Virus record (IMG/VR): IMGVR_UViG_3300048442_000453
Coordinates: 1-27,912 of that record
DNA: 27,912 nt
Source of the DNA: a virus
Reading direction: 5' to 3' (one strand)
Part shown: positions 1 through 27,912 of the stretch, piece by piece
How the letters are laid out: the number at the start of each line of letters is the position of its first letter
Numbering within the stretch: the stretch's first letter is position 1
Notes under the pieces: generated by a model
What the model was told of the DNA's origin: nothing
Databases searched by the model: none
What the model saw: the letters and a program-made list of their open reading frames with translations, nothing else
Translations under genes and position numbers: made by a program

Positions 1-2
1 TC

Positions 3-1154
3 GAGGGGACGCACGAATTCACCCCGGAAATAGACGAGGGCACCTTTTGGCAGAGTACCGATAAGACCTACAAGCATCGCAAGCGCGAATATGTGCAGGA
101 AAACAATTACCAGTTTATTACCGGCGATCAGCAGTTTACCGCCGGGGGGACTTCGACTTGGGGCGCCAACCAGCATGAGTTCAGCGCTGCCGTTGATTTC
201 ACTATCAACGCAGGAGATGACTTTGACGCAACGGCCGGTGACCGTATCGGCCTTTACCCCGGGGGCGATCTTGAGATAACCGCAGGCGATGACGTGTATA
301 TCCGGGCCGGTGACTTTGCCCGGTTATGGTCTGACGCAGATATTTTGCTAAGAACCAGTAACAATGACATTGATGCTGAACCATCTAAAGCGTTCCGTAT
401 CTTTTTTAGTGACACGTATGCCACAGACCCTAGAGCAGACCAAGGCTTCGAAATTTGGGATAACCAATTAAATCAGCGGTATTTCCACGCCCCGGTCATC
501 GGTGACATAAAAGTAAGTTGGGGAAAGCTGTTTGTATTGTCTAACGGCACAGACGTAACAACGATAACGCTCGACCCGAATACAGAAACCATCACCGCCG
601 GGAACATTGTTATTGACGGTGACGCAGAAACGATTACATCAGGCACAGTCACGATTGATGGTGGCAACTCGACCATCGAAACCGGGCTTGTGTCAGTTGA
701 TGGGGTCGCTGGCACTGTCACTGCTAACGGCGTTGTATTAACCGGGTCACAAGACCTAAGCGGGGAGCTTGCTGCTCTCGAGCAATCACTAACAGCACTT
801 ATCAACGCAAAAGTTGGCGAGGCACCGGAGGACGGAAAGACTTATGTACGACAGAATGCAGCATGGACTAGTGTTGATTTGGGGCTTGACCTACTGGTAT
901 ATCCTTTTGACGGTGGCCTAAGTGACACGGTTTATTTTGCAGAAACTATGGACGGTGGGGCATCTGACACGCTCGTTTTCGATGATGCAATTTCGCCGGT
1001 CATAGGTGGTACAGCAGGAAGCACTTACGAGGTTAGCCCACTGATTTCCGGGGGTGCTAACATGTCCACGGTAGACGGTGGTAATTTCAACATTGACGGT
1101 GGCCGATCTGCCACAAATCTATTTTCAAGTAACTTTGACGGAGGAGCCGCCTAA
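3..1154 (+). CDS. Fibre-like virion protein, 5' end cut by window edge
   Basis: The reading frame is open from the first complete codon of the window to TAA at 1152-1154, so the gene begins upstream; a GTG at 93 is in frame but has no clear ribosome binding site. The 383 visible residues are Asp/Gly/Thr-rich with short repeated turns (for example TAGD, TIDGG), suggesting a beta-helical or beta-stranded fibre shaft. Near residue 275 it has PEDGKTYVRQNAAW, a motif common in phage tail fibres and spikes. The last 80 residues carry repeated DGG motifs and end in FDGGAA. The next gene starts on the stop (TAATG), and that gene is also fibre-like. Location next to head and connector genes is unusual for a tail fibre, so a head fibre or decoration is possible. 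Exact function unknown. Confidence 0.6.
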   Translation, partial: EGTHEFTPEIDEGTFWQSTDKTYKHRKREYVQENNYQFITGDQQFTAGGTSTWGANQHEFSAAVDFTINAGDDFDATAGDRIGLYPGGDLEITAGDDVYIRAGDFARLWSDADILLRTSNNDIDAEPSKAFRIFFSDTYATDPRADQGFEIWDNQLNQRYFHAPVIGDIKVSWGKLFVLSNGTDVTTITLDPNTETITAGNIVIDGDAETITSGTVTIDGGNSTIETGLVSVDGVAGTVTANGVVLTGSQDLSGELAALEQSLTALINAKVGEAPEDGKTYVRQNAAWTSVDLGLDLLVYPFDGGLSDTVYFAETMDGGASDTLVFDDAISPVIGGTAGSTYEVSPLISGGANMSTVDGGNFNIDGGRSATNLFSSNFDGGAA

Positions 1155-2407
1155 TGGCTACGAAAATTCAAATTCGACGGGATACGGCGGCTAATTGGAC
1201 GTCTAACGACCCAGTACTATCACTCGGTGAGCAAGGTTTTGAGACTGACACCAACAAGGTAAAGATTGGCGATGGTGTAGCTGCATGGTCGGCCTTGGCG
1301 TATGTATCCGGGGGAAGTAGCAAGCTGGAAGTCCAAGACCCCACGGTGGACAATGAATACTACATTTACGTAGGTGCGCCAGCGAATGCGCTATCGCCCA
1401 TTGCCAACCTGAACAACACTCAAACCAACTATGAATACGATCAGTCTTTTGCCACAGCGCAAGAGGCGTTTAATTTCATTATGGCGAATGACTGGGCAGC
1501 CCCAGCTATGTACGAAGGCGAGGGAATGTCTACCCCCAAGATCGTCGTTGCTTTTGAGGAAAACGTGGTCCACGCAATGAATGCCACTCTTATACTTCAA
1601 GACGTACAAGAGACAGTCCAGATAGTAAGCCAGAATGCTGTAAACCCCCTGGGCTATCAGTCTGCATCGCAAGCCACTTTTGGCACTAGCGCTTCAGAGC
1701 TTGTATTCTGGAATTGCAATTGGGTTGGCATCGGCGGCGACCTAATCTTTGAATGCAACGTAAAGGTTGAGCAGGGTTCGCATGTTTATGACGCAGAAAG
1801 CAATGAGTGGAATGATTACACGCTTTACAATGCCGCTCTAAGCGTTCAAAACGATTCCACCATGAACCACTCTAACCATGGCTTTATCGGCACCACACTA
1901 ACTGTTAGACAAAACAGCTTTTACAAGGCGGCAGACATTGAAGCGAGCACTTCGGTCATTGTTGAGAGGTCATCCAAGCTGTTTTGCTCTACCTATACAA
2001 AGGCTCCTTTGTTCCGGGTTGGGGAAAGTACGCTAAACACCTCCACACTTGAAATCACCACCGGGTCGACTGGAACAAGCTTGTTTGATGCTGGCTCCGA
2101 TGTTTTTTGCCGTAGCACCTTTACAGATTCTGGTAGCCCGGGCGCAAGCTGTTTTGTCAGCGAAGGCACAACTATGTCGGCTAGCAGCTTCGTGTTTACC
2201 GCCCCTGTCGAGATTTTTGTTAATGGCGCGCTCTATAACAGCACATACTTTGCTTCGATTAACGCTGGCTTTTGTGCATTTGGCGATGTTGTCTTTAAAT
2301 CCAGATCGAACACCGGGTTTGCAGCGCCATTGATGCCAACGGCCGACCCTGTTGATGGTGGGCGCACGTTCTACCTAAACAACGGCGTAATGACACTGAG
2401 CAGCTAA
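1154..2407 (+). CDS. Spike/fibre-like protein with Mtd_N-type N-terminal domain
   Basis: 417 residues. Residues 1-50 (IQIRRDTAANWTS, then GEQGFETDT, KIGDG, AW, LAY) match the pattern of the Mtd_N domain found at the N-terminus of Bordetella phage tropism determinants and many phage fibres. The remainder is rich in Ser/Thr/Asn with a regular spacing of small beta-forming stretches, compatible with a right-handed beta-helix. A VDGGRTFYLNNG segment lies near the C-terminus, echoing the DGG motifs of the previous gene. The start codon overlaps the previous stop (TAATG), so the two are probably translationally coupled and may form one structure. It lacks an obvious C-type lectin fold, and no reverse transcriptase is visible, so there is no sign that it is a diversified receptor binder. 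Confidence 0.65.
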   Translation: MATKIQIRRDTAANWTSNDPVLSLGEQGFETDTNKVKIGDGVAAWSALAYVSGGSSKLEVQDPTVDNEYYIYVGAPANALSPIANLNNTQTNYEYDQSFATAQEAFNFIMANDWAAPAMYEGEGMSTPKIVVAFEENVVHAMNATLILQDVQETVQIVSQNAVNPLGYQSASQATFGTSASELVFWNCNWVGIGGDLIFECNVKVEQGSHVYDAESNEWNDYTLYNAALSVQNDSTMNHSNHGFIGTTLTVRQNSFYKAADIEASTSVIVERSSKLFCSTYTKAPLFRVGESTLNTSTLEITTGSTGTSLFDAGSDVFCRSTFTDSGSPGASCFVSEGTTMSASSFVFTAPVEIFVNGALYNSTYFASINAGFCAFGDVVFKSRSNTGFAAPLMPTADPVDGGRTFYLNNGVMTLSS

Positions 2408-2857
2408 ATGGCGACTATTTCTATAGCAGAGTTTAAAGATTTCCTGCGGGAGTTTGATGCAGACCTCCGCAAGAAAACTCTGCTTAGAATGTCGCAAGTA
2501 GCCTTTGATAGCGCGGCGGTTGGGGCTAATCGGCACTTTAAGACCGGAGCGCTTCGGCAGAGCCTTAGAAACAAAGCCGAACCCAAGGGCGTCGATGTAA
2601 ACAGACGCAGAGTATTCCACGACCGTAACCGCGCACCCCACGCGGTTTTTGTCAATTTCGGCACCCGGCCCCACATAATAAAGCCCAAAGATAAAAAGGC
2701 ATTGCGGTGGGTCGGGCCTAATGGTTTTATATTTGCCAAGGAAGTAAAGCACCCCGGATACAAGGGCGATGCTTATATGGTACGCGCTGCCACTGATGCT
2801 ATCCGGTCGATGGGCAGCATAGTCGACGATATATTGCAGGAGACAAACAATGCCTAA
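2408..2857 (+). CDS. HK97 gp10-like tail completion / head-tail joining protein
   Basis: 149 residues. The central pattern HFKTGALRQSL, then HAVFVNFGTRPHIIKPK and ALRW, followed by VKHPGYKGDAYMVRAA near the end is characteristic of the HK97-gp10-like family: a conserved TG.LR.S motif, an E/N-x-GT..H.I.P block and a HPG or HPGxxG block. Proteins of this family join the head to the tail tube (tail completion protein) in long-tailed phages. It starts immediately after the preceding stop and overlaps a 30-residue basic gene at its end. Family call is fairly firm; the precise role in this virion is inferred from the family and from the connector-type neighbours downstream. Confidence 0.8.
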   Translation: MATISIAEFKDFLREFDADLRKKTLLRMSQVAFDSAAVGANRHFKTGALRQSLRNKAEPKGVDVNRRRVFHDRNRAPHAVFVNFGTRPHIIKPKDKKALRWVGPNGFIFAKEVKHPGYKGDAYMVRAATDAIRSMGSIVDDILQETNNA

Positions 2858-2942
2858 AGGAATTGGATACAACAAAGATATAAAGAAGGCTCCCAAAAAG
2901 AAAAAGCCAGCTAAGAAGCCCAAAATGAAGGGGAAAAAGTAA
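2850..2942 (+). CDS. 30-residue lysine-rich protein
   Basis: ATG at 2850 lies inside the end of the preceding gene, with AGGAGA at 2838-2843 as a ribosome binding site. The product is 30 residues, 14 of them lysine, beginning MPKGIGYNKD and ending KMKGKK. Its TAA overlaps the next ATG (TAATG). Although tiny, it is supported by the good binding site and by the perfect start/stop coupling on both sides. Very short lysine-rich proteins occur next to head and connector genes in many phages; they may bind DNA or the inner capsid surface, but that is inference. Confidence 0.6.
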   Translation: MPKGIGYNKDIKKAPKKKKPAKKPKMKGKK

Positions 2943-3079
2943 TGGCAAAATTAACGCCTGGACAAAAAGCCCGAGCCAAAGCAATGTCTAAGCGCCGGGG
3001 AGTTAAGTACCCGAATGCGTGGAGCAATCTAGCTGTGGTCAAAAACGATGCCAAGAAAAAGAAAAAGGCTAAGAAATAA
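2942..3079 (+). CDS. 45-residue basic protein
   Basis: ATG at 2942 overlaps the previous stop and the TAA at 3077-3079 overlaps the next ATG at 3079, so the gene sits in a fully coupled chain. The product begins MAKLTPGQKARAKAMSKRRG, has a less charged middle (YPNAWSNLAVV) and ends in a run of lysines with alanine. Ribosome binding is helped by GAAGGGGA just upstream. It shares its basic character with the 30-residue neighbour and the 94-residue protein at 3769. Function unknown; the middle segment suggests a specific conserved small phage protein rather than random sequence. Confidence 0.6.
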   Translation: MAKLTPGQKARAKAMSKRRGVKYPNAWSNLAVVKNDAKKKKKAKK

Positions 3080-3387
3080 TGCCGCGCCTATATTACCCAG
3101 ATGCATTTCTGTCGCGTTTCTGCGATGATGAGCGAGAGAGTCGCGCTTACGTTGACGTTGACACATACGGCGAGTTCAGCACCGACTATCGAGACAAGCT
3201 TGCCCGTACACGCTGCTATGTTTTAGCGTGCATGGAAAATCAGGCAGACAGCGAGGATTTGTTTACAACCAAGCTGGAAACCTATCGCAAAGAATTTGAA
3301 CGGGTGTTGATTTTGGCTAAGACAGAAAAGCCAGACATAGACGGAAACGTACCCCCGGTGTTTAGCATCCCGATAGGTCGTGCATGA
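3079..3387 (+). CDS. Putative head-tail connector/adaptor protein
   Basis: 102 residues, mostly helical and charged, starting MPRLYYPDAFLSRF and ending PVFSIPIGRA. It lies between an HK97 gp10-like completion protein and a putative tail terminator, the usual place of an adaptor or stopper protein in long-tailed phages, but I see no diagnostic motif. ATG overlaps the upstream TAA, and the TGA is overlapped by the next gene's ATG (ATGA). Role rests mainly on position and size; a non-connector virion protein cannot be excluded. Confidence 0.5.
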   Translation: MPRLYYPDAFLSRFCDDERESRAYVDVDTYGEFSTDYRDKLARTRCYVLACMENQADSEDLFTTKLETYRKEFERVLILAKTEKPDIDGNVPPVFSIPIGRA

Positions 3388-3776
3388 GCATATTTGCAAA
3401 GCTGGAAGAACTAGCTTGCGAGATTGAGCTAGTTGATTTCGTTAAGACTGTAAAAATCGGCATCGAGCCAAACATATCCCCGGAGGATTACCCGCTGGTG
3501 CGCATAGTGCCGCAGAGAATGTCCGCAGAAGCTCCCTATAACAAAAGACTGGTCGAAACTGGTATTTTCTTTGGCGCTAATGTAACCGCCGCAGAGGGCA
3601 TGGAGCGCGTCTACGATGAGCTCTTTTTTCTGGAAGAAGAAATTATTAAAGCAGTGAAGCGCATTGGCGGCAAATACTTCGAGACAATTACCGACGAGGA
3701 TAGGCTTGACACCTACAAGATGATGTTTATTCGCGCAGATTTATTTGTTGACCGCCCGGAGCAAGCAGATGCCTAA
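3384..3776 (+). CDS. Putative tail terminator protein
   Basis: 130 residues. Size, an alternating alpha/beta character, a segment DYPLVRIVPQRM near residue 35 and a C-terminal beta stretch (MFIRADLFVD) fit the small proteins that cap the tail tube in long-tailed phages (lambda gpU-like, HK97 gp10 neighbours). No catalytic motif. It is coupled to the gene before (ATGA) and overlaps the next ATG by eight bases. Identification is by position after the completion and adaptor genes and by general fold impression, so moderate to low confidence. Confidence 0.45.
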   Translation: MSIFAKLEELACEIELVDFVKTVKIGIEPNISPEDYPLVRIVPQRMSAEAPYNKRLVETGIFFGANVTAAEGMERVYDELFFLEEEIIKAVKRIGGKYFETITDEDRLDTYKMMFIRADLFVDRPEQADA

Positions 3777-4053
3777 AGACCCTAGACTCACCAAGCATGG
3801 ACTGAGCGGCTATAACAAGCCCAAAAGGACGCCTGGACACTCAACAAAGTCGCATGTTGTTCTTGCCAAAGACGGAGATAAGGTAAAGCTGATCCGATTC
3901 GGGGAGCAGGGCGCAAAGACTGCCGGCAAACCTAAAAAGAACGAATCTGACGCAATGAAGGCAAAACGCGCTAGTTTTAAAGCTCGTCACGCCAAAAATA
4001 TTGCCAAGGGCAAAATGTCCGGCAGTTATTGGGCGAATCGCGTTAAGTGGTAG
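3769..4053 (+). CDS. Conserved 94-residue basic phage protein
   Basis: The start is ATG at 3769 with GGAG at 3758-3761; an in-frame upstream start would only lengthen the overlap with the preceding gene. The product runs MPKDPRLTKHG, GYNKPKRTPGHSTKSHVV, then ends KARHAKNIAKGKM...SYWANRVKW. This pattern, with GYNKPKRTP.H.TKSH and the ARHAKNI.KGKMS.AYWA..VKW end, is one I know as a recurring hypothetical protein of aquatic podo- and siphoviruses, usually near structural genes. Strongly basic throughout, so nucleic-acid contact or capsid lining is plausible. No known function. Confidence 0.7.
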   Translation: MPKDPRLTKHGLSGYNKPKRTPGHSTKSHVVLAKDGDKVKLIRFGEQGAKTAGKPKKNESDAMKAKRASFKARHAKNIAKGKMSGSYWANRVKW

Positions 4054-4115
4054 CGGTTTGTCCACCTAATGAAACACAACTGAGTTAAAACATTCACATT
4101 AGCGAGAGGCTATAA

Positions 4116-4787
4116 ATGGATATTGAAAAGCTAAAAGAGCAGCTTACCGAAACCGATTTCTTGGAATTGACTACGGCAATGAGCGACTTGATAGGACAGC
4201 GCGACCAAGCAAGAAACGAAAGCATTTCCGGTCGCAAAAGCCTAAAAGAAAATAACGCAAGGCTCGAGCAAGAGCTGCTTAGTTTTAAAGAAGCTTTAGG
4301 CGTAGAAAACGTCGACGAGCTTGAAGGCAAAGGGGTAAGTGTTGAGCAGTCTACCCAGTACGAAGCTAAGCTGAAGAAATATCAGCGAGATTTAGATTCA
4401 GTACAGGAGCAGCTGCAAAGCGCAAATCGAGAAAGGCAGGCCACACAAACTAAGTTGGCGCTGTCATCGGCTTTGCAAGGCCACGATTGGGTCGATCAAG
4501 ACGTGGTGGAGAATTACGTTGCCAACAATGTTATTTGGGAAGGCGACGAACTGTATTACAAGTCACACGAAGGCAACATGATGAGTGTGGCAGATGGGGT
4601 AGCGACCTTGGCTAAATCAAAGCCGCAATTACTTCAACCAACTGGCGCGGGAGGCGCTGGAGTACGATCTTCAAACGCGAGAGGCGTAGCAGAAGATGAG
4701 CCAATGACCAGAGATGAGTTCGATGCTCTACCTGCAATTAAAAAGGCAGAGTACGCAAGTCAAGCTGGTTTTACTCTTATTGACTAA
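4116..4787 (+). CDS. Scaffolding protein
   Basis: 223 residues directly upstream of the coat gene. The first 130 residues are a long charged coiled coil with heptad-like Leu/Glu/Gln spacing (KENNARLEQELLSF, YQRDLDSVQEQLQ), followed by a small domain and a Gly/Ala-rich linker before a short acidic/helical end (MTRDEFDALPAIKK). This architecture is typical of internal scaffolds that direct coat assembly and then leave the procapsid. A binding site GCGAGAGG precedes the ATG. It is separated by 62 bases from the upstream gene; I see no convincing promoter in that gap. Confidence 0.7.
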   Translation: MDIEKLKEQLTETDFLELTTAMSDLIGQRDQARNESISGRKSLKENNARLEQELLSFKEALGVENVDELEGKGVSVEQSTQYEAKLKKYQRDLDSVQEQLQSANRERQATQTKLALSSALQGHDWVDQDVVENYVANNVIWEGDELYYKSHEGNMMSVADGVATLAKSKPQLLQPTGAGGAGVRSSNARGVAEDEPMTRDEFDALPAIKKAEYASQAGFTLID

Positions 4788-4801
4788 AGGAAACTTAAAA
4801 A

Positions 4802-5965
4802 ATGTCTGTAACTTTGACTGATTTAATACCAGACCTTTATGTCAGCCTCGACGTAATTTCGCGTGAAATGGTTGGCATGATCCCGTCTGTAAGCATTGAC
4901 GCGCAGGTAGCTAGAGCAGCTATCGGTCAACAAGTACGCACGTTTGTAGCACCTGCTTCAACTGCTGACGATATTATCCCCGGAGTTATCCCCCCGGATG
5001 ATGGTGACCAAGCTATCCTTAACCGATCTATCACTGTGCAAAAGTCTCGCCGGGTTCCTATCCGCTGGACTGGTGAGAACGATCGCGAATCTGCATTTAA
5101 TGCCGGGTCAATCCGACAGCAGCAAATCCAGCAAGCTATGCGCACACTGGTTAACGAAATCGAAGCCGACTTGTATACTGCGACAGCTTTGAAAGCTTCG
5201 CGCATGTACCGATCTGCTGCGCCTACCGTTACACCTTTCCGCACTGCTAACGAGTGGACTGATGCAGCGAATGTTCGCAAAGTTCTTATGGATAACGGAA
5301 GCCCTTTAAATGACATTTCAATGGTTATGGACACTGCCACTGGTGCGTCACTGCGCGGCTATCAGGCACAAGTCAACACGTTTGGCTCTGACCAACTTCT
5401 GCGTCAAGGCGTTTTGCTTGATGTGGGCGGCATGGCACTGCGCGAGTCTGCTGCGGTATCTGCTGTTGCATCTTCCGCGTCTGGTTTAGTAATGGCCGCA
5501 ACTGGTGGCGAAGCTGCTGGCGCGACTTCTATTGCTGTAACCGAAGCTGAAGCTGGTGACGTTGTATTGTCAGCTGGTGACTTAATTGAAATTGATGGTC
5601 ACGCCGAGCTTTACATGGTCGTTGCGGGTTCAACTGTAAGCACCTCCGGTACAGTACAAATCGAAGGTCCAGGACTGAGCAAGCCACTGTCAGGCGGCGA
5701 AGTAATTACCGTTGCAGAAGCTGGTGTACGAAACGTTGCTTTCCAGCGTGGCGCTGTCATCTTGGCTAGCCGTTTACCTTCAGTACCAGAAGGCGGCGAC
5801 TTGGCCCAAGACCGCACCACTATCACTGATCCACGTAGCGGGCTTTCTTTTGAAGTTGCTATGTACCCACAGTATCGCCAGATGCAATGGGAAATCAGTG
5901 CTGCATGGGGCGTTGGCGTAATCAAGCCAGAGCACGTAACTGGTCAGCTTCATAGCGTAATCTAA
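4802..5965 (+). CDS. Major capsid (coat) protein, P22 gp5-like
   Basis: 387 residues with the hallmarks of the P22 coat family: an N-terminal stretch ending VGMIPSVSID, then AAIGQQVRTFVAP, IPPDDGDQ, a VQKSRRVPIRWTGEN strand, QAMRTLVNEIEADLY, VLMDNGSPLNDISMVMDTAT and LLRQGVLLDVGGMALRESA. Residues about 220-305 (rich in Ala/Gly/Val, with AGDLIEIDGH) correspond to the inserted I-domain of P22-type coats. It forms the HK97-fold shell around the genome. Strong binding site AAAGGAAAC precedes the ATG. The scaffold lies immediately upstream and a terminator immediately downstream, suggesting a high, separately tuned transcript level. Confidence 0.9.
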   Translation: MSVTLTDLIPDLYVSLDVISREMVGMIPSVSIDAQVARAAIGQQVRTFVAPASTADDIIPGVIPPDDGDQAILNRSITVQKSRRVPIRWTGENDRESAFNAGSIRQQQIQQAMRTLVNEIEADLYTATALKASRMYRSAAPTVTPFRTANEWTDAANVRKVLMDNGSPLNDISMVMDTATGASLRGYQAQVNTFGSDQLLRQGVLLDVGGMALRESAAVSAVASSASGLVMAATGGEAAGATSIAVTEAEAGDVVLSAGDLIEIDGHAELYMVVAGSTVSTSGTVQIEGPGLSKPLSGGEVITVAEAGVRNVAFQRGAVILASRLPSVPEGGDLAQDRTTITDPRSGLSFEVAMYPQYRQMQWEISAAWGVGVIKPEHVTGQLHSVI

Positions 5966-5970
5966 GCCGA

Positions 5971-5998
5971 AGGCCCCTCCGGGGGCCTAATCATTTTT
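5971..5998 (+). terminator. Intrinsic terminator after the coat gene
   Basis: Stem AGGCCCC (5971-5977) pairs with GGGGCCT (5982-5988) around loop TCCG, followed by AATCATTTTT. The T-run is short and starts after a 4-base gap, so termination is probably partial, letting some transcripts continue into the tail tube gene. Confidence 0.75.
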
Positions 5999-6012
5999 AA
6001 AGGGAGCTTTTT

Positions 6013-6984
6013 ATGGCAACTGCCGAAAATGCAAAGCTGGAGTACGAAGCAGGACAAACATCGGTAGCGATGACCGAGCTTACCTCTAGCGACAATCAAA
6101 AGTTTAGCTCTAGTGCTACGCTGTTTTCTAACCGTTCAGGGTTCGCCCCGGTGGTGAGAGCTAATGGCATGTTGACAGGTGGCGCGGTAACTCCAAACGC
6201 CTCTGCTGATGATGTAGACGTTGCGGCTGGAACTTGTAACCTAAATGGCGTTGTTGCTGCTGTATCTGGCGCAACCGTTTCAATTAACCGCCCATTGTCA
6301 GACGTGGCCCAAGTGTTCAGCATCGTCGTTGATTCTGCCGGGTCTTATGATGTGGTCGAAGGCACAGAATCTGTCACGCAGAGCTTTAGCGAGACTAGAG
6401 GCGTTGCTGGTGGACCTCCGTTTATTGCTGTTGACGAAATTGAAGTCGCTCAGGTGCGAATCAATACTTCGGGTTCAGCTGTAATCGAGGCGACTGAAGT
6501 TTTCCAAGTTGTAGGACTTCACCAAGAGCGCGCTGACTTTCCGCTTTTCAATGTATCGTTTAACGATGGTGAGATTGATTTCCTAGCTGCAATTCCTGCT
6601 ATCCATGCAGGTAATGTGGCCAAGAAAGTTTATGCCTCATACGCCACGCCAATCTTTGGCGAGGTAACACTGGCATCTGATTTCACACCGCCCGAAACCA
6701 CAAACAACGTAACCTCTACCCAGATTTATGGCACCACCTTGGGTTCGACCAGTTCAACGCTGGGACAGGGATCATTTACTGCGTTTTTGGATAACGGCGT
6801 TACCGATGCACTGGTAAGCCTGAAGAACGAAAACCTCTGGTTTAGATTTTTCCCAAACAAGTTTGCTAGCTCCAATATTTTGGCGCAGGGCAAGCTGGGA
6901 ATTTCACGAACTTTCCCTGCTGGCGATAACATACAAGCAGCCTGTACAATCTCCGCTAATGAGGCAGCGATTGAGGTAGCTTAA
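6013..6984 (+). CDS. Major tail tube protein
   Basis: 323 residues, rich in Ala, Val, Thr and Ser with predicted beta strands. It lies between the coat gene and the tail-assembly chaperone/tape measure pair, the standard position of the tail tube subunit in long-tailed phages. The first half looks like a decorated or repeated beta domain with an internal AAVSGATVSINRP-type stretch; the C-terminal half (from about residue 200) ends ISRTFPAGDNIQAACTISAN, resembling the last strands of tube folds. It has its own binding site (AAAGGGAGC) beyond the terminator. The start of the chaperone overlaps its stop (TAATG). No enzymatic motif. Confidence comes mainly from order and size. Confidence 0.65.
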   Translation: MATAENAKLEYEAGQTSVAMTELTSSDNQKFSSSATLFSNRSGFAPVVRANGMLTGGAVTPNASADDVDVAAGTCNLNGVVAAVSGATVSINRPLSDVAQVFSIVVDSAGSYDVVEGTESVTQSFSETRGVAGGPPFIAVDEIEVAQVRINTSGSAVIEATEVFQVVGLHQERADFPLFNVSFNDGEIDFLAAIPAIHAGNVAKKVYASYATPIFGEVTLASDFTPPETTNNVTSTQIYGTTLGSTSSTLGQGSFTAFLDNGVTDALVSLKNENLWFRFFPNKFASSNILAQGKLGISRTFPAGDNIQAACTISANEAAIEVA

Positions 6985-7421
6985 TGTTTGACCTAGAGCG
7001 GTTTGAAAACCACGAGTTTTTTCCGCGAACGAAACGAGTGGGGGTGAAAGCCCTCGCTCATTTTTTTGCCGATGATGCAGAGCCAGTGATCGAGGTACGA
7101 GGATTAAACAGCGATGAGCTTCATTCGGCAATGGAAGCAGGAAGCAAGGCGAAGAGTGTTGAGGCAGTTATACAGGCGCTATCTGACCATAGTGACCAAG
7201 TGGCGAAAATCCGCGAGGCTATCGGTCTAGGCAACGGTACTCCTGCTGAGGTGCGTAAGCGTATCGAAATGCTAGTGCATGGCAGTGTGACACCAAAAAT
7301 GTCGCACCGGGTCGCTGCTAAGCTTGCAGAAAACTTCCCCATTGAGTTTATGCAGCTTACCAATGAGATTACAGAGCTTACCGGCTTGGGTGCCGATATG
7401 GAAAAGCCCGAAGCCGCCTAG
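6984..7421 (+). CDS. Tail assembly chaperone, zero-frame product
   Basis: 145 residues, helical, just upstream of the tape measure gene, ending MEKPEAA at TAG 7419-7421. It plays the role of lambda gpG: binding the tape measure to keep it soluble and recruiting tail tube subunits. Its start overlaps the previous stop (TAATG). Features fitting this family are the small alpha-helical character, the position, and the -1 open frame that continues right up to the tape measure start. Confidence 0.7.
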   Translation: MFDLERFENHEFFPRTKRVGVKALAHFFADDAEPVIEVRGLNSDELHSAMEAGSKAKSVEAVIQALSDHSDQVAKIREAIGLGNGTPAEVRKRIEMLVHGSVTPKMSHRVAAKLAENFPIEFMQLTNEITELTGLGADMEKPEAA

Positions 7422-7582
7422 CCCTTGAGCCAGATTTATTGGCGTCAATGCATCTGCTGGAATTGCGAGGCGGCTACCTATATCAGCACAGACCAGACAT
7501 ATTCCCCGGCGGGATGATGGTCACGGAAGAAATAGCCTTGTGGAATGCCTATTACGAGAGAAAGCAGGGGCAGCATGGCTAA
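6984..7582 (+). CDS. Tail assembly chaperone, -1 frameshift extension (gpGT-like)
   Basis: The -1 frame is open from about 7366 (after an in-frame TGA at 7363-7365) to TAA at 7580-7582. If ribosomes slip at 7400-7406, the product is about 199 residues, adding ARSRLALEPDLL and continuing through RGGYLYQHRPDIFPGG to LWNAYYERKQGQHG. That tail is protein-like, strongly resembles the C-terminal T domain of such chaperones (an ...W.AYYE... end), and its stop overlaps the tape measure start by eight bases. An independent start (ATG at 7448) has no binding site. This is lambda G/GT organisation, inferred from sequence, not proven. Confidence 0.65.
7400..7406 (+). promoter_or_regulatory. Candidate -1 ribosomal slip site
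   Basis: GGAAAAG, read G GAA AAG in the zero frame. The A-site AAG can re-pair as AAA after a -1 shift, while the P-site GAA would re-pair as GGA, so this is an imperfect X XXY YYZ heptamer (lambda uses G GGA AAG). A.AAG tetramers alone support low-level -1 slippage in bacteria. It is the best candidate in the 7366-7418 interval where the shift must occur. Confidence 0.45.
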
Positions 7583-10448
7583 CGTATCAAAAACAGTAGA
7601 AATTATTTTCAGCGGGATAAACCGCGCATCCGGTGCGCTAGGGGATATTGCTGACGATATTGATGCTGTTGGCAATAAAGCGTCCGGGGCGTTCGGGAGT
7701 ATTGCCCAAGGCGCTCAGTCGGTCGAGGCTATCGCCGATCCCATAGCGAATGCAGCCCAGTCACTTGTAAAATTAGAAGCCGCCGCGCTAGCAACTGGTG
7801 CCGCGTTTGTCACGTTTGCGACCGTCCAAGCTGGACAGTTCGCCACATCGTTTGCAGAGATTGCCACGCTAATCGGTGAAGACCCAGCGAATCTCGAGCA
7901 GTTCAAAGATGACATTGCCGCCTATGCTGCCACATCGACCCAATCCCTAGACACAATTACCGGCGCAGTTTACTCCGCTATATCTGCCGGTATTGATTAC
8001 GAGGACTCATTACAGGCGCTTAGTGTCGCCGAAAAGCTGTCGGTTGCTGGTAAGGCAGAGCTTCAGGGTACATTGGTCACGTTGGTATCGACGCTAAACG
8101 CTTATGGGTTAAGCACCGAAAATGCAGCCCTGTTTTCTGATCTGCTGTTTACGACTGTAAAAGAGGGACAGACAACACTCCCCGAGCTTCAGGCATCGCT
8201 GGCTAATGTAACCGCCATTGCTGCTACAGCTAATGTGCCGTTTGAAGAAATCACCGCTGCGATTGCTACGCTAACCGCCGGTGGTACACAAACATCAGCT
8301 GCTATTACTGGAATCACCGCAACGATTAGCTCACTGATTAAGCCGAGCAAAGAAGCGCAGGAAGAAGCCGAGAAGCTTGGTATTAACTTTACCGCAGCAG
8401 GTTTAAGTTCGCAGGGACTTGCAAGCATCCTGGGCGAAGTTGCCGCTAAGACCGGAGGCAGCACAGAGCAGATTGCAAAGCTGTTCGGAGGGGTCGAGGC
8501 GTTAAAGGCGGTCCTACCTTTGACCGGAAGCCTTGCGGATACATTTGCAGACAAGATTGATGCGATGGGCAACGCCGCAGGCTCTACCGAGCAAGCCTAT
8601 AACATCATGGCCGATAACCTAGACCTGCAGTTTCAAAAGCTCAGTAACAGCTTCCGATCAATATTGCTTGCTACGGGTGATCCGCTGATTGACGAGTTCG
8701 CCGGTATAGCAGATGCGATAAGCACAATATTTGTGTCGGTCGGTGAAAGCATAAGCGAGGGCGCACTCGAGTCGCTAGTTGCCTACACCGAAGCTAACCT
8801 ACAAGACCTAGAGGCAGTATTTAACGCCATTGCTGCAAACCTGCCCGAAGCGCTAGACAGTGCAGACCTGTCCGGGTTTACCGAGGGCATTGACGCGGTA
8901 AAGGATGCCATTGGCGATTTGTTTGAGGACGTTGACCTCACTACCCCGGAGGGATTGCGTAGCGTCATCGAAGGGCTTGGCACCGCGTTTCAAGCACTGG
9001 GAGAATTTACCGGCGGCTTTATTAGCAGCTTCGAAGCGCTGGTCGACTTTATCGTTGAAAACAAAGACACCATCGGGGGCGTTGGCGCAGACTTTGCAGA
9101 GAACGCTGGTGCGCTGGGCGGGTTCGCCACGCAAGCAAGCGCTGCTGCTGGTGCGCTAGGGGGCCTAGCCGGGTCGCTAGAGATACTTATTGACCTACTC
9201 ATTGTAAGGACTGGGGCTAACCTAGCTTTAGGCCTAGGAAGGTCTGCGGCGGCTTTAGGGGGTGCCTCTGGATTGGTTGCGCTGCTTGGCCCTGCGGGTT
9301 TAGTCGCCGCGGCGGGTGGAGCGGGTTACGCAATCGGGTCGCTGATTGAAGAAAACACCGGGCTGGGCAAGTCAATAGGCGGCTGGCTTTATGATGTTAT
9401 CAATGGGAAGAATGAGCTACAGGGCTTATCAAGCACAGCAATTCAGGCACAGGCCCCCATATCCGGGCTGAAAGGCTCTTTTAATGCAAGCGCCGATGGT
9501 GCTGGTGATCTAGCAGACCGCTTTTTAGAGCTTACCGGGGTCGCTGATTTGTTCCCGGATGCGGTGAACGATGGTAACCGAGCGCTTTACGGATTTCAGG
9601 AAGCCGCAGAAATTGCAGCGGATGAGGCAAAGTACCTCGAGCAAGTTGAACTCGCGATAATCGAAACAAAAGAAAAAGACAAAGCACTGCAAGAAAAGCG
9701 CAACGAAATCGCAAACGAGTTCAGCGGTACGCTCCGGGGTCTAGTCCCGATCTACGATGACCTCACCGGGCGCATTACAGGGTTCGATAAATCCCAAAGA
9801 CTTGCGAATGAGTCCGTAGCATCTGGCGCAGAGGCCATACTTGATGCCGAGGGCAACATAATTGGTTACACGGATGGTATACAGGGCATTGGCACCGCCT
9901 TTAAAGAAGTAGACCCCGCCCTTACCGATGCCGAGCGCAAGCTTCAGTTAAACGCTCAAACAGCGCAGGAAGCAGCGGAGCAGACCGAAGAACTCAAGCT
10001 GCAGCTGTTGCAATTAGCCAGTGACGAGCGCATTCGGCAGATCGAAGTTAATGCTGACATTAATGTGGCCGAGATTGAGGCGCAGGCACAGCGAGTCGAG
10101 GCGGCGTTTGGCTCAATCGCTGAAACCTTCAGCAGCACCGGGGATGCACTTAGCGGGTTATTCGCCGCCCTCGATGGGGCAACGGGTGGCTTGCGAATTG
10201 AAATTGAAGATCAAATACGCAGAGAAAATGACAGGCGCGATGAGGCCCTAGAGCTTCAGCGGGAATTGACCGAGGCAGAGATTGAGCTAATAAACGCGAA
10301 AGCCAATGCCTTGCAGGATGGTAACCCGGCTATTGAAATTGATGGCACAGGGCTATCGCCTCACCTCGAGGCATTTATGTTTGAAGTGCTGGAGGCTGTT
10401 CAGGTTAGAGTTAATGCGCAAGGTCGCGAGGTATTACTAGGACTATGA
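7575..10448 (+). CDS. Tail tape measure protein
   Basis: 957 residues. ATG at 7575 is chosen over an in-frame ATG at 7545 because AGGGG lies seven bases before it and because the frameshifted chaperone ends here. Residues about 60-350 match the minor-tail/tape measure family (PhageMin_Tail type): VAEKLSVAGKAELQG, LSTLNAYGLSTENA, TTVKEGQTTLPELQ, FGGVEALKAVLPLTG, then LDLQFQKLSNSFRSILLATGDPL. A glycine/alanine-rich hydrophobic block at about 525-600 and charged coiled coils at about 690-730 and 790-910 follow. It sets tail length and travels in the tail lumen; by the common rule of about 0.15 nm per residue the tail would be roughly 140 nm (inference). The next ATG overlaps its TGA. Confidence 0.92.
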   Translation: MANVSKTVEIIFSGINRASGALGDIADDIDAVGNKASGAFGSIAQGAQSVEAIADPIANAAQSLVKLEAAALATGAAFVTFATVQAGQFATSFAEIATLIGEDPANLEQFKDDIAAYAATSTQSLDTITGAVYSAISAGIDYEDSLQALSVAEKLSVAGKAELQGTLVTLVSTLNAYGLSTENAALFSDLLFTTVKEGQTTLPELQASLANVTAIAATANVPFEEITAAIATLTAGGTQTSAAITGITATISSLIKPSKEAQEEAEKLGINFTAAGLSSQGLASILGEVAAKTGGSTEQIAKLFGGVEALKAVLPLTGSLADTFADKIDAMGNAAGSTEQAYNIMADNLDLQFQKLSNSFRSILLATGDPLIDEFAGIADAISTIFVSVGESISEGALESLVAYTEANLQDLEAVFNAIAANLPEALDSADLSGFTEGIDAVKDAIGDLFEDVDLTTPEGLRSVIEGLGTAFQALGEFTGGFISSFEALVDFIVENKDTIGGVGADFAENAGALGGFATQASAAAGALGGLAGSLEILIDLLIVRTGANLALGLGRSAAALGGASGLVALLGPAGLVAAAGGAGYAIGSLIEENTGLGKSIGGWLYDVINGKNELQGLSSTAIQAQAPISGLKGSFNASADGAGDLADRFLELTGVADLFPDAVNDGNRALYGFQEAAEIAADEAKYLEQVELAIIETKEKDKALQEKRNEIANEFSGTLRGLVPIYDDLTGRITGFDKSQRLANESVASGAEAILDAEGNIIGYTDGIQGIGTAFKEVDPALTDAERKLQLNAQTAQEAAEQTEELKLQLLQLASDERIRQIEVNADINVAEIEAQAQRVEAAFGSIAETFSSTGDALSGLFAALDGATGGLRIEIEDQIRRENDRRDEALELQRELTEAEIELINAKANALQDGNPAIEIDGTGLSPHLEAFMFEVLEAVQVRVNAQGREVLLGL

Positions 10449-10798
10449 TTACATTATCAGCAAAAAACTTTGACCCCCTGGGCCATTTTGAAATTGAGCC
10501 GTTACTGCAAAATCGCGACCCTAAGCTGCTTCGCCGGGTATCGAGTTACAAGACGCTTGACGGTGGCACCGTTTTAGTTGACAGGGGGCATACCCCCGGC
10601 GATAGTGACCTCATCATTAAGTGGTTTACGCAGGGGCAGGAGTACGAAGAGCAAATACGCGACCTATTTGCGAGGCAGCAGCGTTGCGTAATTAGTATGC
10701 ACCCGCATGTCTACGAGGCAGCATTCCGGTCAATCCAAAACGATGGTAAAGAAACGCGACTCGAGTTAATCATAGCTAGCAGGTTAAACGATGCCTAA
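10445..10798 (+). CDS. Putative tail tip protein
   Basis: 117 residues, coupled to the tape measure gene (ATGA). It has a compact beta-rich pattern: SYKTLDGGTVLVDRGHTPGD, DLIIKWF, a helix EEQIRDLFARQQRCV and a final strand LELIIASRLND. Small proteins in this position usually belong to the tail tip (distal tail region) of long-tailed phages. I do not recognise a named family with certainty. It overlaps the next start by eight bases, consistent with coordinated synthesis. Confidence 0.55.
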   Translation: MITLSAKNFDPLGHFEIEPLLQNRDPKLLRRVSSYKTLDGGTVLVDRGHTPGDSDLIIKWFTQGQEYEEQIRDLFARQQRCVISMHPHVYEAAFRSIQNDGKETRLELIIASRLNDA

Positions 10799-11183
10799 CG
10801 TCACCAAACAAACCTTTGACCTGTCTGCGGATCAAGCTAAAAACGGCGCGCTTTTGCTAGACCTAACCACGCCCGGGAACGCTGGCTGCAAGCTGATGAT
10901 ATTTACAACGACTAACGCAATCGCTGCCGAGTTTGAGCTTGCAAGTGGCGCGGGGTCGGTCGACGTAAGCGGCAGGTTGATTTTAGACATCATTGAACCA
11001 GAAGCCACAATACAGATCGGCGGCATCGCGCAATATGCTGAGATACGCAGGGCAGACAACAGTATCTTTTGCAGCATCCCGATAACCAAAGCGTCCGTAC
11101 CTGTCGCCGGCTTCCTTACGCTGGTGTCGACCACGTTGATTACTGGCGCAAAAATAAACATCGCATCACTCGAGGCTAACTAA
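10791..11183 (+). CDS. Unknown tail protein
   Basis: 130 residues, predicted all beta, beginning MPNVTKQTFDLSADQAKNG with many Ala/Ile/Val strands and ending AKINIASLEAN. It overlaps the preceding gene by eight bases and its stop overlaps the next ATG (TAATG). No motif I can name. Position inside an unbroken tail operon between the putative tail tip protein and a beta-roll fibre makes a structural role likely. Confidence 0.55.
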   Translation: MPNVTKQTFDLSADQAKNGALLLDLTTPGNAGCKLMIFTTTNAIAAEFELASGAGSVDVSGRLILDIIEPEATIQIGGIAQYAEIRRADNSIFCSIPITKASVPVAGFLTLVSTTLITGAKINIASLEAN

Positions 11184-12712
11184 TGGCTTTACTATTCACA
11201 AATAACGCATCGACTACCCTTACCGGTGACTATCTAATCGGTGACACGACTGTCGTGGTTAATGACGGAAGTGCTTTTGCCATTCCTGCCAATGGTGATG
11301 TGCAAAAAATTACCTTTGAAAACCAAGCGACTGGCGAGTTTGAAATCTGCCATTTGACTAGCCGCGCTGTTGACACGCTGACAATACTCCGGGCGCAAGA
11401 GGGTACGCAGTCGATAGACTTGCCCAGTGCTGACATTATTGTTGAGGCTAGGCTTACCGCAGAGTGTATTGCCGGGCAGTTTGACCCCGACGGTGGCGAG
11501 ATTGCGCTTGGCACCAATTCAAATGCGGCAGGCACAAGCTCAATCGCTATCGGTGAGAATGCTGCGGCAATCGGAAACTTTGGCGTAACAAGTGGTTACT
11601 CGAGTCAAGCAAGCGGCCAGTACGGAGTTGCATCCGGGGGATTTGCGCGAGCATCAGCGTCATATGCTGTAGCGGTTGGATTTTCTAACCTAGTGAGCGG
11701 CGAGTCCGGTGTTGCTGTAGGCCATAGCAATACAAACCCCGGAGCTAGAATCAGCGTAATCGGTTCGAGCAATACCGTCACAGGTGGGCTAGACAGTGCC
11801 ATTGTCGGCACAGCTAACGCGGCAACAGACTGTGAGAACACTGGCGTTGTAGGCAATAGCAACACGGTCGAGGGTTCGAGAAACCTAGTGCTTGGTAATA
11901 ACAACACCGTCGACGGTAATAAAACAATTGTTGCGGGTCAGTACATCACAACCGATGCTCCCGAAACGACTTTAGTTATGGCTAAGGAAGTGCAGGAGCG
12001 CGACTTAGAAACATCGGTACAGGCATCTGTCGTGTTTGGCGACAGGTCAATTGCTCACCGCACCGGCAAGTCTAATTCACGCAATAATGGAACCTTGATA
12101 CCGCCTAGTGCAATCAGTATGGCGCAAACCGCATTCGGGAGCGCTATCGACCTTGGGGTGGTACGAACATTTACGTCCCTGGGCAGTTTGCCTGTCGGGG
12201 TCGTTAGCGGCACAATCTGGAGTGATAATGGCTCAGGGCAGTATGTAAGCATCGGCAACCCGATTTACGCTGACGGAACTGGGGAGGGGGTATTTTACGA
12301 TGCATTACCGTCACCGCTTCCGACTAACCTTGCCGGTACGAATGACAACAATGTAATCCAAGGCGGCGTGACCGTTCACATCGACCCTAGCAATTACTAT
12401 TTCAATTTTGCGCAAGACGAAACCACAACTGATTCGGTCAAGTTCTTGGTGCAGGAATTTGGCGTGTATGTTTACGATTGCCCTTCCCAGTCTGGAACCG
12501 TCCAGATCGACTTTACAGAGGTCGTAAGCGGCGATGCTATTGGTAGCGTCAGTTTTACTCTATCGTCGCAGGGTGGGCCATTCTGCGTCACTGAGAGGGT
12601 TGCTGGCCTAGTACCCGCTGGCACCAGATATAAAGCCGCGATAAACAGCACCACGCTGACCGATTACTGCTCTGCCCGGTTATTCATACGCGGCTGCATG
12701 GTCAACGCGTGA
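11183..12712 (+). CDS. Tail fibre with YadA-like beta-roll head
   Basis: 509 residues. Residues 1-75 (TTLTGDYLIGDTTVVVNDGS...FEICHLTSRAVDTLTILRAQEGT) form a short attachment domain common at phage fibre N-termini. Residues about 107-255 are a run of 14-16 residue repeats of the SIAIGENAAAIG, YAVAVGFSNLVSG, SGVAVGHSNT and LVLGNNNTVDG kind, as in trimeric autotransporter heads (YadA/Hia left-handed beta-roll). The last 200 residues form a separate beta domain containing several cysteines. It is probably trimeric and surface exposed, suggesting cell-surface contact. It sits in the tail tip cluster rather than the fibre array further right. Confidence 0.75.
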   Translation: MALLFTNNASTTLTGDYLIGDTTVVVNDGSAFAIPANGDVQKITFENQATGEFEICHLTSRAVDTLTILRAQEGTQSIDLPSADIIVEARLTAECIAGQFDPDGGEIALGTNSNAAGTSSIAIGENAAAIGNFGVTSGYSSQASGQYGVASGGFARASASYAVAVGFSNLVSGESGVAVGHSNTNPGARISVIGSSNTVTGGLDSAIVGTANAATDCENTGVVGNSNTVEGSRNLVLGNNNTVDGNKTIVAGQYITTDAPETTLVMAKEVQERDLETSVQASVVFGDRSIAHRTGKSNSRNNGTLIPPSAISMAQTAFGSAIDLGVVRTFTSLGSLPVGVVSGTIWSDNGSGQYVSIGNPIYADGTGEGVFYDALPSPLPTNLAGTNDNNVIQGGVTVHIDPSNYYFNFAQDETTTDSVKFLVQEFGVYVYDCPSQSGTVQIDFTEVVSGDAIGSVSFTLSSQGGPFCVTERVAGLVPAGTRYKAAINSTTLTDYCSARLFIRGCMVNA

Positions 12713-13368
12713 ACTTCAATGCCTTAAATGCTGTACCTGTAAACCGTGCTCGGACTGCCACGTTCGTAAACGAGGGCGCGTGTCTGCTCAAAAGCGTTTT
12801 GATTGAGTCGAATGCGTTTAGCGACTTCAGTGCATTGGTGAGCGACGAGTTTGATGGTTATGACGCACAGGTACTAACTGGCGCTGGCGAGAGTATCCGG
12901 GTGCCTATTGTTAATTGGCAGGGTACGCAAAACATTGGGGGGACACAGTATTTACAAGCGACATTCCGCGCAAAAGACGAAGCCGAGTTCGCTGCCTTAA
13001 AAAGCGCTACCCAGTTTGGGGTCTATAAGCTTGGCAAGGTCGCTGGTGACGAAGTGCGGGAGTTGATACTCGGCAAAGCAATTACCCAGACACAAACATT
13101 TAATTCACAGTCAGGGTATACGGTGCGCCTAATTGGGCAGACATTTGATGAAAGCCCATTAGCTGTGGATAACTCGCGCCCGTTGATTGAGTTGCAAAAT
13201 GTTCGCCGGGTCACCACCACAAACGACTCGCTAAGTATTCGGTGCGACATTGATTGGAACAGTGCGCCAAACCTAAGATACCGCGCTGACAGCACGACAT
13301 TTACTGCCACGTTTGTTAATTTCTTTGCGAACGAGCGTGATGCATATATGGACATAGGGCAAAGATGA
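12709..13368 (+). CDS. Unknown tail tip/baseplate protein
   Basis: 219 residues beginning at GTG 12709, which overlaps the previous TGA (GTGA). The product starts MNFNALNAVPVNRARTATFV and is mainly beta, with a YGxYKLGKVAGDEVRELI-like charged centre and an IRCDIDWNSAPNLRYRAD stretch near the end. The next gene's ATG overlaps its stop. No family recognised; the cluster position between a fibre and a large tail protein suggests a hub or adaptor that carries fibres. Confidence 0.55.
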   Translation: MNFNALNAVPVNRARTATFVNEGACLLKSVLIESNAFSDFSALVSDEFDGYDAQVLTGAGESIRVPIVNWQGTQNIGGTQYLQATFRAKDEAEFAALKSATQFGVYKLGKVAGDEVRELILGKAITQTQTFNSQSGYTVRLIGQTFDESPLAVDNSRPLIELQNVRRVTTTNDSLSIRCDIDWNSAPNLRYRADSTTFTATFVNFFANERDAYMDIGQR

Positions 13369-15122
13369 TTGTCGCAAAAGTTTTGGCAGATGTGGGGGAG
13401 TCGGACACCACGGCTAGAGTTGAGCTTGATTTCGGTGACAACTTTAAGCAAAGGCGTTTAACTGAAGTCAATAAAGCGTTTGACGATGCGCTTGAGCGGT
13501 TGGGTGAGCAGCAGGTTGTCCGAGATGAAATTGATGCCGAGCAAAGCGAAAAGTCAGTTAGCCTAGAAATACAGATTGCTATTTGGAACTCACTAGAACT
13601 AAACACAGATGCGTGGTACGAGCAGCGCCGGGTGGTTTTAGAGCTAATAAAAGAACTCCAGGTTCTAACCTCTGCCCTGCAAGCTGCGCAATTTGAAGTT
13701 GATACTACGTTTGCGCTTTATAACGCACTCGCCAACAAGCGCAGCGAAATAAGAAATTACCGCAGCACTCAAATATTTGTAGCCGAAAAGGTAGACGAAA
13801 AGGACACTTTTTATGCCGACGATACTGCTATCTGCTATTTTCAAAATGACACAACGGGCGGTCGACTTTTTATTAGCGATTATGTTCGGCGTCCTAGTGC
13901 TGATGTTAGTGAGTCTGGCCAGTTTGTTGACCCTTTTCTTTTCAGTCCGGAACTTAGCTACCACAGTCGAGCGCTGCAACCCTACGTCGAAAAATTCAAG
14001 CCGATTTGCCGAACCGGGGTAATCGTTGAAAAGTTTGGTGCTAGATTTCAAGAGCGGGAGTGCAGCGTAAGGCTTGACCCGGCTAACTGTAGCACCCGCC
14101 CAGACCTCAGCATTAACAAAGAGGGTCTAGTGCTGGCGCGGGGTCACCGCACTAGAGTTTTAAATGATTATGACAAAGGCGATCGGGTGGTGGTGGTTTT
14201 AGATAGTGACTACGACACCACTGGCAAAGGGGTGCTGATTAGCTTTGAGTTTAAACCTTTTAAATATGTAAGGTGCGGTGGCCCCACCGGAAATTATGCG
14301 TTTGGCCGAAGACGCCATAGTTCCTCAGATAACGCAACCGAAAAGAGGACTTACCCTTGCAGCCCTTTTATTAACCAAACCGGATGGGCATTTAATGCGC
14401 CGAGCGTTCCCAGCCAAGGGCGGCTGGGAATTGACCATATAGATGGATCAGTACGTACCCACCCTGCATTACCGAGGGGGCTATCCCTAGGCGATATAAC
14501 AGGGCAGGATTATTGTGCGACTGAATATCAAGTTATGTGGTCTAGCGCAGCAACTTGGCATAGCCGAATAACCTCAAGGTGGAGAAATGCGCACCCCGAC
14601 CCAAAAGTGCTGCCCTATGATTTAAAATACAATAACACCACTGATTTATATGGTGCGACAGTAAACGTATCGCTAGGGCCGGTGATTCTTAGCAATGTGG
14701 GTTACGGGCAAAATGTTTGGCCGCAAATGGCCATGATAAGAAATGTTTACCGCCACCGCTCCGGTTACCCATTACGAGAGGAATCTTGGCGCTACCCACT
14801 TTACGAAATATATTGGGTTGGTGCTAATGGCGGCTCTGCGCCGCTAGGGTTTTTCGGAAACGACCCGTCACTTTATTTTGTTGGCGTAGAAATCCGAATA
14901 CACGGGTATCAATCATATTGCCGAACAGCGCAGTTTTCTGAGGAGCCGCCACCGCTTGGCAGAGTTTTTACACACTGGGAGCCTGACGCCCGCATTTTTG
15001 CAGCATACCCAGAATGGGCGCTATACGGCGATGGTGGGCAGGCGCCTAGCCAGCCGTTTTGGACAATGCAGCAAGTAAGCCAACAAGTATCACTAACCCT
15101 TGCAAATGGTGACACCGTTTAG
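13365..15122 (+). CDS. Large unknown tail protein with N-terminal coiled coil
   Basis: 585 residues. After a short beta start, residues about 25-130 form a charged helical/coiled-coil region (ERLGEQQVVRDEIDAEQSEK; LELIKELQVLTSALQAAQFE). The rest is rich in aromatic residues, Arg and Cys (for example YVRCGGPTGNYAFGRRRHSS, SGYPLREESWRYPLYEIYWV), unlike the Ala/Thr-rich fibres around it. It ends SQQVSLTLANGDTV. It is the last gene of the tail tip cluster and the largest after the tape measure. It could be the central tail tip protein or receptor-binding protein, but I recognise no domain and claim no enzyme activity. Confidence 0.55.
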   Translation: MIVAKVLADVGESDTTARVELDFGDNFKQRRLTEVNKAFDDALERLGEQQVVRDEIDAEQSEKSVSLEIQIAIWNSLELNTDAWYEQRRVVLELIKELQVLTSALQAAQFEVDTTFALYNALANKRSEIRNYRSTQIFVAEKVDEKDTFYADDTAICYFQNDTTGGRLFISDYVRRPSADVSESGQFVDPFLFSPELSYHSRALQPYVEKFKPICRTGVIVEKFGARFQERECSVRLDPANCSTRPDLSINKEGLVLARGHRTRVLNDYDKGDRVVVVLDSDYDTTGKGVLISFEFKPFKYVRCGGPTGNYAFGRRRHSSSDNATEKRTYPCSPFINQTGWAFNAPSVPSQGRLGIDHIDGSVRTHPALPRGLSLGDITGQDYCATEYQVMWSSAATWHSRITSRWRNAHPDPKVLPYDLKYNNTTDLYGATVNVSLGPVILSNVGYGQNVWPQMAMIRNVYRHRSGYPLREESWRYPLYEIYWVGANGGSAPLGFFGNDPSLYFVGVEIRIHGYQSYCRTAQFSEEPPPLGRVFTHWEPDARIFAAYPEWALYGDGGQAPSQPFWTMQQVSQQVSLTLANGDTV

Positions 15123-15159
15123 TCCACAGCATGAAATAAAGACATGGAAGAATGCAAAA

Positions 15160-15432
15160 ATGACTGACCCGCAAATAATCAGTAGGCTTGACAACCTTCA
15201 AGATGACATAAAAGAGATTTCACAAGCACTCGTGACTCTTGCGCGCATTGAAGAAAGGCAGTCCAGCACAAACACTAGCATAAACCGGCTTTATGACCGG
15301 CTTGATGCAAGCGATAAGCGCATAAAATCTCTGGAAGACGCCAAGCCCAGCCAGCTAGGCGTAAATGCGATGTGGGTGGCAATGTGCGCGATGGGGGCTG
15401 TAATAGGCTACCTTTTCAAGCTGGCGGTATGA
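15160..15432 (+). CDS. Small coiled-coil membrane protein, holin-like (XhlA type)
   Basis: 90 residues. ATG at 15160 is preferred (GGAAG at 15146-15150) over an in-frame ATG at 15100 that would lie inside the previous gene. Residues 1-60 are a charged coiled coil (RLDNLQDDIKEISQAL, INRLYDRLDASDKRIKSLED) and residues about 68-87 form one transmembrane helix (VNAMWVAMCAMGAVIGYLF). This layout matches XhlA-like holin-associated proteins. It overlaps the next gene, a second membrane protein, as ATGATG/TGA, so the two are likely made together for lysis. Confidence 0.6.
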   Translation: MTDPQIISRLDNLQDDIKEISQALVTLARIEERQSSTNTSINRLYDRLDASDKRIKSLEDAKPSQLGVNAMWVAMCAMGAVIGYLFKLAV

Positions 15433-15824
15433 TGGGCGTTGTCGAGCTAATAGCTGGCATATTCAAACCTGCTGCGCAGCTGATTGACGAGTTGCATACC
15501 TCTGAAGATGAAAGGCTTGCGCACAAGGCAAGTTTGCTTGATGTTCAGGCTGCGGCAATGGAGGTCGCACTAAAGCATGAAACAGAGCGGCTAACCGCTC
15601 GGGCTGAAATTGTTAACAGTGAAGCGCAATCCGAGCATTGGCTAACCGCCACTTGGCGTCCGATTACCATGCTGACGTTTTTGGCTTTGGCTGTCGGTGA
15701 TTCGATGGGCTGGCTGCAAGCACCGCTCCGTGACGAAGCGTGGCTGTTGCTTGAAATTGGGCTAGGCGGGTATATCGTCGGGCGCTCCGGTGAGAAGCTT
15801 GCCAAAACCATAATGAAAAAGTGA
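15429..15824 (+). CDS. Holin of the 3TM / GTA type
   Basis: 131 residues with start ATG 15429 overlapping the previous TGA (a second ATG at 15432 could also be used). The pattern IAGIFKPAAQLIDELHTSEDE, an amphipathic helix with LKHETERLTARAEIVNSEA, then SEHWLTATWRPITMLTFLA, a second hydrophobic helix near residues 101-118 and ...GRSGEKL at the end is typical of the 3TM/GTA holin family (conserved W-R-P block). It would form the membrane lesions that release the endolysin. Confidence 0.8.
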   Translation: MMGVVELIAGIFKPAAQLIDELHTSEDERLAHKASLLDVQAAAMEVALKHETERLTARAEIVNSEAQSEHWLTATWRPITMLTFLALAVGDSMGWLQAPLRDEAWLLLEIGLGGYIVGRSGEKLAKTIMKK

Positions 15825-15833
15825 GCCTAGCGA

Positions 15834-16397
15834 ATGGCTGTCACAATTCAAGTACGCCGCGATGTTGCAGCTAACTGGGCAAGCAGAAACCCTGTTCTTG
15901 AGCCGGGCGAAATTGGGTTCGAGACAGACACGCAGCAGATTAAAGTCGGGAATGGCTACCACGCGTGGAACAGTCTGCCCTATAGTTTTGGCAACCCTTT
16001 TGATTACATCAGCGATGGGCCAGCTGATAACTTTCAGTACGCAAGACAAAACGGGGCATGGGTTAAGGTTCAGGCCGGTGCAGGAGCGCCGACACGGACA
16101 ACCGTCAACGCAGGCAGTACTGCCGTGTTAGACACCCTGGACGCAACCGTTTACCGGTCGGCAAAGTGGATGATTACTGTTGCTGATACTTTTAACAATA
16201 CGTTTAGAACCCAAGAAACAATGGCTCTGCATGATGGGTCGGGGGCGAGCCACGTAAACTATTCTTTTTTTGGAACCTCATTGGCTTACCTTATAGACGT
16301 ACAGCTACTCAATGGGGAAATTACTTTGCGCTGCTCCAATAATTCCGGGGTCGCGTTGCAGGTCGATGCTGTGCAGGTCGCTAATTTAACAGTTTAG
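15834..16397 (+). CDS. Fibre protein with Mtd_N domain
   Basis: 187 residues. Residues 1-52 (IQVRRDVAANWAS, EPGEIGFETDT, KVGNGYHAWNSLPY) match Mtd_N and resemble the N-terminus of the protein at 1154. A short linker with ARQNGAWVKV, a common fibre motif, follows. The last 100 residues (VLDTLDATVYRSAKWMITV ... ETMALHDGS ... QLLNGEITLR) form a beta domain that resembles the C-terminus of the next protein. Probably a fibre subunit or receptor-facing tip. It opens the seven-gene fibre array ten bases after the holin. Confidence 0.7.
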   Translation: MAVTIQVRRDVAANWASRNPVLEPGEIGFETDTQQIKVGNGYHAWNSLPYSFGNPFDYISDGPADNFQYARQNGAWVKVQAGAGAPTRTTVNAGSTAVLDTLDATVYRSAKWMITVADTFNNTFRTQETMALHDGSGASHVNYSFFGTSLAYLIDVQLLNGEITLRCSNNSGVALQVDAVQVANLTV

Positions 16398-16406
16398 GGG
16401 AATAAA

Positions 16407-17687
16407 ATGGCTTTATCTTTTTTTGAGGTAGAACGCGGATTTTTACATAATGATGCTGGGATGATCGCTGGCGTTGGCGCACCTTCGGGCGCTGGCGATA
16501 GTGCTGAGGTCGGCATTGGTTCGATTTATCAGGACACAAGTTCTGGTGAGCTTTACATTAAACAGTCGGCTGGCGCTGGCGCTGCTAACTGGACACGATT
16601 GGCCGGTGCTGACGAAGTATCATCTAGCATCAGCTGGCGTGAACCTGCCAAGGTCATCGACTCAAGCGCTACATCGCTGCCTACTGGCACCGCCGGCAGT
16701 AGTGTAACGGTAGACGGTCAGAGCATTGGTGATGGTGAGCGAGTCCTTTTCGCGGCCCTCACAGCGGCTACTGGGCCAAATGTCTATATCTATGACTTAG
16801 CATCTGGCACGTTCTCGGAGGATGCCAATAACGAAACTGCTGGCGATACCGTCTACGTAGAAGCTGGTACTGGCGCGGGAAAGGTCTATAACTACAACGG
16901 GACTGACTGGGTTCTAACTAACCAGACAAACTTAGACGAGCTTGGATTTCTGCGAGCATTCGTCGGCAAATCTGGCACCGGTTCAGAGCTGCCCGACTAC
17001 TCAAGCGAAAACTACATAACAGACGGTGACAGCATTGAAACCGCTGTCGGCAAGCTTGACGCGCAGATAAGCACTAACGCATCTGCTATCTCGCAGGAAG
17101 TCACTGACCGTACTAACGGCGACAGTGCACTGCAATCAGAGCTTGACGCTACTCAGTCAGGCGGTGGCTTAAACGCCGATGGTACGTATAGCGCCTCCGG
17201 GTCAGCTAACTACATTTCGACTGCTACCAGCCTCAAGAACGCTGATAACCTGTTGGACGCACAGCTGAAGTCAACTCAGGATGACCTCGATGCTTTAGAA
17301 ACAAGCTCCGCTGCATCTGGGGCTAAACTCGACCGCGCCCGTACAGAAACTTCAGACACGGCTGTTACTACTGCTACCACTGTTGATTCGGTATCTGTTG
17401 ACGAGACTGCGCTTTGCAAGTGGATTGTCCACGTACAGGGCAACCAAGCTGGTGACGCTGCTAAAAAGCAAGTTGTCGAGGTATTGGCAACTCACGATGG
17501 GCATTCTTCTGCTGATGCAACGCAGACTGATTACACGGTTTACTCAAAGCTGCGTATCGGTAATGTTCAGGGCTTGCAGTTTTCTGTTGATGTAAGTGGC
17601 TCCGGTGCTGCACAAGTTATGCGGTTGCGAGTTCAGTCAACCACTAGCTGCGATGTGCGCGCTATCCGGGAAGTTACTAACTTCTAA
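16407..17687 (+). CDS. Tail fibre protein
   Basis: 426 residues preceded by AGGGGAAT. The N-terminal 70 residues contain GSIYQDTSSGELYIKQ...NWTRL, a small head domain common in phage fibres; residues about 100-175 form a second beta module; residues about 200-320 are helical/coiled (ENYITDGDSIETAVGKLDAQ and NLLDAQLKSTQDDLDALE), probably the trimeric shaft; the last 110 residues (CKWIVHVQGNQAGDAAKK, VEVLATHDGHSSADAT, LRVQSTTSCDVRAI) resemble the C-terminus of the preceding fibre. Its stop overlaps the next ATG (TAATG). Confidence 0.75.
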   Translation: MALSFFEVERGFLHNDAGMIAGVGAPSGAGDSAEVGIGSIYQDTSSGELYIKQSAGAGAANWTRLAGADEVSSSISWREPAKVIDSSATSLPTGTAGSSVTVDGQSIGDGERVLFAALTAATGPNVYIYDLASGTFSEDANNETAGDTVYVEAGTGAGKVYNYNGTDWVLTNQTNLDELGFLRAFVGKSGTGSELPDYSSENYITDGDSIETAVGKLDAQISTNASAISQEVTDRTNGDSALQSELDATQSGGGLNADGTYSASGSANYISTATSLKNADNLLDAQLKSTQDDLDALETSSAASGAKLDRARTETSDTAVTTATTVDSVSVDETALCKWIVHVQGNQAGDAAKKQVVEVLATHDGHSSADATQTDYTVYSKLRIGNVQGLQFSVDVSGSGAAQVMRLRVQSTTSCDVRAIREVTNF

Positions 17688-17983
17688 TGAGCCAAGACCG
17701 AGCCTTTGAGACCGACGAGTTACTAATCGGTGAAGCGGCCAGCATTCTCACTGGGAGTGCTGACCCGCGTTCGCCGCCCTTGTCGCGTCCCATTGGCTCG
17801 ATCTACTTACGGACAAATGGTACTCTTTGGCAAAAGACTGGCTCCGTTGCTAACCAATGGACTCAGTTAGAAGCTGGTGACGGAAATACCGGCGAAGCTT
17901 ACGGAAATGATGATGGGGGCAGGGCGGCGTCAATATATGGCGGCACCACTGCTATAGACGGAGGCGGGGCTAGTGGCACGTAA
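17687..17983 (+). CDS. Short fibre-head protein with DGG end
   Basis: 98 residues. Residues 25-65 (SPPLSRPIGSIYLRTNGTLW, NQWTQLEAGDG) resemble the N-terminal head of the preceding fibre, but there is no shaft. The C-terminus is a Gly-rich tail with DDGG, YGG and IDGGGASGT. It may be an adaptor or decoration subunit of the fibre. Its end overlaps the next gene's GTG start by 11 bases. Confidence 0.6.
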   Translation: MSQDRAFETDELLIGEAASILTGSADPRSPPLSRPIGSIYLRTNGTLWQKTGSVANQWTQLEAGDGNTGEAYGNDDGGRAASIYGGTTAIDGGGASGT

Positions 17984-18260
17984 CATACAGCTAAGGCGCG
18001 ACCCGGCTAGTACGTGGACAACCGTTGATCCGATACTCGCAGAGGGCGAGATTGGCTACGAGTTAGACACCGGCAAGTTAAAGGTGGGCAACGGGACTGA
18101 TAATTGGTCAGACCTACCTTATCGCATATCTACAATTCACAACGATTTGACTGGTCGGGGGACAGCTGATGCCCACCCGATCAACGCTATTACCAACCTA
18201 CAATCAAGCCTTGATGACCGGCTTACCTTTACTGATACTATTGACGGAGGCGCATTCTAA
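17973..18260 (+). CDS. Short Mtd_N protein with DGG end
   Basis: 95 residues starting at GTG 17973 inside the end of the previous gene. Residues 1-48 are a clear Mtd_N match (IQLRRDPASTWTTVDPILAE, YELDTGKLKVGNGTDNW). Then NDLTGRGTADAHPINAITNL, a standard fibre segment, and a short end TIDGGAF. With only a head domain and a stub it looks like a minimal fibre adaptor. TAATG overlap with the next start. Confidence 0.65.
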   Translation: MARNIQLRRDPASTWTTVDPILAEGEIGYELDTGKLKVGNGTDNWSDLPYRISTIHNDLTGRGTADAHPINAITNLQSSLDDRLTFTDTIDGGAF

Positions 18261-19099
18261 TGTCGCAAACAATTACAATTAAGCGAAGTACAACGACGAG
18301 TGTCCCAAGCTCACTAGAAAATGGTGAGTTGGCATATTCACAGTCAAGCAAAAAGTTATTCGTTGGCCGTCCGGGTGGCGGTACGGGTGACGTTGATGCA
18401 ATCGGCGGTAAGTTTTACACCGACAAGATTGATAACAACAGCGCTAACTGGGACGCAGGTTACAATGACAAGATCAACTCAGCATCATTTAACACGGCTG
18501 ATGGTGTTCTTACCCTTACGCAGCAGGACGGTGGTACAGTAACCGCCGACCTCGATGGGCGGTATCTCACAAGCTTTACCGAGAGTGACACCCTGGACGA
18601 TGTAACTGGTCGGGGCGCAACAACCTCAAACAGCATTACCGTTGGCGGTCTATCTGTTACCGGTAACCTCACCGTGTCCGGAACGACTACCTCGGTTAAC
18701 ACTGAAGAAGTCAACATCGCCGATAACTTTGTGCTGCTGAACAGTAACGTAACCGGCGCACCTTCAGAAAATGCTGGCATCGAGATTGAGCGCGGCACCG
18801 GAACCAATGTACAGATTCGGTATAACGAGACTTCTGACAAGTGGGAGCTTACTAATGATGGGTCTAGCTTTGACGATATTGCCACAGGCGATTCAGTTCG
18901 CACAGATAGCGAAATCATTGGGCTGGTTACTGCTGGAACCCAGAGCAATATTTCTGTTACTGATGGGACTACTGGGGTCGATTTTGCAGTCCCGACTGCA
19001 ACAGCGTCTGCGTTGGGTGTAGCTTCATTTGACACCCCGGACTTTGCTGTAACTGCTGGTGCTGTTAGCATCAACCGCGTTGACGGTGGTACGTTCTAA
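18260..19099 (+). CDS. Fibre protein, cyanophage-structural-type repeats
   Basis: 279 residues. The N-terminus (ITIKRSTTTSVPSSLENGEL, SQSSKKLFVGRPGG) is related to the Mtd_N-type head. The middle has LTQQDGGTVTADLDGRYL and TGNLTVSGTTTSV, then NFVLLNSNVTGAPSENAGI, IEIERGTGTNVQIRYNE and DKWELTNDGSSF, a module I know from many marine-phage virion proteins. It ends with INRVDGGTF. Likely trimeric beta-strand fibre. It starts on the previous stop. Confidence 0.7.
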   Translation: MSQTITIKRSTTTSVPSSLENGELAYSQSSKKLFVGRPGGGTGDVDAIGGKFYTDKIDNNSANWDAGYNDKINSASFNTADGVLTLTQQDGGTVTADLDGRYLTSFTESDTLDDVTGRGATTSNSITVGGLSVTGNLTVSGTTTSVNTEEVNIADNFVLLNSNVTGAPSENAGIEIERGTGTNVQIRYNETSDKWELTNDGSSFDDIATGDSVRTDSEIIGLVTAGTQSNISVTDGTTGVDFAVPTATASALGVASFDTPDFAVTAGAVSINRVDGGTF

Positions 19100-19102
19100 G
19101 CT

Positions 19103-19720
19103 ATGACAGCGCGCATACAGTTACGCCGGTCGTTTACGGCCGGTGCTGTTCCCACAACAGGGCAGATTTGGAATAGTGAGCTTGCTTACAATGTTCCCGA
19201 TGGGAAGCTGTACGCAAAGAAAACTGTCAATGGCGTTGAGTCGATCATACTTATTAACAGCAGTGGCGGGGGCAGCACAGACCCCGACCCGGTTGTAAAG
19301 TGCCAGCTGACCACTAATAACCAACTCAACTCGACCGCAACTTATACCCGGCGAAATGTATTTAATACTTCCCCTGCGTTTAACGTGGGTGGGTTTACTG
19401 TAAGCAGCACTGGGATCGAAGTGCCTAGTGCTGGGAAATATGTTTGCTTGGCAACTATCTTTGTCACCAACGACAGGGAAAAGGCAGACGTGGGGGTCGC
19501 GTTTGGGATCAATGACCAAAGGCAGTTTGATGCTTTGGCGGCGACCGGGTACACCCGCGACAGGGATGGCCACGAAGAAAGCTCAACTAACCTGACGTCA
19601 GTTTACAACTTGACTGCTGGCGACGAAATTAACCTTTTCTTTGCGCGCATTGCTAGGTCGGGGTCGAGTAACGTAGAGCTTCAAACCACCAGCAACGTGT
19701 CTATCTTCAAGCTGGTCTAG
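19103..19720 (+). CDS. Fibre protein with C1q-like C-terminal domain
   Basis: 205 residues, ATG three bases after the preceding stop. The N-terminal 50 residues (IQLRRSFTAGAVPTTGQIWN, ELAYNVPDGKLYAKK) are a degenerate Mtd_N-type head. Residues about 70-205 form a C1q/TNF-like jelly roll: FNTSPAFNVGGF, TGIEVPSAGKYVCLATIF, GYTRDRDGHEESSTNL, LTAGDEINLFFARIA. Such trimeric jelly rolls are found at fibre tips and bind surface polymers or proteins, so a receptor-binding role is plausible. Confidence 0.7.
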   Translation: MTARIQLRRSFTAGAVPTTGQIWNSELAYNVPDGKLYAKKTVNGVESIILINSSGGGSTDPDPVVKCQLTTNNQLNSTATYTRRNVFNTSPAFNVGGFTVSSTGIEVPSAGKYVCLATIFVTNDREKADVGVAFGINDQRQFDALAATGYTRDRDGHEESSTNLTSVYNLTAGDEINLFFARIARSGSSNVELQTTSNVSIFKLV

Positions 19721-19728
19721 GGGGATCA

Positions 19729-20319
19729 ATGGCCTATTGCAAAGTTACCGATGGGGTGGCTCAGTATTACACGCTTGGCCTTTTGCGCCGGGAGTTGCCA
19801 GAAGGCGCAGAGATAACTCCCGAAGTTATGGCGGCAAACTCAGTGTTCGCTGTAACAGAATCGAGTGTGCCTGATTACGATATAAAGACGGAGCGAGTAG
19901 AGCAGCAATACGATTTTATCAATGACGCCTGGACACTTGTTTGGCATGTTGTTCCGAAGCCCGATGTTGAGCTAATCAGCAACGCAGTCGCCAAAGCTAA
20001 AGCGGATCGAAAAGACGTAGAGCAAGGTGGAGTGGTTTGGCAGGGGTACACATTCGACACCAGCGAAGAATCACAGGCTAGGCATAACGCCGCGGCGACC
20101 GCCATATCGCTAGGGCTAAGGACTGGCGGCGTCTGGAAGGCCAAAGACGAGGACGGTGACACCGCCTTTGTTGATATGAGCAATGACGATCTTATCGCGG
20201 TAACTCAGATCATATATAACCACGTACAGGGCTGCTTTGAAGCTGAGGCAATGGCCGTGGCTGCTATTCAGGGGGGCGATCTGTCGGCAACCTTTGCCGA
20301 TTATTTCGCAGCCTATTGA
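19729..20319 (+). CDS. DUF4376-containing fibre-associated protein
   Basis: 196 residues. Residues about 100-185 (VWQGYTFDTSEESQARHNAA, ISLGLRTGGVWKAKD, FVDMSNDDLIAVTQ...HVQGCFEAEA) fit the DUF4376 pattern found at the end of many phage tail fibre or fibre-assembly proteins. The N-terminal part resembles small tail-fibre assembly proteins. Binding site TAGGGGGA. Its TGA overlaps the endolysin's TTG start. It closes the fibre array, so a chaperone or fibre-assembly function is likely. Confidence 0.7.
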   Translation: MAYCKVTDGVAQYYTLGLLRRELPEGAEITPEVMAANSVFAVTESSVPDYDIKTERVEQQYDFINDAWTLVWHVVPKPDVELISNAVAKAKADRKDVEQGGVVWQGYTFDTSEESQARHNAAATAISLGLRTGGVWKAKDEDGDTAFVDMSNDDLIAVTQIIYNHVQGCFEAEAMAVAAIQGGDLSATFADYFAAY

Positions 20320-20684
20320 GTGACTACTTCACAATTGAAGAATTGGCGTGCAAGCATTGTGGCGCTTATAAGTTCGACCCTTACTTTCTGCAGCTGTTAA
20401 ATGCGCTGCGCCACCAGTTCGGTGGCCCCCTCCGGGTTAGCTCGGGCTACAGATGCCCAGATCACCCAATCGAAAAAGGCCGCGAGACACCGGGGAGTCA
20501 CACCACCGGAAAAGCTGCAGATATTCAAGTCGATCACGGCGATGCCATTAAAGTAATTGCGATTGCCCATAGTCTAGGCATCGAGCGTATTGGCGTTCAG
20601 CAATATGGTTCCGGTCGATTTATCCACCTTGATATATGCAAAGATCGCCTTACCCCTGCCCTCTGGAGCTATAGCACCCGCTAA
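20316..20684 (+). CDS. Endolysin, M15-family peptidase
   Basis: 122 residues starting at TTG 20316, coupled to the preceding TGA (TTGA); no ATG or GTG is in frame nearby. The sequence shows the M15 (VanY-like/DUF-M15_3) signature: FTIEELACKHCG at the start, RVSSGYRCPDHP (40-51), GSHTTGKAADIQV (60-72) and RFIHLDI (101-107). H62, D69 and H104 are the expected zinc ligands. It cleaves peptidoglycan cross-bridges or stem peptides (D-alanyl or L-alanyl-D-glutamate type not decidable here). No signal peptide, so it needs the holins at 15160-15824 for release. Confidence 0.85.
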   Translation: MSDYFTIEELACKHCGAYKFDPYFLQLLNALRHQFGGPLRVSSGYRCPDHPIEKGRETPGSHTTGKAADIQVDHGDAIKVIAIAHSLGIERIGVQQYGSGRFIHLDICKDRLTPALWSYSTR

Positions 20685-20686
20685 TT

Positions 20687-20700
20687 GTTCCACGTAGAAC
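20687..20700 (+). promoter_or_regulatory. parS-like palindrome
   Basis: GTTCCACGTAGAAC differs at one position from the palindromic core GTTCCACGTGGAAC used as chromosomal parS in Pseudomonas-type gammaproteobacteria. It lies two bases after the endolysin stop and about 95 bases upstream of the first early gene. Function is inferred; it could also be a weak palindromic operator. Confidence 0.4.
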
Positions 20701-20723
20701 TCCAAAAAAAAGAAACAAAACTG

Positions 20724-20752
20724 TTTCCCCCGTAGTCAAACCTATGTAAAAT
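20724..20752 (+). promoter_or_regulatory. Weak candidate early promoter
   Basis: The gap 20685-20794 must hold the promoter of the early genes if they are transcribed separately. A TAAAAT -10 at 20747-20752 lies 17 bases after TTTCCC (20724-20729), a poor -35. An A-rich tract (20703-20720) upstream could act as an UP-element. Only the -10 is convincing. Confidence 0.35.
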
Positions 20753-20794
20753 AGTGCTGTTGGTGAGTGCTTTTGCTCATCCGTGGGAGGACTA

Positions 20795-21091
20795 ATGGCA
20801 GCATCTACGATTATTCAAATCAAGACTTTAACGACAGAGGCCGATGTTGAATTACACGGCTGTCCTATCGTTGACACCGATGACGAAATTGCTTTTGTCC
20901 GGGTACCGCTATCAGAAATTGATTGCTATTACTCGGTCAATGGCGGCGTGTACCCAGACGAAGCATGGGGGTCGCGCATACTGGTGGAGGAAATAGACAT
21001 AGAAGTCCACCGGTGCAAGTGGGAAGGTCATGCAGTATTAAATGACGAAGAAGTGGCCGAAGAATTATTACTTTGGTCAAACGAATCTTAA
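20795..21091 (+). CDS. Unknown 98-residue protein
   Basis: ATG at 20795 is chosen over an in-frame GTG at 20783 because that GTG is part of the CGTGGGAGG leader that supplies the ribosome binding site. The product is acidic, with ADVELHGCPIVDTDDEI and a C-terminal DEEVAEELLLWSNES. No family recognised. First gene of the early/middle region, directly downstream of the candidate promoter and the parS-like site. Confidence 0.7.
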   Translation: MAASTIIQIKTLTTEADVELHGCPIVDTDDEIAFVRVPLSEIDCYYSVNGGVYPDEAWGSRILVEEIDIEVHRCKWEGHAVLNDEEVAEELLLWSNES

Positions 21092-21108
21092 ACGTGGGAG
21101 AAAAAACT

Positions 21109-21387
21109 ATGCAAGACCCTATTGAAGCCCTTAACAAGCTATCTGCTTTGGAAGGTGGGCCAAAAACTAAGCTGGTGCGAGTGCCAGTTGCCCCGGTGAT
21201 TGATTTTGGCGTTGCCCTAGATCAATACATGGCGTACACGCAAAAAGAGTTCGAGTGTGGCTGGTGTGATGCGGAATCTGGCAACCCACCTTGTCAGGTT
21301 AGCGAGGCATACAATGCTGGTTACTACCAGTCCTACGCGTGTCAAGCGTGTCACGAAGGACAAACGGAGGGTTACCCCAATGACTGA
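21109..21387 (+). CDS. Unknown protein with cysteine cluster
   Basis: 92 residues; ATG 21109 preferred over an in-frame TTG at 21073 because the conserved leader TTAAACGTGGGAGA sits directly before it. The C-terminal third carries CGWC, a further Cys in NPPC, then CQAC, with a His two residues on (CHEG in full CQACHEG), a possible zinc-binding knuckle. Overlaps the next gene by eight bases. Function unknown; position before a single-strand annealing protein suggests a DNA-metabolism helper but no evidence beyond that. Confidence 0.65.
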   Translation: MQDPIEALNKLSALEGGPKTKLVRVPVAPVIDFGVALDQYMAYTQKEFECGWCDAESGNPPCQVSEAYNAGYYQSYACQACHEGQTEGYPND

Positions 21388-22111
21388 TCAATTACCTTCA
21401 GTGTATGAAAGGCTCAGCGAAATAAACGTCAACGACCATAAACAGAAAAAAGGCAACTTTGATTACCTCAGCTGGACGTGGGCTATTGATGCTGTGAAAC
21501 GCAGCGGCCTAGATTTCAGTTACGAGTTGCTTGACGATCAGGTGTACAACGATGGGAGCATGGAAGTGCGCTGCTCCGTCACCCTCGATTCTATACGGCA
21601 TGTTATGTGGCTTGCTGTAACTGATCACAATAACAGGGCAATCAAAAATCCAGACGCCGCGGCGATTAACAAGGCAAGAATGCGCTGCTTAGTAAAGGCG
21701 ATTGCGATTCATGGCCTCGGGTTCTATATCTACGCCGGTGAGGATTTGCCAGCCACCACTCTCGAAGTGTACGAAGAGTTTATGGCTGACATTGAGAGTA
21801 ACGAGTACAAGGTCGCGCTGAAGTATGTTGCGATGACAGAGGCCGAGCAGGTTGAGCTATCGAAGTCTGCCCCAGCGGGGCATAAGGTCGAGCTAAAGGC
21901 AAAGCTGCGGGAGCTGTCCGGTAAGGTTCACGAGGTCGCCGATAGTTGTGCGGCTACCCTTGGTGAGCAGCTAGAGGCGAATGACACTCACGGCGTTATT
22001 GAGTCGGTGAGCGAGCTTGTCGATATTGAGAAAAAACTGGTGTGGGCAAGAATCACCCCGGAGCAAAAAAGCGCAATCACAGAAATATTTAAGGAGCAAA
22101 AAAATGCCTAA
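21380..22111 (+). CDS. Single-strand annealing protein, DUF1071 (Sak-like)
   Basis: 243 residues. ATG 21380 has CGGAGGG upstream and is favoured over an upstream ATG at 21257 that would overlap the previous gene widely. Residues about 20-35 (KKGNFDYLSWTWAIDAVKR) and 92-125 (AIKNPDAAAINKARMRCLVK, AIHGLGFYIYAGEDLP) are the DUF1071 signature, a Rad52-like superfamily of phage recombinases that pair complementary single strands. The C-terminal 100 residues are a helical extension (ELKAKLRELSGKVHEVADSC). It is followed by a likely SSB, and NinB and NinG lie further right, so this is the phage recombination set. Confidence 0.85.
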   Translation: MTDQLPSVYERLSEINVNDHKQKKGNFDYLSWTWAIDAVKRSGLDFSYELLDDQVYNDGSMEVRCSVTLDSIRHVMWLAVTDHNNRAIKNPDAAAINKARMRCLVKAIAIHGLGFYIYAGEDLPATTLEVYEEFMADIESNEYKVALKYVAMTEAEQVELSKSAPAGHKVELKAKLRELSGKVHEVADSCAATLGEQLEANDTHGVIESVSELVDIEKKLVWARITPEQKSAITEIFKEQKNA

Positions 22112-22376
22112 GATTAAAGACGCAAAAGCTGTTGTACGCACTTACACCTGCCCCAAGACTAACAAGGAAAAAAACGTCTGGATGAAAGTTGGCAGTCTGT
22201 TTGAGAGTGACAAAGGACTTTCACTGCAACTTGATTTAATGCCGGTTGGCCCTGAGTTCACTGGCTGGATAAAGTTTTTTGACCCCTACGAGGACAGAGA
22301 GCAGAATTATGCGGAAGGCATGAAAGTGGTTAAGTCTCAGCTTGAGCCAATCGCTGAGGACGATATTCCGTTTTAA
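22104..22376 (+). CDS. SSB-like protein with acidic tail
   Basis: 90 residues; ATG 22104 with AAGGAG at 22091-22096. Beta-rich (AVVRTYTCPKTNKEKNVWMK, LSLQLDLMPVGPEFTGWIKF), compatible with a small OB fold, and ending AEDDIPF, the same acidic-Pro-Phe type of C-terminus by which bacterial SSBs recruit partner proteins. Overlaps the annealing protein by eight bases; the pairing of annealing protein plus SSB is common. Family membership is inferred from tail, size and context. Confidence 0.65.
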   Translation: MPKIKDAKAVVRTYTCPKTNKEKNVWMKVGSLFESDKGLSLQLDLMPVGPEFTGWIKFFDPYEDREQNYAEGMKVVKSQLEPIAEDDIPF

Positions 22377-22381
22377 AAAAG

Positions 22382-22402
22382 GGGGCGGTCATGAATCGCC
22401 CC
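22382..22402 (-). terminator. Hairpin, possible minus-strand terminator
   Basis: GGGGCG (22382-22387) pairs with CGCCCC (22397-22402). On the + strand no T-run follows, but on the minus strand the hairpin is followed by a T-tract (complement of the A-run at 22374-22380). It could stop antisense transcription toward the SSB gene or simply be an mRNA hairpin. Confidence 0.3.
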
Positions 22403-22442
22403 AAACTCTAGGAACCGCAATCAACTTAACAAGGGATGTAGC

Positions 22443-22658
22443 ATGGAGTCAAATCTAACGGATGCCGGTAAGTGCATCAGAATCGCGCAAGAAATGCGCT
22501 CGATAAATACCAAAGAGCTCTGCGAAAAGATGGGAGTGCAGAGACAGCAGATGCATCGCTGGAGGCTATCCAAAAACCTAAAGCTGCATATTGTTCAGCA
22601 GTTCGCTGGTTTGTTTGGTATGTCCCTGGACGAATTTTGCAAGCTAGACAAAATGTAA
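22443..22658 (+). CDS. Cro-like XRE-family DNA-binding protein
   Basis: 71 residues with a single helix-turn-helix: IRIAQEMRSINTKELCEKMG, VQRQQMHRWRL, then LHIVQQFAGLFGMSLDEF, the usual XRE/Cro five-helix layout. Arg/Gln/His-rich recognition helix (RQQMHRWR). Binding site AAGGGATG. It is followed by a strong terminator and then by a 270-base hairpin-rich gap, so it probably regulates promoters in this area. No matching CI-like repressor is visible. Confidence 0.75.
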   Translation: MESNLTDAGKCIRIAQEMRSINTKELCEKMGVQRQQMHRWRLSKNLKLHIVQQFAGLFGMSLDEFCKLDKM

Positions 22659-22660
22659 AA

Positions 22661-22698
22661 AAAACCCCCGAGGCCGTGGGAGGTCGCCCGGGGGTTTT
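22661..22698 (+). terminator. Strong intrinsic terminator
   Basis: AAACCCCCG (22662-22670) pairs with CGGGGGTTT (22689-22697), extended by an inner GGC/GCC pair, and ends in TTTT. The A-run upstream makes it bidirectional. Unusually, its loop contains CGTGGGAGG (22675-22683), the same motif that leads several early genes. Confidence 0.8.
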
Positions 22699-22718
22699 AA
22701 ACTAACTCGCGTTAGTTT
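22699..22718. repeat. Perfect inverted repeat
   Basis: AAACTAAC (22699-22706) and GTTAGTTT (22711-22718) around TCGC. It could be an operator for the adjacent Cro-like protein (symmetrical half-sites), or a second terminator-like hairpin, although no T-run beyond the stem follows. Confidence 0.5.
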
Positions 22719-22970
22719 ATGGTGTGGATTGTGGAAGCCACAGCCCAATTATAAGCCAGCAGTGCTTATCGTTGCAAGCTGTGACGTTGTTGGGCGCTAG
22801 GCCGGGGAAGATAAAACCCCGGAGTCGACGATACTTGTGAGTGAGCGCGCCTTTCCCGGCCGAGAGCAGGTCGGGAGAATAGACTAGAAGATTCGATACA
22901 ACATTTATCCGCTCGTCATTTCTATTTAAATTTTATGCGCGTAAGCGTAAGGTTAAACGTGGGAGATAAT
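22719..22970. other. Gene-free, hairpin-rich interval
   Basis: No plausible reading frame on either strand. Hairpins: TGTGG/CCACA near 22731-22743; CCGGGG (22802-22807) with CCCCGG (22817-22822); and a 7-pair stem CCCGGCC/GGTCGGG around 22856-22876. Then an AT-rich stretch (22902-22936) that could hold a promoter or melt easily. It ends in the leader TTAAACGTGGGAGA. Candidates: untranslated structured RNA, regulatory region or replication origin. No tRNA or riboswitch recognised. Confidence 0.5.
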
Positions 22971-23336
22971 ATGACTAAATTTGAACTAATCCTAAATGAC
23001 AAAAGCTTGTATCTAGTCACCGACGATAAGATACAGAAGTACAAAGAGCTTTACCCTGCTGTCGATGTGGAGCAAGAGCTTCGCAGTATGATTGGCTGGT
23101 GTGACAGTAATCCAAAAAACCGCAAGACTAGAAATGGTGTCGCCAGTTTCATCACCCGCTGGCTGAAGAAAGCCCAAGACCAAGGTGGCAGTGGATATAA
23201 GCGCCCGGTGTCGAGGGGCCTGCGCGACCTGTCTAATGAGCAAATGCTTACCGACGTATCGTGGGTGCCAAAGGAAAAAAGAGCCGCAGCGCGTGCGCAT
23301 ATGCTGAAAAAGTACGGGGTGGTTTATGACGGATAG
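22971..23336 (+). CDS. Replication-associated protein
   Basis: 121 residues; ATG 22971 directly after the GTGGGAG leader is preferred over an in-frame ATG at 22935. Residues about 24-62 (LYPAVDVEQELRSMIGWCDS, NRKTRNGVASFITRWLKKAQ) match the C-terminal motif of many phage and prophage replication proteins (YPxxDVEaEL..m..W...NP..rKT..G...Fi..WL), here without the usual N-terminal primosomal or HTH domain. The C-terminus is basic (KEKRAAARAHMLKKYG). It overlaps the NinB-like gene by 11 bases. Probably a small replication/helicase-loading factor, inferred from the motif. Confidence 0.65.
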   Translation: MTKFELILNDKSLYLVTDDKIQKYKELYPAVDVEQELRSMIGWCDSNPKNRKTRNGVASFITRWLKKAQDQGGSGYKRPVSRGLRDLSNEQMLTDVSWVPKEKRAAARAHMLKKYGVVYDG

Positions 23337-23739
23337 TGGTGAACAGTGGGTGGTAAACAATCCCGATACCCTCAAAAACTTTTTACGCGAGGCTGAGAGG
23401 CAATACGAGCAGCATGGTTATGTTGTCTTTAAGTGGCAGTCAGGTAATCAGCGAACCAGAAAGCAGAACAGTGCAATGTGGCTATGGTTATCCCAACTTG
23501 CAACAGAGCTTAATGACGCCGGGTATGATATGCGCAAAACCTTAAAGGACGAGGTTGATATACCTTGGACTAAAAGCAATGCCAAGACCCATATCTGGGA
23601 CCCAGTGCAGCGAGTACTGCTTGGAAAAGATAGCTCGCAACAGCTTGAAAAGACTGAAGTAAACGAAGTGCAAGAGGTCATTGCGCGTCACATCGCGAAA
23701 TCCACAGGAGTTACAGTACCGTTTCCTAACAAGGATTAA
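23326..23739 (+). CDS. ninB: NinB-like recombination protein
   Basis: 137 residues. The pattern RTRKQNSAMWLWLSQLATEL, NDAGYDMRKTLK, DIPWTKSNAKTHIWDPVQRV and TGVTVPFPNKD at the end matches lambda NinB (Orf): KQN.AM, LN.AG.DM, IPWT...K..LW.PVQ, TGV..PFP. NinB binds single-strand DNA and assists phage recombination, replacing RecFOR functions. Neighbours are a replication protein upstream and NinG further down, a nin-type gene arrangement. Confidence 0.85.
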   Translation: MTDSGEQWVVNNPDTLKNFLREAERQYEQHGYVVFKWQSGNQRTRKQNSAMWLWLSQLATELNDAGYDMRKTLKDEVDIPWTKSNAKTHIWDPVQRVLLGKDSSQQLEKTEVNEVQEVIARHIAKSTGVTVPFPNKD

Positions 23740-23748
23740 GGACGGTGC

Positions 23749-24906
23749 GTGAACATTTTAGATTTCGCTAACACAGATCGGGAGCGGCTTATTCTGCAAT
23801 TGAAGGCGCAGGGTATCACCGCCCCCGAGGTCGCTTTGAAAGCTGGCATCACTGAGCGCAATGTATTTAGAACCATAGCCAGAGTTAAGGCGCGAGCCGC
23901 CGCTAGGGGTTACGCCCCCGACTCAGATTGGATTCACACAGTACCCAAGGGCCAGCAGGTCGCTGGCGTTTCTAGTTTATACCGAGATGGGCAAGACCAG
24001 CCGGTTTTGCAGTGGGTCAAATCAAAAACCGACCAAGAAGCCGCTTACGAGTTAATCCTGGACAGTTTAGAAAATGCCCATGAAAACTATAAGCCGTTTA
24101 AGCCCAGCAAATCCAAGGGCAAGAAAAAGGAAAACCTCGCCTCCCTGTTAACCATTACCGACTTTCACTTAGGCATGTATGCCTACGAAGCAGAGACAGG
24201 TGACAACTGGGACTCAGAGATTGCGGAGCGAGTATTCCTAGACTCAATTGCTGCAATGATCGAGGCAGCGCCGCCCAGTAAAGTTGGGATACTTTGCCAG
24301 CTTGGAGATTTCCTGCACTGGGATGGGATACTCAGCGCATCGACGCCAATGTCTGGTCACGCCCTAGACGCAGACACCCGGTATAGCAAGCTGGTTGAGC
24401 TTTGCATGTATGTAATGACCGAAGCAGTTCGGATGATGCTAGAAAAGTTCGAGCAGGTTGTTGTGATTAGTGCAGAGGGTAACCACGACATATCGGGGAG
24501 TATATGGCTGCGGAAACACATTAAGCATATCTACAGCAAAGACAAGCGGGTGGAGGTGATCGACAACGATTACCCTTATTACGCGTATTTGCATGGCGAG
24601 ATTATGCTGGGATTCCACCACGGCCATAAAATGAAATTGGCAAGCCTTCACAAGCTTTTTGCCAGTGAGCCACGATTCCGGTCGATGTGGGGCAAGTCGG
24701 TCGCCGCTTATATCCACACCGGGCATTATCACCATGAGCGCGTTATCGAAGACGGTGGCGCAATTGCAGAGCAGCACCCTACATTGTCAGGTCGTGATGC
24801 GTATGCTGCCCGAGGGGGCTATGTAAGCCTCCGGGGAGCCAAGCTAATTACCTATGACAAGCATGATGGGGAGATAAGCCGCATAACCATAAGGCCAGAA
24901 ACATGA
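23749..24906 (+). CDS. Metallophosphoesterase with N-terminal helix-turn-helix
   Basis: 385 residues starting at GTG 23749 after AAGGA. The N-terminal 60 residues resemble a homeodomain-like HTH (LKAQGITAPEVALKAGITER, NVFRTIARVKA). The catalytic domain carries all calcineurin-like motifs: D138-F-H140, G186-D187-F-L-H190, G244-N245-H246-D247, H290-H291-G-H293 and G325-H326-Y-H328. Such proteins bind two metal ions and cut phosphodiesters; the HTH suggests DNA as target. It lies between NinB and NinG; lambda's nin region also holds a phosphatase (NinI), but the HTH fusion is different. Substrate not predictable. Confidence 0.8.
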   Translation: MNILDFANTDRERLILQLKAQGITAPEVALKAGITERNVFRTIARVKARAAARGYAPDSDWIHTVPKGQQVAGVSSLYRDGQDQPVLQWVKSKTDQEAAYELILDSLENAHENYKPFKPSKSKGKKKENLASLLTITDFHLGMYAYEAETGDNWDSEIAERVFLDSIAAMIEAAPPSKVGILCQLGDFLHWDGILSASTPMSGHALDADTRYSKLVELCMYVMTEAVRMMLEKFEQVVVISAEGNHDISGSIWLRKHIKHIYSKDKRVEVIDNDYPYYAYLHGEIMLGFHHGHKMKLASLHKLFASEPRFRSMWGKSVAAYIHTGHYHHERVIEDGGAIAEQHPTLSGRDAYAARGGYVSLRGAKLITYDKHDGEISRITIRPET

Positions 24907-25160
24907 GCGTACTAATCGGATGCCCTTTACCTCAAAAGGAGGGCCACGTTGTTTTTTTATCAACTGACATTGGTGGATGCATTACCAACAAGTCAAACCC
25001 CAAGTATACTGACGTCTATACAGACACGTTCCCATCCGGGGTAACTGTCGCGGTAAATTGCGAAAAGTTTTACAACCTGTGGCAATGTGCGGTTAAAATT
25101 GATATGGACGATGACGAAGAAGAAAAACAAACAACAGTCATACGAGGGGTTTGGCATTAA
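24903..25160 (+). CDS. Unknown 85-residue protein
   Basis: ATG overlaps the phosphoesterase TGA (ATGA) and its TAA overlaps the NinG ATG (TAATG), so it is a middle gene of one operon. The product begins MSVLIGCPLPQKEG, contains SGVTVAVNCEKFYNLWQCAV and an acidic stretch (DMDDDEEE) near the end. Three cysteines but no clear metal site. Function unknown. Confidence 0.6.
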   Translation: MSVLIGCPLPQKEGHVVFLSTDIGGCITNKSNPKYTDVYTDTFPSGVTVAVNCEKFYNLWQCAVKIDMDDDEEEKQTTVIRGVWH

Positions 25161-25573
25161 TGGCTAGAAAGGCAACCACGGCAGGTTTAAAGAAGAAGGC
25201 ACACGAACTGCTTCAGCGTTTGGTGCGAATGAAAGCCGCAGATGATTGCGGTATAGTTCGGTGCGTAAGCTGTGGAAAGCTGGATCATTACAAAGCCATG
25301 GACGGTGGGCATTTTATCAGCCGCACCTACACCTACCATTCGCTCCGGGAGGAAAACATACACCCGCAGTGTAAGCGCTGTAACCGGTTCTTTGGATTGT
25401 GTCACGATGACTACCGGGTTTACATGGTCGACATGTATGGCGCGGATTATGTGGAATGGCTAAGCACCTCTAAGCGAAATATCTGCAAGCGCAGCAGGAT
25501 GGATTACGAGGATATGATAGAAGATTTCAAAACCCGCCTAAAAGAACAAGAAAATAGATTAGCGGGTACATAA
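25160..25573 (+). CDS. ninG: NinG-like protein (HNH-type zinc fold)
   Basis: 137 residues, ATG 25160 coupled to the previous TAA; an in-frame TTG at 25151 is less likely. The centre shows C35-V-S-C38, DGGH51-FISR, N66-I-H68-P-Q-C71-K-R-C74-N, the pattern of lambda NinG (Rap): a zinc-binding HNH-like fold that resolves branched DNA such as Holliday junctions and D-loops. It is shorter than lambda Rap (about 200 residues), lacking part of the N-terminus, but all the central residues are present. It ends the recombination operon; a promoter follows. Confidence 0.85.
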   Translation: MARKATTAGLKKKAHELLQRLVRMKAADDCGIVRCVSCGKLDHYKAMDGGHFISRTYTYHSLREENIHPQCKRCNRFFGLCHDDYRVYMVDMYGADYVEWLSTSKRNICKRSRMDYEDMIEDFKTRLKEQENRLAGT

Positions 25574-25602
25574 AAAAATTTACCTATTTGTATGCAAAAG
25601 TG

Positions 25603-25630
25603 TTGTCAGCGTCAGGAAAGCATGTATATT
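25603..25630 (+). promoter_or_regulatory. Sigma70-like promoter
   Basis: TTGTCA (25603-25608), 16-base spacer, TATATT (25625-25630). The string CAAAAGTGTTG that surrounds the -35 (25595-25605) recurs at the promoter at 26349. Drives the small genes from 25664. Confidence 0.75.
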
Positions 25631-25663
25631 CGTTGCATGGTTTGAGTCCGGGAGGGGACAATC

Positions 25664-25852
25664 ATGCAAAAGCGTAAGTGGACAATCACATTCAAGCAAG
25701 AAGATACAAGCGGTCGTTTAGTCAAGCAGCAGATTCAGGTCGACAGCCTTTCAGAATTTCGCGCAATGGCAGAAAAAGATATGTTGACCATCGTCGCCGT
25801 TCGCGATCCGGGTGGTAAGTTACACCGCACACAGATCGGTCGTTTATCCTAA
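25664..25852 (+). CDS. Unknown 62-residue basic protein
   Basis: ATG 25664 after GGGAGGGGACAATC. The product starts MQKRKWTITFKQEDTSGRLV and has a second half with VDSLSEFRAMAEKDML, predicted beta-beta-alpha. First gene behind a good promoter. No known family; small early proteins of this type often act on host functions, which is only a suggestion. Confidence 0.65.
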   Translation: MQKRKWTITFKQEDTSGRLVKQQIQVDSLSEFRAMAEKDMLTIVAVRDPGGKLHRTQIGRLS

Positions 25853-25867
25853 ACCGTGGGAGGTTTT

Positions 25868-26110
25868 ATGGTTCACCTAGTAAAGCGTTACGTTACCGAA
25901 AGTGAAATGAGCTACGCAGTCGATGCCCTCATGCCAACAATGGAAATAAACCATTGCAGTCGGCGTGAGCTAGCAGGTCTTGCGCTAGAGCATTTCGCGG
26001 ACGAGCTTGGCGTGATTGCCAACGTGAGTGCCGCAAGGGTAGTCGCGAGTCGCGTTCTGGCAGCATGGGAAGGCGTAAAGATGCAAACTAAGCGGGAGGT
26101 GGGAGCATGA
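25868..26110 (+). CDS. Unknown 80-residue helical protein
   Basis: ATG 25868 with leader CGTGGGAGG; an in-frame GTG at 25856 lies inside that leader and is rejected. The product is mostly helical (HLVKRYVTESEMSYAVDALM, CSRRELAGLALEHFADELGV). Its stop overlaps the next ATG (ATGA). Function unknown. Confidence 0.65.
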   Translation: MVHLVKRYVTESEMSYAVDALMPTMEINHCSRRELAGLALEHFADELGVIANVSAARVVASRVLAAWEGVKMQTKREVGA

Positions 26111-26340
26111 GTGCACTTGCTAAGTTAAAGGCCCAGGTTGCGGCGATTGGCGGCGAGATTGACTGGGACAGCAGTAACGTAAGCCGAAAAGACAAGCTCT
26201 TATTTGTCGACGCCCCGGATGGGTACATTTGGGATTGGTCGGAGTCGGAGTGCCTTACGGTTTGCTGGTTCGATGGTAAGGCCGAAGAATTTTACAAGGA
26301 AGCACTCGAGCTTATTAGCTACGGGGTAAAGGAATACTAA
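26107..26340 (+). CDS. Unknown 77-residue acidic protein
   Basis: ATG 26107 coupled to the previous TGA and preceded by GGTGGGAG. It has LAKLKAQVAAIGGEIDW at the start and a Trp/Asp-rich centre (YIWDWSESE, VCWFDGKAEEFYKEALELI). No family recognised. A second promoter follows directly. Confidence 0.6.
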   Translation: MSALAKLKAQVAAIGGEIDWDSSNVSRKDKLLFVDAPDGYIWDWSESECLTVCWFDGKAEEFYKEALELISYGVKEY

Positions 26341-26348
26341 CAAAAGTG

Positions 26349-26376
26349 TTGACCCGGTATCGCAAGCCGGTAAATT
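26349..26376 (+). promoter_or_regulatory. Sigma70-like promoter
   Basis: TTGACC (26349-26354), 16-base spacer, TAAATT (26371-26376), with the string CAAAAGTGTTG (26341-26351) identical to the one at 25595. Serves the gene at 26418. Confidence 0.65.
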
Positions 26377-26417
26377 TGAAATCATTGCAGTATGTTCTGC
26401 TAAGTGGGAGAAAAAAA

Positions 26418-26756
26418 ATGGCAACTAGAGCAACTTATCAATTCGCGTCAGTCAACGGCCAGCAGGTGACTATGTATGTCCACCACGATGGTTACCCATC
26501 CGGTGCTGCAGAGAAGATGGAAGGCTGTCAGTACGCGGAAGATTTTATACGCCGTAACGATAGGGCCGAGATTACTGAAAGCCACGAGAATCACGGTGAT
26601 ACTGAATACTGCTACACGGTGTCGAAAACTGGTGAGCTTGAAGTGTTGGAGCGCCAGCAGTTTGGTGTCGCATGGCTTGTCTATTATCAGGGGCCGCTCA
26701 ATCGCTTCTGTAACGAGGGTGGCATGGAAGGTTGCGCCGGGGAGATAGTAGCGTGA
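26418..26756 (+). CDS. Unknown 112-residue protein
   Basis: ATG 26418 after GTGGGAGA and an A-run; an upstream in-frame TTG at 26346 lies in the promoter. The product begins MATRATYQF with VTMYVHHDGYPSGAAEKMEG, a pattern I associate with a widespread small hypothetical protein of phages, and ends LNRFCNEGGMEGCAGEIVA. No activity known. Its stop overlaps a 41-residue gene's GTG (GTGA). Confidence 0.65.
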   Translation: MATRATYQFASVNGQQVTMYVHHDGYPSGAAEKMEGCQYAEDFIRRNDRAEITESHENHGDTEYCYTVSKTGELEVLERQQFGVAWLVYYQGPLNRFCNEGGMEGCAGEIVA

Positions 26757-26878
26757 CCCTCGATGTTATTACATTCATGGTGCAGTATGACGAATTGCTT
26801 GCAGACATTAGTAGAACAGACGATTTGTTTTGCCTAGTCTACACCATGCGCCACCACGAGCTTTTGTTGGAAAAGTAA
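26753..26878 (+). CDS. 41-residue protein
   Basis: GTG 26753 overlaps the previous TGA; GGGGAGA lies just upstream at 26739-26745. The product (starting MTLDVITFMV, ending HHELLLEK) is amphipathic and acidic in its first half. It ends three bases before a terminator stem. Supported by coupling and binding site only. Confidence 0.45.
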   Translation: MTLDVITFMVQYDELLADISRTDDLFCLVYTMRHHELLLEK

Positions 26879-26881
26879 ACC

Positions 26882-26904
26882 AAGCCCCCCGGGGCTTTTT
26901 TTTT
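26882..26904 (+). terminator. Intrinsic terminator
   Basis: AAGCCC (26882-26887) pairs with GGGCTT (26892-26897) and runs into nine Ts (26896-26904). The next gene's binding site GGGAGG starts immediately after the T-run, so genes downstream depend on leaky read-through or on an antitermination mechanism. Confidence 0.85.
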
Positions 26905-26915
26905 GGGAGGTTTTT

Positions 26916-27098
26916 ATGCAGCAGTGGATAGTGGTACTTGTAACGCAGCTTGGATTTGTCCGGATCAGTGAGCGCCGGCACGATTGCTTTGATGCAGCTA
27001 TGCGGGAAAGGCGAGAGTACGCAGATACTGGGGAAATTATCGTACGCAAATTTACGTACAACGAAATCAATGCACTTCAACCGAGGCATTACTCATGA
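26916..27098 (+). CDS. Unknown 60-residue protein
   Basis: ATG 26916 after GGGAGG, eleven bases beyond a terminator. Begins MQQWIVVLVTQLGFVRISE, with AAMRERREYADTGEIIVRKF in the second half; beta-alpha-beta character. Its stop is coupled to the next gene (ATGA). No promoter is seen between the terminator and this gene. Function unknown. Confidence 0.6.
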   Translation: MQQWIVVLVTQLGFVRISERRHDCFDAAMRERREYADTGEIIVRKFTYNEINALQPRHYS

Positions 27099-27325
27099 GC
27101 CAGAACGAAAAGATTTTGCAGCACTTGCTTGGTGGTAGCTCAATATCCGGTTTAGAAGCTTTGCAGTTTTATGGCTGCTTTAGACTTGCCGCCAGAATCT
27201 ATGACCTACGGCAACAGGGCTGGGATATTGAAGACGATGCAATTGATATGCCGAATGGCGCCAGAATCGCGACCTACTACCTAAACCGTGAACAGCTGAA
27301 GCAATCGCTTGCTGATGCCGAGTAG
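27095..27325 (+). CDS. Small helix-turn-helix protein (HTH_39-like)
   Basis: 76 residues, ATGA-coupled to the previous gene. KILQHLLGGSSISGLEALQF followed by YGCFRLAARIYDLRQQGWDI matches the short phage/prophage HTH_39-type winged helix, in which the second helix pair sets the recognition helix (FRLAARI.DLR..G). It then has NGARIATYYL, the beta wing. Probably a DNA-binding regulator or accessory to the replication genes. Confidence 0.7.
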   Translation: MSQNEKILQHLLGGSSISGLEALQFYGCFRLAARIYDLRQQGWDIEDDAIDMPNGARIATYYLNREQLKQSLADAE

Positions 27326-27386
27326 CAATTAATGGCGTTTTATGCTATATATTGGGCGACTGTGAACCCCGGAGCGTGACAGAGAC
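27326..27386 (+). promoter_or_regulatory. Short intergenic gap with weak -10-like element
   Basis: Contains TATATT (27348-27353) in an AT-rich stretch but no good -35 at 16-18 bases; a promoter for the genes from 27387 is possible but unproven. Confidence 0.25.
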
Positions 27387-27596
27387 ATGCAGCCAGTTAC
27401 AGAAGATACACTTAACCGTATCATCGCCCACCCCAATCACAATGCGCCAATGCCAGAAAAGCTGATTTACACAATGGCAGTGGAGCTATCAAAGTCGCGC
27501 TATGTAATCGACGCCCAGTATAAATTTATCGGCGAGTTGCTAAGTGTGCATAAGGTGGAAGAGCAGCTTGATGTTTGCGAGCAAGTCCGAAGTTAA
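27387..27596 (+). CDS. Unknown 69-residue protein
   Basis: ATG 27387 after an AGAGA-type binding site. Helical throughout (TEDTLNRIIAHPNHNAPMPE, MAVELSKSRYVIDAQYKFIG, VEEQLDVCEQVRS). Overlaps the next gene by 26 bases. No family recognised. Confidence 0.55.
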   Translation: MQPVTEDTLNRIIAHPNHNAPMPEKLIYTMAVELSKSRYVIDAQYKFIGELLSVHKVEEQLDVCEQVRS

Positions 27597-27783
27597 AAAA
27601 TGTACCTACGTAATGCGCCGGGCGCAGATCGTTGCCGATGCTAAACGGCACCCGGTCGCCATTACTGTTGACCTCGAAATAAGAAGTATTGCATCAGCTG
27701 CCCCTCGCGATATAATCGAGGTTATATACCCCGACACAGGTAATGACCTTGCAGCTATCAATCGAGTATCGCCCCACTACTAG
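27571..27783 (+). CDS. Unknown 70-residue protein
   Basis: ATG 27571 has GGAAGAG nine bases upstream; an in-frame ATG at 27544 is less well placed. Starts MFASKSEVKKCTYVMRRAQI, then VAITVDLEIRSIASAA and PRDIIEVIYPDTGND. It overlaps both neighbours (26 and 41 bases), unusual density even for this genome. Could be real or could be a frame overlapping the true ParB-domain gene start; moderate confidence. Confidence 0.45.
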   Translation: MFASKSEVKKCTYVMRRAQIVADAKRHPVAITVDLEIRSIASAAPRDIIEVIYPDTGNDLAAINRVSPHY

Positions 27784-27912
27784 CCTCGAACCCTACGAGA
27801 ATAATTCCCGAACTCACAGCGAGGCGCAGGTAGAGCAAGTCGCCCGGTCGATTACAGAGTTTGGATTTACCAACCCCATATTGATTGACGAGACTGGCAC
27901 AATAATTGCCGG
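27743..27912 (+). CDS. ParB-like N-terminal domain protein, 3' end cut by window edge
   Basis: ATG 27743 with CAGG at 27736-27739; the frame is open to the right edge (56 codons). The sequence shows the ParB/Srx-like domain: IEYRPTTSLEPYENNSRTHS, QVEQVARSITEFGFTNPILI, DETGTIIAG, just where the next residues would be the H-G-R phosphate-binding motif. In phages such domains are usually fused to a DNA adenine methylase or precede terminase genes rather than serving plasmid partition. The rest of the gene is needed to decide. Confidence 0.75.
   Translation, partial: MTLQLSIEYRPTTSLEPYENNSRTHSEAQVEQVARSITEFGFTNPILIDETGTIIA

Follow-up and report, generated by a model that had tools for sequence, protein, structure and literature searches.

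We propose that an array of fibre genes in a viral DNA stretch of 27,912 nucleotides (IMG/VR record IMGVR_UViG_3300048442_000453; this whole stretch is the window) probably encodes a serial fibre that is assembled in gene order, a reading to which we assign a probability of about 0.7. Short C-terminal peptides containing Asp-Gly-Gly (DGG ends) would be plugs, and the N-terminal heads encoded by the next genes would be the sockets, so that the products of f3, f4, f5 and f6, and separately those of gA and gB, probably assemble in series. The original prediction had described a modular set of fibre subunits that either assemble in series or provide several receptor specificities; serial assembly is the half of that interpretation that our sequence comparisons favour, in that tail-head pairing far exceeds chance both within the window and among other phages and has an analogous precedent in a tail hub.

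Fibre genes and DGG ends in the window

Six fibre genes lie in a row on the plus strand at 15,834–19,720, where the original prediction had placed them. The first, f1 (15,834–16,397), combines an Mtd_N head with a foldon-like linker and a C-terminal beta domain; the gene upstream of it has no DGG end. It is followed by f2 (16,407–17,687), with a ‘GSIY’ head, a shaft and a possible C-terminal beta domain, and then by two very short genes: f3 (17,687–17,983; 98 residues), in which a GSIY head leads to the DGG end IDGGGASGT*, and f4 (17,973–18,260; 95 residues), in which an Mtd_N head leads to IDGGAF*. The start of f5 (18,260–19,099; KR-type head, shaft and the DGG end VDGGTF*) overlaps the f4 stop codon (TAATG), and f6 (19,103–19,720) has a KR-type head and a C-terminal domain without a DGG end. 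The next gene (19,729–20,319, plus strand) matches DUF4376 (PF14301, 1e-12) and phrog_10508, ‘tail fiber protein’ (3e-20); it is possibly a fibre assembly factor. A second set lies near the start of the window, on the same strand: gA (3–1,154), which is truncated at its 5' end, has a foldon-like region (Fibritin_C, 6e-4; at 20.4 bits this is below the cut-off of 21) and a DGG-rich C-terminus finishing in FDGGAA*, a proposed plug, and is followed by gB (1,154–2,407), with an Mtd_N head, a variable body and no DGG end. The longest DNA repeats found across the stretch are only 19–25 nt, so we consider the fibre modules to be diverged rather than recently duplicated.

Among the 39 plus-strand open reading frames of at least 60 residues, DGG occurs within the last 13 residues in only four: gA, f3, f4 and f5. 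The last three had been recognised as DGG stubs; gA is an addition to that list. All four directly precede one of five heads (chance P ~6e-5, a post hoc value calculated once the pattern was known). At three of these junctions the DGG codons themselves contain GGAGG, read from the sequence as a candidate ribosome-binding site: at 1,140–1,144 in gA (in frame with D-G-G, 9 nt before the gB start), at 17,960–17,964 in f3 (8 nt before the GTG start of f4) and at 18,246–18,250 in f4 (9 nt before the f5 start), all on the plus strand. The f5/f6 junction has GGTGG instead.

Heads and C-terminal domains

The Pfam Mtd_N family (PF18454) matches gB (9e-16), f1 (9e-15) and f4 (3e-13) above its cut-off, and the three heads are mutually 51–54% identical over 50–70 residues. 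There is no Pfam Mtd_N match to f5 or f6; their heads belong to a KR..GELAIN family (whole-protein E 1e-5 for f5 and 1e-14 for f6, with an f5 domain E of only 1e-3), which is joined to the Mtd_N heads by a one-to-one hhalign comparison (probability 95.6%, E 1.2e-8). The predicted total of at least five Mtd_N-type copies is thus reached if related heads are counted, three by Pfam and two by profile comparison only. The GSIY head common to f2 and f3 was borne out as a single family (leave-one-out HMM, E 1e-9 each). Beyond the window, the KR head profile matches T4 gp37 (1e-10), and the Mtd_N head profile that we built misses BPP-1 Mtd (E 1.8). A structure model of f4 resembles HylP (2c3f; E 1.9e-5, probability 1.0, TM 0.47 on the query) and, weakly, Mtd (1yu1; E 0.11, probability 0.97).

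As to the C-termini, the predicted shared beta domain is supported in f1 (leave-one-out E 6e-5) and marginal in f2 (E 0.22). A C1q-like jelly roll at the end of f6 is unsupported: this domain has no Pfam match at E≤1, no PDB sequence match, and an AF2 model of low confidence (~55) with no Foldseek match at E≤0.001. The f6 C-terminus does match the C-terminal end of tail-fibre family phrog_28263 (1.7e-14). For f1, f2 and f3 a second kind of joint, between a beta-domain end and a GSIY head, is no more than suggested; the two occur next to each other in this window and also in a single further lineage (loci L004, L005 and L007, and partly L006). We leave this pairing as a suggestion because no GSIY head comes after the beta-domain proteins of L304, L117 and L114, which precede other genes, and because a pattern scan of genome contigs (11 stretches, none a comparable fibre head) and a tblastn search against phages (no matches) yielded no further example.

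L009, the only close relative found to cover gA and gB, bears on the proposed swapping of modules. The C-terminal 132 residues of gA are 71% identical between the two, and its first ~250 residues, unrelated in sequence, are replaced or strongly diverged; the body of gB is likewise replaced or strongly diverged. Swapping is therefore seen at these two positions, and the gA tail and gB head are kept as a single, unswapped block. A search for close relatives spanning f1–f6 found none.

Tail-head pairing in other phages

We selected 19 Mtd_N-type head genes from named phages (T4 is outside this set) prior to viewing the upstream gene. A strict DGG end precedes 11 of the 19, as against 1 of 113 other open reading frames of at least 100 residues, and this sole background case itself precedes another head. 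Five heads have no upstream tail (Commandaria, P-SSM7, P-RSM6, Kabocha and Ingrid 19→20), and three have only variant tails (S-CBS1, Eddiemania and BPP-1). The S-CBS1 gp06/gp07 pair (annotated mtd; no tail) is not among the 19, the start of gp07 being not Mtd_N-type by eye.

Viral contigs selected for heads gave at least 116 hits; nine were dropped (five internal, two without a start, two at an edge), and four of the 107 N-terminal heads had no upstream reading frame, which leaves 103, 46 of them preceded by a strict DGG end. With HMM-defined heads and a broader tail definition, the head-selected contigs listed contain 92 tailed genes followed by a head, 14 tailed genes not so followed, 62 untailed genes followed by a head and 881 with neither; dereplication gives 51, 9, 37 and 671 (odds ratio 103). 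All pairing counts given here, for these contigs and for the other sets, are uncorrected for phylogeny. Head genes in these loci carry a tail in 32 of 40 cases if a head comes next and in 5 of 79 if not (among the matches listed). The HMMs took the place of a first regular expression that missed some heads and accepted false ones: in the order tail with next head, tail without, no tail with next head, and neither, it had counted 15, 2, 0 and 74 head genes, and the HMMs count 32, 5, 8 and 74. Selecting contigs for tails instead, we found a head after 155/289 strictly tailed genes versus 89/1728 untailed ones (again among the matches listed). The tail-head pair makes up 1 of 508 adjacent pairs in capsid-related loci (4–21 kb around a capsid gene; L009–L067), with three further DGG ends not followed by a head; the regular expression had given 0, 1, 4 and 539 there (L004–L067).

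The tails are not confined to fibres. All three hubs that we found beside an Mtd_N gene (Epa19, DoCa6 and DLP_3, taken from Mtd_N hit lists) end in DGGGA, as do none of nine homologous hubs without such a neighbour, these nine having been chosen among the 60 entries listed out of 700; the RcSpartan hub, with a DGG ~28 residues before its end, was not scored as DGG-ended. The BL5 hub shares 60% identity with that of Epa19 yet has no DGGGA end, whereas DLP_3 shares only 34% and has one. Judged from these sequences, the hub tail tracks the neighbouring gene, not ancestry. The Epa19 hub is homologous to that of JBD30 (6.7e-109), the C-terminus of which docks centrally in the trimer of the receptor-binding protein, according to published cryo-EM (PMC11445458).

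A proposed plug-and-socket model and its alternatives

We infer that DGG ends dock into Mtd_N heads, that the heads are trimeric and that the fibre has the order of its genes: the plug would be the C-terminal DGG end, fitting a socket formed by the Mtd_N or KR-type heads at the N-termini of the trimer that the next gene encodes. Accordingly arranged, f3 would dock on f4, f4 on f5 and f5 on f6, and gA would dock on gB, with f6 and gB, both of which lack a plug, as distal tips. As f3 and f4 consist of little besides a head and a plug, they would serve as adaptors. Weighing against the model are the five named heads with no upstream tail, the f1 head in the window, which also has none, and the strictly tailed genes of tail-selected contigs, about half of which have no head after them. 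In a monomer model of f4, the DGG end has a pLDDT below 50, and PDB searches for a DGG-head complex with T4 gp36, the gp37 head, a short tailed protein and the KR-head profile returned nothing useful.

Could the DGG end be a mere by-product of the Shine-Dalgarno sequence of an overlapping gene, with the heads serving as independent anchors on the virion and no serial docking? The three GGAGG sites in the window are what this would predict, and where two genes overlap, D-G-G is indeed mostly encoded as GAY-GGA-GG, doubling as the next gene's predicted ribosome-binding site: among the matches listed, 68 of 111 DGG ends that overlap the next start use GGA (3 of 114 hits, short frames, were dropped), compared with 55 of 457 Gly-Gly pairs inside those reading frames. 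We nevertheless judge this explanation very unlikely. The ending DGGTF* occurs at least 88 times without a start in range, where GGA appears in only 14 of 88, which is ordinary codon choice (with a start nearby it is 20 of 32 among the matches listed); the f5/f6 junction of the window has GGTGG; and the presence of a tail on head genes of head-selected loci depends largely on a following head. Moreover, a ribosome-binding site can be read in three frames, and would not by itself account for the Asp or for an aromatic residue at the C-terminus. A less improbable alternative, although still an unlikely one, is that tails and heads each belong to fibre genes in general, which cluster, so that their pairing reflects neighbourhood and not docking. 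Both are found in fibre cassettes. Of the 289 strictly tailed genes in tail-selected loci, 134 have no detected head next to them, and a tail is present on 52 of the 157 head genes that no head follows and on 49 of the 52 that do precede one (matches listed, in a sample chosen for tails). Against this stand the head-selected loci, in which a head gene is tailed or not according to what comes next, and the homologous hubs, which are not fibres and yet carry or lack the tail in step with the next gene.

The least likely alternative, in our estimation, is the one in which these genes encode interchangeable receptor-binding proteins of several specificities that compete for one virion site through a common head. 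About half the residues are identical among the heads of gB, f1 and f4, and gB diverges mosaically from L009, as would be expected of such a set; yet f3 and f4 leave little space for a receptor domain, and f3, f4 and f5 finish in plugs, not tips. Several receptor specificities, as originally envisaged, receive no direct support: within the f3–f6 chain only f6 is without a tail, which fits a single tip.

Returning to the plug-and-socket reading, we give even odds to its extension into a general code among tailed phages, in which a D-G-G-x-(F/Y/A/P) C-terminus would fit heads of the Mtd_N superfamily and other Gly-rich ends would fit other heads. Gene order would then reveal how fibre and hub proteins follow one another, and a plug acquired by any protein would allow it to receive the next gene's fibre. 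If this is true, a short peptide and a small head would predict from sequence which fibre proteins join, in what order and with which tip; one attachment principle would cover T4 gp36–gp37, BPP-1 Mtd, streptococcal HylP and many marine and actinobacterial phages; and the swapping of fibre cassettes at tail-head borders would be explained. Searches of the open-access literature turned up no description of a C-terminal tag of the DGG kind.

Comparison with known systems

One of the closest known parallels is the JBD30 pair of hub gp53 and receptor-binding protein gp54 (PDB 8rk3; PMC11445458), in which the upstream C-terminus docks at the centre of the N-terminal trimer of the next gene's product, and other members of this hub family carry DGG ends beside Mtd_N genes. 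The JBD30 hub differs in ending with ELGGVSA and in having a DUF2793 protein as its partner, the head of which consists of a helical bundle and beta sheets instead of Mtd_N; the precedent therefore covers the principle only. The T4 long tail fibre is also a serial trimeric fibre, in which gp37, bound by gp36 at its N-terminal region (PMC3004832), has a KR-type head; in contrast, gp36 ends in DFGYY rather than GG, and the subunit make-up is different. In Bordetella phage BPP-1, Bbp9 and Mtd are likewise encoded by adjacent genes, and the N-terminal beta-prism of Mtd presumably attaches to the fibre protein (PMC10743442); here the tail is a variant one, Bbp9 ending in LGGIA, and Mtd is the target of a diversity-generating retroelement. 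Finally, the streptococcal phage hyaluronidase HylP.1 (phage 315.1) has an Mtd_N-type head and an upstream tail-fibre gene that ends in LDGGNQ and overlaps its start, and it differs from the array in the window in having a single step and an enzymatic tip.

Fibre-type genes and their heads

The viral record, a linear fragment of 27,912 bases, encodes a major head protein, scaffold, tape measure protein, holin and endolysin. Six plus-strand fibre-type genes (f1 to f6, 15834-19720) and one DUF4376 gene are flanked by the holin (15372-15824) on one side and the endolysin (20316-20684) on the other, within 15372-20684; a further fibre pair, gA (3-1154) and gB (1154-2407), occupies the left edge. 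Residues 232-304 of the major head protein (4802-5965) match the distal-tail-protein profile phrog_1302, which suggests an inserted domain. A YadA-head/beta-roll protein (11183-12712), whose N-terminus matches tail-fibre families, is a separate fibre candidate.

The original prediction gave Mtd_N or related N-terminal modules (heads) to gB, f1 and f4-f6. A Pfam search found Mtd_N in gB, f1 and f4; f5 and f6 belong only to a sister family, KR..GELAIN (profile search, E 1e-5 and 1e-14), which also contains T4 gp37 (E 1e-10) and is joined to the Mtd_N heads by one-to-one hhalign (95.6%, E 1.2e-8). BPP-1 Mtd, the namesake of the family, did not match our small Mtd_N profile (E 1.8). The GSIY heads of f2 (16407-17687) and f3 (17687-17983) were indeed homologous. 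As to the beta domain said to be shared, it is clear at the C-terminal end of f1 (15834-16397) and only possible in f2; a GSIY head comes next after each. Slightly below the Pfam cut-off, a Fibritin_C (foldon-like) sequence occurs in f1 (16002-16073) and gA (645-875). For f4, the structural model has HylP as a match (E 1.9e-5) and Mtd as a weak one (E 0.11); the C-terminal end of f4 has pLDDT below 50 when modelled alone.

DGG ends often precede head genes

Only 4 of the window's 39 plus-strand ORFs have DGG within their last 13 residues, and each directly precedes a head gene: gA (FDGGAA, then gB), f3 (IDGGGASGT, then f4, 17973-18260), f4 (IDGGAF, then f5, 18260-19099) and f5 (VDGGTF, then f6, 19103-19720); P is ~6e-5, calculated once the pattern had been seen. 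The headed gB and f6 lack such a tail, the next gene being a tail-completion gene for gB and the DUF4376 gene for f6; f1 is a head gene whose upstream gene is tailless. Across 19097-19105, f5 and f6 share one frame with a TAA and a single sense codon between them, which makes a read-through product conceivable.

For named phages, records were chosen from match lists ahead of viewing upstream genes, with BPP-1 added as namesake. Strict DGG preceded 11 of these 19 heads (DLP_3, phiST, Shambre1, Ranunculus, Popper, Epa19, DoCa6, TZGordon, Yuma, NrS-1, 315.1), and variant tails three more (S-CBS1 LDDGAP, Eddiemania LDGNPG, BPP-1 LGGIA); five of the 19 had none (Commandaria, P-SSM7, P-RSM6, Kabocha, Ingrid 19->20). 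At the same loci the background was 1 in 113 ORFs of >=100 aa, the one being Ingrid gene 20, itself upstream of another head gene.

In viral contig scans, where samples are non-random and counts ignore kinship, heads were sampled independently of tails. Among the 116 matches listed (so at least 116), 107 represented N-terminal heads; an ORF lay upstream of 103 of them, and in 46 of those cases it ended in strict DGG. When heads were defined by HMM and the tail more broadly, the matches listed gave 92 tail-head pairs, 14 tails without a head, 62 heads without a tail and 881 with neither (dereplicated: 51, 9, 37 and 671). Head genes themselves carried a tail in 32/40 cases when a head came next vs 5/79 otherwise (dereplicated: 17/21 vs 4/56; matches listed). 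In a tail-selected sample, a head followed 155 of 289 strict tails vs 89 of 1728 untailed genes, and head genes carried a tail in 49 of 52 cases with a head next and 52 of 157 without; many tails thus have no adjacent head. Capsid-related loci yielded one tail-head pair in 508 adjacent pairs, presumably the gA-gB pair of L009, a close relative, and three other DGG ends without a head. Short phage proteins (about 85-100 aa; L107, L150, L142 and similar stretches) end VDGGTF or IDGGTF, and the next gene is not head-like.

We propose that DGG ends act as plugs and heads as sockets in a serial fibre, with a probability of about 0.70, lowered from 0.72 because of the 52 tailed head genes without a head next.

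Ribosome binding, linkage and ancestry

The DGG codons might merely supply a ribosome-binding site, and partly they do: GGAGG lies 8-9 nt ahead of the next start at three of the four window junctions (at f5/f6 it is GGTGG, at a greater distance). Where start overlaps stop, GGA is the first Gly codon in 68 of 111 viral contig matches listed, compared with 55 of 457 internal Gly-Gly pairs in the same ORFs. In the non-overlap scan, whose 120 listed matches all lie in open frames that are long or at a contig edge, GGA occurs in 20/32 with a start in range vs 14/88 without, which argues that the peptide is retained without a ribosome-binding site and that codon choice is adjusted where peptide and site are both required.

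The swapping originally predicted is borne out by L009 for parts of gA-gB. Its major head protein is 90% identical to the window's; the gB head and, in gA, residues 252-383 (71%) persist as a block, whose DNA identity of about 72% resembles that of the capsid-region genes (73%). By contrast, gA has been replaced or has diverged over its first ~250 aa, as has gB over its body. Such a pattern would be expected if a plug-socket joint were conserved while the parts on either side were swapped; linkage would give the same. No relative covering f1-f6 was found.

Among the tail-hub proteins, the tail does not follow ancestry. Those of Epa19, DoCa6 and DLP_3 end DGGGA before an Mtd_N fibre; nine homologous hubs with other next genes (one with none on that strand) lack the DGG end. 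Since the untailed BL5 hub is 60% identical to that of Epa19, vs 53% for tailed DoCa6 and 34% for tailed DLP_3, the hub tail follows its neighbour. The JBD30, Tom33, PSA39 and BL5 hubs (L473, L469, L468, L466) have other Gly-rich tails (LGGVSA, LGGL, YGGA), and their next genes begin differently, those of JBD30 and Tom33 being alike; perhaps these form a second plug-socket class.

Comparison with known systems

JBD30 gp53, homologous to the Epa19 hub (6.7e-109), offers through that homology a structural precedent: PMC11445458 describes its C-terminus docked in the centre of the next gene's receptor-binding trimer. For BPP-1, PMC10743442 presents attachment of the Mtd N-terminal beta-prism to the fibre as presumed. 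In T4, according to PMC3004832, the gp36 trimer binds the gp37 N-terminal region; the gp36 C-terminus, DFGYY, is unlike the DGG ends.

Follow-up and report, generated by a model that had tools for sequence, protein, structure and literature searches.

A repeated leader of early phage genes as the probable target of a predicted antisense small RNA encoded between an HTH gene and a replication gene

Introduction

Why should a phage keep the same bases before several early genes, beyond those of a Shine-Dalgarno (SD) site? The window analysed here is a virus fragment of 27,912 bases, in which all genes used lie on the plus strand and for which no near relative was found at the DNA level among named phages or phage records. 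An earlier note had drawn attention to CGTGGGAG and close variants before early genes, and had offered a translational operator, a binding site for an RNA-binding regulator or gene cassettes spreading with their leader as explanations. Our analysis suggests that the repeated leader is probably where a phage-made off-switch binds, because it is the exact complement of the loop of a predicted small RNA.

Results

The leader motif and its statistics

Exact copies of CGTGGGAG stand before starts at 20782, 21093, 22958 and 25855 (motif positions in the window), and one-base variants at 26098 (GGTGGGAG) and 26403 (AGTGGGAG); the downstream start codons are at 20795, 21109, 22971, 25868, 26107 and 26418. 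The string TTAAACGTGGGAGA is identical at 21088-21101 and 22953-22966, and both this 14-base identity and the six sites are as the earlier note had described them. GTGGGAG occurs eight times on the plus strand of the window and never on the minus strand. Of 19 early starts 6 have it, of 27 late starts none (Fisher p=0.003), which agrees with the claim that the motif avoids late genes, but GGGAG itself is found at only 1 of the 27 late genes, so the late lack of CGTGGGAG is partly just that.

Does the conservation truly extend past the SD site, as had been claimed? Among the SD-position GGGAG cores of the window, GT lies directly 5' in 6 of 10 (p=2e-6; 4e-5 after correction for 16 dinucleotides). 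When SD cores were kept and flanks simulated in 3000 runs, any 7-mer was shared by six starts in 14 runs, any 8-mer by four starts in 35, and any 14-mer by two starts in 3. Since these values are significant and not overwhelming, the conservation is real but modest taken alone. Two other readings of the motif were rejected: no SD was found upstream of its in-frame GTG that would make this the true start, and the leaders do not form a common mRNA fold, since their folds differ and, for the most part, do not surpass those of shuffled sequences.

A predicted minus-strand small RNA

A fifth exact copy of CGTGGGAG, overlooked by the earlier note, lies at 22675-22682 on the plus strand; it is the only exact copy that precedes no gene, and it sits in the loop of a strong hairpin between gene E and gene F. 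Eight T follow this hairpin on the minus strand, which therefore reads as an intrinsic terminator. The elements of the region are as follows.

22443..22658, plus strand: gene E, Cro/CI-type HTH protein (Pfam HTH_26), directly upstream of the small RNA's terminator
22656..22741, minus strand: predicted anti-SD small RNA of about 86 nt, read from 22741 to 22656; based on promoter, terminator, fold and the unit in relatives
22661..22698, minus strand: intrinsic terminator hairpin of the small RNA, followed by the U-run (plus-strand A-run)
22672..22689, minus strand: small-RNA loop region GGGCGACCUCCCACGGCC, complement of the leaders; plus-strand copy of CGTGGGAG at 22675-22682
22698..22719, minus strand: first hairpin of the small RNA, a 9-bp inverted repeat TAAACTAAC/GTTAGTTTA; loop without anti-SD
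22748..22777, minus strand: predicted small-RNA promoter, TTGCAA-18-TATAAT, matching the consensus at 10 of 12 positions, a score that no other site of the region exceeds
22790..22925, plus strand: second conserved structured element, between the small RNA and gene F, with homologues in seven other loci
22971..23336, plus strand: gene F, replication-initiation-like protein (PHROG 1032, weak)

The terminator loop of the predicted RNA exposes CCUCCCACGG, complementary to the leaders over 7-11 nt; the other loop is CGCG, leaving one anti-SD loop in the window. The RNA folds far better than shuffles (z=-5.65), and the corresponding RNAs of two related loci, L035 and L082, have fold z of about -4.8 and two CCUCC loops each. 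A candidate promoter lies 50-80 nt upstream on the minus strand; a simple promoter scan gave no overall excess. The second structured element shows compensatory pairs and has no match in Rfam, where no known RNA family was found for the window elements. On the strand of the small RNA, Rfam gave a weak hit to RF02344 (alpha-r14), which is also an anti-SD RNA; at 20.6 bits it lies far below the threshold of 58.8, so the small RNA does not match that model.

Complementarity of the loop to the leaders was scored gene by gene, and one leader, that of gene P, adds to the list in the earlier note.

20781..20790, plus strand: leader of gene A (start 20795), CCGTGGGAGG, 10 nt complementary to the loop
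21088..21101, plus strand: leader of gene B (start 21109), CGTGGGAG, 8 nt complementary
22953..22966, plus strand: leader of gene F (start 22971), CGTGGGAG, 8 nt complementary
25854..25864, plus strand: leader of gene L (start 25868), CCGTGGGAGGT, 11 nt complementary
26094..26105, plus strand: leader of gene M (start 26107), GGGAGGTGGGAG, 7 nt complementary
26403..26410, plus strand: leader of gene N (start 26418), AGTGGGAG, 7 nt complementary
26904..26911, plus strand: leader of gene P (start 26916), TGGGAGGT, 8 nt complementary

With 16S, leaders A, B, F, L, N and P are computed to pair at -7.3 to -11.4 kcal/mol; with the loop they form stronger duplexes, at -15.8 to -25.0 kcal/mol, for instance -25.0 against -11.4 kcal/mol for L and -21.9 against -10.2 kcal/mol for A; for leader M the two are close (-17.1 and -15.3 kcal/mol). 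The matches at M and N, of just 7 nt, count against the small-RNA reading. With the loop flanks randomised and the core kept, the window alone gives p of 0.002 to 0.055, varying with core and statistic, and the weight therefore rests on a test across phages.

Conservation across related loci

About 250 loci were fetched, 80 via exonuclease gene H, 30 via gene N and others via gene F and a structural gene; genes in them were simple ORF calls. The leaders found before homologues of A, F, K and N are different ones, which keep just the SD core, sometimes as TGGGAG. Of 2175 starts in unselected related loci, 104 use GGGAG as their SD, and in none of the 104 does CGT precede it, which rules out conservation of CGTGGGAG in relatives; judged from these starts, the CGT flank and with it the motif are private to the window phage. 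The earlier note had held that conservation of the GGAG core alone would speak against its reading. That is the pattern found, yet a private code of loop and leaders predicts the same outcome. The idea of cassettes spreading with their leader finds no support in these comparisons, given the different leaders of the homologues and the fact that no relatives of genes B, L and M were found. An 8-mer common to starts beyond the SD model (p<=0.02) occurs in 3 of 87 loci of at least 12 kb (the window, L112 and L174). A prophage search bearing on cassette spread gave one match, which was spurious, and a scan of viral contigs for the pattern TAAACGTGGGAG..ATG, with unrelated contigs among the matches listed, was not used as evidence.

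What relatives do retain is the minus-strand unit. In loci related through exonuclease H, it lies in a gap found between 1 and 4.3 kb upstream of that gene. Its parts are TATAAT, a stretch of 40 to 100 nt with CCUCC, CUCCC or a similar sequence, and a terminator with its U-run. Of 20 relatives, 13 have TATAAT on the minus strand and 1 has it on the plus strand (expected 1.1), and the terminator U-run is kept on the minus strand and not on the plus strand, although the genes are all plus. Across the fetched loci the terminator loops carry CCTCC in 20 cases, CTCTC in 2 and CACCC in 1. The anti-SD part itself varies, with CCUCC and AUCCCC in L044, CUCCCC in L013, CACCCCUUUC in L075, and CUCCC and CCCC in L099.

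Own-over-foreign fit

If loops and leaders formed a code, each RNA would suit its own phage best. For the RNAs and leaders of 21 phages, the longest complementary stretch of each pair served as score, and any leader overlapping the RNA was left out; the scores were then centred by row and by column and the RNA assignment was permuted. The RNAs complement leaders of their own phage better than foreign ones (z=5.2, p=5e-5), also without the window (z=4.5) and with one phage per group (z=4.65); the RNA's sense strand (z=-0.7) and the reversed sequence (z=1.1) served as controls. SD-core-matched segments from the same phages, in 120 draws, gave a mean z of 1.3 (s.d. 1.3, maximum 5.0), and none of the 120 reached the real value of 5.14. 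Part of the own-phage fit is thus shared composition, because such segments average 1.3 and once gave 5.0, but most of it is not. Loops differ among related phages, and leaders likewise: L075 has AAAGGGG in four leaders, matching its loop, L046 provides the loop/leader example CTTAGGAGAG, and L099 has CAGGGAGA both in its loop and before gene N. In L082, L081, L043, L047, L006 and L013 the RNA matches its own leaders weakly.

Parallels with known systems

Start-associated sequences (SAS) of cluster K mycobacteriophages and cluster EF Microbacterium phages are repeats at the RBS position that are longer than the SD, lie on one strand and precede non-structural genes only (PMC3203893, PMC7302621); their role has been called unknown since 2011 (PMC3203893) and again in 2024 (PMC11373665). 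The window resembles them in a repeat at the RBS position conserved beyond 16S pairing (the GT flank at six starts), and in its restriction to non-structural genes in one orientation. The differences are that SAS are 13 bp long (GGGATAGGAGCCC or GGGAAAGGACCCC) with at least 10 copies, whereas the window motif has 7-8 bp and 6-7 copies, does not match the 13-bp consensus and has no sequence kinship with them.

A further likeness is a single antisense copy in a hairpin loop. Pope et al. described four K1 phages with a single reverse SAS that is not at a gene (PMC3203893). We located it at 58,682 in Adephagia and 58,634 in Angelica, in the gap that separates gene 92 from gene 93 (numbered as in Adephagia). 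There a long hairpin (-33.7 kcal/mol) carries it as its loop, CCUCCUAUCC, in which no base is paired; in K1 this copy in the conserved hairpin loop is the only reverse one. Published RNA-seq places the late transcription start in the same gap. The hairpin region is present in 130 Mycobacterium phage records. A comparison of nine divergent phages shows a conserved stem, in which two changes are fully compensatory and several one-sided; DarthP alone departs from the common loop, with CCCUCCUUCCCC, while its SAS are unchanged, so that no leader change matches. No antisense loop was found in the corresponding gaps of TM4, Pixie, Keshu and Marshawn, despite 10 SAS in TM4 and 18 in Pixie, and some K2/K3 phages likewise have the leader and lack the loop; these cases and that of DarthP speak against a general rule. 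That the leader of the late transcript shuts off early SAS genes would be the natural reading, though an unproven one. In K1 the hairpin belongs to the coding strand and to the region of the late start, whereas the window RNA is on the minus strand.

In position, the predicted RNA recalls the OOP RNA of lambda, which is antisense to the end of cII (PMC12197685). Both are short, leftward and terminator-ended, and lie between HTH and replication genes of a rightward operon; the window has a predicted opposite-strand RNA, with promoter and terminator, between a cII-like and an O-like gene, and the order E, RNA, F, NinB-like G and NinG J parallels lambda cII, OOP, O ... NinB ... NinG. OOP overlaps the 3' part of cII, whereas the window RNA, ending at 22656, reaches just the stop codon of E. 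Lambda OOP itself has no repeated match with lambda leaders, the best non-overlapping one being 8 nt, at NinI. In structure, the comparison is with alpha-r14/NfeR1 (RF02344), whose hairpins hold anti-SD CCUCC in unpaired loops and which has many predicted mRNA targets (PMC10746234, PMC3927594). The window RNA shares a hairpin with the anti-SD in an unpaired loop, but each alpha-r14 hairpin has an unpaired CCUCCUCCC, whereas the window RNA has an anti-SD in one loop only, and there it is CCUCCCACGG, not CCUCCUCCC; its predicted targets are phage genes, and its loop flank varies between phages. The window system is a member of none of SAS, alpha-r14 and OOP and would work like a combination of them.

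Discussion

Leaders, antisense loop, minus-strand promoter and terminator, a conserved unit and an own-over-foreign fit can all be read from the sequences. Taken together, and with the K1 hairpin loop as an independent parallel, they make it reasonably likely that CGTGGGAG is the target site of a phage-encoded, OOP-placed anti-SD small RNA acting in trans to repress several early genes. An RNA of about 86 nt would be read leftward from 22741, between HTH gene E and replication gene F, and would end in a terminator whose loop exposes the anti-SD. This loop would pair with the SD and flank (7-11 bp) before A, B, F, L, M, N and P, compete with the ribosome and so lower translation of the early genes together. 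Selection for pairing would keep the CGT flank constant within a phage, and loop and leaders would drift jointly between phages. That the RNA is made, pairs and represses, and when it acts, is what we infer. The operator proposed in the earlier note gains support, because the loop of a predicted minus-strand RNA carries the motif complement and loops and leaders covary across phages; for its RNA-binding regulator, an RNA is indicated rather than a protein, no RNA-binding protein family having been found among the early proteins of the window.

Could a strong SD, GGGAG(G), be all there is? The flank would then reflect drift, local duplication or host preference, and the copy at 22675 and the cross-phage fit would be chance and composition. 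GGGAG does pair with the end of 16S, the SD core alone is retained before homologues of A, F, K and N, the randomisation within the window is marginal and SD-matched segments show some own-phage fit. However, GT precedes six of ten GGGAG sites although neither base pairs with 16S there, the extra copy sits in a terminator loop, the minus-strand promoter and terminator are conserved, and the fit over 21 phages vanishes in the sense and reversed controls, all of which leaves the SD-only account improbable, if the most serious of the competitors.

Two other accounts strike us as very unlikely, to a similar degree. One makes the element a decoy, in which plus-strand read-through mRNA from gene E presents GGGAGG in loops and titrates ribosomes or a CsrA/RsmA-like protein that bind the leaders. 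Plus-strand loops are SD-like in the window, L035, L082, L099 and others, but several contain no GGA (for example AAAGGGGTGA in L075), the terminator U-runs and TATAAT lie on the minus strand, and the window yielded no such protein. The other has the minus-strand RNA act in cis only, like OOP, on the E-F mRNA, with an incidental leader match; place and direction are those of OOP between cII and O, but the overlap with E is at most a stop codon, seven leaders elsewhere match the loop, and leaders overlapping the RNA had been excluded from the fit test. A caveat to the main reading is that the terminator could have the sole role of stopping antisense transcription.

Beyond this phage, and more tentatively than for the small RNA itself, we suggest that repeated start leaders of phages may generally be one half of a two-part code, the other half being the complementary loop of one structured phage RNA that would turn off a whole gene set by blocking its ribosome sites, with independent origins here and in mycobacteriophages and with loop and leaders changing together. 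In mycobacteriophages a hairpin at the start of the late transcript would shut off early genes; in the lineage of the window an OOP-placed small RNA would take that role. The matching loop in unrelated mycobacteriophages bears on repeated leaders unexplained since 2011, and the antisense loop offers a concrete and cheap test for the role of SAS. If the code is real, one short RNA and a common leader would coordinate many phage genes in place of a protein, and matching loops to leaders would let regulons be read straight off phage genomes.

A second structured element beside the predicted small RNA

Flanked by the predicted anti-SD small RNA and the replication gene, the window holds a second conserved, RNA-like structured element, copies of which occur in seven fetched loci.

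Copies of the second structured element
22790-22925, + strand, window
9033-9170, L035
376-512, L082
733-870, L059
8768-8905, L081
1761-1898, L031
3412-3549, L075
2428-2560, L099

Across these eight copies the stems carry compensatory changes (for example CCGGGG/CCCCGG, CCAAGG/CCUUGG and CUAGGG/CCCUAG) and CGAGAGC is near-invariant. The element had no match in Rfam; it could be a leader RNA or a piece of the origin.

Other repeats near gene starts

Among the fetched loci, L112 has a repeated leader, AATCTTATAGGG(G)GCAACAAAYTATG, far longer than the window motif, ahead of five genes (9983, 10883, 12741, 13357 and 13818), and the loop of its terminator at 8880, TTACAACCTCCTATCGT, is a partial complement of that leader. 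In L174 the palindrome TAACTAACAGTTAGTTA, which resembles an operator, lies immediately ahead of many gene starts on both strands (for example 350 and 3344 on +; 11207, 9196, 8800, 6553 and 5056 on -). In the K1 mycobacteriophages, the sole reverse copy of the start-associated sequence (SAS) forms the loop of a conserved hairpin where late transcription starts (record position 58682 in Adephagia, 58634 in Angelica).

Within the window, CAAAAGTGTTG(T/A)C occurs twice (25594-25610 and 26342-26358), each time as the -35 portion of a promoter-like site; the two sites lie 5' of genes K and N. DGG(A/T)x is the C-terminal pattern of several late genes that resemble tail-fibre genes (FDGGAA, IDGGAF and VDGGTF; 1140-1154, 18240-18260 and 19085-19099), and with it GACGGAGG recurs close to the next starts.

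Consequences for start calling

All four exact CGTGGGAG leaders contain a GTG (20783, 21094, 22959 and 25856) in frame with an ATG 12 or 15 nt downstream, so automatic gene callers can pick a false GTG start.
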